Shown here piece by piece: positions 1 to 56,747 of a stretch of DNA of 56,747 nt. The stretch covers positions 1 through 56,747 of the forward strand of contig JAIQFX010000021.1 in the NCBI GenBank assembly GCA_020073005.1. Direction: 5' to 3'. The notes under the pieces are model-generated. The model did no database searches and was not told where the DNA came from. It saw only the letters and a list, made by a program, of their open reading frames with translations. Within the stretch, counting starts at the first letter, position 1. Every line of letters begins with the position of its first letter. The position numbers and the translations under genes were made by a program. This stretch comes from Terriglobia bacterium. GTDB lineage: Bacteria; Acidobacteriota; Vicinamibacteria; Vicinamibacterales; CAVVIG01.

Positions 1-801
1 GCACTCGACTCGCTGGAAGCGTCGACCAGTATCTCCACGTTCACGTTCACGCGGCGGTATCAGTACGCCATCGTGCTGAACACCGACACCGAGGTCTTCC
101 GCCCCAAGGAAGTCCGGCGCGCGCTGAACACGGCGATCGATCGAGACGGCCTTGTCCGCGAGGCGCTGAACGGGCACGCGACCGCCTCCACGGGGCCCGT
201 CTGGCCTCGCAACTACGCCTTTCCAAGAGAGACGTCGGATTTTCACGTCGACCCGGCGGCGGCTGCACATCTGCTGGCCTCCAAGCGCGGCGCCTCCGCC
301 CGGGGCAGCGCCCTGCACTTCACGTGCCTGGTGCGCGCCGATGCGCTGCACGAGCGGATTGCCCTCGTCATCAAACGCCAGCTCCAGGCGGTCGGCGTCG
401 ACATGACCATCGAGGAGGTTTCGATCGACCGCCTCGTCGGCTCGCTGAAAGACCGCCAGTTCGAAGCGGTCCTCATGGAAATGGTCAGCGCGCCGACGCT
501 GCTGCGACCGTATCAGATGTGGCATTCGGGCGGGGCCGCCGGCGCGAACATGCCGGCGATCGACGCGGCCCTCGACGAGATTCGCCACGCCGCATCAGAT
601 GATGCGTATGTGAAAAGCGTCGCAGCCTTTCAGCAGGCGGTCGCGGACGACCCGCCCGCGATCTTTTTGGCCTGGATCGAACGAGCCCGCGCGGTCAGTA
701 AGCGGTTCACGGTGCCGTCCGGCGAAGCGGGCCGCGATGTCCTCAGCACGCTGCGGCTCTGGAGACCGGCCACGGACGCGCGTCAGGCGACTCGCAATTG
801 A
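1..801 (+). CDS. ABC transporter solute-binding protein, family 5 (3' part)
   Basis: The reading frame is open from the first base, so the gene starts outside the window; about 266 residues of its C-terminal half are visible. The run RRALNTAIDRDGLVREAL is the typical segment of family 5 (peptide/nickel/oligosaccharide) extracellular solute-binding proteins, in which an 'AL..AIDR' helix precedes the second lobe. The rest (HERIALVIKRQLQAVGVD, then FEAVLMEM) fits the C-terminal lobe of that family. Such proteins work outside the cytoplasmic membrane and hand ligand to an ABC permease. No permease gene is visible here. The ligand cannot be inferred. A sensor kinase starts 1 base after the stop, so the pair may form a ligand-binding/sensing unit; that link is inference. 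Confidence 0.82.
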   Translation, partial: ALDSLEASTSISTFTFTRRYQYAIVLNTDTEVFRPKEVRRALNTAIDRDGLVREALNGHATASTGPVWPRNYAFPRETSDFHVDPAAAAHLLASKRGASARGSALHFTCLVRADALHERIALVIKRQLQAVGVDMTIEEVSIDRLVGSLKDRQFEAVLMEMVSAPTLLRPYQMWHSGGAAGANMPAIDAALDEIRHAASDDAYVKSVAAFQQAVADDPPAIFLAWIERARAVSKRFTVPSGEAGRDVLSTLRLWRPATDARQATRN

Positions 802-802
802 A

Positions 803-2566
803 ATGACCCTCAGGATCCGCCGCATCGCTTACCGCTTCGCGCTGCTCCTGGCGCTGGCGGCGGTGGTGCCCCTGATCGCGTACGGCTTCATCTCGATCTT
901 CTCCCTCCAGCGCGGCACGCGCGAGTCCGTGATCGCCGGCAATCAGAACGTCGCGACCCGCGCCGCGGAGGAAATCCGCCGCTACATGGTCACCCATGCG
1001 GATCTGTTGCGCGCGCTCTCCGCCGACCTGCAGGACACCGGCCTCGAGACGCGGCAGCAGGATCAGATCCTCAAGAACTTCGTCCTGCAGTTCCGCGAGT
1101 TCCGCGAGATCACGCTCTTCGACGAGGGCGGCGCGATGGTCGCCACGAGCCGCATCGGCAAGCCGCGCATCGCGATTCCGAAGAACGGCCAGCCCGTCTC
1201 CGATCGCGTCACCATGTCGCCGATCCACGTCGACGAGGATCTGCTGCCGACGTCCGTGTTCGCCATCCACCTGACGCGTCTGAATCAGCCGTCAGGCTGG
1301 CTCGCGGGCGAGTTCAATCTCGAGGAAATGTGGCGGATGGTCGATCACATCCGCATCGGGGATCACGGCTTCGCGCTGGTCATCGCGCCCGGCGGCGCGC
1401 TGATCGCGCACGGCGATCCCGACAAGAAGGCGCTCGTCGCGAAGACGATGAACATGGCCGCGCATCCGCTCATCGCGACGGCGCGCGCGCAGGCCGACGG
1501 CGCGCCGGTGTCGCGCGAGTACGTCGACGGCGACGGCCAGGCCACGCTCGGCGTAGCCGCGCGCATCGCGCAGCTCGGCTGGACCGTGATCGTGGAACAG
1601 CCGACGGCCGAGGCGTACGCCAGCGCCACCGTGCTGCAGCAGCAACTCGTCGTCGCGATTTCCGTCGCGCTGCTGCTGATGATTTCCGTCGGATACCTCT
1701 TCGGCCGATCGTTCCTCATTCCGATCTTCGCGCTGAAGCGCGGCACGCAGGCCGTGGCCGAGGGCCAGCTCGACACGCGCGTCGACATCCGCACGGGCGA
1801 CGAGTTCGCCGACCTGGGCGACGCCTTCAACACGATGGCCGATCGCCTCGTGCGGCTGCAGGAAGACGTCAAGCGCCAGGAGCGCCAGGCGATGTTCGGA
1901 CGCGTCGCCGCCGGCCTCGTCCACGATCTCTCGCATCCGATTCAGAACATCGGCAACAGCCTTCGCCTGCTGGATCGGGACGACCTCGACGCCGAGTCGC
2001 GCGACCTGTTCCGCCGCACCATCGAACGCGAGATCGCGACGCTCAAGCGCTTCATGGACGACCTGCGCCACCTCGTGAAGCCGAAGCCGATCGAGCGCTT
2101 CCCCATGGACGTCACCGCGTCGGTCGCCGACATCGTGGAGTCCATGCGCGGCGAAGCCGAGCGGAATGGATTGACGCTCGAGGCGTCGTACGCGGATGGC
2201 CCGCTGCTGATCAACGGCGATCGCTTCGCGCTCGGCCGCGTGTACCGCAATCTGCTCACCAACGCCATCCAGGCGACCGAGCCCGGCGGCCGCGTGGCGA
2301 TCGCGACGGCGCGCGCCGGCGACTGGATCGAAGTTCGCGTGACAGATACGGGATCGGGCATTCCGCCCGAGCGGCTGGCGGCGATCTTCGACGACTTCGT
2401 CACGACCAAACGCCGCGGCCTGGGCCTCGGCCTGGCCATTTCGAAACGCATCGTCGAACAGCTCGACGGCACGATCATGGTCGACAGCGAAGTCGGACGC
2501 GGCACGGCGTTCACACTGCGCTTCCCGGCCAGCGATGAGCGCGCACAGCATGCGGCTGCAAGTTGA
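803..2566 (+). CDS. Membrane sensor histidine kinase (Cache-like sensor, HAMP, HisKA, HATPase)
   Basis: This is a 587-residue protein starting at an ATG one base after the upstream stop. A first membrane helix (about residues 11-32) is followed by an extracytoplasmic region of about 245 residues that looks like a double-Cache sensor. A second helix (about 282-302), a HAMP linker (about 303-355), a HisKA dimerisation helix with the probable phospho-acceptor His374 in GLVHDLSHP, and a HATPase domain follow. The ATPase has an N box (NAIQA), a G1 box (DTGSGIPP) and a G2 box (GLGLGLAISKRI). It should autophosphorylate in response to an external or membrane signal. No response regulator gene is adjacent. 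Tight spacing to the solute-binding protein suggests co-transcription and possibly a shared ligand. Confidence 0.93.
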   Translation: MTLRIRRIAYRFALLLALAAVVPLIAYGFISIFSLQRGTRESVIAGNQNVATRAAEEIRRYMVTHADLLRALSADLQDTGLETRQQDQILKNFVLQFREFREITLFDEGGAMVATSRIGKPRIAIPKNGQPVSDRVTMSPIHVDEDLLPTSVFAIHLTRLNQPSGWLAGEFNLEEMWRMVDHIRIGDHGFALVIAPGGALIAHGDPDKKALVAKTMNMAAHPLIATARAQADGAPVSREYVDGDGQATLGVAARIAQLGWTVIVEQPTAEAYASATVLQQQLVVAISVALLLMISVGYLFGRSFLIPIFALKRGTQAVAEGQLDTRVDIRTGDEFADLGDAFNTMADRLVRLQEDVKRQERQAMFGRVAAGLVHDLSHPIQNIGNSLRLLDRDDLDAESRDLFRRTIEREIATLKRFMDDLRHLVKPKPIERFPMDVTASVADIVESMRGEAERNGLTLEASYADGPLLINGDRFALGRVYRNLLTNAIQATEPGGRVAIATARAGDWIEVRVTDTGSGIPPERLAAIFDDFVTTKRRGLGLGLAISKRIVEQLDGTIMVDSEVGRGTAFTLRFPASDERAQHAAAS

Positions 2567-2604
2567 GGGAGGGAACCCGGCTGACCCCGGATGTGGAGGA
2601 TGAC

Positions 2605-2844
2605 ATGTTCCGAACGCTCGTGAAGACCGATGCGCTGGCGATCGACGCGACGACCGTTCCCGTGCGGTACTTCGAATTGCGCACGCTCCGGGGGGCGCGG
2701 CGCTACAGCGCCGAAATCCTGCTGGCGCCGGACGACCGGATCATTCTCGACGATGACTCGATGACCAACCTCGAAGCGCGGGCGACGCGCCTCGTGCCGG
2801 CCACGGTGTACAGCCGCGTGCTGGCCCGCGCGACGGCGGCGTGA
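2605..2844 (+). CDS. Small hypothetical protein (79 aa)
   Basis: The ORF reads MFRTLVKTDALAIDATT at its start. I chose the ATG at 2605 because GAGGA lies just upstream; the frame is open further 5', back to a TTG overlapping the kinase stop. The product is soluble, mixed alpha/beta in character, with no membrane segment or signal peptide. I do not recognise a family. The pattern ALAIDATTVPVRYFEL...GARRYSAEILLAPDDRIILDD suggests a small beta-rich domain, but no function can be assigned. It may be transcribed with the kinase. Confidence 0.6.
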   Translation: MFRTLVKTDALAIDATTVPVRYFELRTLRGARRYSAEILLAPDDRIILDDDSMTNLEARATRLVPATVYSRVLARATAA

Positions 2845-2995
2845 CGAAGGTCGGGAGTCAGAAGTCGGAAGGCTGACGGCAGGAGCCGGGAAGGAACGCC
2901 CCCGCCTGAGAAGCGACGCGGCGGCAAGCGGGCCGCCGCGCCGATCTCGAGAATTCCGGGATCCGCGTCAAGTGGTGTGGGGGAAACTCACTCCG

Positions 2996-3298
2996 CTATT
3001 TGCGCGGCAGTACCGCGTCTTTGAGCTGCTTCGCGATCCGCGCCTTGACGACAGTCTTGGCGGGGATCTTGATGGCCTCGCCCGTCGCCGGGTTGCGGCC
3101 CATGCGCGCCTTGCGCTTCTGCACGACCAGTTTCACCATCCCGGGCAGCACGAACTCGCCCGAGCGCTTCAACTCTTTCTCGGACAGCGCCGTCAGCTCG
3201 TCGAAAAATTCGCGAGCCTGCGTCCGCTTCACTTCGAAGCGTTCGGCGAAGTGCGAGAAGAGTTCGGATTTGCCCATCCTGCGGGCGTCAGACGACAT
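2996..3298 (-). CDS. HU-family DNA-binding protein
   Basis: This 100-residue protein carries the HU/IHF signature in its C-terminal half: GEFVLPGMVKLVVQKR followed by MGRNPATGEAIKIPAK, the beta arm that intercalates into the DNA minor groove. The N-terminal half (MGKSELFSHFAERFEVKR) is the helical dimerisation part. HU proteins bend and compact DNA and assist replication, recombination and transcription. The start at 3298 is preceded by AAGGGGA at a good distance; an internal ATG seven codons later gives a more standard HU length and cannot be excluded. It is divergent from queF. It could equally be an IHF-like paralogue, since no partner is visible. Confidence 0.95.
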   Translation of the reverse strand: MSSDARRMGKSELFSHFAERFEVKRTQAREFFDELTALSEKELKRSGEFVLPGMVKLVVQKRKARMGRNPATGEAIKIPAKTVVKARIAKQLKDAVLPRK

Positions 3299-3451
3299 CG
3301 GCGTTCCCCTTCACTTGACGCGCTTGATGTTCACCGCCGATCGTCGCGCGCGCAGCACAATCGCGGTTTTGCCCGGAAAATCGGCGTATCCTAGCGCGCC
3401 CTTCTCGCCAGTGTCAATCGCGGGCGCGCCGGGGAACGCCACTTTTGCTGC

Positions 3452-3457
3452 TATTCT
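3452..3457 (+). promoter_or_regulatory. Putative -10 box directly before queF
   Basis: TATTCT ends six bases before the queF ATG, and no Shine-Dalgarno sequence precedes that ATG. Transcription would then start at or next to the start codon, giving a leaderless mRNA. No clear -35 element is visible. Inference from spacing only. Confidence 0.35.
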
Positions 3458-3463
3458 TGCACG

Positions 3464-3814
3464 ATGTCAAGCGCGACCCTCGAGACGTTTCCCAACCCGC
3501 GCCCGGAGCGCGACTACGAGATCGCGATTCAGTGTCCGGAGTTCACGTCGCTCTGCCCGAAAACCGGACTGCCGGACTTCGGCGAGATTCGCATCAGCTA
3601 CGTCCCCGACACGCGGTGCATCGAGCTCAAGTCCCTCAAGTACTACATGATCGAATTCAGAAACCGCGGCATCTTCTACGAAAGCGTCACGAATCAGATT
3701 CTCGACGATCTCGTCGCCGCCATTCAGCCGCGCCGCATGACCGTCGTCGGCGACTTCTCGGTCCGCGGCGGAATCAAGACCATCGTCACTGCGGAGTATC
3801 AGAAGAAACGCTGA
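3464..3814 (+). CDS. queF: preQ1 synthase (NADPH-dependent 7-cyano-7-deazaguanine reductase), type I
   Basis: QueF reduces the nitrile of preQ0 to the aminomethyl group of preQ1 with two NADPH, in the pathway to queuosine in tRNA. The 116-residue length matches the short unimodular type (YkvM-like). The catalytic Cys31 and Asp38 lie in [12 protein letters not shown], and the substrate-binding QueF motif appears as [16 protein letters not shown]. The C-terminus [13 protein letters not shown] is also family-typical. No other queuosine genes (queC, queD, queE, tgt) are in the window, so the gene is isolated from its pathway. The start is at the ATG, with a probable leaderless promoter. Confidence 0.96.
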
Positions 3815-3874
3815 CGGCTGATAGCTGACAACCAAGAGCTGAAAGCTGAAAGCTGAAAGCTGACAGCTGACGTT
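3812..3874. repeat. Tandem 7-bp repeat (AGCTGAA/AGCTGAC type)
   Basis: The gap between queF and the Smr gene is filled by about seven degenerate copies of AGCTGAM with period 7, running from the queF stop to the Smr start codon. No inverted partner is present. It lies where a ribosome binding site would be expected. Confidence 0.8.
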
Positions 3875-4144
3875 ATGAGCGACCTCCCAGTCCGAGTACC
3901 AATCGGCCCCGAGTTCGACCTTCACAGTTTCGCGCCACGCGATATCCCCTCTGTCGTCGCCGAGTACATCGACGCCGCCGCGGCGGCTGGACTTCGTGAG
4001 GTGCGCGTGATTCACGGGCGCGGCCGTGGCGTCCAGCGCGGAATCGTGCAGGCCGCGCTCGAACGCCACCCGCGGGTCCTCGAATTCCGCGACGACACCG
4101 CGTCCCATCTCGGCGCCACCCTCGCCCGCCTCTCTGATTCGTAA
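3875..4144 (+). CDS. Smr domain protein
   Basis: This 89-residue protein is essentially a stand-alone Smr (small MutS-related) domain. The LDLH-type motif appears as FDLHSFAPRD near residues 14-23, and the conserved HGRGRG-type motif appears as VIHGRGRGVQR (about 47-57). Smr domains nick or cleave DNA or RNA and are found in MutS2 and in short stand-alone proteins. The role of the stand-alone form here is unknown. The start is ATG directly after a tandem repeat, with no obvious Shine-Dalgarno sequence. It may be a nuclease of RNA quality control or DNA repair; the sequence does not decide which. Confidence 0.9.
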   Translation: MSDLPVRVPIGPEFDLHSFAPRDIPSVVAEYIDAAAAAGLREVRVIHGRGRGVQRGIVQAALERHPRVLEFRDDTASHLGATLARLSDS

Positions 4145-4265
4145 TCGGCGCGACGGTACGGTCAGCCTTCCACCGCGATCCCGTGATTCCTTACGTCGAA
4201 ACGGCCTGAAAACGGCCTGAACTCGCCTGGACGGAAGCGGTACACAACTTGCCCCTCCACTCTGC

Positions 4266-4442
4266 GTGGCAAACCCTGAACCCACGCCGGTTGTCGTCGT
4301 GTCTCCGAAAGCACGTCCCGCGCAGGATGAGTGGGGTCTCTTCGATCCCGAGCAGGCTGGCTTCGAGGCGGTGATGCGGAAACTGACCGCGCCGCGCGCG
4401 AGCAAACCTGCCCCCGTCAGCGTGCGACCGGACTCGAAGTAG
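4266..4442 (+). CDS. Short hypothetical protein with DEWGLFDPEQAGF motif
   Basis: A 58-codon ORF beginning with GTG encodes a protein whose centre reads QDEWGLFDPEQAGFEAVMRKL. It is flanked by Pro/Val-rich and basic, Pro-rich ends. The centre looks like a conserved amphipathic peptide and not like random GC-rich read-through, because it contains Trp, Phe, Asp and Met in a region where shadow frames are dominated by Arg, Ala and Pro. I do not know a function. It sits 144 bases before the SNF2 helicase and could belong to the defence-like cassette or be independent. The start codon is uncertain; no strong ribosome binding site is seen. Confidence 0.5.
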   Translation: MANPEPTPVVVVSPKARPAQDEWGLFDPEQAGFEAVMRKLTAPRASKPAPVSVRPDSK

Positions 4443-4586
4443 CCGCCGTATCATCGGCGATCGCCTCTCCGGCACGCGCATTGCCGGCAGATTGCCCTCG
4501 GTCCGCTCGCTCCATGTAACTCGCTGATTCCACTGGACGCGCATTTGGCGCGTGGCAAGTTCTGCGATCTGAGCGGCCCGACCGCG

Positions 4587-6401
4587 ATGCAGATTCTGCC
4601 CGACCACGTTCGACCCGGGGCGCTGGTCCGCGTGCGACGCGAACGCTGGCGCGTGATAGAGATCCGCGCGCACGACGACTGCCAGATCGTCACGCTCTCC
4701 GGCCTGTCGCCGCCGCACCTGGGCGTCGAGCGCCGCGTGCTGGCGCCGTTCGACGTCCTCGAGCCAGTCGCCCACGCCGGCCGACTGCGTTTCGTGCGCA
4801 GGGCGCGATGGCGTCGCGCCTTCCGTGCGCTGCTGGCGGCCGACGCGCCTCCCGCCGCGCTGCGGTCGGCGCGCCACGCGCGGATCGATCTGATGCCGCA
4901 TCAGTTGGAGCCGGCGATGGCCGTCCTGCGCGGCATCGGATCGCGCGTGCTGCTCGCGGACGAGGTCGGCCTCGGCAAGACGATTCAGACGGGACTCGTG
5001 CTGGCCGAGCTGCGCGCGCGAGGCGCGATCGATCGCGTGCTCGTGATCGCGCCGGCCGGCCTTCGCGATCAGTGGTCGCACGAACTGGCGTCGCGATTCC
5101 AAATGGATCCGACGCCGGTCGACGCGCGCCTGCTGCGGCAGCGCGCGACGATGCTGCCGCTCGGAGTCAATCCGTGGTCGACGATCCCGCTCGCGATCGC
5201 GTCGGTGGATTACATCAAACGTCCCGAGGTGCTCCCCGCCGTCACCGCCTGCGCCTGGGACGCCATCGTCGTGGACGAGGCGCACGGCGTGGCCGGCAAT
5301 TCCGAGCGGCACGCTGCGGTCCGTCGACTGTCGTCCCGCGCCGCGTACGTCCTGCTGCTGACCGCGACGCCGCACAACGGTGACGCGGCGGCGTTCACGT
5401 CGCTTTGCGATCTGGGATCCGTCAAAGATGATCCGCTGCTCGTGTTTCGTCGCACCCGCGCGTCCGTGAATCTCGTCGTCGCGCGGCACGTGCACACGCT
5501 CCACGTGCGATTGAGCCCGAACGAGCGGCGCATGCACGAACAGCTCGCGCGGTACAGCGACGCCGTCCACGCCGAGCGTCCTTCGACGTGGCTTGGACTT
5601 GCCGTGTTGCACAAGCGCGCGCTGTCGAGCGCCTGGGCCCTCGCGCAATCGGTGGATCGCCGGATCGCCACGCTTGCCGCGCCGGAGTCAGACGAGGCGG
5701 GCAGTCAGATGCTGTTGCCGCTCGGCGATCCGAACGGCGAGTTCACATCTGCCGACGAGCCGCCCTCCTGGCCGGCCGGCATCGGCCTGTCGGATCCGGC
5801 ACGCGAGCGCGATCTGCTGACCGCGCTCGCGACCATCGCGCGATGCGCCGCGCACGACGAATCCAAGCTGTCGGCGCTCCGACGTCTGCTGCGACGCGCG
5901 GGCGAGACGGCGATCGTGTTCACCGAGTATCGCGACACGCTGCTGCACGTCCGTCGCGTGCTCGGCGCCGCGGCCGGGCCCGTCGCCGTGCTTCACGGCG
6001 GTCTCACCAACAGCGAGCGCGCCGCCGTGCTGCGCGACTTCACACGCGGTGCGTGCGCGGCCCTGCTCGCCACCGACGCCGCGGGCGAGGGCCTCAACCT
6101 GCACGAGGCCTGCCGGCTCGTCATCAATCTCGAGCTGCCGTGGAACCCGATGCGCCTCGAGCAGCGCATCGGCCGCGTCGACCGCATCGGCCAGCGCCGC
6201 ACCGTTCACGCGTTTCATCTGATCGCTGAGGGCACGGGCGAACCGGCGATCGCGTCACGGCTTCGCGCGCGCATCGCCCGCGCACAGGCCGACGTGGGCG
6301 CGCCGAATCCGTTGGGCGCCGACGAGGAGCGCATGGCCGCGCGGCTTGTCCTGACAGGAGACTCGAACGATGACGCTCTTGACGATCGATCTGCGAGCTG
6401 A
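4587..6401 (+). CDS. SNF2/RapA-type helicase (DrmD-like)
   Basis: The protein has 604 residues from the ATG at 4587 (a TTG at 4545 would add 14). An N-terminal small beta domain (GALVRVRRERWRVIEI) precedes the SNF2 ATPase: DEVGLGKT (Walker A, about 125-132), the DEAH box (about 230-233), TATPHN (about 259-264), and the C-terminal helicase lobe ending in QRIGRVDRIGQRR (about 526-538). This RapA-like class moves along double-stranded DNA and includes DrmD of class 1 DISARM. Homologues usually extend well beyond the second lobe. Here the protein stops about 66 residues after motif VI, and the next gene overlaps it by 32 bases in another frame, apparently supplying the missing C-terminus. It is probably part of an anti-phage or modification system with the methylase; that role is inference from context. 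Confidence 0.88.
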   Translation: MQILPDHVRPGALVRVRRERWRVIEIRAHDDCQIVTLSGLSPPHLGVERRVLAPFDVLEPVAHAGRLRFVRRARWRRAFRALLAADAPPAALRSARHARIDLMPHQLEPAMAVLRGIGSRVLLADEVGLGKTIQTGLVLAELRARGAIDRVLVIAPAGLRDQWSHELASRFQMDPTPVDARLLRQRATMLPLGVNPWSTIPLAIASVDYIKRPEVLPAVTACAWDAIVVDEAHGVAGNSERHAAVRRLSSRAAYVLLLTATPHNGDAAAFTSLCDLGSVKDDPLLVFRRTRASVNLVVARHVHTLHVRLSPNERRMHEQLARYSDAVHAERPSTWLGLAVLHKRALSSAWALAQSVDRRIATLAAPESDEAGSQMLLPLGDPNGEFTSADEPPSWPAGIGLSDPARERDLLTALATIARCAAHDESKLSALRRLLRRAGETAIVFTEYRDTLLHVRRVLGAAAGPVAVLHGGLTNSERAAVLRDFTRGACAALLATDAAGEGLNLHEACRLVINLELPWNPMRLEQRIGRVDRIGQRRTVHAFHLIAEGTGEPAIASRLRARIARAQADVGAPNPLGADEERMAARLVLTGDSNDDALDDRSAS

Positions 6402-6981
6402 CGCGGCGGCGGAAGCCGCGCGCCTCGGCGCCGCGCGCGCGCTGGCGCGGCCCGACGACCCGGAAGACTCGACTGACGATGTCGCGCTCGCGCACCTCGA
6501 CGGCGACGCCGCCTGGATCATGATCGCGAGATCGCCCGCGTTGCGACACGCGCTCGGCGGTCGCGCGCTCGTGCTATGGCGCATCGGTTGCGAAGACGCG
6601 AGCGGCCGGCTGCTCGAATCGCGTCTGGTCGCAGTCGCTGTTTCCTTATCCAATGCGGCCACGCGCCTGCGACGGCGCTCGGAGATCGAAGCGCTCGTCC
6701 GCGCGATGGAACGCGCCTCGGTCGAGACGGTCGACCGCTGCAGCGACAACTGGCGGATGGCGGTCGATCGGACGACGAGGGCGTTCGCGACGACGCGCGC
6801 TGGGCGCGCACGCGCGATCGCCATGGAAAGTCGCGACGCAGCGAGGAGCCTCTTCCAGCCCGGCTTGTTCGATCGACGAGGAACGTACGGCGCGCACTCG
6901 ACGGCGGCGCCATCTGACGCAGTCGCGCCGGCCGATGCGATCACGGGACGGCCCAGGCTTCGGCTGATCGTGGTGCCCTAG
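6370..6981 (+). CDS. Helicase-associated protein, apparent detached C-terminus of the SNF2 helicase
   Basis: This 203-residue protein starts at ATG 6370, with AGGAGA at good spacing, inside the 3' end of the helicase gene in a different frame. The segment LFQPGLFDRR (residues 161-170) resembles the C-terminal tail I associate with RapA-like helicases of DISARM-type loci, and the middle part (about 95-150) is a long charged helix. It looks like the helicase C-terminal extension encoded as a separate subunit. The good ribosome binding site argues that the split is functional and not a recent frameshift. No enzymatic motif is visible. It ends two bases before the methylase start, so the three genes are translationally coupled. 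Confidence 0.7.
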   Translation: MTLLTIDLRADAAAEAARLGAARALARPDDPEDSTDDVALAHLDGDAAWIMIARSPALRHALGGRALVLWRIGCEDASGRLLESRLVAVAVSLSNAATRLRRRSEIEALVRAMERASVETVDRCSDNWRMAVDRTTRAFATTRAGRARAIAMESRDAARSLFQPGLFDRRGTYGAHSTAAPSDAVAPADAITGRPRLRLIVVP

Positions 6982-6983
6982 TC

Positions 6984-9900
6984 ATGCTGCCTGGCGTCGA
7001 CGGCCATCTTCTTTCCAGCACGCTCGTTGAGCGTCGCGTCTCCCTGTCGGTCGACACGCTCGTGGCGGAACGCGTTCGCCGTGAGCTCGTCGGTTGGCGC
7101 GAGCGCTGTCGCGCGCTTGGTCCGGCATCATCTCTCCGCGCACTGCTTCAACACGGCGCGGCGCCGCTGGCCGCGGCGCTTGGATTCGATCCGCCGGCCG
7201 CCGTCGAGGCCGCCGGCCCGGCGCTCGCGGCAACGCTCCTCGCCGGCGGACACGCGGTCGCGCTGCTCGTCGCACCCTGGGGCGAACCACTGGATCCGCT
7301 CTGGCGTCTCGCGGTCACACAGGCCCTGAGTCGCGCCTCCAACTGGTGCCTGCTCTTCGACGGCCTGCACCTGCGCATCGTCGACGCCGGACGGCTGTAC
7401 GCGCGGCGTCACGCGCAGTTCGATCTCGATCTCGCGATCGATCACCCGCGCGCGTTCGCCGCGCTCTGGTGCACGGCGCGCGCCTCGTCGCTGACCGCCG
7501 ACGCGGCCGACGCCGGATCGCTTCACGCGCTCGTGGCCGCGTCCGATCGTCATGCGTCCGCGGTCTGCCGATCCCTGCGCGACGGCGTGCTCACCGCGTC
7601 GGGCGACGTGCTGCAGGCGCTCGTCACCGGCCGCCCCGCCGCGCGGCTGCCGCCGGTCGGCGACAGCTTCGAGCAGGCGCTGACGATCGTCTACCGCATG
7701 CTGTTCCTGCTGTTCGCCGAAGCGCGCGCGCTCGTGCCGCTCTGGCATCCGGTCTATCGCGAGAGTTACAGCCTCGAGACGCTCCGCGATCTCGCCGAGC
7801 GCTCCGGCCGCACGCCCGGGTTGTGGGACGCCCTTCGCGCCATGGCGCGGCTGGCGCACGCCGGCTGTCATGCGGGCGATCTGCGCGTCACGCCGTTCAA
7901 CGGCCGCCTGTTTGCGCCGGCGCGGACGCCGCTCGCAGAGCGGCGCGATCTCGACGATGAGGCGGCGCGACGCGCGGTGCTGGCGCTCTCGACGCGTCCA
8001 GCGCCCGATCGCGTCGGCCGCGAGCGCATCGCGTACCGGGAGCTTGGCGTCGAGCAGCTCGGCGCCGTGTACGAAACGCTGCTCGACTACACGCCGCGGA
8101 TCGAGCGCGCCTCGCAGGCGCGCGGCCGCGCGCGGACGCCCTTACGGACGACCGTCACGCTCGAATCGGGATCGGGCGTCCGCAAGGCGACCGGGACGTT
8201 CTACACGCCGCAACCGATCGCCGACTATCTCGTGCGGCGCACCCTCGGCCCGCTCGTGCGCGACGCGACGCCCGACCGCATCTTCCAGCTGCGCATCGTC
8301 GATCCCGCGATGGGAAGCGGTGCGTTTCTCGTCGCGGCGTGCCGGTACCTGGCGGGCGCCTACGAGGAGGCGCTCGTGCGCGCGGGCGGCTGCCATGCGA
8401 GCGATATCGATGACGCCGAGCGCGTGACGATCCGTCGCACCATCGCCGAGCGCTGCCTGTACGGCGTCGATCTGAATCCGATGGCGGTGCAGCTCGCGCG
8501 GCTGTCGCTGTGGCTCGCGACATTGGCGGTCGATCGGCCGCTCAGCTTCCTCGATCACCGGCTGCAGACGGGCGACAGCCTGCTGGGTGCGTGGCTCGCG
8601 AACCTCCGGCATCCACCGGACACGCGCAAGCGCGCGCGGGCCGATGCGGCGCTGCCGAACCTTCCATTGTTTGGCGACGACACGATCGTCGAGGCGTTGC
8701 GCGAGACGCTGCCGATGCGCTTCACGCTCGAGTCCACGCCGAACGACACGCTCGCGCAGGTGCGCGCCAAGGAGCGCGCGTTCGCGGCGCTCACCGCGCG
8801 CGAGGCCGCGCTGTCGCGATGGAAGCGCGTCGCGCATCTCTGGTGCGCGGCGTGGTTCACCGCGTCCGAACGCGCCGCGCCGGCGTCGGCATTCGGCTCG
8901 CTGTCGGATGCCATTCTGTCCGGCCGGAGCGCGCTGCCGGGCCACACGGCGGACAGGCTGCTCGACGCCGCGAACCGTGCCGCGGAAGCGTTCAGGTTCT
9001 TTCACTGGGAACTGGAATTCCCCGAAGTGTTTTTCGACGGCGACGGCCGCCGGCTGCCGCGCGCCGGTTTCGACGCAGTCATCGGGAACCCGCCGTGGGA
9101 CATGATGCGGGCGGATGCCGGCGCGCCCGCCGCGCGCGCGAGCGCCCGCGAGACGGTCGCCGCGATGCTGCGCTTCACGCGCGATGCCGGCGTCTACACG
9201 GCGCAATCCGACGGTCACGCCAATCGCTATCAGCTGTTCGTCGAGCGCGCGATGGCGCTCACGCGGCCGGGCGGCCGATTCGGACTCGTGCTGCCGTCTG
9301 GCCTCGCCACTGATCACGGCAGCGCGCGGCTTCGGCGCCGCCTCCTTGCACGCTGCGATGCCGACGCGCTGATCGGCATCGACAATCACCTCGGCGTATT
9401 TCCGATTCACCGCAGCATGCGGTTCCTGCTGCTGACGGCGTCCGCCGGCTCGCCCACGACGCGACTCGCGTGCCGCACCGGGGTGAGCGACCCGTCGGAG
9501 CTCGAATCGATCGGCGAGGAACCCGCGGACGCCTCGCCCTGGTTTCCGGTGCGCATCACCCCGGCGTGGCTCGAGCGCGTGTCGGGACCCGGACTTGCCA
9601 TTCCTGCCGTGCGTGACGCCACCGACCTCGCCATCATCGAGCGCGCGGCGTCGCTGTTTCCGCCGCTGGGCAGCGAGGCCGGATGGTCCGCGCGTTTCGG
9701 GCGCGAGTTGAACGCGAGCGACGATGCCGCGGCGTTCCGCTCCGATCGGCTCGGGCTCCCGGTGATCGACGGGAAACATCTGGAGCCGTTCCGCGTCCTG
9801 CTCGGGTCCGTGCGGCGCAGCATCGGCGCGAGCGAGGCGCGGCGCCTGTTGCGCGCGGATCGCCACGAGCGCCCGCGCCTCGCGTACCGCGACGTCGCCA

Positions 9901-10331
9901 GCGCGACCAACCGGCTGACGTTCATCGCGGCCGTGCTGCCCGCGCGGAGCGTGTCGACGCACACGGCCTTCTGCCTGCGCGCGCCGCTGCCGCTCCGCGC
10001 GCAGCACTTTCTCTGCGGCCTGTTCAACAGCTTCGTCGTGAACTACCTGGTCCGCCTGCGCGTCACGACGCACGTGACGGCGGCGACGGTCGAGCAGTTG
10101 CCGATTCCGACGGCCGGGGCCGCGCCTGGCGCGTTTGCCGAGATCGCCGCGCTCGCGCACCTCCTGTCGCGCCGTCCCGATCCGTCAGCGCTCGCGCGGC
10201 TGAATGCCAGAGTGGCTGAGCTGTATCAGCTGAGCGTCGCTGAGTTCGAACACGTACTGGAGACCTTTCCTTTGATTCCATCCGAGGAGCGAAAACTGGC
10301 GCTGTCGCTTTTCTCCGGACGAGGGCACTGA
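6984..10331 (+). CDS. Eco57I-type N6-adenine DNA methylase (DrmMI-like)
   Basis: This is an 1115-residue protein with a long N-terminal region, a gamma-class N6-adenine methylase core and a C-terminal target-recognition part. SAM-binding motif I is DPAMGSGAFL (starting about residue 440) and the catalytic NPPW motif is at about 702-705. FYTPQPIADYLVRR just before motif I is typical of Eco57I/type I-like methylases. The N-terminal region keeps the layout seen in type IIG restriction-modification enzymes, but I see no D...ExK nuclease signature in it. It therefore probably methylates without cutting, and the helicase pair may supply the restricting activity. The ATG lies two bases after the upstream stop. 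This is the largest gene of the cassette; the target sequence is unknown. Confidence 0.9.
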   Translation: MLPGVDGHLLSSTLVERRVSLSVDTLVAERVRRELVGWRERCRALGPASSLRALLQHGAAPLAAALGFDPPAAVEAAGPALAATLLAGGHAVALLVAPWGEPLDPLWRLAVTQALSRASNWCLLFDGLHLRIVDAGRLYARRHAQFDLDLAIDHPRAFAALWCTARASSLTADAADAGSLHALVAASDRHASAVCRSLRDGVLTASGDVLQALVTGRPAARLPPVGDSFEQALTIVYRMLFLLFAEARALVPLWHPVYRESYSLETLRDLAERSGRTPGLWDALRAMARLAHAGCHAGDLRVTPFNGRLFAPARTPLAERRDLDDEAARRAVLALSTRPAPDRVGRERIAYRELGVEQLGAVYETLLDYTPRIERASQARGRARTPLRTTVTLESGSGVRKATGTFYTPQPIADYLVRRTLGPLVRDATPDRIFQLRIVDPAMGSGAFLVAACRYLAGAYEEALVRAGGCHASDIDDAERVTIRRTIAERCLYGVDLNPMAVQLARLSLWLATLAVDRPLSFLDHRLQTGDSLLGAWLANLRHPPDTRKRARADAALPNLPLFGDDTIVEALRETLPMRFTLESTPNDTLAQVRAKERAFAALTAREAALSRWKRVAHLWCAAWFTASERAAPASAFGSLSDAILSGRSALPGHTADRLLDAANRAAEAFRFFHWELEFPEVFFDGDGRRLPRAGFDAVIGNPPWDMMRADAGAPAARASARETVAAMLRFTRDAGVYTAQSDGHANRYQLFVERAMALTRPGGRFGLVLPSGLATDHGSARLRRRLLARCDADALIGIDNHLGVFPIHRSMRFLLLTASAGSPTTRLACRTGVSDPSELESIGEEPADASPWFPVRITPAWLERVSGPGLAIPAVRDATDLAIIERAASLFPPLGSEAGWSARFGRELNASDDAAAFRSDRLGLPVIDGKHLEPFRVLLGSVRRSIGASEARRLLRADRHERPRLAYRDVASATNRLTFIAAVLPARSVSTHTAFCLRAPLPLRAQHFLCGLFNSFVVNYLVRLRVTTHVTAATVEQLPIPTAGAAPGAFAEIAALAHLLSRRPDPSALARLNARVAELYQLSVAEFEHVLETFPLIPSEERKLALSLFSGRGH

Positions 10332-10348
10332 GGCGACGGAGAACACAG

Positions 10349-10753
10349 ATGGATAAGCCACGGAGACTCGGAGACTCGGAGTTGAGAGAAATAGATAAGA
10401 TCACTGAACGAATTATCGGAAGAGCTATCGAGGTGCACCGAGTACTCCGGTGTGGCCTCTTTGAATCGCTCTATCGTTCGGCGCTCTCGATCGAGTGTGA
10501 TTCCGCCGGTCTCGTCTATGAGCGAGAGGTACGCGTACCGGCGGTTTACAAGGGACGCCTGCTCGGCACGTTCCGAGTCGACTTTATCGTCGAGAACGAA
10601 GTGATCGTTGAGATCAAGAGCGTCGAACGCATGACTCCGGTCTTCGACGCCCAGGTGATCACGTACCTTCGGCTGACTGGCAAGCACGTGGGATTGCTGA
10701 TCAACTTCAACTCCCGTCTTTTGAAAGACGGAATCAAGCGCTTCATCCTGTAG
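10349..10753 (+). CDS. GxxExxY family protein
   Basis: This 134-residue protein has the family's eponymous segment as CGLFESLYRSAL (the first Gly-x-x-Glu-x-x-Tyr) and a PD-(D/E)XK-like pattern, FRVDFIVENEVIVEIKS, about 45 residues later. The family has no established function; the Asp...Glu-x-Lys pattern suggests nuclease ancestry. The first residues (about 3-10) are encoded inside the left arm of an inverted repeat that also flanks the gene on its right. A TTG at 10382 (codon 12) would start exactly at the conserved domain and may be the original start. The codons look less GC-biased (AATAG, TTTATC) than those of the neighbours, consistent with transfer. Confidence 0.88.
   Translation: MDKPRRLGDSELREIDKITERIIGRAIEVHRVLRCGLFESLYRSALSIECDSAGLVYEREVRVPAVYKGRLLGTFRVDFIVENEVIVEIKSVERMTPVFDAQVITYLRLTGKHVGLLINFNSRLLKDGIKRFIL
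10355..10377 (+). repeat. Left arm of 23-bp perfect inverted repeat flanking the GxxExxY gene
   Basis: The arm begins AAGCCACGGAGACTC and contains two tandem GGAGACTC octamers. Its exact reverse complement is at 10771-10793. It lies inside the 5' end of the GxxExxY reading frame. Confidence 0.95.
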
Positions 10754-10770
10754 CGGCGTTCTTCCCCTCA

Positions 10771-10793
10771 GAGTCTCCGAGTCTCCGTGGCTT
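10771..10793 (-). repeat. Right arm of 23-bp perfect inverted repeat flanking the GxxExxY gene
   Basis: It starts 17 bases after the GxxExxY stop and is the exact reverse complement of 10355-10377. The 12 nt GCGGCGTTCTTC that precedes it (10753-10764) recurs at 31205-31216, just inside the right arm of another element. Confidence 0.95.
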
Positions 10794-10858
10794 CTTCTCC
10801 TCCGTGCCCTCCGCTCCCTCGGAGGTCTCGGTACGCATGGTATATTCGCTCGCCCCGG

Positions 10859-12394
10859 ATGCCCAACTACGGGTTCGCGATCGATCTCCGAAAATGCATC
10901 GGCTGTCACGCCTGCACGATCGCGTGCAAGGCGGAGCATCAGATCCCCGTCGGCGTCAACCGCTGCTGGGTCAAGACCGTCGAAGAAGGCACGTTCCCGG
11001 CGACGCGGCGGCTCTTTTTCCCGGTCCTCTGCAATCAGTGCGGCGACGCGCCGTGCGTCAGCATCTGCCCGACCAACGCGCTCTTCAAACGCCGCGACGG
11101 TATCGTCGATCTGCACGGCGACTCCTGCATCGGCTGCCGCGCGTGCATGGTCGCGTGCCCGTACGATCAACTGTTCATCGATCCCAACACGCACACCGCC
11201 GAGAAGTGCAACTTCTGCGCGAATCGCGTCGAGAACGAGCTGCTGCCCGCCTGCGTGAGCGTCTGTCCCACTGAGTGCCGCATCTTCGGCGACCTCGACG
11301 ATCCGACGAGCGCCGTCGCGCGCATCGCGGCCGACGCGGCGGCCGACGTCCGCAAGCCGGAGAAAGGCACGGCGCCGAAGGTCTTCTATCTCGGCGCCTC
11401 GGCCAGCGTGCTCGAACCGGAAGCGGCGGTCCGTCCCTTCATCTATAAGGAAGGACAGGTCCGGCTCCGCCCGCTCGGATCGCCGTCGCCCGACCCGTCG
11501 CGTCCGGGCGACGCGCGCGTCGACTACGACACGCCGCACGCCAAGCCGTGGGGCCTGGACATGGCGATCTACCTGCTCACGAAAGGCATCGGCACCGGCA
11601 CGCTGCTGGTCAGCGCGGTGCTCCGGCTGCTCGGCGATCGCTCGACGCTCTCCGGTCTCGCCGGACCGGCGATCTCCCTGCTCTTCATCGTCGCGACCGC
11701 CGCGATCCTCGTCGTCGATCTCGAGCGGCCCGAGCGCTTCTACTACATCCTCATCCGGCCGAACTGGCGATCGTGGATGGTCTGGGGCACGTACTTCCTC
11801 ATCGGCCACGGCGCGATCGGGACGCTGTGGATCGCCGCGTCGTGGTTCGGATTCACGGGTGCGCTCGACGTGCTCGTGTGGCCGGCGATCGCGATGTCGA
11901 TTCTGGCGACGTGCTACACGGGATTCCTTTTCGCGCAGGGACTCGCGCGGGATTTGTGGCAGGGGCCGCAGTCCGCGGTCGCGCTGCTCGTTCAGGCCGT
12001 CGCCGAGGGCGCGGCCGTGCTGCTGCTGGTCGAGCGGTTCGGGTCGCTGACAATCGCGGGCGCTTCGACGTTGACGCTCGAGTGGGCGCTCGGCGGCGCG
12101 GTCGCCGCGCATCTCGCGTTCGTGATCGTGGAAAACCTGATCCTGCGGAGCGCGACGCGTCATCACGCGCTGGCCGTGTCGGCCATCCGCCGCGGCCCGT
12201 TCGCGCGGCAGTTCTGGGGCGGCGCGCTCGCGTGCGGCGCCATCGCGCTGCTGGCCGTGGCCGCCGCCGGCGCGGGCACTGAAGTTGTTTCGCGAAGCGG
12301 CCTGCTGCTCGCCGGCGCCGTCTTCGCGCTCGTCAGCAGCTTCGCGTGGGAATGGGTCTGGGTCGAAGCGGGACAAAGTGTCCCGCTTTCATGA
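10859..12394 (+). CDS. Fused 4Fe-4S ferredoxin / NrfD-type membrane subunit of a molybdopterin oxidoreductase
   Basis: The start at 10859 (MPNYGFAIDLRKCIGC) is where family homology begins, although the frame is open further upstream. The first about 190 residues are a PsrB/DmsB-like iron-sulfur subunit with four cysteine groups (CIGCHACTIACK, CNQCGDAPCVSICP, CIGCRACMVACP, CNFC...CVSVCP), enough for four 4Fe-4S clusters. From about residue 225 the protein becomes a polytopic membrane domain of the NrfD/PsrC type (about eight helices), which exchanges electrons with quinone. These are normally two proteins; here they are one 511-residue chain. It should connect the catalytic subunit encoded next to the quinone pool. 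The 3' end holds a perfect hairpin and a tandem-repeat element. Confidence 0.92.
   Translation: MPNYGFAIDLRKCIGCHACTIACKAEHQIPVGVNRCWVKTVEEGTFPATRRLFFPVLCNQCGDAPCVSICPTNALFKRRDGIVDLHGDSCIGCRACMVACPYDQLFIDPNTHTAEKCNFCANRVENELLPACVSVCPTECRIFGDLDDPTSAVARIAADAAADVRKPEKGTAPKVFYLGASASVLEPEAAVRPFIYKEGQVRLRPLGSPSPDPSRPGDARVDYDTPHAKPWGLDMAIYLLTKGIGTGTLLVSAVLRLLGDRSTLSGLAGPAISLLFIVATAAILVVDLERPERFYYILIRPNWRSWMVWGTYFLIGHGAIGTLWIAASWFGFTGALDVLVWPAIAMSILATCYTGFLFAQGLARDLWQGPQSAVALLVQAVAEGAAVLLLVERFGSLTIAGASTLTLEWALGGAVAAHLAFVIVENLILRSATRHHALAVSAIRRGPFARQFWGGALACGAIALLAVAAAGAGTEVVSRSGLLLAGAVFALVSSFAWEWVWVEAGQSVPLS
12366..12388. repeat. Perfect 10-bp-stem hairpin at the 3' end of the ferredoxin-NrfD gene
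   Basis: AAGCGGGACA, a 3-nt loop (AAG) and TGTCCCGCTT form a palindrome inside the last codons, ending four bases before the stop codon. It could act as a terminator-like structure or be a captured REP unit that supplies the C-terminal residues. Confidence 0.85.
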
Positions 12395-12492
12395 TTTGAG
12401 GATATGAGGATGTGAGGATCTGAGGATTTGAAGCCGGGGCGAGGCGAGCGATTCTTCACTTCCTCACATCCTCACATCCTCACATCCTCAAA
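12393..12492. repeat. Inverted tandem-octamer element
   Basis: The left arm has five 8-bp units of consensus GATNTGAG (12393-12432), starting inside the upstream stop codon. A 28-bp GC-rich core ending ATTCTTCACT follows. The right arm has four units of TCCTCAMA (12461-12492), and its last base is the A of the next gene's ATG. The arms can pair into a long hairpin. It replaces the whole intergenic region, including the ribosome binding site position. Confidence 0.93.
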
Positions 12493-15233
12493 TGACAATG
12501 TTCAAAACTCACCCCGATCCGTCGCAGTGGGACGACTTCATCGATTACGAGTCGACCAGTTGGCCGAGGAAAGATCGCCGCCACTACTGGATCATTCCGA
12601 GCGTCTGCTTCAACTGCGAGTCGGCGTGCGGAATCCTGGCGTACGTCGACAAGGAGCAGCTGACGGTCCGGAAGATCGAAGGCAATCCGCTCCATCCCGG
12701 CAGCCGCGGCCGTACCTGCGCGAAAGGCGTCGTCACGCCGAACCAGCTCGAGGATCCGGACCGGATTCTCTATCCGCTCAAGCGCGACGGCGAACGCGGC
12801 TCCGGCAAGTGGACGCAGGTCTCGTGGGAGGAGGCGCTCGACGAGATCGGCGGACGTATCCGGAAAGCGATCGTCGAGAACCGGCGGCACGAAATCATGT
12901 ACCACGTCGGCCGGCCCGGCGAAGACGGGTACGCCAATCGCGTCCTGCAGGCGTGGGGCGTCGACGGCCACAACAGCCACACCAACGTCTGCTCCTCGTC
13001 GGCGCGGCTCGGACATTTTCTGTGGTGCGGCGACGATCGTCCGTCGCCCGACTACGCCAACGCGCGGACGATCCTGCTGCTGTCGTCGCATCTCGAGACC
13101 GGCCACTACTTCAACCCGCACGCGCAGCGCATCATCGAGGGCCAGTCCAACGGCGCGACGCTCATCGTGATCGATCCGCGGCTGTCGAACACGTCGGCCA
13201 AGGCCGACGTCTGGCTGCCCGCGTACTCGGGCACCGAAGGCGCGCTGCTGCTCGCGATGGTGAAGATCCTGCTCGACGACGATCTGTACGACCGCGAGTT
13301 CGTGCGCACCTGGGTCGACTGGCGCGGCTACCTGCACGCCGAGCGGCCGGATCTCGCGATCACGTTCGACCACTTCATCGCCGCGCTGAAAGATCTGTAC
13401 GCGACGTTCACGCCGGAATTCGCGGCCGAAGAGACCGGCGTCGACGCGGCGCAGATCGTCGAGGCGGCCCGCGCCATCGGCCGCGCGCGCGGGACGTTCA
13501 GCACGCACAACTGGCGATCGGCCGCCGCCGGCAACCTCTGGGGCTGGCAGATCACGCGCTGCCTGTATCTGCTCGTCGTGCTGACCGGTTCAGTCGGCAC
13601 GAAGGGCGGCGTCGGATTGCACCTGTCGAACAAGTTCGTGCCGAAGCCGCCGACGACGCCCGCGCCGGCCGAGTACTGGAACGAGCTGCTGTTCCCGCGC
13701 GAGTACCCGCTGGCGCACTTCGAAATGAGTTTCCTGCTGCCGCACCTGCTGAAGGAGAACCGCGGCAAGCTCGACGTGTACTTCACGCGCGTCTACAACC
13801 CGGTGTGGACGAACCCGGACGGCTTCTCGTGGATGGAGATGCTGACCGACCCCGAGAAGATCGGCCTGCACGTCGCGCTGACGCCGACGTGGAGCGAGAC
13901 CGCGTGGTTCGCCGACTACGTCCTGCCGATGGGCCTCGGCACCGAGCGCCACGACACCATGAGCCAGGAGACGCACGCCGCGCAGTGGCTCGGCTTCCGC
14001 CAGCCGGTGCTGCGCGTCGCGCGCGAGAAGCGCGGCGAGACGATCCGCGCGACCTACGAAGCGAATCCCGGCGAAGTGTGGGAGGAGAGCGAATTCTGGG
14101 CGGCGCTCACGTGGCGCATCGATCCGGACGGAGCGCTCGGCATCCGCAAGCATTTCGAATCGCCGAACGAACCCGGCACGCCGGTGACGATGGACGAGTA
14201 CTACGGGTGGATGTTCGAACATTCGGTCCCGGGTCTGCCGGAAGCCGCCGCGCGCGAACAGCTCACGCCGCTCGCATATATGCGGAAGTACGGCGTCTTC
14301 AAAGTCAAAGACAACGTCTACACACCGTACGAAGCGCCGCTGTCGAACGACGCGCTCGCCGGCGCGACGATCGATGACGCGCAGGCGCTCGTCATCAAGG
14401 ACGGCAAGGCCATCGGCCTCGTCGTCGACGGGGTCGCGGTTTCAGGATTCACGACACCGTCACGCCGCCTCGAGTTCTTCTCGCAGACGCTCGTCGACTG
14501 GGGCTGGCCCGAGCATGCGGTGCCGCGCTACGTGCCGGGCCACGTGCACTGGCGCGATCTCAAGCCGCAGGACGGCGAGTTCGATCTGCTGCCGAACTTC
14601 CGCCTGCCGACGCTCGTCCACACGCGATCGCCGGTGAAATGGCTGTACGAAATCTCGCACGACAACCCGCTGTGGATCGCGACCGCGGACGCGCGCCGCT
14701 ACGGCGTCGCGACCGGCGATCTCGTCAAAGTGCGGACGCGGATCGGCTACTTCGTCACGCGGGCGTGGGTCACCGAAGGAATTCGACCCGGCGTCCTCGG
14801 CATGTCCCATCACCTCGGACGCTGGCGTCTGCACGAGGAGAAGGGCAACCGGAACGCGTCGGCGCTCGTGACGATCGATCGCCAGGGGACGGGCTACAAG
14901 GTGACGCAGGTGCACGGGGCGCAGCCCTTCACCAGCAGCGATCCGGACAGCGCGCGGATCTGGTGGAGCGACGTCGGCGTGCACCAGAACCTGACGTTTC
15001 CCGTGCAACCGGATCCGGTGAGCGGCATGCACTGCTGGCACCAGCGCGTGACGCTCGAACGGGCGGAACCCGGCGACCGTTACGGCGACATCTTCGTCGA
15101 CACGGCCAAGTCGCACGAGGTCTATAAGGAATGGCTGGCGATGACGCGGCCGGCGCCGGGACCCGGCGGTCTGCGCCGCCCGCTGTGGTTCGACCGCCCG
15201 ATGCGCCCCGCGCCAGCCGTGTACACGCTGTAA
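12492..15233 (+). CDS. Molybdopterin (bis-PGD) oxidoreductase catalytic subunit
   Basis: This is a 913-residue protein of the DMSO-reductase superfamily. An N-terminal 4Fe-4S site is formed by Cys39, Cys42, Cys46 and Cys76 (CFNCESAC ... RTCAKG). Cys167 in TNVCSSSARLGH is the likely molybdenum ligand. The molybdopterin dinucleotide-binding domain occupies the C-terminal part. No Tat signal precedes the cluster, so the enzyme should face the cytoplasm, unlike periplasmic PsrA/PhsA/TtrA. The combination of a cytoplasmic catalytic subunit with ferredoxin and NrfD partners recalls sulfite dehydrogenase SoeABC, but the substrate cannot be read from the sequence; a sulfur, arsenic or other oxyanion reaction is possible. 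The start ATG abuts the tandem-repeat arm; a second ATG follows two codons later. Confidence 0.9.
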   Translation: MTMFKTHPDPSQWDDFIDYESTSWPRKDRRHYWIIPSVCFNCESACGILAYVDKEQLTVRKIEGNPLHPGSRGRTCAKGVVTPNQLEDPDRILYPLKRDGERGSGKWTQVSWEEALDEIGGRIRKAIVENRRHEIMYHVGRPGEDGYANRVLQAWGVDGHNSHTNVCSSSARLGHFLWCGDDRPSPDYANARTILLLSSHLETGHYFNPHAQRIIEGQSNGATLIVIDPRLSNTSAKADVWLPAYSGTEGALLLAMVKILLDDDLYDREFVRTWVDWRGYLHAERPDLAITFDHFIAALKDLYATFTPEFAAEETGVDAAQIVEAARAIGRARGTFSTHNWRSAAAGNLWGWQITRCLYLLVVLTGSVGTKGGVGLHLSNKFVPKPPTTPAPAEYWNELLFPREYPLAHFEMSFLLPHLLKENRGKLDVYFTRVYNPVWTNPDGFSWMEMLTDPEKIGLHVALTPTWSETAWFADYVLPMGLGTERHDTMSQETHAAQWLGFRQPVLRVAREKRGETIRATYEANPGEVWEESEFWAALTWRIDPDGALGIRKHFESPNEPGTPVTMDEYYGWMFEHSVPGLPEAAAREQLTPLAYMRKYGVFKVKDNVYTPYEAPLSNDALAGATIDDAQALVIKDGKAIGLVVDGVAVSGFTTPSRRLEFFSQTLVDWGWPEHAVPRYVPGHVHWRDLKPQDGEFDLLPNFRLPTLVHTRSPVKWLYEISHDNPLWIATADARRYGVATGDLVKVRTRIGYFVTRAWVTEGIRPGVLGMSHHLGRWRLHEEKGNRNASALVTIDRQGTGYKVTQVHGAQPFTSSDPDSARIWWSDVGVHQNLTFPVQPDPVSGMHCWHQRVTLERAEPGDRYGDIFVDTAKSHEVYKEWLAMTRPAPGPGGLRRPLWFDRPMRPAPAVYTL

Positions 15234-15287
15234 CGAAAGCCGCCGATCCGCTCCGGCCAGGAATCTGGCACAATCGATCCGATTCCT

Positions 15288-16403
15288 ATGGCGGATCGCA
15301 AAGACCCCGCGCCCGACGACGACACCGTTCGCGACCTGCGCAGGCGGCACGAGCAGGAGCTGCACGACAGCGACGCGCACTGGCGCTCGATCTTCGATTC
15401 CGCCGTCGACGGCATCATCGTGATCGACGCCCGCGGCATCGTCGAGCGATTCAATCCCTCCGCCCAGCGCCTGTTCGGGTACACGGCGGACGAGGTCGTC
15501 GGACGCAACGTCCGGATGCTGATGCCGTCGCCGTACTACGAGCAGCACGATCAGTACATCGACCGGTACCACAAGACCGGCGAGCGGCAGATCATCGGCG
15601 TCGGACGCGAGGTCGTCGGCCAGCGCAAGGACGGCACGACGTTCCCGTTGCATCTCTCGGTCAGCGAAATGAACGTCGCCGGCGGCCGGAAGTTCGCCGG
15701 CATTCTCCACGACCTGACCCAGCGCGTGCAGCTCGAAGAGCGCCTGCGTGATCAGACGGCGCTGGCACGATTGGGCGAGATGGCCGCGGTGATCGCGCAC
15801 GAGGTCAAGAATCCGCTGGCCGGCGTGCGCGGGGCGATCGAAGTCATCGGGAAGCGCCTGCCGTCGGAAAGCCGCGACCGGGCGGTCGTCAAGGAGATCA
15901 TCGCGCGCATCGACGGCTTGAACGACATGATGAAGGATCTGCTGCTGTTCGCGAAACCGCCGCAGCCGCATCCCGCGCCCGTCGACGTGGTGCCGCTGAT
16001 CCAGATGACGGCGTCCCTCATCAGCGAAGACGCGGCGCTCAAGGATCTGCGGATCGACGTCGGCGGATCCGCGCCGCCCCTCATGGCGGATGCCGAGCTG
16101 CTCAAGGTCGTGTTCCACAATCTGATCGTGAACGGCGCGCACGCGATGCACGGCACGGGGCTCATCAACATTTCCGTCAAGCCCGTCGAGCGATTCTGCG
16201 AGATCGCCGTCCGCGACAGCGGTCCGGGGATTCCGGCCGACATCCTCCAGAAGATCTTCACGCCGTTCTTCACGACCAAGTCCCGCGGCTCGGGCCTGGG
16301 CCTGCCGACGGCCAAGCGCTTCATCGAAGCGCACCACGGGTTGATCGCCGTCGACTGCCCGCCCTCGGGCGGGACCACGGTCACCGTCCAGCTTCCGCTG
16401 TAG
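15288..16403 (+). CDS. FixL-like haem-PAS sensor histidine kinase
   Basis: The protein has 371 residues: a short N-terminal helix, one PAS domain (about 30-145), a HisKA domain with His171 in IAHEVKNPL, and a HATPase domain with DSGPGIP and SGLGLPTAKRF. It has no membrane helix, so it is a soluble kinase. The PAS segment matches FixL: PSPYYEQHDQYIDRY then IIGVGRE. His87 and Arg107 are 20 residues apart, the spacing of the haem-ligand His200 and distal Arg220 in Bradyrhizobium FixL. This makes it a probable oxygen (or NO/CO) sensor. It follows the molybdoenzyme genes by 54 bases and probably senses the redox state relevant to them. No FixJ-like regulator is present in the window. Confidence 0.9.
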   Translation: MADRKDPAPDDDTVRDLRRRHEQELHDSDAHWRSIFDSAVDGIIVIDARGIVERFNPSAQRLFGYTADEVVGRNVRMLMPSPYYEQHDQYIDRYHKTGERQIIGVGREVVGQRKDGTTFPLHLSVSEMNVAGGRKFAGILHDLTQRVQLEERLRDQTALARLGEMAAVIAHEVKNPLAGVRGAIEVIGKRLPSESRDRAVVKEIIARIDGLNDMMKDLLLFAKPPQPHPAPVDVVPLIQMTASLISEDAALKDLRIDVGGSAPPLMADAELLKVVFHNLIVNGAHAMHGTGLINISVKPVERFCEIAVRDSGPGIPADILQKIFTPFFTTKSRGSGLGLPTAKRFIEAHHGLIAVDCPPSGGTTVTVQLPL

Positions 16404-16421
16404 ACGCCTGGCCCGACATCG

Positions 16422-16754
16422 TTAGATCTTCCGCTCGAAGATCAGCGCGGCGACGACGCTCGCCAGGAGCTCGACGAGGACGATGAGCGTGAGCGTCGTG
16501 AAGCGCCAGTCGCGCTCCTTGACGTACTCCACGATCGAGACGAACACGCGCGCGACGGGCGTCGCGAGCAGCGCGACGATGCCGACGTTCAGCAGCAGGC
16601 CGGCGGCAGACGCGGTGCCGCTGGAGAACGACAGCACGAGGCCAAGCGCGAGGCACGCCGAGCTGAGCATCACGCCGGCGCGGAGGACGATGCCGATGGC
16701 GACTTCCAGCCGGAACGCCTCGCGCTCCGTCGGATGATGGGGCGACGGGCTCAT
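16422..16754 (-). CDS. DUF1634 membrane protein
   Basis: This 110-residue protein has three predicted membrane helices (about 21-42, 52-75 and 88-108). The arrangement MSPSPHHPTEREAFRLEVAIGIVLRAGV..., GLLLNVGIVALLATPVARV, then the third helix is typical of DUF1634. That family is often encoded next to TauE/SafE permeases, as here. Its ATG overlaps the permease stop by four bases, so the two are translationally coupled. It is likely an accessory membrane subunit of the exporter or importer; no biochemical function is established. The frame is open well upstream, but that extension is an Arg-rich shadow of the permease gene. Confidence 0.85.
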   Translation of the reverse strand: MSPSPHHPTEREAFRLEVAIGIVLRAGVMLSSACLALGLVLSFSSGTASAAGLLLNVGIVALLATPVARVFVSIVEYVKERDWRFTTLTLIVLVELLASVVAALIFERKI

Positions 16755-17569
16755 CGCAGTCCTCGCGCGAACATCATCGCCGAGATGATGAAGAGCACGA
16801 CGGCCATCAGAATCTTCAGCCACTTCACGGACGCCGCGGCGCCGAAGCGCATGCCGCCCCAGGACCCGAGCTGAACGCCGAGCACGGCCGTCGCCGCCAG
16901 CGCGGGCACGAGCTGTCCGTGCCCGTAGTAGATGACCGCGCCGGCGGTCGCCGTCACGCCGATCATGAACGCGCTCGTCGCGGCGGCCGCGCGCAGCGGG
17001 ATGCCGCACCACGCGTTGAGCACCGGCACCTTGATGAAGCCGCCGCCGATGCCGAGCAGCGACGAGACGTTGCCGGCGAAGAACGACGCCGCGATCGCGA
17101 CCGGCAGCCGCTTGACGCGGTACGTCACGACGCAGCCGCTCTCGTCCTCGTGGTAGCGCCCGCCGAGCACGCCCGGATCGATGTTCGGATCGAGGATCAC
17201 GTTGCGGCGGCGGACGCGGCTCAGCATGATGATCGCGACGGCCGCCGACAGGACGCCGAAGAGTTTCTGCAGCGTCCCCTGCGAGATCAGCTGCGCCGTC
17301 AGGCCGCCGAGCAGGCTGCCGCCCGCGGTCGCGACCTCGAGCAGCATGCCGAGCCGCATGTTGATCAGATGCTTGCCGGCGCGGGCGGCCGACACCGAGC
17401 TCGACGTCGCGATGACGGTGGTCAGGCTGATGGCCGCGGCGACGGTGAACGGAAATCCCAGGCCGAGGTTCAGGAACGGGACGAGGAAGACGCCGCCGCC
17501 GAGGCCGAGCAGGGCGCCGAGGCTGCCGGCCACGGTGCCCGCGACGAAGATGATCAGCGCCTGCGTCAT
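16751..17569 (-). CDS. TauE/SafE family permease
   Basis: This 272-residue polytopic membrane protein consists of two related halves, each containing the family's glycine-rich motif: GALLGLGGGVFLVPFL in the first and SSLLGIGGGFIKVPVL in the second. TauE/SafE proteins move sulfite, sulfoacetate or other organic anions across the inner membrane. A cytoplasmic loop of about 45 residues (LDPNIDPGVLGGRYHEDE) between the halves is longer than in minimal members. The gene overlaps its neighbours by four bases on both sides, placing it in a four-gene operon with a secreted amidohydrolase. The transported compound could be a product of that enzyme or a sulfur anion handled by the nearby molybdoenzyme; both are inference. 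Confidence 0.9.
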   Translation of the reverse strand: MTQALIIFVAGTVAGSLGALLGLGGGVFLVPFLNLGLGFPFTVAAAISLTTVIATSSSVSAARAGKHLINMRLGMLLEVATAGGSLLGGLTAQLISQGTLQKLFGVLSAAVAIIMLSRVRRRNVILDPNIDPGVLGGRYHEDESGCVVTYRVKRLPVAIAASFFAGNVSSLLGIGGGFIKVPVLNAWCGIPLRAAAATSAFMIGVTATAGAVIYYGHGQLVPALAATAVLGVQLGSWGGMRFGAAASVKWLKILMAVVLFIISAMMFARGLR

Positions 17570-17994
17570 CCTCTGATGCGTTTGCTGAAGGCGGCGTACG
17601 CGCCGGGCGCGGCCTTATTCCACCACTTGATGTAGCCCGCGGCGGCCAGCTCCAGATTCTTGAGCTCGCGCGGATTGCCGTAGCTCTCGCGCACGGCCGG
17701 CAGGACGTCGCGCACGCGCTCCCAGCAGAACAGCAGCTCGCGGCCGCTCTGGTAGAAGAGCTCGGGATTCAGCGCGCCGGCCGTCACAAACGACGCGACC
17801 ATCTCCCAGTACGTCACGACCATGCGGTAGGACGCGTTCGGCTCGCTGCCGACCGGGCACAGCTTCGTGAAATCGTCGAACGTCTTCACCTTGAACGAGG
17901 CGGCGAACCACTTGCGCGCCTCGCGCAGCCGGTCCTCGCGCCGCATGTCGTACAACTTCAGGATCAGTTTCGCGTCGTTGTAGCTGGCTTTCAT
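17566..17994 (-). CDS. Conserved-looking hypothetical protein (142 aa)
   Basis: A soluble protein, mostly helical and rich in aromatic residues (YWEMVASFV, YIKWWNKAAPGAYAAF), with no signal peptide and no catalytic motif that I recognise. The N-terminus MKASYNDAKLILKLYDMRREDRLREARKWF looks like a DUF4760-type helical domain, but I am not sure of that assignment. It overlaps both neighbours by four bases (amidohydrolase upstream, TauE permease downstream), so it is made together with them. Conservation of the aromatic pattern and tight coupling support a real gene. Confidence 0.8.
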   Translation of the reverse strand: MKASYNDAKLILKLYDMRREDRLREARKWFAASFKVKTFDDFTKLCPVGSEPNASYRMVVTYWEMVASFVTAGALNPELFYQSGRELLFCWERVRDVLPAVRESYGNPRELKNLELAAAGYIKWWNKAAPGAYAAFSKRIRG

Positions 17995-19082
17995 TTCGGC
18001 TCCTGTGTGATCACACCGAGGCTCGCAATCGTGTCGCCCTTCTTCAGCGACGGCAGCGCGCGAATGAACATGATGATGCCGGCGTCCGTCGACGTGATTT
18101 CAGCAATCTGGCGGTTCAGCACGTCCTTCACGAGACCGATCGTCGCGCCTTTCGCGACGTGCGCGTCGCGCGGGACCTGCGGGAAGAACACGCCGTTGTA
18201 GTCCGACGCGATGGACGTCACCTCGACCCACACGGGTTTCGCGACAGGCGTCGCAGCACGCCCCGTCATCTTCAGATAGCCCATCACGTTCAGCACGCCG
18301 TCCGACAGCATCGTGACGTCGCCGGCGTCGACGGGACCGGAGCGGCCCGCTTCCGCAGTGAACGACGGCTTTCCCCGCGTCGACGCCGTGTTCTCGAGAA
18401 AGCGCGACGCTCGTGGATCCTTCGGCCGTTCTCTGGAGATGATGATGTGGTCCAGGCCGAAGGCCAGCACCATGCCGCGCGAGAATTCATCCTGCTTCGC
18501 GTTGCCGGTGACCGTCCAGTAGCTGTACGGCCGCAGGTTCTCGTCGAGGTCGCCGCCGTGCAGATCGATCAGGTGGTCGCACTGTTCGACGACTTCTTTC
18601 GTGATCACGGCGGATGCGCGGTCCGTCTGCGTGCCGTTCAGGTCGCCGGGATAGCGGCTGTTCATGCTCTTGTTGTCGTTCGGGTTCACGTGCGGCGTCA
18701 GGCGCTCGAACGACGGCACGTTGACGAGCGGAACGAGAATCAGCGTGCCGGACAGAGTCGCCGGCGCGGTCGACGGATTGTCGATCAACGCCTCGACCGA
18801 GAGGATCGACGCGTACTCCGTGCCGTGCGCGCCGGAGACGACCGCGAGCACCGGACCCGGCCGCGCACCGTGGATGACGACGACCGGAATGTCGTAGCCG
18901 GCGTCCACCCCAGCCGGCACGTGCATCACGCCGTACGCCTTTTGGCCGCGCTGCGCGGCCGCGGTCCCGACGGTGAACGCCGGATGCGCGTCGGCCTGCG
19001 CCCGTACGGTCTCCGTCCGGCTGAAGCCGGACGCCACGATCATCGCCGCCGCGAGAATCACCGCCGGCTTCCTGTTCGTCAT
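17991..19082 (-). CDS. Secreted succinylglutamate desuccinylase/aspartoacylase-family metallohydrolase
   Basis: This 363-residue protein starts at MTNRKPAVILAAAMIVASG, a signal peptide; an ATG 15 codons upstream is unlikely because the signal would then be buried. The M14-related AstE/AspA fold is shown by the zinc motif SGAHGTEY (His86, Glu89) and by the third ligand in LIDLHGG, plus PLVNVPSFE. Family members remove acyl groups from N-acyl amino acids or act as carboxypeptidases. A periplasmic location differs from cytoplasmic AstE. The last part (about 275-360) is a beta domain typical of this family. It is the first gene of the four-gene minus-strand operon. The signal-peptide region contains a REP palindrome translated as SGFSRT. 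Confidence 0.87.
   Translation of the reverse strand: MTNRKPAVILAAAMIVASGFSRTETVRAQADAHPAFTVGTAAAQRGQKAYGVMHVPAGVDAGYDIPVVVIHGARPGPVLAVVSGAHGTEYASILSVEALIDNPSTAPATLSGTLILVPLVNVPSFERLTPHVNPNDNKSMNSRYPGDLNGTQTDRASAVITKEVVEQCDHLIDLHGGDLDENLRPYSYWTVTGNAKQDEFSRGMVLAFGLDHIIISRERPKDPRASRFLENTASTRGKPSFTAEAGRSGPVDAGDVTMLSDGVLNVMGYLKMTGRAATPVAKPVWVEVTSIASDYNGVFFPQVPRDAHVAKGATIGLVKDVLNRQIAEITSTDAGIIMFIRALPSLKKGDTIASLGVITQEPK
19015..19032. repeat. REP-like palindrome inside the amidohydrolase signal peptide
   Basis: GTCCGGC, loop TGAA, GCCGGAC: a perfect 7-bp stem. On the minus strand it encodes GFSRT within the signal peptide; on the plus strand it reads VRLKPD. I know both peptides as recurrent fragments in acidobacterial proteomes. 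Confidence 0.8.
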
Positions 19083-19091
19083 GGGGCCAAC

Positions 19092-19121
19092 TTTACAATG
19101 CTTTGCGCAACTGAATATAGT
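19092..19121 (+). promoter_or_regulatory. Putative sigma70-type promoter of the aldehyde dehydrogenase gene
   Basis: TTTACA (19092-19097) is followed after 18 bases by TATAGT (19116-19121). A start of transcription about seven bases downstream would leave an almost leaderless transcript beginning just before the GTG at 19136. Confidence 0.5.
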
Positions 19122-19135
19122 TGCCACTTCCCCTT

Positions 19136-20599
19136 GTGAAAACTTATCAGCTGTTCATCAACGGCGAGTTCGTCGCGCCCCGGTCCACGGCGACGCTCGA
19201 CGTCATCGATCCCTCGACCACCGACGTCATCGCCCGCGCGCCGGATGCCGGCGCCGCGGATGTCGCGCGCGCCGTCGGCGCCGCGCGGACGGCGTTCGAC
19301 GAAGGCGCCTGGAAAGAGACGACGGCGCAGGAGCGCGGGCGCATTCTGTTCCGGATCGCGGAGGCGGTGCGCGGGCGCGCGGACGAGCTGGCCGAGCTCG
19401 AATGCCGCAACACGGGCAAGCCGATCGTCGAGGCCGAGTTCGACATCACCGACGTCGCGACCTGCTTCGAGTACTACGGCGGGCTCGCGACCAAGATCCA
19501 CGGCGACGTCATTCCCGTGCCCGACAACGCGATGAGCCTCGCGCTCCGCGAGCCGATCGGCGTCGCCGGCCAGATCATCCCGTGGAATTTTCCGCTGATG
19601 ATGGCCGCGTGGAAGCTCGCGCCGGCGATTTGCGCGGGCTGCACGACCGTGATCAAGCCGGCCGAACAGACGCCGCTCACGCTGCTCGAGCTCGCCTCGA
19701 GTTTTGCTGACTGCGGCCTCCCGCCCGGCGTCGTGAACATCGTCACGGGCAACGGTGAGACGGCCGGCGCGGCGATCGTCGATCATCCCGACGTCGACAA
19801 GATCGCGTTCACCGGCAGCGCCGAGGTCGGCAAGCTGATCATGCGCGGCGCGGCGAATACGTTGAAGAGGATCTCGCTCGAGCTGGGCGGCAAGTCGCCG
19901 AACATCTTCTTCGCCGACGCGGACTTCGAGGCCGCCGTCGAGGGCGCGCTCTTCGGCGTGTTCGTCAACCAGGGCGAGGTCTGCTCGGCCGGGAGCCGCA
20001 TTCTCGTGCAGCGGCCGATCTACAAGAAGTTTCTCGACGCGATGGTCGAGAAGGCGCGCGGCATCCAGCTCGGTCCGCCGATGGATCGCGAGACGAAGAT
20101 GGGCGCGCTCGTCAGCCGCGAGCAGTTCGATCGCGTGCTCGCGTATCAGGAGATCGGAAAGAGCGAAGCCAAGCTGGCGCTCGGCGGCGGACGCGCCAAA
20201 GGGAACGCGCTCGATCGCGGCTATTTCGTCGAGCCGACGATCTTCTACGACGTCGACAACTCGAATCGCATCGCGCGGGAGGAAATCTTCGGGCCCGTCG
20301 CGTCGGTCATCCCGTTCGACACCGAGGAAGACGCGCTGCGGATCGCGAACGACACGTTCTACGGCCTCGCGGCCGCGGTCTGGACGCGCGACATCTTCCG
20401 CGCGATGCGAGCCGTGAAGAACCTGCGGGCCGGCATCGTGTGGGTCAACCACATGCAGCCGACGTATGTCGAAGCGCCCTGGGGCGGCTACAAGCAGAGC
20501 GGCATCGGCCGCGAGCTTGGCAAATGGGGCGTGGACGAGTATCTGAACGTCAAACAGGTGTACATCAATCTCTCGGAGCAACCGATCGGCTGGTATTAA
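19136..20599 (+). CDS. NAD(P)-dependent aldehyde dehydrogenase (betaine-aldehyde-dehydrogenase-like)
   Basis: This is a roughly 487-residue ALDH-superfamily enzyme. The Rossmann/active-site motifs are all present: PWNFPLMMAAWK, IAFTGSAEVGK, the general base Glu in LELGGKSP and the nucleophile Cys in NQGEVCSAGSR, then EEIFGPV. Closest resemblance is to betaine/aminobutyraldehyde dehydrogenases, oxidising aldehydes to acids. I chose the GTG start at 19136 because a promoter-like sequence ends at 19121; a TTG at 19121 would add five residues. No Shine-Dalgarno sequence is seen. The specific aldehyde is not evident. DinB follows after 16 bases. Confidence 0.92.
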   Translation: MKTYQLFINGEFVAPRSTATLDVIDPSTTDVIARAPDAGAADVARAVGAARTAFDEGAWKETTAQERGRILFRIAEAVRGRADELAELECRNTGKPIVEAEFDITDVATCFEYYGGLATKIHGDVIPVPDNAMSLALREPIGVAGQIIPWNFPLMMAAWKLAPAICAGCTTVIKPAEQTPLTLLELASSFADCGLPPGVVNIVTGNGETAGAAIVDHPDVDKIAFTGSAEVGKLIMRGAANTLKRISLELGGKSPNIFFADADFEAAVEGALFGVFVNQGEVCSAGSRILVQRPIYKKFLDAMVEKARGIQLGPPMDRETKMGALVSREQFDRVLAYQEIGKSEAKLALGGGRAKGNALDRGYFVEPTIFYDVDNSNRIAREEIFGPVASVIPFDTEEDALRIANDTFYGLAAAVWTRDIFRAMRAVKNLRAGIVWVNHMQPTYVEAPWGGYKQSGIGRELGKWGVDEYLNVKQVYINLSEQPIGWY

Positions 20600-20615
20600 T
20601 AAAGGTGGAGGGACA

Positions 20616-21158
20616 ATGACGTATTACGGAGCGAAGGACATCGCGGCGGCATTTCGGCTGGTGCGCAGCAACACGATCCAGATCGCCAACGAGATTCCCG
20701 AGGACCAGTACGGCTTCAAGCCGTCGAAGGAGTCGCGCTCGGTCGGGCAGACGCTCGTGCACATCGCGCTCGGCCCCGGCTTTCAGCATCACATCCAGAG
20801 CAGCAAGATCAACGACCTCAAGCTGGTGAATTTCCCGGACCTGATGCAGAAAGTCAGGACGGAGGAAGCGAAGCCGCGCGACAAGGCCGAGACGATCGCG
20901 TTCCTCAAGGCCGAGGGCGACAAGTTCGCGTCGTTCGTCGAGAGCCTGAGCGATTCGTTCCTCGCCGAACAGGTGGCGATGCCGCCCGGCGCGACGCCGG
21001 CGACCAAGAGCCGCTTCGAGATGCTGCTCTCGCCGAAGGAGCACGAGATGCACCATCGCGGGCAGCTCATGACGATGCAGCGGATGATCGGGCAGGTGCC
21101 GCACCTGACGCGCCAGATGAACGAGCGGATGGCGCAGATGGCGGCGGCGAAGAAATGA
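20616..21158 (+). CDS. DinB family protein
   Basis: A 180-residue four-helix-bundle protein of the DinB/YfiT superfamily. The three metal-binding histidines fit the family pattern: His in QTLVHIA, and two in the late segment EHEMHHRGQLM. Some members are thiol-dependent transferases (bacillithiol, mycothiol or glutathione S-transferase-like); most have no assigned reaction. The gene has a good ribosome binding site (GGTGGAGGG) and overlaps the next gene by four bases, so it is translationally coupled to an epoxide-hydrolase-like enzyme. A role in detoxification is plausible from that pairing but is inference. Confidence 0.92.
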   Translation: MTYYGAKDIAAAFRLVRSNTIQIANEIPEDQYGFKPSKESRSVGQTLVHIALGPGFQHHIQSSKINDLKLVNFPDLMQKVRTEEAKPRDKAETIAFLKAEGDKFASFVESLSDSFLAEQVAMPPGATPATKSRFEMLLSPKEHEMHHRGQLMTMQRMIGQVPHLTRQMNERMAQMAAAKK

Positions 21159-22183
21159 TCCGCGCGGTCGCGACGGCGATCGCCGCAGCGGCCACGTTCG
21201 GCGCCTTGGGGCAACCCAAGGCGCCGGCGCTTACCCACCAGTACGCGGACGTCAACGGCGTCCGCCTGCACTACGTGCAGTCCGGACGCGGTCCGCTCAT
21301 CCTCTTCCTGCACGGCTTCCCCGAATTCTGGTACGAGTGGAAGAACCAGCTCGCCGAGTTCGGCCGCGATCACACCGCCGTCGCGCCCGACATGCGCGGC
21401 TACAACGAATCGTCGAAGCCCGTCGAATTGTCCGCATATCAGATTCCGGTGCTCGTCGAAGACGTGCGCGCCCTCGCCGCCGCGCTCCTGGGAAGGGCGG
21501 GTGGATCGACATTCACGCTCGTCGCGCACGACTGGGGCGGCGTCGTCGCGTGGGCGTTCGCGGCCGCGCACCCGGAGATGCTGGACAAGCTGGTCATCAT
21601 CAACGCGCCGCATCCGACGATCTTCGCGCGCGAACTGCGCGACAATCCGGACCAGCAGCGGGCCAGTCAGTACATGTTGATGTTCAGGGGCCCCGCGGCC
21701 GAAGCGACGCTGTCGGCCAACGACCACGCGCTCCTGACGTCGATGGTCCTCGGCGCGGGACTCAAGGACGGATCGGTGACCGAGGTCGACAAGGCGCTCT
21801 ACCTCGGCGCGTGGTCGCAGCCGGGCGCGCTGACGGGCGGTCTCAACTACTACCGTGCGTCCGCCATCGGACCGCCCGCCGTGAGCGGATCGCCAGCGAA
21901 TGCCGAACGGCCTGCCACGAGCGCGAGCGCAGCACGCAGTGATGGTCCCGCGCCAGCACAAGCCCCGAGCGCAAGCGAGGGGCCTGCAATGATCATCCGT
22001 GTGCCGACGCTCGTCATCTGGGGCGACAAGGACACGGCGCTGCTGACCGGCAATCTCACCGGTCTCGATCAGGTCGTGCCGACGTTGACCGTGAAACACA
22101 TTCCGGACGCCACGCACTGGGTCGTGCGCGAGAAGCCGGACGAGGTCAACCGGTTCATCCGCGCGTTTCTCGCGCAGCCCTGA
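21155..22183 (+). CDS. Alpha/beta hydrolase, epoxide-hydrolase-like, secreted
   Basis: The protein has 342 residues with a probable signal peptide (about 1-20). The oxyanion-hole motif HGFPEFWYEW (53-62), nucleophile Asp126 in AHDWGG, and catalytic His321 in ATHWV define the epoxide hydrolase/haloalkane dehalogenase branch; a late acid is likely in WGDKDTAL. Residues about 242-278 are an Ala/Ser/Pro-rich stretch (SGSPANAERPATSASAARS and following) that interrupts the lid-to-core junction. At DNA level it looks like a captured repeat, with GCCCC/GGGGC arms. If the insert does not disturb folding, the enzyme should open epoxides or hydrolyse esters. ATG overlaps the DinB stop. Confidence 0.88.
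   Translation: MIRAVATAIAAAATFGALGQPKAPALTHQYADVNGVRLHYVQSGRGPLILFLHGFPEFWYEWKNQLAEFGRDHTAVAPDMRGYNESSKPVELSAYQIPVLVEDVRALAAALLGRAGGSTFTLVAHDWGGVVAWAFAAAHPEMLDKLVIINAPHPTIFARELRDNPDQQRASQYMLMFRGPAAEATLSANDHALLTSMVLGAGLKDGSVTEVDKALYLGAWSQPGALTGGLNYYRASAIGPPAVSGSPANAERPATSASAARSDGPAPAQAPSASEGPAMIIRVPTLVIWGDKDTALLTGNLTGLDQVVPTLTVKHIPDATHWVVREKPDEVNRFIRAFLAQP
21892..21990. repeat. In-frame repeat-like insertion within the hydrolase gene
   Basis: A low-complexity stretch rich in GAGCGC/GCGAGC words, including a GCCCC...GGGGC stem (21962-21983), adds about 35 residues without shifting the frame. It is absent from the standard fold. Boundaries are approximate. Confidence 0.45.
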
Positions 22184-22186
22184 TCC

Positions 22187-22870
22187 ATGCCCGCGCCGCG
22201 ATTTTCCGCCGGCACGCTGAAGTTCCTGCGCGCGCTCAAGCGCAACAACCGGCGCGAATGGTTCAACGCGCATCGCGACGACTACGAGGCGTTCGTGCGC
22301 GCGCCGATGACGGCGATCGTCGAGCAGCTCGCGATCGATTTCCGCGAGCTGGCGCCCGAGCTCGTCGCGAGCCCGAAGCTGTCGATGTACCGCATCTATC
22401 GCGACACGCGCTTCTCGGAGAACAAGGCGCCGTACAAGACGCACGTCGCGGCCGTCTTTCCGCCGCGCGGCCTGCCGAAGCACGAGGGCGCGGGCGTGTA
22501 CTTCCACGTGTCGCCGGACGAAGTCTGGATCGGCGGCGGGATGTACGCGCCGCAGACGCCGCAGCTGCACGCCGTCCGCGAACACATCGCCGCCAACCAC
22601 CAGCATCTTCGCTCCATCGTCGAGTCGTCCGGCTTCCGCCGGCAGATCGGACAACTGGAGGGCGAGCGTCTCCAGCGCGTGCCGCGCGGCTTTCCGAAAG
22701 ATCACGAGGCGGCGGAGTTTCTGAAGTACCGTCAGTTCCTTGCCGGCCGCGAGCTGCCGGCATCCGCCGCGACGAGCCCGACATTTTACGGCACGCTGCT
22801 CGCGGTCTTCCGTCAGGTCGTGCCGCTGACGCGATTCCTCAACGAGCCTTTGCTCCCGAGCCGCCCATGA
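22187..22870 (+). CDS. DUF2461 (TIGR02453) family protein
   Basis: This 227-residue protein starts MPAPRFSAGTLKFLRALKRNNRREWFNAHR, the family's hallmark opening (F...FL..L..NN...WF...R..Y). Downstream come SMYRIYRDTRFSENKAPYKTH and a YFHVSP.E.W.GGG segment, also diagnostic. The function is unknown; the family is widespread as single cytoplasmic proteins and sometimes linked to toxin-like folds. It starts three bases after the hydrolase stop and overlaps the next gene by four bases. Length is normal for the family. Confidence 0.93.
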   Translation: MPAPRFSAGTLKFLRALKRNNRREWFNAHRDDYEAFVRAPMTAIVEQLAIDFRELAPELVASPKLSMYRIYRDTRFSENKAPYKTHVAAVFPPRGLPKHEGAGVYFHVSPDEVWIGGGMYAPQTPQLHAVREHIAANHQHLRSIVESSGFRRQIGQLEGERLQRVPRGFPKDHEAAEFLKYRQFLAGRELPASAATSPTFYGTLLAVFRQVVPLTRFLNEPLLPSRP

Positions 22871-23499
22871 ATCCCGAAACGCAGTTCAGCAAAGAGCGCA
22901 TCGAGATGCTATGCGACGGCGTCTTCGCGATCGCGATGACGCTGCTCGTCCTCGATCTCAAGGTGCCCGAGCTGCCGAAGCACACGGCGTCCATCGAGAT
23001 CTGGCACGCGCTCAGGGAGCACGGTCTCTCCTTCTTCGCGTTCGCGCTCACGTTCGCGCTTGCGGGTCAGTTCTGGCTGATCCACCACGTCTTCTTTCAC
23101 TATCTCAAGCACGCGACGCGCGGGCTCGCGGCGCTGAACCTGCTGTTCCTGATGTTCGTGTCGCTGCTGCCGTTCACGACGTCGATGTTCGCGGCGTTCG
23201 GCTCTCAGCAGGCGGGCATGGTCCCGTACATCGCGAATCAGTTCATCCTCGCTTCGCTGATCGGCACGCAGTGGCTCCTCGCGCGATCGCAAGGGCTGTT
23301 GACGGGCGCCCCGACCGACCCGAAGCGCCGGCGCTTTGCCGTCGTCATCACCGCGCTGCCGACGCTCTTCGGATTGCTGCTGATCGGCGAGCTGATCATG
23401 CCGGGAAGCCTCGCGTGGGCGCTGCTGCCGGGCGTCATCGTGGTACGGATTCTGAGCCGCCGCGTCGAGAAACGCGCGCGCGCGGCGTTGACGTCATGA
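22867..23499 (+). CDS. TMEM175-type (DUF1211) potassium channel subunit
   Basis: The protein has 210 residues with about five to six membrane helices. The signature of bacterial TMEM175, a pore-lining first helix, appears as RIEMLCDGVFAIAMTLLVLDLKVPEL (canonical RxxxFSDGVFAI; here the Phe-Ser is Leu-Cys). Bacterial members tetramerise into leak-type potassium channels. The second helix block SFFAFALTFALAGQFWLIHHVFFHYL is also typical. ATG overlaps the DUF2461 stop (ATGA). The Phe-Ser to Leu-Cys change in the first motif may alter gating or selectivity; that is inference. Confidence 0.88.
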   Translation: MNPETQFSKERIEMLCDGVFAIAMTLLVLDLKVPELPKHTASIEIWHALREHGLSFFAFALTFALAGQFWLIHHVFFHYLKHATRGLAALNLLFLMFVSLLPFTTSMFAAFGSQQAGMVPYIANQFILASLIGTQWLLARSQGLLTGAPTDPKRRRFAVVITALPTLFGLLLIGELIMPGSLAWALLPGVIVVRILSRRVEKRARAALTS

Positions 23500-24665
23500 G
23501 CGAGCACGACGATCTCGACGCGCTCGTCACCGAGTTGAATGCTGGCGCGCCTGGCGCCGCGACCGGACGGCGGGGCGCGCCGGTCGGCGGCCACGAGGCT
23601 GAAACGGCGCGCCTTCGCGCCTGGCTCGAGCACGTCGTCGATCGGTCTGGGAGCGATCTGCTGCTCGTCGCCGGCGCGCCGCCGTCGCTGCGCGTCGAAG
23701 GCGCGATCGTGCCGCTGGCGGAAGGACCGCTCGGCAGCGAGGAAATCGCCGACGCCGTCTCGCCCGCGCTTCCGCCGCACGCGCGGCGCGCGTTCCGCGA
23801 GAGCGGCATCGCCGACGGATCGTTCCGCACCGCGGACCTCGGCCGATTCCGGATCAACCTGCACCACGAGCGCGGACGCGCGGCCGCGGCGATTCGTCGT
23901 CTGCCCACGACGGTGCCGCGCCTCTCGTCCCTGAATCTTCCGCCCACGGTCGAGGCGCTCACGCGGCTGCCGCGGGGACTTGTCCTGCTCGGCGGACCGA
24001 CCGGCTCCGGCAAGACGACGACGCTCGCCGCGCTCGTCAACGAGATCAACCATCGAGACGCCCGGCACATCATCACGATCGAGGACCCGATCGAGTACGA
24101 GCACGTCCACAAGAAGTGCCTGATCGAGCAGGTCGAGATCGGCATCGACGCGCCGGATTTTCCCGCCGCGCTGCGCGCCGCGCTCCGCCAGGCGCCCGAC
24201 ATCATCGTCGTCGGCGAGATGCGCGATCCGGAGACGATGCAGATCGCGGTCGCGGCGGGCGAGACGGGACACCTGGTGTTCTCCAGCGTCCACACGACAG
24301 ACGTCGCGACGACGGTCGCGCGCATCGCGGATTCGTTTCCGCTCGAGCGCCAGCACACGATCCGGCAGGAGCTCGCGATGGCGCTGGCCGGCGTCCTGAC
24401 GCAGACGCTCATGCCCCGGGCGCCGACGTCTGGCGGCGGGCTGATTCCGGCAGCCGAGCTACTGCTCGTGAGTTACGGCGCGCGGCAGCACATCCGGAAG
24501 AACGCGCTGCAGCACCTGCATCAGGAAATCACGATCACGCGCAAGCACGGATCGTTCACGCTCGAGGAGTCGCTGGCGGAACTGGTCAAGCGCGAGCTCA
24601 TCGACCGCAAGGACGCGCTCACGCGCGCCGTGCATCCCGAAGAGCTCGAGCGCCTGTTAACGTAG
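23496..24665 (+). CDS. PilT/PilU-type twitching ATPase
   Basis: The protein has 389 residues, with the start overlapping the channel gene stop by four bases. The N-terminal PAS-like domain (about 40-130) is followed by the secretion ATPase core: Walker A GPTGSGKTTT (about 167-176), Asp box ITIEDPIEYEH, Walker B DIIVVGEMRD, and the His box TGHLVFSSVHTTD. These are hallmarks of type IV pilus retraction ATPases. It has an extra N-terminal stretch of about 35 residues (MSEHDDLDALVTELNAGAPG) compared with canonical PilT. No pilus genes are nearby, so it may be a secondary retraction ATPase (PilU-like). The 3' end overlaps the convergent permease gene by nine bases. Confidence 0.92.
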   Translation: MSEHDDLDALVTELNAGAPGAATGRRGAPVGGHEAETARLRAWLEHVVDRSGSDLLLVAGAPPSLRVEGAIVPLAEGPLGSEEIADAVSPALPPHARRAFRESGIADGSFRTADLGRFRINLHHERGRAAAAIRRLPTTVPRLSSLNLPPTVEALTRLPRGLVLLGGPTGSGKTTTLAALVNEINHRDARHIITIEDPIEYEHVHKKCLIEQVEIGIDAPDFPAALRAALRQAPDIIVVGEMRDPETMQIAVAAGETGHLVFSSVHTTDVATTVARIADSFPLERQHTIRQELAMALAGVLTQTLMPRAPTSGGGLIPAAELLLVSYGARQHIRKNALQHLHQEITITRKHGSFTLEESLAELVKRELIDRKDALTRAVHPEELERLLT

Positions 24666-25955
24666 CGCGAGGCTGTCAGCCGAGCGGGTCGTCAGGAAGA
24701 GCACGGCGCCCGCCGCGAGCGCGGCGCAGCCCCAGAGCAGCTGATCGCGCGTCGCGCCGGCGGCGATTCCCGCGCACACGACAATCGCGACCACAGGAAC
24801 GACGGCGCCCAGGGGCGTCACGAAGCCTGCCGGTTTGACGTCGATCGACGCCTGCGTCGCCGAGCGCAGACGCAGCGTCGCGGCCGCCGTCCCCGCGTAC
24901 ATGAGCAGCCGCGCCAGCGCGCTCACGCTGGCGACGGCCGTCAGCGATCCGCTCAGCGCGAGGATCAGCGCGATCGCCGACGTCCACAAGATCGCGTTCA
25001 CCGGCGTCTGAAAACGCGGATGCACGCGGCCGAGCGCCGACGGGAGCTGGCCTTGCTCCGCCAGCGCGTAGAGCATCCGCGATCCGTTGAGCACCTGACC
25101 GGCGTTGTTGCCGGACATCGAGATCACGGATCCGACGCCGATCAGGAGCGCGCCGCCGGCGCCGAGAAACGCGGCGGCCGCGTCGGCCATCGGCGTGCTG
25201 TGCGCGGCGACGTCCGGCAGCACGCCCTGCGCGACGATCTGCGCGAGCGTCATGATCGCCATCGCGATCAGCACCGTCGCGACGATCGCGAACGGGACGT
25301 CGCGCCGCGGATCGATCGCTTCGCCGCCCGGCACCGGCACGACTTCGTATCCGCCGTAGATGAAGATCAGCAGCAGGGCCGCCGTACCTGCCTGGCCTAC
25401 GTTGATCGGCGGGAGCGTCGTCAGACGCGCCGGCTGGATGAACATCAGCCCGATGCCGATGAAGAGCGCCAGCGGCACGAGCTTCGCGATCGTGAATCCG
25501 TTGACGACCCACGCGCTCTGCCGAATGCCGCGCACGTTGATCGCCGCGAACGTGCCCGTCAGTCCCGCGAGGAACGTGATGCGCGGCCAGCCCGTCGTCA
25601 TCACGGGCCAGTAGTACCCGAGCGCGACCGCCGTCGCCGACATGATGCTCGCCTGGCTCGTGGCGCGCGAGAACCACTGCATCCAGCCGACTTCGAATCC
25701 GACGAAGTCGCCGAACGCGGCGCGCGTGTAGAGATACGGACCGCCGGTGCCTTCGAAGCGGCTGCCGACTTCGGCGAAGCAGAGCGCGACGGAGAGCGAC
25801 AGCAGGCCGATCGCGACAAAGCCGATCGGACTCCACGCGCCGATCTGCGCGGCGACCAGCGCGGGCCAGACGAAGATGGCGCCGCCGATTACCTGATTGA
25901 CGCCGAGCGCGGTGAGGTCCCAGCGGCCGAGCGCGCGGCGAAGTGAAGGTTGCAT
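24657..25955 (-). CDS. APC-family amino acid permease
   Basis: This 432-residue polytopic protein with about 12 helices starts at MQPSLRRALGRWDLTALGVNQVIGGAIFVWP. The first helix carries the APC-superfamily glycine motif (GVNQVIGGAIF), and EVGSRFEGTGGPYLYTRAAFGDFVGFEVGW is the conserved segment of helices 2-3. It should import or exchange amino acids or amines across the inner membrane; substrate unknown. It lies downstream of the nitrilase-family gene on the same strand, separated only by a REP-like palindrome. The two may be co-transcribed, with the permease importing the substrate of that protein (inference). The frame is open far upstream, but that part is a shadow of the nitrilase gene. 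Confidence 0.92.
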   Translation of the reverse strand: MQPSLRRALGRWDLTALGVNQVIGGAIFVWPALVAAQIGAWSPIGFVAIGLLSLSVALCFAEVGSRFEGTGGPYLYTRAAFGDFVGFEVGWMQWFSRATSQASIMSATAVALGYYWPVMTTGWPRITFLAGLTGTFAAINVRGIRQSAWVVNGFTIAKLVPLALFIGIGLMFIQPARLTTLPPINVGQAGTAALLLIFIYGGYEVVPVPGGEAIDPRRDVPFAIVATVLIAMAIMTLAQIVAQGVLPDVAAHSTPMADAAAAFLGAGGALLIGVGSVISMSGNNAGQVLNGSRMLYALAEQGQLPSALGRVHPRFQTPVNAILWTSAIALILALSGSLTAVASVSALARLLMYAGTAAATLRLRSATQASIDVKPAGFVTPLGAVVPVVAIVVCAGIAAGATRDQLLWGCAALAAGAVLFLTTRSADSLALR

Positions 25956-25960
25956 GAATC

Positions 25961-25987
25961 GGCTCGCCTGAAAGGCTCGCCCTACGG
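25961..25987. repeat. REP-like palindrome between permease and nitrilase-family gene
   Basis: The core, read on the minus strand, is GCGAGCCTTTCAGGCGAGC and is preceded by CGTAGG. The same core preceded by CGTAGC occurs at 35070-35094, inside the first M14 peptidase gene. Here it fills the whole gap between two genes and includes the nitrilase-family stop codon. Confidence 0.9.
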
Positions 25988-26806
25988 CCGCGCGAGCCAG
26001 TCCGCGTACAGCTCGGGCCGGCGGTCGCGCAGGAACAGTCTCCGCGCGTTGGACGCCGTGTTCTGCGCGACGTCGGCGTCGGCGTAGAGGATCTCGCCGG
26101 TGCCGAGCTTCGCGCGCGCGACGATGGTGCCGTCTGGTCCGCAGACGAACGACTCGCCGGCAAACGTCAGCTTCTCTTCTTTCCCGACGCGGTTGCACAG
26201 CGCGACGTAGTACCCGTTGTGGAACGCGGCGACGCGCATCTCCGCTTCGTAGAGTCCTTCGGGCCACTCGCCCACCGATCCGGCCTGCGGCACGACGACG
26301 AGGTCCGCGCCGTTGAGTGCGAGCGCGCGCATGAACTCGGGATAGTGCCGGTCGTAGCAGATCGCGACGCCGATCGCGCCGGCCTTCGTGCGATACACGG
26401 GCGCGCCGGTATCGCCGGGCGCGTAGTAGCCCTGCTCGTGAAAACACGCGTACTCGGTGATGTGAATCATCCGCGTGCGGCCGAGCAGCGATCCGTCCGC
26501 GTCGATCACGGGCGAGCAGTCGAACGTGCGATCGCCGGCACGCTCGAAGAGATTCAGCACGCAGACGACGCCGGACTCGCGCGCTTTCGCGGCGAACGCG
26601 TCGGTGAGCGGACCCGGAACGGTCTCGGCCTGCGCGAGCGAACCCGGGCCGGCGGGATTCTGCGGATAGAACGGCTCGAACGCGAGCTCGGCGAACGCGA
26701 CGACGTTCGCGCCCGCGCGCGCCGCGGTCTCGAACGCGCGCAGGCCGCGAGCGATGTTGTCCGCTTTGTTCGATGTGGCGTGCTGCTGGACCAGAGCGAT
26801 GCGCAT
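25982..26806 (-). CDS. Carbon-nitrogen hydrolase (nitrilase superfamily) with altered catalytic lysine
   Basis: The protein has 274 residues and aligns closely to N-carbamoylputrescine amidase/beta-ureidopropionase types. Catalytic Glu40 (VAFAELAFEP) and Cys150 (AICYDRHYPE) are present. The lysine motif, normally GKYRKMHIP...PGD, aligns without gaps as GRTRMIHIT...PGD, so the catalytic Lys position is Met113. The codon is clearly ATG. The enzyme may therefore be inactive as an amidase, use another residue, or belong to a diverged subfamily. It is divergent from pruA with only 24 bases between the starts, suggesting shared regulation with proline/arginine catabolism, and upstream of an amino-acid permease. 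Confidence 0.88.
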   Translation of the reverse strand: MRIALVQQHATSNKADNIARGLRAFETAARAGANVVAFAELAFEPFYPQNPAGPGSLAQAETVPGPLTDAFAAKARESGVVCVLNLFERAGDRTFDCSPVIDADGSLLGRTRMIHITEYACFHEQGYYAPGDTGAPVYRTKAGAIGVAICYDRHYPEFMRALALNGADLVVVPQAGSVGEWPEGLYEAEMRVAAFHNGYYVALCNRVGKEEKLTFAGESFVCGPDGTIVARAKLGTGEILYADADVAQNTASNARRLFLRDRRPELYADWLARP

Positions 26807-26830
26807 CAGCAGATGGTAAACTGAAAGGCT

Positions 26831-28474
26831 ATGTCATCCTCCAACGCCGTCTTCAACGGCCGCCGGCGCGTTCCGCCCGCGACCAACGATCCGATTCGTT
26901 CCTACGCGCCGGGCTCGCCCGAGCGCGCGTCGCTCAAAGCCCGCCTGAAAACGATGGCGAGCGAGAGCATCGACATCCCGCTCATCATCGGCGGCAAGGA
27001 AGTTCACACCGGCAGCTGCGGCAAGTCGGTCATGCCGCACGATCATCAGCACGTCCTCGGCCACTACCACAAAGCCTCCGAGTCGCACGTGCTCCAGGCG
27101 GTCGACGCGGCGCGCACTGCTTGGAATGACTGGACGAGCTGGTCGTTCGACGATCGCGCGGCCGTGATTCTGAAAGCCGCCGAGCTGCTCCGCACCTCGT
27201 GGCGCGACGTCATCAACGGCGCGACGATGCTCGGCCAGTCGAAGACCGCGTTCCAGGCGGAGATCGACGCGGCGTGCGAGATCGTCGACTTCTGGCGCTT
27301 CAACGTGCACTACGGCCAGGAGCTGCTCGACGAGCAGCCGCTCAGCGACAACACGATGTGGAATCAGGTCGAGTACCGCGGCCTCGAAGGCTTCGTGTAC
27401 GCGGTCACGCCGTTCAACTTCACCTCGATCGCCGCGAACCTGCCGACCGCGCCCGCGCTGATGGGCAACACCGTCGTCTGGAAGCCCGCGTCGAGCGCGA
27501 TGTTCAACGCGTACTACCTGATGAAGCTGTACGAAGAGGCCGGCATGCCGCCCGGCGTGATCAATATGGTCGCGGGCGACTCGGCGATGATCTCGAAGAT
27601 CCTGCTCTCGCATCGCGATCTCGCCGGCGTGCACTTCACCGGCAGCACCGAGGTCTTCAACGACATGTGGAAGACGATCGGCAGCTCCATGGGCAGCTAC
27701 CGTTCGTACCCGCGCATCGTCGGCGAGACGGGCGGCAAGGATTTCATCCTCGCGCATCCGTCGGCGGACGCCGACGCATTTGCGGTCGCCGCTGTCCGCG
27801 GCGGCTACGAGTTCCAGGGACAGAAGTGCTCGGCCGCGAGCCGCCTCTACGTGCCGAAGTCGCTGTGGAACGGCGTGCGCGATCGCATGGTCGCGATGAT
27901 CGACGACATCAAGATGGGCGACGTCCAGGACTTCCGCAACTTCATGGGCGCCGTCATCGACAAGAAGTCGTTCGACAAGATCAGCGAGTACATCGCCTAC
28001 GCGAAGCAGAGCGCGAAGATCGTCGCCGGCGGCCAGTGCGACGCGAGCAAGGGCTTCTTCATCCGTCCGACGCTCGTCGAGACGGCGGATCCCGCGTATC
28101 GCCTGCTGTGCGAAGAGATCTTCGGACCGGTGCTGACGGTCCACGTCTACGACGATGCGAAGTGGGCGGAGACGATGAAGATCGTCGACACGACGTCGCC
28201 GTACGCGCTGACGGGCGCCGTCTTCGCGCAGGATCGCCGCGCGATCGTCGAGGCGACGTCGGTGCTGAGGCACGCGGCGGGCAACTTCTACGTCAACGAC
28301 AAGCCGACGGGCGCGGTCGTGGGCATGCAGCCGTTCGGCGGCGCGCGCGCGTCCGGCACGAACGACAAGGCGGGATCGAAACTGAATCTGATCCGCTGGG
28401 TCAGCGCGAGGACGATCAAGGAGAACTTCGCGCCGCCGAAGGACTACAAGTACCCGTTCATGGGACAGGAATAG
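26831..28474 (+). CDS. pruA: L-glutamate gamma-semialdehyde (1-pyrroline-5-carboxylate) dehydrogenase
   Basis: The 547-residue protein is the stand-alone P5C dehydrogenase type (RocA/PruA, ALDH4 class), longer than ordinary ALDHs because of its N-terminal extension. Features are the cofactor segment YAVTPFNFTSIAANL, HFTGSTEVF, the general base Glu299 in VGETGGKDF and the nucleophile Cys333 in QGQKCSAASR. It oxidises glutamate semialdehyde from proline or arginine breakdown to glutamate. No proline dehydrogenase is in the window. Its start is 24 bases from the divergent nitrilase-family gene. Length and motifs are complete. Confidence 0.95.
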   Translation: MSSSNAVFNGRRRVPPATNDPIRSYAPGSPERASLKARLKTMASESIDIPLIIGGKEVHTGSCGKSVMPHDHQHVLGHYHKASESHVLQAVDAARTAWNDWTSWSFDDRAAVILKAAELLRTSWRDVINGATMLGQSKTAFQAEIDAACEIVDFWRFNVHYGQELLDEQPLSDNTMWNQVEYRGLEGFVYAVTPFNFTSIAANLPTAPALMGNTVVWKPASSAMFNAYYLMKLYEEAGMPPGVINMVAGDSAMISKILLSHRDLAGVHFTGSTEVFNDMWKTIGSSMGSYRSYPRIVGETGGKDFILAHPSADADAFAVAAVRGGYEFQGQKCSAASRLYVPKSLWNGVRDRMVAMIDDIKMGDVQDFRNFMGAVIDKKSFDKISEYIAYAKQSAKIVAGGQCDASKGFFIRPTLVETADPAYRLLCEEIFGPVLTVHVYDDAKWAETMKIVDTTSPYALTGAVFAQDRRAIVEATSVLRHAAGNFYVNDKPTGAVVGMQPFGGARASGTNDKAGSKLNLIRWVSARTIKENFAPPKDYKYPFMGQE

Positions 28475-28585
28475 ATTTGGGGATCTGAGAAATTGAGGAT
28501 GTGAGGAAGTAGGAGCCGCCGCGTGGGTCCGGCGCTTCGGATCTGAAGATCCTTACCTCCTCAGATCCTCACTTCCCCAAATCTC
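28474..28585. repeat. Inverted tandem-octamer element between pruA and the SDR gene
   Basis: The left arm (28474-28512) starts in the pruA stop codon and has GATTTGGG and GATNTGAG-like units ending GAGGAAGTAGGAGCCGCCGCG. The right arm (28538-28585) contains CTCCTCAGATCC, TCACTTCC and CCAAATCT. Its outer end overlaps the stop codon of the convergent SDR gene. The AAGTAGGAGCCG core start matches AAGTAAGAACCG at 31182-31193 with two changes. Confidence 0.9.
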
Positions 28586-29591
28586 ACTCCGACGAGGACG
28601 GCGGGATCTTTCCGAGGAACGCCTGCGTGCGCCGCGCGAGCGTCGTCAGCCAGTCGAGATGCAGGCTGGTCATCGTGCGGAACAGTTCGACGAATGGCGG
28701 CGGCAGGACCGTGAAGTCGATCGCGTGCGCACCCCAGTCGGGCCGGCGACCATCAGCATCAGTGAACTTGTAGTGCCGCGCGAGCTCCCACGAACTACAG
28801 AGCTCGCCCGTGCGCCCCAGGATCTTCGGGTCCGCGGCTAGCGCCGCAACCGCGCGACCGATGAAGAGCGGCGTTTCCGATTCGAGAAAGTTCGCGTCTT
28901 TCTTACCCGCGTCGCGCCAGTTGGCTTCGGTCACGCCGTGGTGCTCGAGCATCGCCTCCGACCGCAGGAAGCCCGGCGTGATCGCGACCGCCGCGACGCC
29001 ATGCGGCTTGAGCTCGGCGGCCATGTTGAGCGCGATGCCTTTGAGCGCGAGCTTCATCGTCTGCGTCAGCGGATTGCCGCCGGCAGAGAGAACGTCGTTC
29101 TCCGTGACTTCGACAATCAATCCGCGGCCCGCGCGGATCATGATCGGCGCGGCGTGTTTCGCGGTGATGATGTGCGACAACACGGCCTGACGGAAGATCG
29201 CTTCGCCGTTGGTGAGATCCGTCTTCCAGAAGGATCCCCACTGGTGCATCATCGGGTCCTCGCCCGCGATGCTGTTCACGAGCACGTCGAGCCTGCCGTG
29301 CTCGCGATCGATGCACTCGATCAGCGCCTTCACGTCGGCTTCAATCGTGTGATCGACACGCGCGGCGATCGCGCGGCCGCCTGCGGCCGCGATCATCTGC
29401 GCGGTTTCATCGATCGTTTCGGGTCGTTCGTATGCTGACGGCTGACCGCGAACGCTGCGCCCGGTGCAATAGACGAGCGCGCCGGCTTCGGCCAGTCCGC
29501 GCGCGATGCCGCGCCCAGCTCCGCGCGTGGCGCCGGCGACCAGGGCCACGCGGCCTGAGAGAGGGTTCAGGGTACCGGGTTCAGGGTTCAT
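28584..29591 (-). CDS. Short-chain dehydrogenase/reductase lacking the catalytic tyrosine
   Basis: This 335-residue SDR is of the DHRS1-like branch (TPGFLRSEAMLEHHGVTEANWRDAG is typical). The cofactor motif is AGATRGAGRG (19-28) and NSIAG (106-110) follows. At the active site the family reads GNLFYDLxK; here it reads GNPLTQTMK, so Thr176 replaces the catalytic Tyr while Lys180 remains. It may be catalytically dead, or use another proton donor. The start is supported by AGGAGG eight bases upstream. The first 13 codons consist of a GGGTTCA-type repeat, so the N-terminus MNPEPGTLNPLSG is repeat-derived. The C-terminal part (about 250-335) is longer than in typical SDRs. Confidence 0.87.
   Translation of the reverse strand: MNPEPGTLNPLSGRVALVAGATRGAGRGIARGLAEAGALVYCTGRSVRGQPSAYERPETIDETAQMIAAAGGRAIAARVDHTIEADVKALIECIDREHGRLDVLVNSIAGEDPMMHQWGSFWKTDLTNGEAIFRQAVLSHIITAKHAAPIMIRAGRGLIVEVTENDVLSAGGNPLTQTMKLALKGIALNMAAELKPHGVAAVAITPGFLRSEAMLEHHGVTEANWRDAGKKDANFLESETPLFIGRAVAALAADPKILGRTGELCSSWELARHYKFTDADGRRPDWGAHAIDFTVLPPPFVELFRTMTSLHLDWLTTLARRTQAFLGKIPPSSSE
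29570..29591. repeat. GGGTTCA/TGAACCC short repeat overlapping the SDR start
   Basis: Two GGGTTCAGGG units face each other around the palindrome GGTACC-like centre. On the minus strand they encode most of the first 13 SDR residues, beginning at the ATG. Confidence 0.7.
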
Positions 29592-29653
29592 GGAGCGAGC
29601 CTCCTGGTTCCCGTGGGCGGGCGACATCATAATTGTTCTCGGAGACCACATCA

Positions 29654-31147
29654 ATGATGACGCGCGAACAATTCCTGAAGCTGTGTGCGACCGGCACCGT
29701 CGGCGCTCTCGCGGCACCGGTCGCGGCGGCGCGGCAACCGTCGACGCCCCGGGCGTTTCCCGCGGGCGTCACGGCGGCCGTCGTCGCATTCATCCAGCAG
29801 TCGCGCTTCGATCGCATGCCGGCCAACGCCATCGCCGAAGCCAAACGCTGCCTCGTCGACGGCTTCGGCGTCATCCTCGCCGGCGCGACGGTTCGCGGCA
29901 GCGCGATCGTCCGCGACTACGTGAAAGCGACGAGCGCCCAAGGCGCATCGACCGTTCTCGGACCCGATCGGATGTCGGCGGCGGCGGCGCACGCCGCGCT
30001 CGCCAACGGCGCGAGCGGCCACGCGATGGACTACGACGACACGCAGCTTTCGACGACGCCGGATCGCGTCTTCGGACTGCTGACGCATCCCACGGTGCCG
30101 GTTCTGTCTGCGTCGCTCGCGGTCGCCGAACGGCTCGGCGTCTCCGGCCGCGCGTTCCTCGAAGCGTTCCTTACCGGCTTCGAAGTCGAATGCAGGATCG
30201 CGGAAGCGATCAACCCGAAACACTACGTGCGGGGATTCCACAGCACGGGCACGATCGGCGTCTTCGGCGCCACCGCGAGCGCTGCGAAACTGATGACTCT
30301 CACGGGCGCGCAGACGGCGCACGCGCTCGGCATCGCCGCCAGCCTGAGCGCCGGGCTCCGCGTCAACTTTGGATCGATGACCAAGCCGTTGCACGCGGGA
30401 CGCGCGGCGGAAAACGGCGTGACCGCCGCGGAGCTCGCCTCGCGCGGCTTCACCGCGGGCGACGACGGGCTCGACGGCGAATGGGGATTCTTTCAGGTGA
30501 CTGGTGGCGGCGCCGACCTCGCGCGCATCGTGCCGGCACTCGGCCGGCCGTTCTCCATCGTCACGCCTGGCGTCTCGTTCAAGCCGTACCCGTGCGGGTC
30601 GCTCGGGCATCCGACGATGGATGCGATGCTCAAGCTGGTGACCGACCATGACGTGAAGCCCGAGCAGATCGCGCGCATGCGCGTCCGCGCGGGCTCGAAC
30701 ATCCTCAACCCGCTGCGCTACGCGACGGCGAAGACGGAGCTGGAAGCGAAGTTCTGTCTGCCGTTCATGATGTCGAGCATCGCGTTGAGACGCCGCGCCG
30801 GCATCCGCGAGTTCACCGACGAGTTCGTCTCATCCGCGCCGGTGCAGGCGATGATGGCGCGCGTCGAGACGATCTTCGATCGGGACATCGAAGCGCGCGG
30901 CTTCGACAAGATGCGGAGCGTGGTCGAGGTGGACTTGGTGGACGGCCGGAAACTGACGCAGGCGTCCGACGAGCGCTATCGCGGCGGGCCCGAGCGTCCG
31001 TTCACGCGCGCGGACCTGCACGAGAAGTTCACCGACTGCGCGAGCCTCGTGCTGCCGGCCGACCGGATTCAGCGCGCGCTCGACGTCATCGAGTCGCTCG
31101 AGCGGATCGGCGACGTGCGCGAGCTCGTGGAGAATTTGAGGGTGTAA
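29654..31147 (+). CDS. MmgE/PrpD family protein, exported
   Basis: This protein of about 497 residues begins MMTREQFLKLCATGTVGALAAPVAAAR, a Tat-like or Sec signal, and GGAG lies nine bases before the ATG. The body shows MmgE/PrpD (2-methylcitrate dehydratase) features: VDGFGVILAGATVRG, HAMDYDDTQ, FHSTGTIGVFGAT, KPLHAGRAAENG and YPCGSLGHPTMDA. Family members include 2-methylcitrate dehydratase, cis-aconitate decarboxylase and immune-responsive gene 1. An exported member is unusual because the characterised enzymes are cytoplasmic. No propionate pathway genes flank it. The true substrate is unknown. It is divergent from the SDR. Confidence 0.9.
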   Translation: MMTREQFLKLCATGTVGALAAPVAAARQPSTPRAFPAGVTAAVVAFIQQSRFDRMPANAIAEAKRCLVDGFGVILAGATVRGSAIVRDYVKATSAQGASTVLGPDRMSAAAAHAALANGASGHAMDYDDTQLSTTPDRVFGLLTHPTVPVLSASLAVAERLGVSGRAFLEAFLTGFEVECRIAEAINPKHYVRGFHSTGTIGVFGATASAAKLMTLTGAQTAHALGIAASLSAGLRVNFGSMTKPLHAGRAAENGVTAAELASRGFTAGDDGLDGEWGFFQVTGGGADLARIVPALGRPFSIVTPGVSFKPYPCGSLGHPTMDAMLKLVTDHDVKPEQIARMRVRAGSNILNPLRYATAKTELEAKFCLPFMMSSIALRRRAGIREFTDEFVSSAPVQAMMARVETIFDRDIEARGFDKMRSVVEVDLVDGRKLTQASDERYRGGPERPFTRADLHEKFTDCASLVLPADRIQRALDVIESLERIGDVRELVENLRV

Positions 31148-31245
31148 GGATTTGAGGATGTGAGGATCTGAGGATTTGAGGAAGTAAGAACCGGCAGCGC
31201 AAGCGCGGCGTTCTTCAAATTCTCAGATTCTCAGATTCTCACATC
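31148..31245. repeat. Inverted tandem-octamer element after the MmgE/PrpD gene
   Basis: The left arm has five GGATNTGA-type octamers (31148-31187) starting one base after the stop codon. The core starts AAGAACCGG and ends GCGGCGTTCTTC (31205-31216). The right arm has four units of the reverse-complement type TCAGATTC (31214-31245). The core end is identical over 12 nt to the sequence inside the right arm of the GxxExxY cassette at 10753-10764. Confidence 0.93.
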
Positions 31246-31250
31246 TCGGC

Positions 31251-32492
31251 TTACCGACCCGCCGTCGAGCCAGCCGCGGGGCCTTTGTTCTCGTACCAGC
31301 GGATCGCGCCGCCGGCGCCGGTGCACACCAGGTCCATGCGCTTGTCGCCGTTGATGTCCGCGCCGACACAGCTGTTCATCGCCGACTTGTCTTCGATGCG
31401 GCGGTAGGTCCACTCGCCCGTCGCCGGATCCGCAGGCGCGTAGAACACGTGGACGCCGCCCCTCGCGGCGTTCGGATTCCGCGCGCCGGGATTGCTGTTG
31501 TCGTTCGCGACGATGTCGTCGCGGCCATCGCCGTTCAGATCGACGACGGCGATCTCGTGGCCGCTCGTCACCTTGTCGAAAATCACCCGGCGCTCCCACT
31601 TGCCGCCCTTGTCGGTGTAGACGACGACCTCGTTGCCGTGCCACGGCTCGACGGAGGCGAAGAAGCGCTTGCCGTCCTGCTTGCCGACGCCGACGTCGCT
31701 GGCGCCGAGGCGCGGCGCCTTGTCATTGCTATGTCCTCCGGACAGGAGCGTCTTCTCGAACTTCATGTTGTCGCCGCTGCCGGTCGCGCGGTACAGCGCG
31801 ATGCCTTCGAAGCTGGCGACCAGGAACTGATCGCGGGCGTTGCCATCCCATTTCACCGGACGCACGCGGTGGATGATGCCCGGGATCTCGGTCGTCACGA
31901 TGTGCCGCTTCCAGTCTTTCGGGCTGTACCAGAACACCGACGCCTTGTCCTGATCGTAGGTGGGCGCGACGCTCTTCTCGCCGATGAGCGGCGCGTTCAG
32001 CAGCTCCTTCTTGCCGTCGCCGTCGAGATCCGCCCACGCGACGTGATGCGACGTCGGGAACGTGTCGATCTTCTCGACCTTCCACGGCTGGCGCGGGTCG
32101 CCGTTGTGGCGCGCGATCCAGTTGATGCCGGCGCTGTTGGCCGCCTGCATCGCGAACGAGCTCTGGAACGCGATTTCGGGAATGCCGTCGCCGTCGATGT
32201 CCGCCATCGCCTGGTTCACGATCTGCTGCGTCTCCGGCACGATGACGTGACGCTCCCACGTCGGGTTCTCGTACCACGCGAGCTCGGACACCGCGAGCGA
32301 GTTGGCGATGACGTCGGGCTTGCCGTCCTTGTTGAAGTCCGCCACCGAGACGGAATAGCCGCCCCTGAAGTTGGCGTCGATGTCGTGCGCGACGAAATCC
32401 ACGGGGCCGGCCGGTCCGGCGCCGCGCAGAGAACCGGCGGCAAGCGCGACGACGGCCGCGGCCGTGGCAAGTCGAACGTATTGTGATTTCAT
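31251..32492 (-). CDS. Secreted FG-GAP/VCBS repeat protein
   Basis: This 413-residue protein starts at MKSQYVRLATAAAVVALAAGSLRGA, a Sec signal; ATGs at 32501 and 32504 are alternatives closer to GGGAG. The rest is a probable seven-bladed beta-propeller with five visible calcium-binding repeats of the DxNxDGxxD type: DFNKDGKPDV, DIDGDGIPEI, DLDGDGKKEL, DLNGDGRDDI and DINGDKRMDL. Such proteins act outside the cell in adhesion, polysaccharide handling or as lectin-like scaffolds. No catalytic motif is seen. It lies convergent to the MmgE/PrpD gene. Confidence 0.9.
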   Translation of the reverse strand: MKSQYVRLATAAAVVALAAGSLRGAGPAGPVDFVAHDIDANFRGGYSVSVADFNKDGKPDVIANSLAVSELAWYENPTWERHVIVPETQQIVNQAMADIDGDGIPEIAFQSSFAMQAANSAGINWIARHNGDPRQPWKVEKIDTFPTSHHVAWADLDGDGKKELLNAPLIGEKSVAPTYDQDKASVFWYSPKDWKRHIVTTEIPGIIHRVRPVKWDGNARDQFLVASFEGIALYRATGSGDNMKFEKTLLSGGHSNDKAPRLGASDVGVGKQDGKRFFASVEPWHGNEVVVYTDKGGKWERRVIFDKVTSGHEIAVVDLNGDGRDDIVANDNSNPGARNPNAARGGVHVFYAPADPATGEWTYRRIEDKSAMNSCVGADINGDKRMDLVCTGAGGAIRWYENKGPAAGSTAGR

Positions 32493-32568
32493 GGCGAACA
32501 TCATCTCCCAGGTCCGATTGTTGTCAAGCAGTTTCACGCTGCTCGGTTGAAAGCCTCGCGCGACATCT

Positions 32569-33423
32569 TCAGGCACCAAGCTGCGCGGCCAGATCGTTGA
32601 AGTCCCTCGCCGGGACGTCCACCGACGCGTCCGGCTTCAGGTCCGGCTTTCCCGCGGGCCCGTACTCGAGCGGGCGCGTGACGAACGCGGTCCGCAGCCC
32701 GACACCCTTCGCGGCGCGGAGATCGCCGAGGTGCGCGGCGACCATCATCACGTCCGACGGCTTGAGATCGAGAAAGTCGGCGGCCGATTGATAGACCTCG
32801 CGGTCCGGCTTGTAATGACGCGCGAGCTCGGCGCCGAGGATGCAGTCCCACGGCAGGCCGGCGAACTTCGCCAGCTCCGTCATCAGCGAGACGTTGCCGT
32901 TCGAGAGCGGCGCGATGATGTACCGCTTCTTCATCCGCGTCAGGCCCGCCACCGCGTCGGGCCACGGCTTCAGCCGATGCCACGCGTGATTGAGCGTCGC
33001 GGTGTCCTCCGGCGTGAGACCGGTGATGTTGAACTGCGGCAGGATGCGATCGAGCGTCATGCGGTGCAGATCGTCGAGCTTCGTCCATGGCAGCTCGCCG
33101 GTCCGCACGCGGTTCATGCTCGGCCCGTAGCCGGCGCGCCACGCGTCGGCGAACTTCGCGCCGTCGACGGTCAGACCTTTCCGTTTCGCCAGCTGCTCCA
33201 CTTCGGCCGCGACCGACGATCGCCAGTCGACGACGGTGCCGAACGTATCGAAGACCACCGCCTTCACCAGCGGCGCCCGGGGCCGGTCGCCGGCCTGCCT
33301 GCCAGCCGGCGCGGCGGCGAGTACCTCGCCGGTCCGATTCGCCGCGGCGGCGGCGATGGTGCTCATGCACAGGAACGCGCGGCGCGAAATACGTGATTGC
33401 AATGCCTGGGAATCGGTGCGCAT
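32569..33423 (-). CDS. Haloacid dehalogenase, type II, with Tat-type signal
   Basis: This 284-residue HAD-superfamily protein has nucleophile Asp59 in VVFDTFGTVVDWR, the type II 2-haloacid dehalogenase opening, then PLSNGNVSLM (motif II) and HYKPDREVYQ with MMVAAHLGDLRAAK (motifs III/IV). The N-terminus MRTDSQALQSRISRRAFLCMSTIAAAAANR contains SRRAF before a hydrophobic stretch, a Tat signal. An exported dehalogenase is unusual, since characterised enzymes are cytoplasmic. The start at 33423 was chosen because it places the twin-arginine signal at the N-terminus. It probably removes halide from short 2-haloacids, or acts as a phosphatase-like HAD. Confidence 0.9.
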   Translation of the reverse strand: MRTDSQALQSRISRRAFLCMSTIAAAAANRTGEVLAAAPAGRQAGDRPRAPLVKAVVFDTFGTVVDWRSSVAAEVEQLAKRKGLTVDGAKFADAWRAGYGPSMNRVRTGELPWTKLDDLHRMTLDRILPQFNITGLTPEDTATLNHAWHRLKPWPDAVAGLTRMKKRYIIAPLSNGNVSLMTELAKFAGLPWDCILGAELARHYKPDREVYQSAADFLDLKPSDVMMVAAHLGDLRAAKGVGLRTAFVTRPLEYGPAGKPDLKPDASVDVPARDFNDLAAQLGA

Positions 33424-33497
33424 GCCGGAACGATAGCACCAGATCCGCGCTAGAATTCTGGCTTCTCTTTCTATTCCGTGTCCCGACTGAGGCATCC

Positions 33498-36400
33498 ATG
33501 ACTACCCATCGATTGGCACGCCGGCTTGCGCTTGCCGCGGCGTTCGCGCTCGTCTTGTCGGCCGCCGTCACGCGCTTCGCGCCCGCGCTCGCCGCCCAGG
33601 GGAAAACGTCCAAGACGCCCGCGCCGTCACCGATGACGCCGGCCCAGCCGTTCGTCCGCGATCCGAAGATCGCCATCGACGCGGACTACACCGCGAAGAT
33701 CAAGGAATACACGACCGAGCCGTTCTTCACGTCGCCGCTCGTGGACTACCTGCCCGCGTCGAAGACCGTGCCGACGCCGAAGGTGATTCTCGGCGACGTG
33801 GCCGGAGCGCCCGGCAGGCTGCCGTACGCCGAAGAGGTCTACACCTACATGCGGATGCTCGAGAAGGCCGCGCCGACGCGCGTGAAGGTCGTGAGCATCG
33901 GCAGGACGGAAGAAGGCCGCGAGATGATCGCCGTCGCCATCAGCTCGGACGCGATCATGGCGAAGCTCGAAGAGAATCGCGCGCGCCTCGCGAAGCTCGC
34001 CGATCCGCGCACGATCAACATGGACGACGCGCAGGCCGAGGCGCTCGTCAACGCGTCGACGCCGATCTACTACATCACCGGCACGATTCACTCGCCCGAG
34101 ACCGGCGCGCCCACAGCGCTGATGGAGCTCGCCTACCGCCTCGTCGTCGACGACCACGAGTACATCAAGTCGATCCGCAACAACCTCATCACGCTCATCA
34201 CGCCGGTCATCGAAGTCGACGGCCGCGACAAGATGGTCGACGTCTACAAGTGGCACCTCGCGCATCCCGGACAGAACTATCCGGGCCTCGTCTACTGGGG
34301 CAAGTACGTCGCGCACGACAACAACCGCGACGCAATGGGCGTCACGCTCAAGCTCACCGAGAACGTGTTGAACACGTACATGCAGTGGCATCCGCAGGTG
34401 CTGCACGACCTGCACGAGTCAGTGCCGTACCTGTACGACAACACCGTCGGCGACGGCCCGTACAACGCGTGGATCGATCCGATCCTCGCCGACGAGTGGG
34501 AAATGATCGGCTGGAACAACGTTTCGGAGATGACGAAGTTCGGCATGCCCGGCGTCTTCACGCACGGCAACTTCGACACGTGGTCGCCCGGCTACCTGAT
34601 GTTCATCGCCGCGCTGCACAACGGCATCAGCCGGCTGTACGAAACGTTCGGCAACGGCGGCGCGGACACGGTCACGCGCGAGCTGCGGCCCGACGAGTAC
34701 GCGCGCTCCTGGTACAAACAGAATCCGCCGCTCCCGAAGACGACCTGGTCGCAGCGCAACAACAACAACTACGAGCAGACCGGACTGCTGACGTCGCTCC
34801 ACTACTTCGCGGGCAACGGCAGGCTGTTCCTGCGCAACTACTACCTGAAGAGCAAGCGGTCGATCCTGAAAGCGAAAGTCGAAGGCCCGGCCGCGTACGT
34901 GCTGCCGGCCGACGACACGCGTCCCGGCGCGCAGGCCGAACTCCTGAAGGTGCTGCAGAAGCAGGGCGTCGAGATTTCACGCGCGACATCGGAATTCACG
35001 GTGACGATGCCGGCGAAACGGACGCCGGCGCGCGGAAACGGAACGGCGACAACGACGGATGGCAACGAACGTAGCGCGAGCCTTTCAGGCGAGCGATCGA
35101 CCGGCGGGCCGCAGGAGCCTCAGGGCGGTCGCGGCGGCGCCGCATCCACTGAACCGCCGAAGCCGACGACGCGCACCTTCCCCGCCGGTTCGTACATCGT
35201 CCGGATGGACCAGCCGTACAGCCGCATCGCGGATTCGCTCCTCGATTATCAGTACTGGTCGCCGAACGATCCGCAGAAGACGCCGTACGACGACACGGGC
35301 TGGACGTTCCCCGAGCTGTACAACGTGCAGGCCGTCCGCGTCACGGATGTGAAAGTGCTCGACGCGTCCGTCGAAAAAGTGAACGGCGAAGCGCGGCCGA
35401 AAGGCGGCGTGTCCGAAAGTGGATCGATCTTCCTCGTCAACCACAACGCCGACACGGCGCTCGCCACGCTGCGCTACAAGTTCAAGGACGCGTCGTTCGA
35501 TGCGGCGGAAGAGCCGTTCGAGGCCGCGGGCAAGAAGTTCGTCCGCGGGTCCTTCATTATCAAAGGTGTCGCGCAAGCCGATCTTCAGCGCGCGGCAACG
35601 GATACCGGTCTTCAGATCGTCGCCGTCAACACCGCGCCGACGGTGAAGACGCATCCGGTTCGCGCGCCGCGCGTCGCGATCCTCCACACGTGGCTGTCGA
35701 CGCAGACCGAAGGCTGGTGGCGTCAGGCATTCGATCTGGCGCAGGTCCCGTTCACCTACATCAGTACGCAGCAGGTCGCGGCGGATGCCGATCTGCGGAA
35801 TCGATTCGACGCGATCGTGTTTCCGCCGGTCGGACGCGGACCGGAAGGCATCGTCAACGGCATGGCGATGTGGGGCAACGCGCTGCCGTGGAAGAAGACC
35901 GCTGAGACGCCGAATCTCGGATCCGAAGATCAGACCGACGACATGCGGCCCGGCCTCGGCTGGGCCGGCGTCGCGCATCTGCAGGACTTCGTGAAGCGCG
36001 GCGGTCTGCTGCTGACCGTGATGGACACCGCCGACCTCGCGGTCTCGAGCGGCCTCACGCCTGGCCTCTCGATCGCCGCGCGCCAGCGTCTGCGGATCGT
36101 CGGCAGCGTCGTCCGGTCGAAGATGGTCGACGCCACGAGCCCGATTGCGTACGGCTACACGGACAACCTCGGCATCTGGTGCGAGAACGGACCGATCTTC
36201 AACGTGTCGAACATTCTCGGCGCGCGCGGCGGCCGCCGGCTCGGGCCCGACGATGGCGGCAACCGGCCGACGGGACGAGGCACGCAGGACGATCCGGACG
36301 TCCCGCAGGGCCGCGTCGGCGTCGAAGCCACGCGTGAAGAGCGCGTCGACGTCTGGAAGGCCACACCAGTAACAGATGAGCAGCTGCGCAACGGCATCAA

Positions 36401-36665
36401 CGTGATCCCGCCGTCGGCGCGGCCGCGCGTCGTGCTGCGGTACGCGGACACGCGCGATCTGCTGGTGTCGGGCCTCGTCGAGAACGGCGGCGAGATCGCG
36501 CAGCATCCGGCGGTCGTCGACGTGCCGCTCGACAAGGGCCACGTCGTCGTGTTCTCGAACAACCCGATGTGGCGCGGCGAGACACAAGGGAGTTACTTCC
36601 TCGTCTTCAACGCGCTGCTGAACTTCGACCAGCTGGACGCCGGCAGGAAGCTGGATCCAAAGTAG
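33498..36665 (+). CDS. Large secreted M14 zinc metallopeptidase, copy 1
   Basis: The protein has 1055 residues with an N-terminal signal peptide; the ATG has GAGG upstream. The zinc-carboxypeptidase motif is IHSPETG, with His198 and Glu201, followed by the third-ligand region HDLHE, about 100 residues further on. These match the M14 family, which removes C-terminal amino acids. The remaining roughly 600 residues are C-terminal domains without a known catalytic site. An Arg/Gly/Ser-rich linker around residues 514-553 contains a captured REP (SLSGERS). A paralogue with the same organisation lies at 50919-53972. It probably digests extracellular peptides, consistent with a saprotrophic lifestyle. 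Confidence 0.92.
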   Translation: MTTHRLARRLALAAAFALVLSAAVTRFAPALAAQGKTSKTPAPSPMTPAQPFVRDPKIAIDADYTAKIKEYTTEPFFTSPLVDYLPASKTVPTPKVILGDVAGAPGRLPYAEEVYTYMRMLEKAAPTRVKVVSIGRTEEGREMIAVAISSDAIMAKLEENRARLAKLADPRTINMDDAQAEALVNASTPIYYITGTIHSPETGAPTALMELAYRLVVDDHEYIKSIRNNLITLITPVIEVDGRDKMVDVYKWHLAHPGQNYPGLVYWGKYVAHDNNRDAMGVTLKLTENVLNTYMQWHPQVLHDLHESVPYLYDNTVGDGPYNAWIDPILADEWEMIGWNNVSEMTKFGMPGVFTHGNFDTWSPGYLMFIAALHNGISRLYETFGNGGADTVTRELRPDEYARSWYKQNPPLPKTTWSQRNNNNYEQTGLLTSLHYFAGNGRLFLRNYYLKSKRSILKAKVEGPAAYVLPADDTRPGAQAELLKVLQKQGVEISRATSEFTVTMPAKRTPARGNGTATTTDGNERSASLSGERSTGGPQEPQGGRGGAASTEPPKPTTRTFPAGSYIVRMDQPYSRIADSLLDYQYWSPNDPQKTPYDDTGWTFPELYNVQAVRVTDVKVLDASVEKVNGEARPKGGVSESGSIFLVNHNADTALATLRYKFKDASFDAAEEPFEAAGKKFVRGSFIIKGVAQADLQRAATDTGLQIVAVNTAPTVKTHPVRAPRVAILHTWLSTQTEGWWRQAFDLAQVPFTYISTQQVAADADLRNRFDAIVFPPVGRGPEGIVNGMAMWGNALPWKKTAETPNLGSEDQTDDMRPGLGWAGVAHLQDFVKRGGLLLTVMDTADLAVSSGLTPGLSIAARQRLRIVGSVVRSKMVDATSPIAYGYTDNLGIWCENGPIFNVSNILGARGGRRLGPDDGGNRPTGRGTQDDPDVPQGRVGVEATREERVDVWKATPVTDEQLRNGINVIPPSARPRVVLRYADTRDLLVSGLVENGGEIAQHPAVVDVPLDKGHVVVFSNNPMWRGETQGSYFLVFNALLNFDQLDAGRKLDPK
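35070..35094. repeat. REP-like element captured in frame by M14 peptidase copy 1
   Basis: CGTAGC followed by GCGAGCCTTTCAGGCGAGC is a near-identical copy of 25961-25987 (one mismatch in 25 nt, read in the same orientation). It encodes ARG/GLY/SER-rich linker residues without a frameshift. Confidence 0.88.
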
Positions 36666-36707
36666 GCCGAAATCAGCCGGGCGGCGTCTAAGCTCTCCGA
36701 GGTTGCT

Positions 36708-38366
36708 ATGTCGCGAGCGTCTCTTTGCCTCGTGGCCCTTCTCGTCTCGCCGCTCCCCCTGCGCGCCCAGGCGCCGGCGCGTGATAACCCCAGACCGGCG
36801 ACCGGCACGGCGAGCATTCGCGGCCGCGTCGTCGACGCGACGGGCAAGCCGTTGTCGCGCGTGGAAATCCGCGCGAGCGCGGCCGGCGTCAACCAGCAGG
36901 CCAACGGCCTGACCGACGGCGACGGCCGCTACGATCTCAACAATCTGCCCGCCGGCATCTACACGGTCGTCGCGACCAAGGCCAACTACGTCCGGACGTC
37001 GTGGGGCGAGCAGCGCCCCGAAGGGCCGGGCAAGCGCATCACGCTGGCCGACGGACAGAAGCTCGACAACATCAACCTCAGCCTCGGGCGCGCCGGCGTC
37101 ATCACCGGCAAGATCGTCGACGAGTTCGGCGATCCCGTGACCGACGTCTTCGTCTCCGCGATGCGGTATGCGTACGTCCAGGGAAGCCGGCGTCTGATGC
37201 CGGGCGGCCGCGGCGGAGCGACGAACGACATCGGGGAGTTTCGCGTGTACGGCTTGTCGCCGGGGCAGTACTACGTCTCGGCGACGCTGCGAAACTTCAG
37301 CGTGGGCGCAAATACGGACTCGACGGATCGCACAGGCTACGCGCCGACGTTCTATCCCGGCACCGGCAACGTCGCGGAAGCACAGCGCTTGACGATCGCA
37401 CCCGGCCAGACAGTCGCCAACATCAATCTCGCGCTGCTGCCGATTCAGACGGCCAAAGTGAGCGGCATCGCCGTCGACAGCGAAGGCAAGCCGATGGCGA
37501 ACGCGATGATCATGGTCGGCCAGAAGGTCGGCGGGACGATGACGAACAATATGGGGTTCCCGGTCGGCATCGACGGAAAGTTCACGGTCAGCGGGCTGAC
37601 GCCTGGGGACTACACGCTCCGCGTCGGCGCGCCGGCGGTCGAGTCCGCAACCGCCGACATCACCATCACGGGGAGCGACATCACCGATCTCCAGTTGATC
37701 GTCGCGAAGCCCTCGACGATCCGCGGCCGCATCGTCTTCACGGACAGCGCGACGTCCGCCGCCCCGCCGAAGCCGACCGCGCTCGATCTCGGCGCCTGGC
37801 GCGACTGGGCGATCGGCCAGCAGGTGCGCAGCCAGGCGAAGATTCAGGACGATGGGACGTTCGAGATCTCGCTGGCCGCGGGACGCGTGCAGGTCCGCGC
37901 CGCGCCAAATGGCGGGAGCGCATCCACGCCGCCCTGGCGCTTGAATCGCGTGGTCCTCGGCGATCTGGACGTCGGCGACACCGGCATCGAGGTTCCGCCG
38001 AACGCGACGGTGGACAACGTGATCGTCGAGATGACGAATCACAATAGCGACGTGTCAGGCCGCGTCACCGACGCCGACGGCAACGTCGTGCGCGATGTGT
38101 TCGTGATCGTCTTCGCGCAGGATCCTGTGCACTGGACGGTGCAGACGCGCTATCTCAGCGTCGCGCGTCCGGGCGTGGACGATCTCTTCCACGCGCGGCT
38201 CCTCGCGGGCGACTACTACGTCGTCGCGATGGGCGACGTCGAAGCAGGCGCGTGGACGGATCCGGACTTTCTGACGGCCGCGCGCGAGCACGCGGTCAAG
38301 TTCTCGATCGCCGACGGCGAGAAGAAGACGATAGACCTTCCCGTCTCGCCGGCGCCGGTGTTCTGA
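36708..38366 (+). CDS. Secreted carboxypeptidase-regulatory-domain protein, copy 1
   Basis: The protein has 552 residues: a signal peptide (MSRASLCLVALLVSPLPLRA) followed by several beta-sandwich CarboxypepD-regulatory/SdrD-B-like modules. The motif G.V.D..G.P...V appears repeatedly: GRVVDATGKPLSRVEI, GKIVDEFGDPVTDVFV, GIAVDSEGKPMANAMI and GRVTDADGNVVRDVFV. Such modules are surface or TonB-receptor-type starch-binding-like beta domains. No peptidase active site is present. It is paralogous to the next gene, with the same module order and shared lines such as 'STDRTGYAPTFYPGT'. The two lie 16 bases apart and directly after M14 peptidase copy 1, probably one transcription unit. Confidence 0.88.
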   Translation: MSRASLCLVALLVSPLPLRAQAPARDNPRPATGTASIRGRVVDATGKPLSRVEIRASAAGVNQQANGLTDGDGRYDLNNLPAGIYTVVATKANYVRTSWGEQRPEGPGKRITLADGQKLDNINLSLGRAGVITGKIVDEFGDPVTDVFVSAMRYAYVQGSRRLMPGGRGGATNDIGEFRVYGLSPGQYYVSATLRNFSVGANTDSTDRTGYAPTFYPGTGNVAEAQRLTIAPGQTVANINLALLPIQTAKVSGIAVDSEGKPMANAMIMVGQKVGGTMTNNMGFPVGIDGKFTVSGLTPGDYTLRVGAPAVESATADITITGSDITDLQLIVAKPSTIRGRIVFTDSATSAAPPKPTALDLGAWRDWAIGQQVRSQAKIQDDGTFEISLAAGRVQVRAAPNGGSASTPPWRLNRVVLGDLDVGDTGIEVPPNATVDNVIVEMTNHNSDVSGRVTDADGNVVRDVFVIVFAQDPVHWTVQTRYLSVARPGVDDLFHARLLAGDYYVVAMGDVEAGAWTDPDFLTAAREHAVKFSIADGEKKTIDLPVSPAPVF

Positions 38367-38382
38367 GGCACGCGAGGGCACA

Positions 38383-40050
38383 ATGCTCTATCTTCTTCTC
38401 GCTGCGCAGCTCGCGACGCAGAGCGGCACGATCAGCGCGCCGGCGCAACAGCAGCAGACGCCGACCGCGCCGGGAACGGCGACGCTGCGCGGGCACATCT
38501 TCGCCGCGGATTCGGGCCGGCCGCTGCGCAAGGCGCAGGTTCGCATCTTCGCGGGCGAGATTCGCGAGAACCGGATGGCGACCACCGACGAGAACGGCGC
38601 GTACGAGTTCAAGGACGTGCGCGCCGGGCGCTACTCGGTCTCGGCAAGCAAGGGCAGCTACGTGAGCATCGCGTACGGCCAGCAGCGGCCCACGGACGCC
38701 TCGAAGCCGCTCGAGATTCTCGACAACCAGATCGTCGAGCGCCTCGATCTCTCGCTGCCCCGCGGCGGCGTGATCACGGGCCGCATCGTCGACGAGTACG
38801 GCGAGCCCGCGCCGGAGATTCAGATCGCCGCGCAGCGCTATCAGTTCATACAGGGACAGCGCCGTCTCGTGCCGTCTGGCCGCATGGCGACGACGAACGA
38901 CATCGGCGAGTTCCGGCTGTTCGGCATCCCGCCCGGCCAGTACTACATCTCCGCGACGTGGCGGAATCCGAACATGAGCCCCAACGCGAATCCGAGCGAT
39001 CGCACGGCCTACGCGCCGACGTATTTTCCCGGCACGACGAACGCCAACGACGCGCAGCGCGTCACGATTGCCGCCGGACAGCAGGTGGACGGCGTCGCGA
39101 TGGTGCTGAATCCGATCAAGGCCGCGCGCGTGAGCGGAACGGCGACCGGCGCGGACGGGAAGCCACTGACGCCCGCCATGATCATGGTGACGCAGACGAA
39201 CACGGGCTTCGGTTTCTCGATGACGGGCACCGCCCAGGTGCGGCCCGACGGCACGTTCACGGTCGTCGGACTCGCGCCGGGCGACTACTCGCTGCGGGCC
39301 CAGCGGATGGGCGGCCCGTCCCCCGACGGACCCGAGACGGCGATGGCGAACGTCACGGTCGCCGGTGAGGACGTGTCCGACGTGCACCTCGTCGCGGCGA
39401 AGCCGTCGAGGCTGACCGGCCGCGTGATTGTCGATCCCGCGGCTGTCTCTGCACTGCCGCCGACGTTGATGCTGTCGTTGTTCCCCGTGAACATCGTGGG
39501 CATCCCCGCGCCGCCGCCGCCGCCCGCGCGCATCGCCGACGACTTCACGTTCGAAACCAAGTCCACACCGGGACGGATGCGGATCATGCTCGGCGGCGGC
39601 TTCAACGCGCCGCCGACCGGATGGGCAGTACGTTCCGTGCGCGTGAACGGCGTCGACGTCACCGACGCCGGCATCGAGTTCAAGCCGAACGAAGAGATCA
39701 GCGGCGTCGAGGTCGAGCTGACGAACAAGCTGACGACGATCTCGGGGCTCGTGACGAACAGCCGGGGCGAAGCGTCGAAGGACTACACCGCGATCGTTTT
39801 CGCGCAGGACAAGGACAAGTGGGCGGGCAACTCGCGGTATCAGAGCATGGGCCGCCCGGATCAGGACGGCCGCTTCAAGATCATGGGCCTGCCGCCGGGC
39901 GAGTACTACATCATCGCCGTCGATCGCGTCGAGCCGGGGCAGCAGGGCGATCCAGACTTTCTCGAGAGCGTCCGGAGCCGAGCGACGTCGTTGTCGCTGA
40001 ACGAAGGCGAGACAAAAACGGTGGATCTTCGGTTGAATCCTGTGAGTTGA
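38383..40050 (+). CDS. Secreted carboxypeptidase-regulatory-domain protein, copy 2
   Basis: The protein has 555 residues, with a short N-terminal hydrophobic signal (MLYLLLAAQLATQSG) and GAGGG before the ATG. It has the same module series as copy 1: GHIFAADSGRPLRKAQV, GRIVDEYGEPAPEIQI, 'DIGEFRLFGIPPGQYY', 'PSDRTAYAPTYFPGT' and a last module GLVTNSRGEASKDYTAIVFAQDKDKW. It looks like a tandem duplication that has diverged well beyond recent copies. A Pro-rich segment (VGIPAPPPPPAR) links the third and fourth modules. Function is unknown; likely extracellular beta-sandwich scaffold or ligand-binding protein. Confidence 0.88.
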   Translation: MLYLLLAAQLATQSGTISAPAQQQQTPTAPGTATLRGHIFAADSGRPLRKAQVRIFAGEIRENRMATTDENGAYEFKDVRAGRYSVSASKGSYVSIAYGQQRPTDASKPLEILDNQIVERLDLSLPRGGVITGRIVDEYGEPAPEIQIAAQRYQFIQGQRRLVPSGRMATTNDIGEFRLFGIPPGQYYISATWRNPNMSPNANPSDRTAYAPTYFPGTTNANDAQRVTIAAGQQVDGVAMVLNPIKAARVSGTATGADGKPLTPAMIMVTQTNTGFGFSMTGTAQVRPDGTFTVVGLAPGDYSLRAQRMGGPSPDGPETAMANVTVAGEDVSDVHLVAAKPSRLTGRVIVDPAAVSALPPTLMLSLFPVNIVGIPAPPPPPARIADDFTFETKSTPGRMRIMLGGGFNAPPTGWAVRSVRVNGVDVTDAGIEFKPNEEISGVEVELTNKLTTISGLVTNSRGEASKDYTAIVFAQDKDKWAGNSRYQSMGRPDQDGRFKIMGLPPGEYYIIAVDRVEPGQQGDPDFLESVRSRATSLSLNEGETKTVDLRLNPVS

Positions 40051-40062
40051 GAGTTCGAATTT

Positions 40063-41055
40063 TCAGAAGGCGTCCGCACGCCAGTACAACAGTTCCTCCG
40101 CCTTCAGCGTCCGCGCGGCCTCACCGGCGGGCGTGAGCGGTTTCATCATCATTATTTCGTGCGGCGCCTGCTCGCCCACTACGGCAAGCTGCCGCGGCCG
40201 GAAGTTCGCGGGCAGCCAGGCTCGAATCACCGGTCGATGCTCGGCGGGATCGCGGGCGATGAGCACCTGGAGAATCGCGCCGACGCGCGCGCCGGTCGGA
40301 TCGCGATCGCCGCATTCCTCGAGCGTCCACGCGACGCCGTTCCCCATCCGATTCGCGCTGATCACGACGTAGGCGACGGCGGACGTGCCTTCTTCGGCGA
40401 CGAAGAACTGCAGCTCGCGCGCGCCCGCCGGGCCGAGGCCGGCGAGCAATCGCTTCTTCGCAATCGAGTAATGAATGAGATCGCGATCCCGATTCAGATG
40501 GAACCGGAACGGCGCCGCGCGTGTCTCGCCGAGCGCGGCGACCGCCGGCAGATCCCGATCGTCGCCGAAGCGGACCCACGTGGCCGGCGCTCCGCAGCGA
40601 GTCGATTCGATGACGCGCAGTTGCTGTTCCGACGTCACGATGGGGACAAAGCCGAGCCGTGCGTAATACTCTGGACCGATTTCCGAAAACAGCAGCGCAA
40701 TATCCGCCTTGTGGGCGCCGTCCTTCGACGCGCGATCCAGCAAGCGCTCGAGCAGTTCTTTCGCCGCGCCGCGCCTACGGTGCGCCGGCTGCGTGAACAC
40801 GGCGCCGATGCCCGCGACGCGCATCGATCGCCCGTCCAGCGTCGCGTCGAACGCGTACAGCTTCGCGCTCGCGTGCACGTCGCCGCGATCGACCAGCGCG
40901 ACGCGGGACAGATGCGCGCGGCCCCACGGCGTCGCGCGCTGCGCCGCGTAGTAGCGCGCGTACGCCCGCCGATCGAGGCCCTCGTGCCAGATTTCGTACG
41001 TCGCGTCGAGAATCTGCTCGAGAACGGGACCCTCGGCGGGTGCAAGATCTGCCAT
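40063..41055 (-). CDS. GNAT-family acetyltransferase (two-domain)
   Basis: This protein of about 330 residues starts at MADLAPAEGPVLEQILDAT. The N-terminal GNAT fold shows motif A, VFTQPAHRRRGAAKELLERLL, which binds the acetyl-CoA pyrophosphate. DIALLFSEIGPEYYARLGFVPI is motif B. The C-terminal part (about 175-330) looks like a second GNAT-like half, as in Eis-type or MshD-type proteins. The substrate is unknown. The open frame extends 69 codons upstream into an Arg-rich shadow, so I chose the internal ATG. It is convergent with the second regulatory-domain gene and divergent from DUF1800, with 82 bases between the starts. Confidence 0.88.
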   Translation of the reverse strand: MADLAPAEGPVLEQILDATYEIWHEGLDRRAYARYYAAQRATPWGRAHLSRVALVDRGDVHASAKLYAFDATLDGRSMRVAGIGAVFTQPAHRRRGAAKELLERLLDRASKDGAHKADIALLFSEIGPEYYARLGFVPIVTSEQQLRVIESTRCGAPATWVRFGDDRDLPAVAALGETRAAPFRFHLNRDRDLIHYSIAKKRLLAGLGPAGARELQFFVAEEGTSAVAYVVISANRMGNGVAWTLEECGDRDPTGARVGAILQVLIARDPAEHRPVIRAWLPANFRPRQLAVVGEQAPHEIMMMKPLTPAGEAARTLKAEELLYWRADAF

Positions 41056-41137
41056 GTCGGACGGGCGATTGTATGGCAGTTTGTAACATCTGCCGGGCCT
41101 CCCCGGTCTAACCGGACCAGTTGAGGAGAACTGTTCG

Positions 41138-42646
41138 ATGATCCGCCGCCGGCCCTTACTTCTTTTTGCCACGCTGGTCGGCGCTGTGTACGGGGGACGG
41201 GAGTCGGTACAGGGACTCCCGTCCCCTCCCGATCGGGCGATCGTCCACGTGCTGAACCGCATCGGCTACGGCCCACGGCCGGGCGACGTCGAGCGCGTCC
41301 GCGCGATCGGCCTGCAGCGCTACATCGACGAGCAGCTTCATCCGGAACGCATTCCCGACACCGGCATGACGGCGCGGCTCGCGCCGCTGTCGACGGTCGC
41401 GATGAGCGCGCGCGAGATCACCGAACAGGTCGAGCTGCCGACGATCGAAGTGCGGCAGGAGCGGCAGCAGAACGCCGCGAACGCGGCGCCGAATGCGGCG
41501 GACCCGCCGATGATGGATCCCGTTCAGCAGAGGGCCAACAGCCTCGTGCTCGAATTGTCCGAGCACAAGATCCTGCGCGCCGTTTACAGCGAGCGTCAGC
41601 TGCAGGAAGTCCTCACCGATTTCTGGTTCAACCACTTCAATGTCGACGCGCGCAAGGGCCGCGACCGGTTCATGGTGACCGGGTACGAGCGCGAGACGAT
41701 CCGGCCGCGCGTGCTCGGCACGTTCCGCGATCTGCTCGGAGCGACGGCGAAGAGTCCGGCGATGCTCTTCTATCTCGACAACTGGATGAGCGCGGATCCG
41801 AACGGCCCGCATGCGGAGATGGGACCGCCGCGCATCATGCGCGGACGCTTCGGCGCGATCTTCGTGCCGCCGATGCCGCGACCGCAGGGACCGAACGCTC
41901 CACACGGCCTCAATGAGAACTACGGCCGCGAGCTCATGGAGCTGCACACGCTCGGCGTCGACGGCGGCTACACGCAGAAGGACGTGACCGACGTCGCGCG
42001 CGCGTTCACCGGCTGGACCATGCCCGGTCCGCGGCAGGGCAACGGCTTCATCTTCAATCCGCGGCTGCACGATCCGGGCGAGAAGATCGTGCTCGGCCAC
42101 GTGATCAAGGCGGGCGGAGGCCAATCCGATGGCGAACAGGTGCTCGACATCCTGGCGACGCATCCGTCGACCGCGACGTTCATCGCGAGCAAGCTCGTCC
42201 GGCGATTCGTGAGCGACACGCCGCCGCCGGGACTCGTCGCGCGCGTGGCCGCGCGCTTCCGCGCCACGAACGGCGATCTCCGCGAGGTGACGCGCGCGAT
42301 TCTGGCGTCGCCGGAGTTCCTGTCGCCGGACGCGTTCAACACGAAAGTGAAGACGCCGCTCGAGTTCGTCGCGAGCGCGGTGCGCGCGACAGGCGCCGAC
42401 GTTCAGGACGCGCTGCCGCTGGTGCGCAATCTGCAGCAGCTCGGCATGCCGCTATATCAATGTCAGCCGCCGACCGGCTACAAGGACACCGCCGACGCAT
42501 GGGTGAACACGGGCGCGCTCGTCGGCCGCATGAACTTTGCGGCGCGGCTCGCCGGCAACAAGGTACCGGGAACGACTCTCGCGAGCGACGAACCCACGAA
42601 CAACCTGGCACTACATCTCGGCGGTCCAGCGTTTCAAAGGAAATAG
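41138..42646 (+). CDS. DUF1800 family protein, secreted
   Basis: This 502-residue protein has an excellent ribosome binding site (GAGGAGAA). It starts with an N-terminal signal and then the family hallmark: HVLNRIGYGPRPGDVERVRAIGLQRYIDEQL, LTDFWFNHFNV, ENYGRELMELHTLGVDGGYTQKDVTDVARAFTGW. DUF1800 genes are nearly always followed by DUF1501, as here. The biochemical role of the pair is unknown. Near the start, a 13-bp perfect palindrome (41193-41226) encodes GRESVQGLPSP between the signal and the conserved domain. It is in frame, suggesting insertion of a repeat into a tolerant linker. Confidence 0.93.
   Translation: MIRRRPLLLFATLVGAVYGGRESVQGLPSPPDRAIVHVLNRIGYGPRPGDVERVRAIGLQRYIDEQLHPERIPDTGMTARLAPLSTVAMSAREITEQVELPTIEVRQERQQNAANAAPNAADPPMMDPVQQRANSLVLELSEHKILRAVYSERQLQEVLTDFWFNHFNVDARKGRDRFMVTGYERETIRPRVLGTFRDLLGATAKSPAMLFYLDNWMSADPNGPHAEMGPPRIMRGRFGAIFVPPMPRPQGPNAPHGLNENYGRELMELHTLGVDGGYTQKDVTDVARAFTGWTMPGPRQGNGFIFNPRLHDPGEKIVLGHVIKAGGGQSDGEQVLDILATHPSTATFIASKLVRRFVSDTPPPGLVARVAARFRATNGDLREVTRAILASPEFLSPDAFNTKVKTPLEFVASAVRATGADVQDALPLVRNLQQLGMPLYQCQPPTGYKDTADAWVNTGALVGRMNFAARLAGNKVPGTTLASDEPTNNLALHLGGPAFQRK
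41193..41226. repeat. Perfect 13-bp inverted repeat near the 5' end of the DUF1800 gene
   Basis: GGGGACGGGAGTC and its exact complement are separated by 8 nt (GGTACAGG). It is translated in frame into a linker after the signal peptide. Confidence 0.9.
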
Positions 42647-42648
42647 AA

Positions 42649-43908
42649 ATGGTCTCGCGAAGGGTCTTCCTGAAGAACGGCGCGTTCGCGTGTGTGAGCC
42701 TTGGCTTCGCGCCGTCGTTCCTGCAGCGGACCGCGCTCGCCGCCGGCTCCGGCCGATCGAAACAGCTCATCGCCATCTTTCAGCGCGGCGCCGTCGACGG
42801 CCTGAGCGTCGTCGTGCCGTTCGGCGAGGCCGACTACTATCGCGCGCGGCCGAGCATCGCGATTCCCGTTCCCACGTCGAGCGATCGCGAGCACGCCGCG
42901 ATCGACCTCGACGGCTTTTTCGGATTCAACCCGCGGCTGCAGGCGCTCGAGCCGCTCTGGGATGCGCGGCATCTCGCCATCGTCCACGCGTGCGGATCGC
43001 CGGACAGCACGCGGTCGCACTTCGACGCGCAGGACTACATGGAGACGGCGACGCCCGGCATGAAGAACACGCCGGACGGCTGGCTGAACCGGTATCTGCA
43101 GACGAGGCGCCCGGACGACAATGCCGGCGCCACGCCGTTCCGCGCGGTCGCGCTGACGTCGCAGATGCCGCGCATGCTCGAAGGCCCGGCGCCGGCGCTC
43201 GCGGTCAGCCAGCTCGGACAGTTCGGCATCCGCGCCGGGCAGGCCAGCGACGCGCTTGGCGCGGCGTTCGAGGCGCAGTACGCCGCTGCCGCCGATTCAC
43301 GGCTCAACGCGACGAGCCGCGACGCGTTCAACGCGATGAGGATGCTGAAGACCGCCGACCCGTCGAAGTACGAGGCGGAACACGGCGCCGATTACCCGCG
43401 CAGCCCGTTCGGCCAGGCGCTCCGGCAGATCGCGCAGCTGACGAAGGCCAACCTCGGCCTCGAGGTCGCGTTCGCGGACATCGGCGGCTGGGACACGCAC
43501 GTCAATCAGGGCGCGGCGCAGGGCCAGCTCGCGAACCGCCTCGACGACTTCTCGCGATCGATCGCCGCGCTCGTCACCGACCTCGGCGATCGAATGGCGG
43601 ACACGGTGATCCTGACGATGTCGGAGTTCGGGCGCGCGGTGAGCGAAAACGGGAATCGCGGAACGGATCACGGACACGGCAACGCGATGATGGTGATCGG
43701 CGGCGGAGTGCGCGGCGGCCGCGTGTACGGCCGATGGCCCGGGCTCGCCATCGAACAGCGGTACGAGCGGCGCGATCTCGCGGTGACGACGGACTTCCGC
43801 GATGTGTTCGCAGAGGTCGTGGTCAGGCACCTTGGCGTACAGGATGCGCGGCCGATCTTTCCGGGTTATGGAATCAGTGCGGCGCGATTCCCCGGACTCT
43901 TCGGTTGA
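42649..43908 (+). CDS. DUF1501 family protein with Tat signal
   Basis: This 419-residue protein starts MVSRRVFLKNGAFACVSLGFAPSFLQRTALA, a twin-arginine signal; AAGGA precedes the ATG at good spacing. The conserved sulfatase/alkaline-phosphatase-like core shows QRGAVDGLSVVVP, DIGGWDTHVNQG, LTMSEFGRAVSENGNRGTDHGHGNAMMVIGG and YGRWPGL. DUF1501 proteins belong to the alkaline phosphatase superfamily fold but have no proven reaction. Translation follows DUF1800 by two bases, so they are one operon. The likely site is the periplasm or the cell surface. Confidence 0.94.
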   Translation: MVSRRVFLKNGAFACVSLGFAPSFLQRTALAAGSGRSKQLIAIFQRGAVDGLSVVVPFGEADYYRARPSIAIPVPTSSDREHAAIDLDGFFGFNPRLQALEPLWDARHLAIVHACGSPDSTRSHFDAQDYMETATPGMKNTPDGWLNRYLQTRRPDDNAGATPFRAVALTSQMPRMLEGPAPALAVSQLGQFGIRAGQASDALGAAFEAQYAAAADSRLNATSRDAFNAMRMLKTADPSKYEAEHGADYPRSPFGQALRQIAQLTKANLGLEVAFADIGGWDTHVNQGAAQGQLANRLDDFSRSIAALVTDLGDRMADTVILTMSEFGRAVSENGNRGTDHGHGNAMMVIGGGVRGGRVYGRWPGLAIEQRYERRDLAVTTDFRDVFAEVVVRHLGVQDARPIFPGYGISAARFPGLFG

Positions 43909-44000
43909 ATTGGGTAGTTGAGTAATCGGGTAATCTGGTAATCGATGTGTGGGACGGACGGTCCTTCAGTCCATTGTCCATTTACCCAACTACCCAATTC
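43907..44000. repeat. Inverted repeat element with tandem GGTAATC-like units
   Basis: GAATTGGGTAGTTG (43907-43920), overlapping the last DUF1501 codons and stop, is the exact complement of 43987-44000. Between them the left half continues with GGGTAATC-like units of about 8 bp and the right half with TTACCC-type units. The right arm ends five bases before the next ATG. Confidence 0.9.
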
Positions 44001-44004
44001 CCCA

Positions 44005-45135
44005 ATGCACTTGAACGATCTCCCCACTCCTCAGGTTCTCATCGATCAACCACGCCTCTTCGCCAACATCGATCGCGCGCAGCAGCTCGCGACGTCGGCC
44101 GGCGTCGCGCTTCGCCCGCACGCGAAAACGCACAAGTCGCCCGTCGTCGCGAAGTGGCAGATCGAGAAAGGCGCCGTCGGGATCTGCTGCGCGAAGCTCG
44201 GCGAAGTCGAAGCCTTCGTCGACGCCGGCATGGAGAGCGTCAACATCCGGCTGCCGTATCCGGTCAATCCGTTCAACGCCGCGCGGCTGATCGCGTTGAT
44301 GGACCGAGCGACGCTGTCGATCATCGTGGACCACCTCGACGTCGCGCGCGGATGGTCCGACGAAATGCGGCGCGCCGGCCGCGCGCTCGACGTGCTCGTG
44401 AAAGTCGACGTCGGCTTTCATCGCTGCGGGATCGATCCGGCGGGCGACGCGCTCGGATTCCTCCAGGCCGTCGCGGCCATGCCCGGCCTCAGGCTGCGCG
44501 GGCTGCTGAGTCACGCGGGCCACGGCTATCACGCCGCGTCAGACGACGAGCTGCGATCGGTCGCCGCGCGCGAAGCGGAAACGCTGACCGCGTTGCGCGA
44601 CCGCGCGACGAAGGCGGGCATCGGACTCGATGAAATGTCCGTCGGCGCGACGCCGACGCTGCGCTTCAGCGCCGGGCTGCCAGGGATCACCGAGCTGCGC
44701 CCTGGCAACTACGTCTATTTCGATCGGACGCAAGTCGCGCTCGGCGCCGCGACGCTCGACGACTGCGCGTTGACCGTCCTGGCGACCGTCGTCTCGAAGC
44801 CGGCGGCGGATCGCATCATTCTCGACTGCGGGAGCAAGACGCTCACCAACGATCAGGCGCGTGGCATCACGAAGGCCGCGGGCTACGGCGCGGTCCTGGT
44901 TGGCGACGGCGGGTCGCCGCGGCGAGTCGACGAGACGCTCACGATCGAGCGGCTCTCCGAGGAGCACGCCACCGTTCGCGTCACCGGTCGCACGCCCCTG
45001 CAGCCCGGCGATCGCGTGCGCGTGCTCCCCAATCACTCGTGCGTCGTCTCGAATCTCGTGGATGCAGTCCGCTTGATGGAAGACGACCGGGTAATTGACA
45101 CCCTTCCCGTCGCCGCCCGAGGTAGAATCCAGTAG
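44005..45135 (+). CDS. D-threonine aldolase-like PLP enzyme (alanine racemase N-terminal fold)
   Basis: The protein has 376 residues. The N-terminal TIM-barrel domain carries the PLP-lysine motif RPHAKTHKSP (Lys about residue 40), CCAKLGEVEAFVDAG, and VKVDVGFHRCGI. The C-terminal domain has the dsd1-like metal-binding pattern LPNHSCVVSN (His, Cys). These define the D-threonine aldolase/D-serine dehydratase family, which acts on D-beta-hydroxy amino acids with PLP and a divalent metal. The ATG lies five bases after the inverted repeat, with no clear Shine-Dalgarno. A BMC shell gene follows after three bases, so the enzyme may produce a volatile aldehyde (acetaldehyde from D-threonine) near a shell protein; that is inference. 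Confidence 0.9.
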   Translation: MHLNDLPTPQVLIDQPRLFANIDRAQQLATSAGVALRPHAKTHKSPVVAKWQIEKGAVGICCAKLGEVEAFVDAGMESVNIRLPYPVNPFNAARLIALMDRATLSIIVDHLDVARGWSDEMRRAGRALDVLVKVDVGFHRCGIDPAGDALGFLQAVAAMPGLRLRGLLSHAGHGYHAASDDELRSVAAREAETLTALRDRATKAGIGLDEMSVGATPTLRFSAGLPGITELRPGNYVYFDRTQVALGAATLDDCALTVLATVVSKPAADRIILDCGSKTLTNDQARGITKAAGYGAVLVGDGGSPRRVDETLTIERLSEEHATVRVTGRTPLQPGDRVRVLPNHSCVVSNLVDAVRLMEDDRVIDTLPVAARGRIQ

Positions 45136-45138
45136 CTC

Positions 45139-45435
45139 ATGGCTGAAAAAGAGAAACGGGAAATCGGCGACGCGCTCGGCATGGTCGAGACGCGCGGGCT
45201 GGTCGGAATGATCGAGGCCGCCGACGCGATGTGCAAGACGGCCAACGTCGTGTTCGTCGGCTGGCAGAAAGTCGACGCGGGCCTCGTGACGGCGATCGTG
45301 CGCGGCGACGTCGGGTCCGTGAAGGCCGCGACGGATGCGGGCGCGGCCGCGGCGCGCCGGGTCGGCGAGCTCGTCGGCGTCCACGTGATCCCGAGACCTG
45401 CGGATGATCTCGAGAAGGTCTTTCCTATCCGGTAA
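45139..45435 (+). CDS. Bacterial microcompartment (BMC-H) shell protein, orphan
   Basis: A single-domain BMC protein of 98 residues (PduA/EutM/CcmK class). The fold is visible throughout: [58 protein letters not shown], and [26 protein letters not shown]. Hexamers of such proteins tile microcompartment facets around aldehyde-forming pathways. No other shell gene (pentamer, BMC-T) or BMC enzyme is nearby. It follows the D-threonine-aldolase-like gene by three bases, suggesting co-transcription. The 3' end overlaps the convergent MerR gene by 11 bases. Confidence 0.95.
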
Positions 45436-45913
45436 CCTTTTTTCCTTCCGCCTTCTTCCTTCTTCCTTTTATCTTCCTGACCTTGCCGATCAACTCTTTC
45501 AGCAACCCTTCGTTGCCGATCGCCATCAGCGGCTGCGCCGGCGTCCGCAACAGGTTGAAGAACTGACCGCTGGTCGTGCGCGCGTAGATCTCCTGGCCGT
45601 CGGTCAGCAACTGCACCGATCCGCCGCCGCCCGTCGCGTCGAAGAGCCGCTGATCGAATCGTTCCTTCAGAATCCGCAGCAGCTGGTGCAGCTGTTGAAC
45701 CGAGAATCCGCGGTGGCGCAAGTCTGCGAGCACGAGCAGCTCGAAGAGATCGATCGGCGTGTACCGCCGCTCGGTGTAGCCGCCGGCCGCCGTGCGATGT
45801 GACGGAATCGCCGACGAGATGAGGCCGCTCGCGTCCCAGATTTGCAGCTGCCGGGCGGACAGTCCGGTCAAAGAGGCGACCTCGCGCGAGCTGTACGTTT
45901 TCTTGAGGCGCAT
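45425..45913 (-). CDS. MerR-family transcriptional regulator
   Basis: This 162-residue regulator begins [32 protein letters not shown], the MerR winged helix, followed by [33 protein letters not shown], the coupling helix. The effector domain is short. The C-terminus is [19 protein letters not shown], a basic tail encoded by a 7-bp purine-rich tandem repeat. It overlaps the PCD gene stop by one base, so it is the last gene of the thiO operon. The target promoter and effector are unknown. Confidence 0.9.
45432..45475. repeat. Purine-rich tandem repeat in the 3' end of the MerR gene
   Basis: On the minus strand, AAGGAAG-like units of about 7 bp run from the MerR codons for KVRKIKG to the stop. 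They encode the basic C-terminal tail and lie in the convergent overlap with the BMC gene. Confidence 0.7.
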
Positions 45914-46194
45914 CAGGGCTTCGCCATCCGGTCCGCCATCGCGGCGCCTTCGAAATCCTGCACGGTCAGTCCGCCGGCGCTGTGCGTCGAGTACGTCAGC
46001 GTGACACGCCGGTAGTTGATCAGGATGTCCGGGTGATGATCGGCCGCTTCGGCCTCCGGCACCAGGCGGTTCACGAACGCGACCGCCGCGACGAAATCGG
46101 CGAACGCGTACTGCTTGCGGATCGCGTCGCCGTCGAGCGTCCAGCCGTGCAGCTTCTTGAGGTGCTGCGCTGCTTCGGTGCGAGTGAGTGTCAT
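45913..46194 (-). CDS. Pterin-4a-carbinolamine dehydratase
   Basis: A 93-residue PCD/DCoH protein. The conserved active-site segment is present as EAADHHPDILINYRRVTLTYSTHSAGGLT, with the paired His and the downstream Tyr/His set; the N-terminal GWTLDGDAIRKQYAF also fits. PCD dehydrates carbinolamine to quinonoid dihydropterin after aromatic amino acid hydroxylase, but many bacterial members lack a hydroxylase partner and may be involved in other pterin or molybdopterin reactions. No phenylalanine hydroxylase is present. The ATG overlaps the upstream stop and the stop overlaps the MerR start. Confidence 0.93.
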   Translation of the reverse strand: MTLTRTEAAQHLKKLHGWTLDGDAIRKQYAFADFVAAVAFVNRLVPEAEAADHHPDILINYRRVTLTYSTHSAGGLTVQDFEGAAMADRMAKP

Positions 46195-46532
46195 GATGTT
46201 TCCGGCCGTCTCGCGCGGATCGCATCGAGCGCCGCGCGCGCCGCATCCAGGACCGCGAGTGACTCGCGCCGTTCCGCTGACGGCCCGCCGGCGGCGCCGG
46301 CAAACGCGCTGCCGACGGCCCGATGATACGCGCGCTCGGCCTCCTGCAGCGCGTGCAGCGCCTCGACGTGCGCCTGCTGCCACTCGAGCCACGCCGTCAT
46401 CCGCGCGACCGCCTCCGCCTGACTCGCGCCGCGGCAGTCGATTCCGAATGGATCGCCCGTGTCGGGCCGCTCGGCACGCGCGTGCCATTCCCCGCCGCGC
46501 TCGACCGCGATGATGCGCATTTCCATCGGCAT
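46191..46532 (-). CDS. Small hypothetical protein in the thiO operon
   Basis: The 113-residue product (or about 109 from the ATG at 46520, MRIIAVERGGEWHARAERP) starts five bases after thiO and ends overlapping the PCD start by four. Its N-terminal half looks like a small beta domain (WHARAERPDTGDPFGIDCRG) of HicB-like character, and its C-terminal half is a helix rich in Ala, Arg and Glu. I do not recognise a family. Position in a tightly packed operon and a well-formed N-terminal domain support it as a gene. Confidence 0.72.
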   Translation of the reverse strand: MPMEMRIIAVERGGEWHARAERPDTGDPFGIDCRGASQAEAVARMTAWLEWQQAHVEALHALQEAERAYHRAVGSAFAGAAGGPSAERRESLAVLDAARAALDAIRARRPETS

Positions 46533-46536
46533 TCGA

Positions 46537-47664
46537 TCACAAATCGCCGAAGCGGGATGGACTGACCGCCGCGAGCATCGGATCGACGCGGCCGTCGAGG
46601 ATGGCGTCCGCGACGAGCTGGGCCGTCAGCGGCGCGAGCAGCACGCCGTTGCGGTAGTGACCGGTCGCGTACATCAGCTTCGGCACGACGTTCGACGCGC
46701 CGATGATCGGCAGATAATCCGACGTCGCCGGACGCAGGCCGACGCGCGCGCCGCGGAATCCCGCCGTCCATGCGTGCGGCAGAATCTCGCACGCCGCGTC
46801 GAGCAAGTCGCGCACCCCCGCGACGGTCGTCCGCTCGTCGAACCCCGCGTCCTCCACCGTCGCGCCCACGAGCACGGTCCCATCGTCCCAGGGCACGAGG
46901 TAGCAGCGGTGACCCCACGTGACGCGCCGCAGCGGCGTGCCGTTCCAGGCGATCGAGAGCAGCTGACCGCGAATCGGCCGGACCGGCACGCGCGGCGACG
47001 GCGACAGGCCGCCGATGTCGATGTCGCCGCACCAGCTCCCCGCCGCCAGGACGGCCGCGTCGGCCGTCAGCGATCCGCGGTCTGTGTCGATGATCAGCTC
47101 GTCGTGCAGATCGGTGATGCGGCGGACGCGGCTTTGTTCGATGAGCTGGGCGCCGTGACGGCGCGCGGCGGTCACCAGCGCGCGCGTCAGATCGCTGGCG
47201 CCGACGAATCCGTGCGCGTCGATCAGCAGACCGCCCGCGATCCCGTCGCCCAGATGCGGCTCTTCGGATCGCGCGGCGCCGGCGTCGAGCAGCAGCGCCG
47301 GCACGCCGCGGCGCGCCAGCGCTTCGGCGATCGCGCGCAGCGCGCGCAGCCCCGCTTCGTCCACCGCGACGTCGAGCGTGCCGGTCCGCCGGTACGGCAC
47401 GGCGAGGCCGCTCTCGGTCGAGACGCGCGTGACGAATTCGTCGAAGAGCTCCAGGCTGCGCTCGGTGAGATCGAGAAGCGGACCGGCCGCGGGCGCTTCG
47501 ATGTACGGCGCCAGGACGCCGGCCGACGCCTGCGTCGCGCCCATGCCGACGGGACGGTCGTCGACGATTTCAACCGACGCGCCCCGGCGCGCGAACTCGT
47601 ACGCCACGGCGCAGCCGATTACGCCTGCGCCCACGACGATGATGTCCGACGGCCTGGACGTCAC
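46537..47664 (-). CDS. thiO: Glycine oxidase ThiO-type FAD-dependent amine oxidase
   Basis: The protein has 375 residues. The N-terminal FAD-binding motif is IIVVGAGVIGCAVAYEFARRGASVEIVDD; later come MGATQASAGVLAPYIEAP, GLRPATSDYLPIIG and YATGHYRNGVLLAPLTAQL, all typical of ThiO. ThiO oxidises glycine to iminoglycine, the C2-N3 source for the thiazole ring of thiamine. No other thi genes lie in the window, and the operon instead contains PCD and MerR. It could also deaminate other small amino acids such as sarcosine. It is the first gene of a four-gene minus-strand operon, divergent from the acyl-CoA dehydrogenase gene. Confidence 0.92.
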   Translation of the reverse strand: MTSRPSDIIVVGAGVIGCAVAYEFARRGASVEIVDDRPVGMGATQASAGVLAPYIEAPAAGPLLDLTERSLELFDEFVTRVSTESGLAVPYRRTGTLDVAVDEAGLRALRAIAEALARRGVPALLLDAGAARSEEPHLGDGIAGGLLIDAHGFVGASDLTRALVTAARRHGAQLIEQSRVRRITDLHDELIIDTDRGSLTADAAVLAAGSWCGDIDIGGLSPSPRVPVRPIRGQLLSIAWNGTPLRRVTWGHRCYLVPWDDGTVLVGATVEDAGFDERTTVAGVRDLLDAACEILPHAWTAGFRGARVGLRPATSDYLPIIGASNVVPKLMYATGHYRNGVLLAPLTAQLVADAILDGRVDPMLAAVSPSRFGDL

Positions 47665-47732
47665 GGCCTCAGCTTATCGCAGAAATTCTGGGCTATACTC
47701 CCGTCCCCCCCCGATGTATGAAGGAGACGACG

Positions 47733-48896
47733 ATGGCTTCAGTGCTCAGCCAATCACTGCTCGACAAGTGCCGCGAGCGCGCACCGATTTACGACCGCGA
47801 GAATCGGTTCTGCCAGGAGGACTTCGACGCCCTGAAGGCGGCCGGGTATCTCAAGCTGGCGCTGCCGAAGGAATACGGCGGTCCCGGCCTGACGCTGGCG
47901 CAGCTGTCGCGCGAAACGCGTCTGCTCGCGATGTACGCGCCGGCGACCGCGCTGTGCATCAACATGCACAACTACTGGGTCGGCATGGCGGCCGACCTGC
48001 TGCGCGGGGGCGACAAGTCGTGCGAGTGGATTCTGAAGGAGGCGGCGGCTGGTGAAATCTTCGCGGCCGGTCACGCCGAACACGGGAACGACATTCCGGG
48101 GTTGCTCTCGACGACCAAGGCCGAGCGCGTGGACGGCGGCTACAAGATCACCGGACGCAAGTCGTTCGGCAGCCTCACGCCCGTGTGGACGCGCATGGGC
48201 GGACATTCGATGGACACGAGCGATCCGAAGGCGCCGAAGATCGTGCATTTCTTCGTGCCGCGCGGCACGCCGGGCGTGACGATCAAGGACACGTGGGACG
48301 TCATGGGCATGCGCGCCACGCGCAGCGACGACACGGTCCTCGACGGCGCGTTCGTGCCGGACAAGTACATCGCGCGCGTCATTCCCGCCGGCGTGGCGGG
48401 CGTGGACATGTTCGTGCTCGGCTTCTTCACGTGGGGGCTGGTCGGCTTCGCGAACGTCTACTACGCGCTCGCCATGCGCGTGCGCGAGGTCATCGTCGAG
48501 CAACTCAAGACCAAGACCGCGATCGCGCTGACACGGCCGATGATCTATCACCCGGAAATCCAGCACGGCATCGCGGAAATCACGATGGACATCGAGACGA
48601 TGGGGCCGCACGTCGAGGCGATCGCGAACGACTGGAGCGAGGGCCGGATCGGGCCGGACTGGTTCCTGCGGCTCGTGGCGATGAAACACCGCACCGTGGA
48701 GTCAGCGTTCCGCGTCGTCGATCGCGCGCTCGATCTGTCGGGCGGCTTCGGGATGTTCAAGAAGAGCGAGCTCGAGCGGCTGTTCCGCGATTGCCGCGCG
48801 GGCCGGTTCCATCCGGCGAATCCGCTGCTGACGCACGAGATCGTCGGCAAGATCTCGCTCGGGATCAATCCCGACGAGCAGCCGCGCTGGGGATAG
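47733..48896 (+). CDS. Acyl-CoA dehydrogenase family protein
   Basis: The protein has 387 residues, with start ATG 47733 preceded by AAGGAG. Typical segments are YLKLALPKEYGGPGLTLAQL, AAGEIFAAGHAEHGND (FAD-binding beta region), ALTRPMIYHPEIQHGIAEITMDIE, VESAFRVVDRALDLSGGFGMFKKSELERLFRDCRAGRFHPANPLLTHEIVGK. The family oxidises acyl-CoA with FAD, but the general base Glu is not obvious here. The pattern resembles DszC/IBD-type or flavin-dependent monooxygenase-like members rather than short-chain dehydrogenases. Substrate unknown. A weak promoter-like TATACT lies about 34 bases before the start. Confidence 0.88.
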   Translation: MASVLSQSLLDKCRERAPIYDRENRFCQEDFDALKAAGYLKLALPKEYGGPGLTLAQLSRETRLLAMYAPATALCINMHNYWVGMAADLLRGGDKSCEWILKEAAAGEIFAAGHAEHGNDIPGLLSTTKAERVDGGYKITGRKSFGSLTPVWTRMGGHSMDTSDPKAPKIVHFFVPRGTPGVTIKDTWDVMGMRATRSDDTVLDGAFVPDKYIARVIPAGVAGVDMFVLGFFTWGLVGFANVYYALAMRVREVIVEQLKTKTAIALTRPMIYHPEIQHGIAEITMDIETMGPHVEAIANDWSEGRIGPDWFLRLVAMKHRTVESAFRVVDRALDLSGGFGMFKKSELERLFRDCRAGRFHPANPLLTHEIVGKISLGINPDEQPRWG

Positions 48897-49541
48897 TCAG
48901 CGACGCATCAGGTGGAACGCGTGGTTCGTCCATGCGTTCTCGCGGAATCCAGGAATGCACCAGAGCTGGCACAGCGGCTCGATCGCGCGGGCCGCTTTCG
49001 CCGTTCCCATGTCCGCGCCTTCCCACCCGAACTGATCGATGATCTTCGCGACGGCGGCCTTCGCGCCGCCGTCATTGCCGCAGTAGAACATCGTCGGCTT
49101 GCCGCCGGGGAAGGATGGATTCACCATCAGCGCGCTGCCGACGCTGTTGAACGCCTTCACGAATTTCGCGGCGGGCACCGCCTTCTGCAGTCGCTCCATG
49201 AGCGAGTCGTTGGGCGACGTGAAGAAACGGACGACGCCATCTTCAGGCGGCTCGTTGGCAATCGGATTCGTGGTGTCGACAACGAGCTTGCCCGAGAGAG
49301 TCGCCGCGCCGTCCTCGCGCAGCGCGTCCTCGGCGACGCTGCCTTTCACGGCGAGCACGATCGCTTCGGCCCAGGCGGCGATCGCGGGAAACGTACCGGC
49401 CGCAATCCCGCTTGACGAAGAAAAGTCCGCGAGCTTGGCGGGCGTGCGGCTGGCGATTCGCACGTCGTAGCCGTGCTTCTTGAGGCCGCGCGCGAGCGTT
49501 TGTCCAACGGCGGCTGAACCGATGACGCCGATGCGTGTCAT
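48897..49541 (-). CDS. NADPH:F420-reductase-like NAD(P)-binding protein
   Basis: The protein has 214 residues. The N-terminal Rossmann motif is MTRIGVIGSAAVGQTLARGLKKHGYDVRIASRTP, followed by LVVDTTNPIANEPPEDGVV and AKFVKAFNSVGSALMVNPSF, as in FNO/NpdG- and ProC-like proteins. It could reduce F420 with NADPH or act as a general dinucleotide-binding oxidoreductase; no other F420 gene is seen here. A good AGGAG precedes the ATG. It is divergent from a TetR gene, and a perfect operator lies between the starts, so regulation by that TetR is likely. Confidence 0.85.
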   Translation of the reverse strand: MTRIGVIGSAAVGQTLARGLKKHGYDVRIASRTPAKLADFSSSSGIAAGTFPAIAAWAEAIVLAVKGSVAEDALREDGAATLSGKLVVDTTNPIANEPPEDGVVRFFTSPNDSLMERLQKAVPAAKFVKAFNSVGSALMVNPSFPGGKPTMFYCGNDGGAKAAVAKIIDQFGWEGADMGTAKAARAIEPLCQLWCIPGFRENAWTNHAFHLMRR

Positions 49542-49642
49542 GTGTGATCTCCTGACCTGAAGTCGACATCGAGAGTGTGGCGCAGGAGAGGGCGAGCGAG
49601 AATCCCCCAAAGAGGCGGGTACGAATCACAGCTGATCTGAAC

Positions 49643-49662
49643 TAGACTGACATGTCAGTCTA
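49643..49662. promoter_or_regulatory. Perfect 20-bp palindrome, probable TetR operator
   Basis: TAGACTGACATGTCAGTCTA is an exact palindrome in the 127-base gap between two divergent genes, six bases before the TetR start codon. TetR regulators commonly bind such a site and repress their own gene and the divergent one, here the F420-reductase-like gene. Confidence 0.85.
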
Positions 49663-49668
49663 TCTTGT

Positions 49669-50301
49669 ATGTCCAACAAACGCCGCCGCCGCCTCCTCCA
49701 CCCTGACGCCCGCCGCCGCGAATTGCTCGACGCGGCCGTTGCGGTCTTCGCCAGGAAAGGCTATCGCCGCGCCTCCATCAGCGACATCATCGCCGCCGCG
49801 GACGCCGCCCGCGGGACCTTCTACCTGTATTTCAAAAGCAAAGAGGACGTCTTTCTCGCCATCCTCGACGACTTCCAGGCGCGGCTCTCGGCGATGCTCG
49901 GCGAAGAAGCCGCGGTCGCCGCGACGCGCGCCGGCGACGGCCGCGCGCTCCTGCGCGACGACATCCTCCGCTGGCTGCGCTTCTTCGAACGGCATCGCGA
50001 CGCAACGACGATCCTCTTGAAGGAAGCGACGTCGATCGATCCCCAGTTCGAGCCGGCGCTCGCCGCGCTGCGCCGCATCGCGCTCGATCACCTCGCGCGG
50101 CGCTTCCGGTCGATGCAGGCGCGCGGCCTGATGCGCGCGTCGCTCTCGCCCGAGCTCATGAGCCACCTGCAGCTCGGGATGTTCGATCAACTGCTGAGCG
50201 CGCTCGTGCTGCGGCCGGGATGGAAGGTGAAGCTCGACGTGCTCGCGGATCAGCTGGCGGACTTCGCGTGGAGCGGCGCGCGGTCAGCGGCCGGCGAGTG
50301 A
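49669..50301 (+). CDS. TetR-family transcriptional regulator
   Basis: This 210-residue regulator has the TetR helix-turn-helix at its N-terminus: LLDAAVAVFARKGYRRASISDIIAAADAARGTFYLYFKSKEDVF (about 20-63). The C-terminal ligand domain (about 80-205) is helical, and its effector is unknown. The ATG lies six bases after a perfect palindrome, so autorepression is probable. The 3' end overlaps the convergent carbonic anhydrase gene by 18 bases. Confidence 0.94.
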   Translation: MSNKRRRRLLHPDARRRELLDAAVAVFARKGYRRASISDIIAAADAARGTFYLYFKSKEDVFLAILDDFQARLSAMLGEEAAVAATRAGDGRALLRDDILRWLRFFERHRDATTILLKEATSIDPQFEPALAALRRIALDHLARRFRSMQARGLMRASLSPELMSHLQLGMFDQLLSALVLRPGWKVKLDVLADQLADFAWSGARSAAGE

Positions 50302-50922
50302 CGCGATCGCCGACCTGTGCGCCGCCGCGACGTCGCCGGGCGCGCTCGCGGTGAACTGCAGATCCCGGAGGCGGCCGTCCTGGAGACTGTAGATCCACGA
50401 GTGGACGGCGAGCGACTGCCCGCGCTCCCACGCGTCGCGGACGACCGTGGTCTCGCAGACGTGGAGCGCCTGCTCGACGACGTTCAGCTCGCAGAGCCGG
50501 TCGAATCCGTCCGCGGCGTCCAGCAACGCGGCGTATTCGTCGCGCACGTCCTGCACGTGCCGCAGCCAGTTCACGCTCAGGCCCAGCTTGGCATCGTCGA
50601 TCGCCGCGCGGACGCCGCCGCACCCGTAGTGCCCGCACACGATGACGTGCTCCACGCGCAGCACGTCGACCGCGTACTGCAGAACCGAGAGGCAGTTGAG
50701 ATCGGTGTGCACGACGACGTTCGCCACGTTGCGGTGGACGAAGAGCTCGCCGGGCATGAGCCCGACGATTTCATTGGCGGGAACGCGCGAGTCCGAGCAC
50801 CCGATCCACAGGTACTCGGGCGATTGCTGGGCGGCGAGGCGTTGGAAGAATTCCGGCTGCGAGGCCGTGACTCGCTCGGCCCACAGCCGGTTGTTGTCGA
50901 ACAGATGCGCGAGCGACTTCAC
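50284..50922 (-). CDS. Beta-class carbonic anhydrase
   Basis: The protein has 212 residues. Zinc ligands and active-site residues are visible: Cys42, Asp44 and Arg46 in GCSDSRVPANE, then His98 and Cys101 in CGHYGCGG. The N-terminus MKSLAHLFDNNRLWAERV is typical of Can/CynT-type enzymes. It interconverts CO2 and bicarbonate in the cytoplasm. Its ATG overlaps the stop of the upstream M14 peptidase by four bases (ATGA), so the two are translationally coupled. This coupling of a cytoplasmic enzyme with a secreted peptidase is unexpected. Confidence 0.96.
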   Translation of the reverse strand: MKSLAHLFDNNRLWAERVTASQPEFFQRLAAQQSPEYLWIGCSDSRVPANEIVGLMPGELFVHRNVANVVVHTDLNCLSVLQYAVDVLRVEHVIVCGHYGCGGVRAAIDDAKLGLSVNWLRHVQDVRDEYAALLDAADGFDRLCELNVVEQALHVCETTVVRDAWERGQSLAVHSWIYSLQDGRLRDLQFTASAPGDVAAAHRSAIASLAGR

Positions 50923-53900
50923 CGCGCCGGGATCTGCTGCGTCGTCGGACGAGCGGAGCCGTTCGTCGCCTTGCCGGCGTCCAGATCGTTCCAGTTCATG
51001 ATCGCGTTGAAGCCCAACGTGTACGTGCCCTGCGTCTGCCAGCGCCAGAACGGCCGAATCGCGAACATCACCACGTGCCCTTTGCCGAGCGGATGATCGA
51101 CGGCCGCCGCGCGACTGGTGAGCGCCTGGGCGCCGCCCAGCGTGCCCGAGAGCAGCAGATCGTCGGCGTTCGCCGAGAACTGCATGACGACGCGCGGACG
51201 CGTGTCGTCGATAGCGACGCCGAACTGCTGCGCCATCTGGCGCAGCTGAGCCTCGTCTGGCGCGCCGCCCGGTGCCGCGCCAGCGGGCGCGCCCCCTCGT
51301 CCGCCGCGCCCGCCGCGACCGCCGGCCGCGGGCGCCGTCGCGGCCGGCCCGCCGGCGCCGCCTTCGAGCGGCTGAATGCGCAGCGGCACCGCGTTCGGCG
51401 TCACGTTCTGCCCGGCGCCGGCGTTCGGATTCGTTCCCGGCTCGCCGCCGCGCCCGCCGCGGCCGCCAAACGCGCCGAGGCCGCCGCCCGCGCTCAGCAC
51501 GGGCGACTGGTTGAAGTACACGGGCAGATCGGCGGCTTCGTACCCGTACGCGATCGGACTCTTCAAGTCGCTGAACTTCGCGCGCAGGATCGACCCGCGC
51601 ACGAACAACTGCGCCGGCGTCTCGACCGTCACGCCGGTCGTGATGCCGTACTCAGGGAAGATCGTCGCGGTCGATCCTTCCGTGATGAGCGTCCCGCCCT
51701 CGCGGACGAACTTCGCGAGCTCGGCGAGGCCTTCGACGCCCATGCCGCCGCGGATGTCGTCGCTCGAATCGACGTAGGCGAGGTTCGGGAACTCCGCCGT
51801 CTTCTTGTACGGCAGCGGCGAGTTGCCGGTCACGGGCATGCCGTTGACCTGCGACTGCGCGTTGCCGCCGACGTGCGGGAAGATCAGCACGTCGTACTTC
51901 GCGCGCAGGTTGCCCTCGCGCAGTTTTTGATCGGCGAAGTACGTGTACGGCACGCCGAACGTATCGAGCGCCGCGCGCCACCAGCCTTCATCCTGCGTGC
52001 GCGTCCAGCTGTGGATGTACCCGATGCGCGGGATGTCGAGGTCGTGCGTCTTGACGGCCGGCGCGGACGCCACCGCCCACGCCGAGAGCCCGAGAGCCTG
52101 CAGCATCGGCTCGAGCTTCGCGCGATCGGCGTTCGGAATGACGATCGAGCCCGCGCGGAACTTGTGCCCGCCGATCTCGAAGTCGTCCTCGGCCGCGCTC
52201 ATCTTCACGTCCGTGTTCTTGAACCGGAACGTGACGAGATTGTTGTCGGCCGTGTCCTCGACGACGAGCACGCTCCCGGTGCCTTCAATCCCGCCGGCCG
52301 CTTTCGCGGGGCCTGTGATGTCCGACAATTGCTGATGCAGGATGCCGGCGTCGGAGACGGGCAGGACCTTGATGTCGCGCATGTACTGAAACGTCCAGCC
52401 GGTGTCGTCGTACGGCGACGGATTCTGCGGCGCGTAGTTCTGCACGGCGAAGTACATCTCGGCCAGCGTGCGGAACGGCTGATCGGCGCGGACGACGAAG
52501 TCGCCGGCCTTCACCTCGACATTGCCGGCCGTGAACGAATTGACCGCGCGTGAAATCTCGAGCCCCTGCGTGCGCAGCTCGTTGACGGCGTCGGCCGCGT
52601 CGGCCTTGCGCCGCTGCCCGGCCGGAATCACCCATGCGTACGTCGGACCGTTCCTGCCCTTGTCCACGGAGCGCTTGTTCTTCAGCCAGTAGTTCTCGAG
52701 GTACATCTCCCGGTTCTTCGCCACGTGGCTGAGCGCGAAGAGCAGCGCCGACTCCTGGATGTTCGTGTTGTTGCGCGGGCCCCATTTGATCGACGGCAGC
52801 GGCGGATTCGGCCGGAACCACTCCTTGCTCGTCGTCGTCGGGCCGGGCGTGACCGTGTACGGATCCGGCCCGTAGCTCTGAACTTCGTAGAAGCGGCCGA
52901 TCGCGTTGTGGCTGTTCGCGATGAAGAACATGTAGTTCGGGACCCAGCCGTCGTAGTAGCCATAGGTCCAGACGCCGGGCACGCCGCGCTTGGTCATCTC
53001 CATCACGTCGTTCTCGGCCATCATCCACCACTCGTCGACGACGATCGGATCGAGCGCGTCGTTGTACGGGCCGGTGCCGGTCGAGGCGTACAGGTAGGTC
53101 TGCGCTTCGTGCAGGTCGTGCAGCACCGTCGGATGCCACTCGAGCGATTCCTTCGTCACCGTCTGCGTCAGCTTGAGGAACTGGCCCATGCCGTCGCGGT
53201 TGTTGTCGTGTTGCACGTACTTGCCCCAGTACATCAGCGGCAGCCGCGCGTCGCCGGGCGCGCGCTTCTTGTTGAAGTAGTACGTGTCCACCTGCTTCTC
53301 GCGGCCGTCCACTTCGAGCACCGGCGTGATCAGCGTGATGACGTTGTTGCGGATGTTCTGGATGAACGGCGTCTCTTCGACGATCAGGCGGTACGCGAGC
53401 TCGATCAGCATCTCGGGTCCGCCGGTCTCGGGCGAGTGTATGCCGCTGATCGCGTAGTAGATCGGCTTGGCCGTGTGCAGCAGTTCCTTCGCGCGCGCTT
53501 CGGACGTGACGCGCGGGTCCGTCAGCTCGCCCAGCATGTCCCGGTACTTGTCGATCGACTTCATCGTCTGCTCGTCGGCGATCGCGAGCAGCACGATGTC
53601 GCGGCCCTCTTCCGTCGTCCCGGCCTTGAAGAATCGCGCGCGCGGCGACGCCTTCGCCAGCGCCTCGTAGTAGCGCGTGATGTCCTTCGCGTACGTCAGT
53701 TCGCCCGGCGTGCCGACCGCGCGGCCCAGGAACTTCAGCGGCGACGGCACCGTGTCCGACGCCGGCAGATGATCCACGAGCTCGGTCGTGATGCGCGGAT
53801 CCTGCAGGTTTTGTTTGATCAGCTTCGTGTATTCCTCATCGATCTTCTGGGGCGTGGGGATCCGCGGCGCGCGGCTCTGCGCGATCAGCGACGAGGGGAC

Positions 53901-53972
53901 GATGCCCGCGCTCAGCACGAGGGCGAGGAGGATGCCGCTGACGCCGATGACAGGGGCCAAGCGCAGGTTCAT
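50919..53972 (-). CDS. Large secreted M14 zinc metallopeptidase, copy 2
   Basis: The protein has 1017 residues. A signal peptide (MNLRLAPVIGVSGILLALVLSAG...) is preceded by AGGAG. The zinc motif is ISGIHSPETGGPE, with His179 and Glu182, and a later HDLHEAQTYLY region. The long C-terminal part aligns in order with copy 1: the motif LDIPRIGYIHSWTRTQDEGWW, the segment YDVLIFPHVGG, and near the end DTRPRVVMQFSANADDLLLSG. A Gly/Arg-rich stretch (about residues 855-940) is a flexible linker. It is likely secreted to digest peptides and is paralogous to the 33.5-kb gene. Confidence 0.93.
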   Translation of the reverse strand: MNLRLAPVIGVSGILLALVLSAGIVPSSLIAQSRAPRIPTPQKIDEEYTKLIKQNLQDPRITTELVDHLPASDTVPSPLKFLGRAVGTPGELTYAKDITRYYEALAKASPRARFFKAGTTEEGRDIVLLAIADEQTMKSIDKYRDMLGELTDPRVTSEARAKELLHTAKPIYYAISGIHSPETGGPEMLIELAYRLIVEETPFIQNIRNNVITLITPVLEVDGREKQVDTYYFNKKRAPGDARLPLMYWGKYVQHDNNRDGMGQFLKLTQTVTKESLEWHPTVLHDLHEAQTYLYASTGTGPYNDALDPIVVDEWWMMAENDVMEMTKRGVPGVWTYGYYDGWVPNYMFFIANSHNAIGRFYEVQSYGPDPYTVTPGPTTTSKEWFRPNPPLPSIKWGPRNNTNIQESALLFALSHVAKNREMYLENYWLKNKRSVDKGRNGPTYAWVIPAGQRRKADAADAVNELRTQGLEISRAVNSFTAGNVEVKAGDFVVRADQPFRTLAEMYFAVQNYAPQNPSPYDDTGWTFQYMRDIKVLPVSDAGILHQQLSDITGPAKAAGGIEGTGSVLVVEDTADNNLVTFRFKNTDVKMSAAEDDFEIGGHKFRAGSIVIPNADRAKLEPMLQALGLSAWAVASAPAVKTHDLDIPRIGYIHSWTRTQDEGWWRAALDTFGVPYTYFADQKLREGNLRAKYDVLIFPHVGGNAQSQVNGMPVTGNSPLPYKKTAEFPNLAYVDSSDDIRGGMGVEGLAELAKFVREGGTLITEGSTATIFPEYGITTGVTVETPAQLFVRGSILRAKFSDLKSPIAYGYEAADLPVYFNQSPVLSAGGGLGAFGGRGGRGGEPGTNPNAGAGQNVTPNAVPLRIQPLEGGAGGPAATAPAAGGRGGRGGRGGAPAGAAPGGAPDEAQLRQMAQQFGVAIDDTRPRVVMQFSANADDLLLSGTLGGAQALTSRAAAVDHPLGKGHVVMFAIRPFWRWQTQGTYTLGFNAIMNWNDLDAGKATNGSARPTTQQIPAR

Positions 53973-53986
53973 GGAAGCTCCTGGGA

Positions 53987-54032
53987 ATGTCAGAGTTCAG
54001 AATTCAGATTTCAGATTCTAGATCTGAAATCT
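53987..54032. repeat. Tandem CAGANTT repeat with a perfect 11-bp hairpin
   Basis: Four CAGANTT units of 7 bp are followed by AGATTTCAGAT and, after a 5-nt loop, its exact complement (54006-54032). The right arm ends on the stop codon of the following minus-strand gene. Confidence 0.88.
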
Positions 54033-54688
54033 CACCGGTGCGTCGAGCGCTGCATGACGGCGGGGCACTGCGTGATCATGGCCAGCGACGAAGCAGACCC
54101 GGCTGGAGTGACCTGCGCAAGACACAACGCGGGCGGCTCGAATCTGTGCGCGCGCGGGGCCTGGCTCACCGGCGACACGCGGCGACGCAGCGACGGCGCG
54201 ATGTACGGCGCGGCGTACGGCACGGGGATCACGCCCGGGACCAGCGGATCCGAGAAGTTCGAGGAGTGCGATGTATTCGGCACGTCAGGTCCGTGGCCGA
54301 CGTACGCCACTTCGGGCGCCGAACTGAGGGCCGCGGCGATCCTCGCCGCGTTCGCCTCGGACGCGGCGCGCGCCGCGTCCTCGCCTTCCTGACGGCCGCT
54401 CTTCAACATCGCGAGGATGATCTTGTCGGTGAGACCGTCGCGATGCAGTGCGACGATCTGCTCGGCATCGATGGTGAAGACGGTGCGATCGCGATCGATC
54501 AGCGCGAGGATCACGGCCTCCGAGACGCCGGCCTTCGACAATTCGACCACCTGGTCGACGGTCACGGCGGACGCCGCCGCGGGCGCGAGGACTCCGCAGA
54601 GCGTCAAGACGACGAGTGGACGCGACAGCCAGCGAGGCACCAGCGAATGCGGTGCAATGGGCTCGCCAGTCGCGCACGCCCGGGACAT
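54032..54688 (-). CDS. Secreted hypothetical protein with tandem helical repeats
   Basis: The protein has about 218 residues from MSRACATGEPIAPHSL; a hydrophobic segment WLSRPLVVLTLCGVLAPAAASA then acts as signal peptide. Two helical units follow: VDQVVELSKAGVSEAVILALIDRD and EQIVALHRDGLTDKIILAMLKSG, a repeat seen in many bacterial secreted proteins and possibly a protein-protein interaction helix pair. The C-terminal half is low-complexity, with Pro, Ser and Arg. No enzymatic motif is present. The start is uncertain, since the frame is open about 21 codons upstream. Confidence 0.7.
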   Translation of the reverse strand: MSRACATGEPIAPHSLVPRWLSRPLVVLTLCGVLAPAAASAVTVDQVVELSKAGVSEAVILALIDRDRTVFTIDAEQIVALHRDGLTDKIILAMLKSGRQEGEDAARAASEANAARIAAALSSAPEVAYVGHGPDVPNTSHSSNFSDPLVPGVIPVPYAAPYIAPSLRRRVSPVSQAPRAHRFEPPALCLAQVTPAGSASSLAMITQCPAVMQRSTHR

Positions 54689-54844
54689 ACGAATGATTCT
54701 AAAGAACCGGGGCCAGGGACGCGACTGGTGATTGCTCTCGCCCCAGGACACCTCTTCACCCCCAAGGGACAGTCCGGAGAACCCGGTCTATCTGGTAAGC
54801 TTTGGTTTCTCACAGACTTACGGAACAGGTGCGCGGCCCGGCGC

Positions 54845-54866
54845 GGGTACAGGGCTTGCCTGTCCC
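54845..54866. repeat. REP-like imperfect palindrome before the glycine-zipper gene
   Basis: GGGTACAGGG and CCTGTCCC face each other around CTTG in the leader of the next gene. It lies 26 bases before the ATG and resembles the palindrome class seen elsewhere in the window. Confidence 0.55.
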
Positions 54867-54891
54867 AGTGAAGAGGTTGAAGGAGTTTCCC

Positions 54892-55887
54892 ATGCTCTCG
54901 AATCGACTCGCGTTTGCCGCCCTGGGCGTCGCCTGCATCGCCGCCGCCGCCGGTGGCGGTTATCTGGCGTCCCGGCAGAACGCCGCGCCTTCGTCCGCAG
55001 CCGTGCAGCCCGGCGCCGCGCCGGCGCCCGCAACCCCCGCAGCGCAGCCCGTCCAGGAAACCGAGGCCGTCGTCGGCGCCGCAAAGGCGGAACCCGCGCC
55101 AGCGCCGGTCGCGCCCAAGCCTGCCGCGCCCGTCGCGCGCCGCGCGGAGCCGCCGACGCGAGCCGCCGCGCGTGACGCGAGGGCCACGACGGCGAGGAAC
55201 GAACCGCCGCCGGCGTTGACGAGCACGTGGCCGAACGGCGCCGCGACGTCCGCGCCGACGACACCGGCCACGCCGCCGCCCGTCGAGGCGCCGCCGCCCG
55301 CGCGCGTCGAGGAGCGCCCCGCGCCGGAACCGCCGCGCCCGCCCGAGCCGCCGCAGAAGACGTTCGAAGAGCTCGTGATTTCGCCGAGCTCCGTGATCGG
55401 CCTGCAGATCGAGACGCCGGTGACGAGCGAGCGCGCGCGCGTGGAAGATCGCGTCGAAGCGCGCGTGACGCGCGACATCAAGGTGGGCGATCGCGTTGCC
55501 GTCGCCGCCGGCGCGCGCGCCATCGGATCGGTCACGCTCGTGGAAAAGGGCGGCAAGATGAAGGAGCGCGCGCGGCTCGGCATCCGCTTCCACACGCTCG
55601 TGCTGGCCGACGGCACGCGGCTCCCGATTCAGACCGAGACGATCTATCGCGACGGTGAAGCGCCGGGCAACAGCGCGGCCGCCAAGGTCGGCGGCGGCGC
55701 CGTCGCCGGCGCGATTCTCGGCGCCATTCTCGGCGGAGGCAAGGGCGCCGCGGTCGGCGCCGCCGCCGGCGCGGGCGGCGGCGCGGCGGCGGTCGAAGCG
55801 GGCGATCGCAAAGCGGCCACGATTCGCCCGGGAGAAGCCGTCACGGCGCGCATTCTCCAACCGGTCACCGTGACCATAGAAAAGTAA
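54892..55887 (+). CDS. Secreted Pro/Ala-rich protein with C-terminal glycine zipper
   Basis: The protein has 331 residues, with the start ATG preceded by GAAGGAG. The N-terminal membrane/signal helix (MLSNRLAFAALGVACIAAAAGGGYLASRQ) is followed by about 130 residues of Ala/Pro-rich linker. A beta domain (about 155-260) has EELVISPSSVIGLQIETPVTSERARVEDRVEARVTRDI, which resembles TrbI/VirB10-like or general envelope-stress domain boundaries. The C-terminal region contains a Gly/Ala zipper (AVAGAILGAILGGGKGAAVGAAAGAGGGAAA) that may insert into a membrane. I do not recognise the family. It probably sits in the envelope. Confidence 0.72.
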   Translation: MLSNRLAFAALGVACIAAAAGGGYLASRQNAAPSSAAVQPGAAPAPATPAAQPVQETEAVVGAAKAEPAPAPVAPKPAAPVARRAEPPTRAAARDARATTARNEPPPALTSTWPNGAATSAPTTPATPPPVEAPPPARVEERPAPEPPRPPEPPQKTFEELVISPSSVIGLQIETPVTSERARVEDRVEARVTRDIKVGDRVAVAAGARAIGSVTLVEKGGKMKERARLGIRFHTLVLADGTRLPIQTETIYRDGEAPGNSAAAKVGGGAVAGAILGAILGGGKGAAVGAAAGAGGGAAAVEAGDRKAATIRPGEAVTARILQPVTVTIEK

Positions 55888-55923
55888 GAACTGAGAAGTG
55901 AAAAGGAAGAAGTCAGGCAGAGA

Positions 55924-55965
55924 ATCTGAAATCTGACGTCTGAAATCTGAAATCTGAAATCTCGA
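55924..55965. repeat. Tandem 7-bp repeat (ATCTGAA type)
   Basis: Six units of consensus RTCTGAM in period 7 lie downstream of the glycine-zipper gene. No inverted partner is seen. It is the same word family (AGATTTCAGAT) as the 54-kb hairpin in the other orientation. Confidence 0.88.
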
Positions 55966-55980
55966 TTGGCGCAGGGCGGG

Positions 55981-56150
55981 ACGGATCGCGCATCCTCCCG
56001 CCCTTTCTTGCGCGCGGCCCGGCTCGTCCGGCTGGAAGCGCACCGCGACGTCCGCGCGGCGGCGCGCGACGTCCTGTTCAGGCGGCTGCGGTCGCAACCC
56101 GCGACGCTCCCGCCCGACGCTGGACGCGCGACGAGTTGTACGAGGAGTGA
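55981..56150 (+). pseudogene. Probable broken VapB-like antitoxin
   Basis: Just before the PIN gene, one frame reads VRLEAHRDVRAAARDVLFRRLRSQP, which looks like an antitoxin helix. After a shift near 56098 a second frame reads RRWTRDELYEE and ends in a TGA overlapping the PIN start, a C-terminus typical of VapB antitoxins. Together they suggest one gene with a frameshift and no clear start. A sequencing error cannot be excluded. Confidence 0.45.
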
Positions 56151-56599
56151 TGGTGACCGTCGCGCTCGACACCAACGTCCTCGCGTACGCGGAAGGCGTC
56201 AACGACACGGGCAAGAAAGCCGTGGCGCTGACGCTGCTCCACGCGCTGCCGCCGGAGTCGACGCTGATTCCGGTGCAGTCATTGGGCGAGCTGTTCAGCG
56301 TGCTCGTGCGCAAAGCCGGACGCTCGAAGGCGCGCGCGCAGCGCGCGGTGCTCACGTGGGGCGACGCGTTCCCGCTCATCGAAACGTCGCGCGAGGTCGT
56401 GCTCATGGCGATGAATCTGGCCGCCGACCGTCAGTTGGGCGTGTGGGACTCCGTGATCCTCGCTGCGGCCGCGGACGCGCACTGCCGCCTCCTGCTGTCC
56501 GAAGATCTGCAGGACGGATTCACCTGGAGCGGCGTCACGGTCACCAATCCGTTCTCCGAGCCCCGCCACCCGCTGCTCAACGCGATGCTGCGCGTCTGA
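56150..56599 (+). CDS. PIN-domain toxin (VapC-like)
   Basis: This 149-residue PIN-domain protein has ATG at 56150 with GAGGA upstream; a GTG at 56147 is an alternative. The acidic active-site residues are in place: Asp7 in VALDTNVLAYAEG, then SLGELF (second acidic), and WDSVILAAAADAHCRLLLSEDLQDG carrying the remaining Asp/Glu. VapC toxins cleave RNA and are neutralised by a cognate antitoxin encoded just upstream. Here that antitoxin appears frame-disrupted, so the toxin may be unpaired. The end (NPFSEPRHPLLNAMLRV) is complete. Confidence 0.9.
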   Translation: MVTVALDTNVLAYAEGVNDTGKKAVALTLLHALPPESTLIPVQSLGELFSVLVRKAGRSKARAQRAVLTWGDAFPLIETSREVVLMAMNLAADRQLGVWDSVILAAAADAHCRLLLSEDLQDGFTWSGVTVTNPFSEPRHPLLNAMLRV

Positions 56600-56639
56600 T
56601 TCCTGGCGTCGCGGAACTTCCCGGGCGCGCCGGCCGTCG

Positions 56640-56660
56640 ATACCTTGTGACACAAGGTAT
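56640..56660. promoter_or_regulatory. Perfect 21-bp palindrome, probable PadR operator
   Basis: The half-site ATACCTTGTG and its exact complement flank a central A. The right half overlaps the start codon of the PadR gene. PadR repressors bind such ACCTTGT-type sites, so autorepression is expected. Confidence 0.85.
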
Positions 56661-56747
56661 GTCCCACGAAGTCTGGCTCGAACAACTGCGGCGCGGCACC
56701 CTCGACCTCGCGATTCTGCTGACGGTCTCGGAAGGCCCGCGCTACGG
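56659..56747 (+). CDS. PadR-family transcriptional regulator (5' part)
   Basis: Only the first 29 codons are in the window: MSHEVWLEQLRRGTLDLAILLTVSEGPRY. This is the N-terminal winged-helix opening of PadR proteins (QLRRGTLELAILxxL...YGYE). The start overlaps the right half of a palindrome that likely serves as its operator. The rest lies beyond the window. In Acidobacteriota such PadR genes often precede FtsX-like permease genes, which cannot be checked here. Confidence 0.9.
   Translation, partial: MSHEVWLEQLRRGTLDLAILLTVSEGPRY

Follow-up and report, generated by a model that had tools for sequence, protein, structure and literature searches.

What does it mean that a small gene lies exactly between the two arms of a perfect inverted repeat, and does the framed unit move? 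The question is raised by a GxxExxY gene in the window, that is, the whole 56,747-nt stretch of DNA analysed here, which is contig C78 of the host assembly (5.86 Mb, 179 contigs). An earlier note on this DNA had proposed that gene and repeats form a mobile cassette whose product acts on the repeats.

A nuclease-family gene between inverted arms

The features at the locus are listed below.

6984 to 10331, plus strand: upstream neighbour, Eco57I-like adenine methylase
10349 to 10753, plus strand: GxxExxY gene, PD-(D/E)XK nuclease family, 134 aa (profile matches, alignment of 49 members, structure model)
10355 to 10381, plus strand: left arm, tandem octamers AAGCCACGGAGACTCGGAGACTCGGAG, within the 5' coding region
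10767 to 10793, minus strand: right arm, the left arm inverted (perfect part 10771-10793)
10862 to 12394, plus strand: downstream neighbour, 4Fe-4S/NrfD fusion protein (start in the ORF list, GTG at 10787)

We found that positions 10355-10377 and 10771-10793 were exact reverse complements over 23 bp and that the arms, when extended, matched over 27 nt at 96% (10355-10381 and 10767-10793). In each arm the octamer GGAGACTC, or its complement, occurs twice. When 10332-10861 was shuffled 500 times with dinucleotides preserved, the longest inverted repeat obtained was 15 nt; these shuffles and the framing survey described below ruled out chance or an artefact as the origin of the repeat. The predicted start codon of the gene was located just outside the left arm, so the left arm codes for part of the GxxExxY N-terminus. 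The gene ends with a TAG stop at 10751-10753, 17 nt ahead of the perfect right arm. The GC content of the ORF was 53.6%, compared with 71.5% and 68.4% in the two neighbours. The perfect repeat, the two octamers per arm, the placement of both arms and the deviating base composition had been described in the earlier note, and all were reproduced here.

The 439-nt unit encodes GxxExxY and no transposase was found in it, a difference from IS and MITE elements. Two antisense ORFs in or across the unit (66 and 716 aa) matched no Pfam family, and the window gave no Rfam match at gathering scores. Small S23/four-helix-bundle ORFs within terminal inverted repeats are described for 23S rRNA intervening sequences in excerpts from PMC4990558. 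The likeness to these elements lies in the small ORF inside terminal inverted repeats; the unit in the window differs in protein family and in repeats and lies outside rRNA, as the Rfam search placed it in no 23S rRNA gene and its protein is GxxExxY, not S23.

In a profile search, the ORF at 10349-10753 matched TIGR04256 (GxxExxY) with 133 bits and PF13366 (PDDEXK_3), its sole Pfam match, with 126 bits. The residues D78, E88-x-K90 and Q102-xxx-Y106 were invariant in the 49 aligned members, which bears out the D...ExK-like nuclease pattern pointed out before. An AlphaFold2 model built on the 49 sequences had a pLDDT of 95.1, and on this model we are confident that GxxExxY adopts the PD-(D/E)XK fold. 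The best solved structure was 4ic1 (SSO0001), which we take to be a Cas4 (Z 11.6 over 98 residues); the following matches reached Z values of 8.2 at most, with the Holliday-junction resolvase Hjc at 8.1. Foldseek also placed 4ic1 first (E 5.7e-4, TM 0.48), with lambda-type exonucleases close behind. The QxxxY motif presumably marks the RecB/Cas4-like nuclease family, and by its modelled fold and this motif GxxExxY would belong with these nucleases, although a shared fold does not imply a shared activity. It differs from 4ic1 in that identity was 17%, that the nuclease-core part alone was matched and that GxxExxY is housed in repeats. A sequence search of the PDB returned no significant relative (best match RelE, E 0.15), and no GxxExxY function was found in openly licensed PubMed Central text.

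The predicted Cas4/RecB-like fold and the adjoining adenine methylase would both suit an anti-phage or anti-plasmid nuclease, with chromosomal hairpins as a by-product or as a self-marking signal. Given that the other copies in the host genome seemingly have housekeeping neighbours, we regard such a defence role as very improbable.

Framing across the GxxExxY family

Four GxxExxY genes were found in the host genome, and all four lay between inverted arrays of short tandem units. The arms were 34 nt at 91% at locus L001 and 34 nt at 85% at L003, and L002 had a weaker pair with a score of 44. For a survey of the family, loci were taken from the genus, from the phylum and, over many phyla, from one genome per species, and the 220 nt upstream of each gene were aligned with the reverse complement of the 220 nt downstream. 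Eleven loci that were duplicates or degenerate orthologues, domain matches of at most 250 nt and matches with short flanks were omitted. No other duplicates were removed from the two collections: orthologous loci (L003/L005 and L004/L006, for example) stayed in, and some loci contributed two domain hits. In this set, 127 of 159 GxxExxY genes were framed at a score of at least 30; of 1590 placements drawn at random within these loci 15 scored as high, and of 429 other ORFs 9 did. At a score of at least 42 the numbers were 82/159, 3/1590 and 3/429. Scores below 30 were obtained for 32 of the 159 genes. Two archaeal loci were framed as well (L105, Methanosarcinales, 43; L106, Methanophagales, 35), and a third (L072, Methanoperedens) scored just 24. 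Framing is thus a general property of the GxxExxY family.

The arms were built from closely related units. CRCN(A/G)A(G/T) units were present in 107 of the 115 loci scoring at least 34, with CACAGAG, CACGGAG and CGCAGAG as the commonest, and unit starts were mostly 8, 9 or 10 nt apart (74, 76 and 23 cases). CAC or AAC often stood just before the units (29 and 26 loci), and 4 of the 115 loci were pyrimidine-first. The GxxExxY gene therefore fills the loop between two tandem arrays in inverted orientation, which consist mostly of CRCNRAG units. In 158 loci chosen for GxxExxY there were 134 arm pairs, of which 88 enclosed GxxExxY, 40 a short loop and 6 something else; 39 arrays were unpaired. Inside-out neighbours within 200 nt were not rare at these loci, with 11 compared with the 40 short-loop pairs.

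Gene-less hairpins of like arrays

The earlier note had suggested a search for the arms with and without the gene, and this search revealed gene-less hairpins of like units both in the host genome and dispersed in genomes of the phylum, most of which carry GxxExxY. The arm-loop-arm pattern of CACRGAG units gave 40+27 matches in the host genome (G000), 134+151 in G311, 152+122 in G275 and 181+125 in G211; these matches overlap, and the figures are not element counts. In the four genomes the 932 overlapping purine-first matches compared with 13 inside-out ones (0 in G000, 0 in G311, 6 in G275 and 7 in G211), and most of the inside-out places listed were two elements back to back. A control in which the arm-loop-arm pattern was read backwards gave 1 match in all. 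The same control of the inside-out pattern itself gave 4, 74, 0 and 20 matches in G000, G311, G275 and G211, because this pattern, once reversed, fits purine-first hairpins whose units are spaced at 8 nt. The purine arm nearly always comes first, so the same hairpin is found on both strands.

In the host genome, 14 places were chosen because they resembled the gene arms, and the scan showed hairpins at 11 of them; this selected set demonstrates existence and not frequency. Several of these gene-less elements had the form AACCACGGAGGACACGGGGGACACGGAGG-loop-complement, and the odd unit CACGGGGGACAC was common to the gene arms of L001 and, in either arm, several of the gene-less elements. The gene-less elements L304 and L305 were of the CCACGGAGACTC or CCACGGAGACAC type, as are the gene arms in the window (CCACGGAGACTC/AC type). 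Single-strand folding of three gene-less elements and of the hairpin at 12390-12495 in the window gave z values of -6.9 to -9.4. The window contains three further octamer elements.

12394 to 12493: hairpin without a gene, built from a different octamer, TGAGGATG; its arms span 12394-12433 and 12454-12493, and it begins at the NrfD stop
31137 to 31241: second pair of octamer arrays, one of TGAGGATG (31137-31182) and one of TCAGATTC (31215-31241)
43922 to 44006: octamer pair GTAATCGG / CCAATTAC, arrays 43922-43944 and 43978-44006

At sites orthologous to 12394-12493, we found hairpins of the TGCGGAAT type in G001 and G002, a one-armed GGGGATTC in G015 and AAGGCAGG in G023; no hairpin was found at this site in G012.

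The hairpins of G311 need a separate account. At the places read (L278-L297), CACAGAG hairpins lay within MITE-like units, many with the ends (T/C)AGGACTTACGC; 5-bp target duplications (AAATA, TTTAG, GTGAT, CAAAA, AAAGA, TGAGA) were seen by eye at 6 of 20 units, and identical loops were found again at several places. Another transposase may have moved them. The ends and duplications point to a MITE of another system, which rules out the G311 copies as proof of movement driven by GxxExxY. They also bring in an alternative for the family at large, in which hairpins spread by other means (through an HUH RAYT, through MITEs mobilised by a DDE transposase, or through template switching in replication) and GxxExxY is a passenger that tolerates or profits from the site between the arms. 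The units of G311 with their TAGGACTTACGC ends and 5-bp duplications fit this alternative, as does the absence of TAGGACTTACGC ends from L156, the one read of the four GxxExxY loci of G311. In the loops of CRCNRAG pairs, by contrast, no family other than GxxExxY recurred (88 of 134, with 40 short and 6 other, in loci chosen for GxxExxY). With the associations described in the next section also speaking against a passenger, we consider this alternative unlikely.

Association between the gene and the repeats

Among the 396 genomes sampled from the phylum, 138 contained GxxExxY and 78 a triple CACRGAG array, and 67 had both; 55 of the 57 genomes with at least three CACRGAG arrays carried GxxExxY. 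With the wider CRCVRAG triple, 233 genomes had at least one array and 114 had at least ten. GxxExxY was found in 102 of these 114 repeat-rich genomes compared with 36 of the 282 others (Fisher p ~4e-49, with kinship ignored and the threshold of ten arrays set after the counts were seen). When the threshold was one array, the numbers were 125 of 233 compared with 13 of 163 array-free genomes (hand count). In G190, G375, G165 and G140 array counts are less clean, as these were among the genomes with many control matches.

There were exceptions on both sides, indicating that neither the gene nor the repeats strictly require the other. Fewer than ten arrays were found in 36 GxxExxY genomes, 13 of which had none. 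Conversely, 12 of the 114 repeat-rich genomes gave no PF13366 gene above the cut-off, a point in favour of a passenger; these 12 are draft assemblies, with 70-820 contigs and a completeness of 64-98%. The wider PD-(D/E)XK family was considered as a substitute in these 12 and was rejected, a single sub-threshold match being obtained.

Spacing and sequence of the repeats also followed the gene. The spacing of listed dispersed arrays fitted that of the local gene arms (on average in 0.68 of the arrays, compared with 0.32 when genomes were permuted; p 0.005) in the 10 usable genomes out of 15 that had both a GxxExxY locus and listed places, the other 5 having no triple array in the fetched gene arms. 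Five listed places were the genes' own arms and were omitted, and the dispersed arrays are the listed places alone. The fit was nil in G196 and G090. Furthermore, protein similarity tracked unit similarity over 107 loci (Mantel rho 0.38, reached in 0 of 999 permutations) and in the many-phyla set alone (rho 0.28, n=55, 0 of 999), statistics which, like the other associations, ignore phylogenetic kinship. Co-occurrence, spacing match and correlation of protein with unit all argue against a passenger. They also provide a statistical tie for the earlier proposal that the product acts on the repeats; cutting itself we infer.

As a separate observation, six genomes of genus g75 (G128, G218, G225, G270, G357 and G372) had GxxExxY matches of lower scores that resembled one another (best E 1e-33 to 1e-36) and 0-1 array each. 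Their GxxExxY is perhaps an orphan or repurposed subfamily.

Alleles at orthologous sites

The site of L001, which from its sequence context we take to be the recJ-accA junction, was readable in 23 genomes of the family. Both arms and a full GxxExxY domain were present in G000, G020, G012, G018, G008, G022, G021 and G009. In G002 the two arms were present and the reading frame was broken; G023 had a full domain and lacked the right arm. Arms with no detectable GxxExxY domain were found in G017 and G003, each with one gene end by eye. Gene fragments were present in G001 and G010, and arm remnants were seen by eye in G013 and G019. The site was empty in 6 of the 23 genomes (G011, G004, G006, G005, G015 and G025), with 20-43 nt between the two genes. 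The comparison with relatives that had been suggested thus yielded both empty sites and arms on their own.

At the site in the window, GxxExxY lay beside the same methylase in G001, G022, G007, G004 and G011, so that, with the host, the Eco57I-like methylase adjoins GxxExxY in six genomes of the family. A truncated copy was found in G020 and a gene-less hairpin of CGCAGAA units in G023, and neither gene nor hairpin was seen in G015. The earlier note had held that a gene always present at one site, with no empty alleles, would speak against a mobile cassette; the relatives do share the site, yet the alleles of G023 and G015 lack the gene.

Gene-free alleles are in keeping with a mobile cassette, but the gene-bearing unit does not look like one that moves now: it keeps the same methylase neighbour, and the best of 26 within-genome GxxExxY pairs, with at most four copies compared per genome, had 82% identity, with between-genome pairs at up to 97%. 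For the copies compared, recent transposition of the gene-bearing unit was rejected on these numbers; recent duplicates may exist among other copies. Target-site duplications, looked for as the earlier note had advised, were resolved around none of the gene-bearing units. We conclude that the multiplying entity is the gene-less hairpin and not the gene-bearing unit. The protein in the window was 60% identical to its orthologue in G001, with neighbours at 82-91%, and 75% identical to that in G022, with neighbours at 71-87%; faster evolution of GxxExxY is therefore not uniform.

The arms changed jointly between species. At the site in the window they were CACGGAGACTC in the window and CACAGAGTCAC in G001. 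At three orthologous sites, the left half matched the right half of its own species more closely than the right halves of the others (reached in 0 of 20000 permutations at each site), with within/between scores of 34.4/17.6 at site A (12 species), 31.9/19.9 at site B (11) and 25.4/17.3 at recJ (23). The test covers all species; an earlier run on hairpin-bearing species only was biased. The results demonstrated that both arms of one site are renewed together and faster than the flanks. Template switching without an enzyme could also produce this co-variation. At site B (L300, about 3140-3280, and its orthologues), the hairpin seemingly overlaps the 5' part of a coding gene, whose signal peptide may be encoded in part by the right arm.

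Turnover of this kind bears on a regulatory explanation. Paired repeats of similar type are already known: the Geobacter metallireducens genome paper of 2009 describes, in the excerpts at hand, pairs of tandem-octamer sites (class 2, TCTCCGTS[Y]) whose two members are on different strands and vary in their distance, interpreted as possible global-regulator or IHF/HU sites (PMC2700814). By comparison of the consensus in the legend with the arms, TCTCCGTS[Y] is the complement of (R)SACGGAGA, as in CACGGAGA here; a link to GxxExxY does not appear in those excerpts. Following that interpretation, paired arrays here could be sites for DNA-bending or global regulators, or transcript-end hairpins, which GxxExxY, as a regulator or a nuclease, would use as operators; by eye, some elements do seem to start directly at stop codons. 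Nevertheless, one site in relatives may hold the element, other units or nothing, and the unit differs between orthologous genes. Element turnover and unit differences are better accounted for by a mobile repeat than by a fixed operator, and we think it improbable that the arrays are regulatory sites of this sort.

A proposed REP-like partnership

The framed genes and the scattered hairpins together suggest an undescribed partnership between a nuclease and a repeat family. In our reading, to which we give a probability of about 55%, GxxExxY is a nuclease resident in a repeat system of the REP kind. In the mechanism that we propose, the palindrome would be extruded on single-stranded DNA, for example on the lagging strand, and the Cas4/RecB-like nuclease would recognise the tandem units and cut the DNA in the hairpin or close to it. 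If the break were repaired with a second hairpin copy as template, the hairpin would be converted or duplicated, and with repair from other copies both arms of one site would change together. A PD-(D/E)XK nuclease on its own cannot join DNA. Internal deletion would give rise to gene-less derivatives, and the gene itself would stay in place, be inherited mostly vertically and persist because it is housed in one hairpin. Cutting or spreading of hairpins by GxxExxY would be the activity behind the pattern.

REP repeats are short palindromes tagged with GTAG or CGTC. GxxExxY resembles the REP-associated RAYT genes in several respects: it is flanked by two inverted repeat copies (127/159 loci), its presence tracks the abundance of the dispersed repeat (102/114 compared with 36/282 genomes, kinship ignored), protein and flanking repeats co-vary (rho 0.38 and 0.28), and orthologues stay in place while both arms change. 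For RAYT genes, the retrieved passages of PMC2817692, which argue along similar lines, report a position between inverted REPs, presence that tracks REP abundance, co-variation of protein and repeats, and orthologues that keep their position while both flanking repeats change; parts of PMC3733652 and PMC3116915 give further background on REPs and REPINs. The differences are that GxxExxY is a PD-(D/E)XK protein and RAYT an HUH (Y1) tyrosine transposase, that the arms, in place of one tagged palindrome, consist of CRCNRAG units in tandem, mostly separated by spacers of 1-3 nt, and that two archaeal loci are framed too. By analogy, the GxxExxY-hairpin system would work like REP/RAYT without being a member of it, as both the enzyme and the repeat type differ.

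More broadly, and tentatively, we may be dealing with a second, independently evolved REP-type system that has no transposase and occurs in bacteria and archaea. Here a Cas4-like nuclease would recognise hairpins of tandem 7-mers and cut them on single-stranded DNA, and repair would drive both spread and arm-to-arm conversion, comparable to a homing endonuclease with a hairpin for a target; other tandem-repeat hairpins (heptamers with four-helix-bundle genes) would be parallel systems, each with its own partner protein. If this is true, REP-like symbiosis between a repeat family and a nuclease encoded in the chromosome has evolved two or more times, each time with an enzyme of different origin, which would help to account for different tandem repeats at one site in related species. 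Framing gives the widespread GxxExxY family a concrete, testable candidate substrate, and it gives the large class of octamer hairpins, interpreted as regulatory in the excerpts of PMC2700814, a candidate partner protein. No paper linking such repeats to GxxExxY was found among excerpts of openly licensed PubMed Central text.

Other tandem-repeat hairpins

TIGR02436 (S23-like) loci L201-L230, from genomes of the family, showed inverted tandem repeats of TCAGCTG, GGGATTC/A, TAGGCCTGG and others. Six of these 30 loci were cut by contig ends and omitted; 15 of the remaining 24 were framed at a score of at least 30, compared with 5 of 240 controls, and 13 of 24 at a score of at least 38, compared with 0 of 240. 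TIGR02436 was considered as a second gene of the CRCNRAG hairpins and ruled out, as the arms shown have other units. These four-helix-bundle genes are probably not nucleases, and their framing by other hairpins at 13 of 24 loci is a point in favour of GxxExxY as a passenger; TIGR02436 genes and their hairpins may form a system in parallel, with a protein of their own. In the window itself, heptamer arrays of TCAGATT / AATCTGA were seen at 53985-54023 and 55923-55962, resembling Geobacter class 3 (MTYCTGA) as given in the excerpted text.
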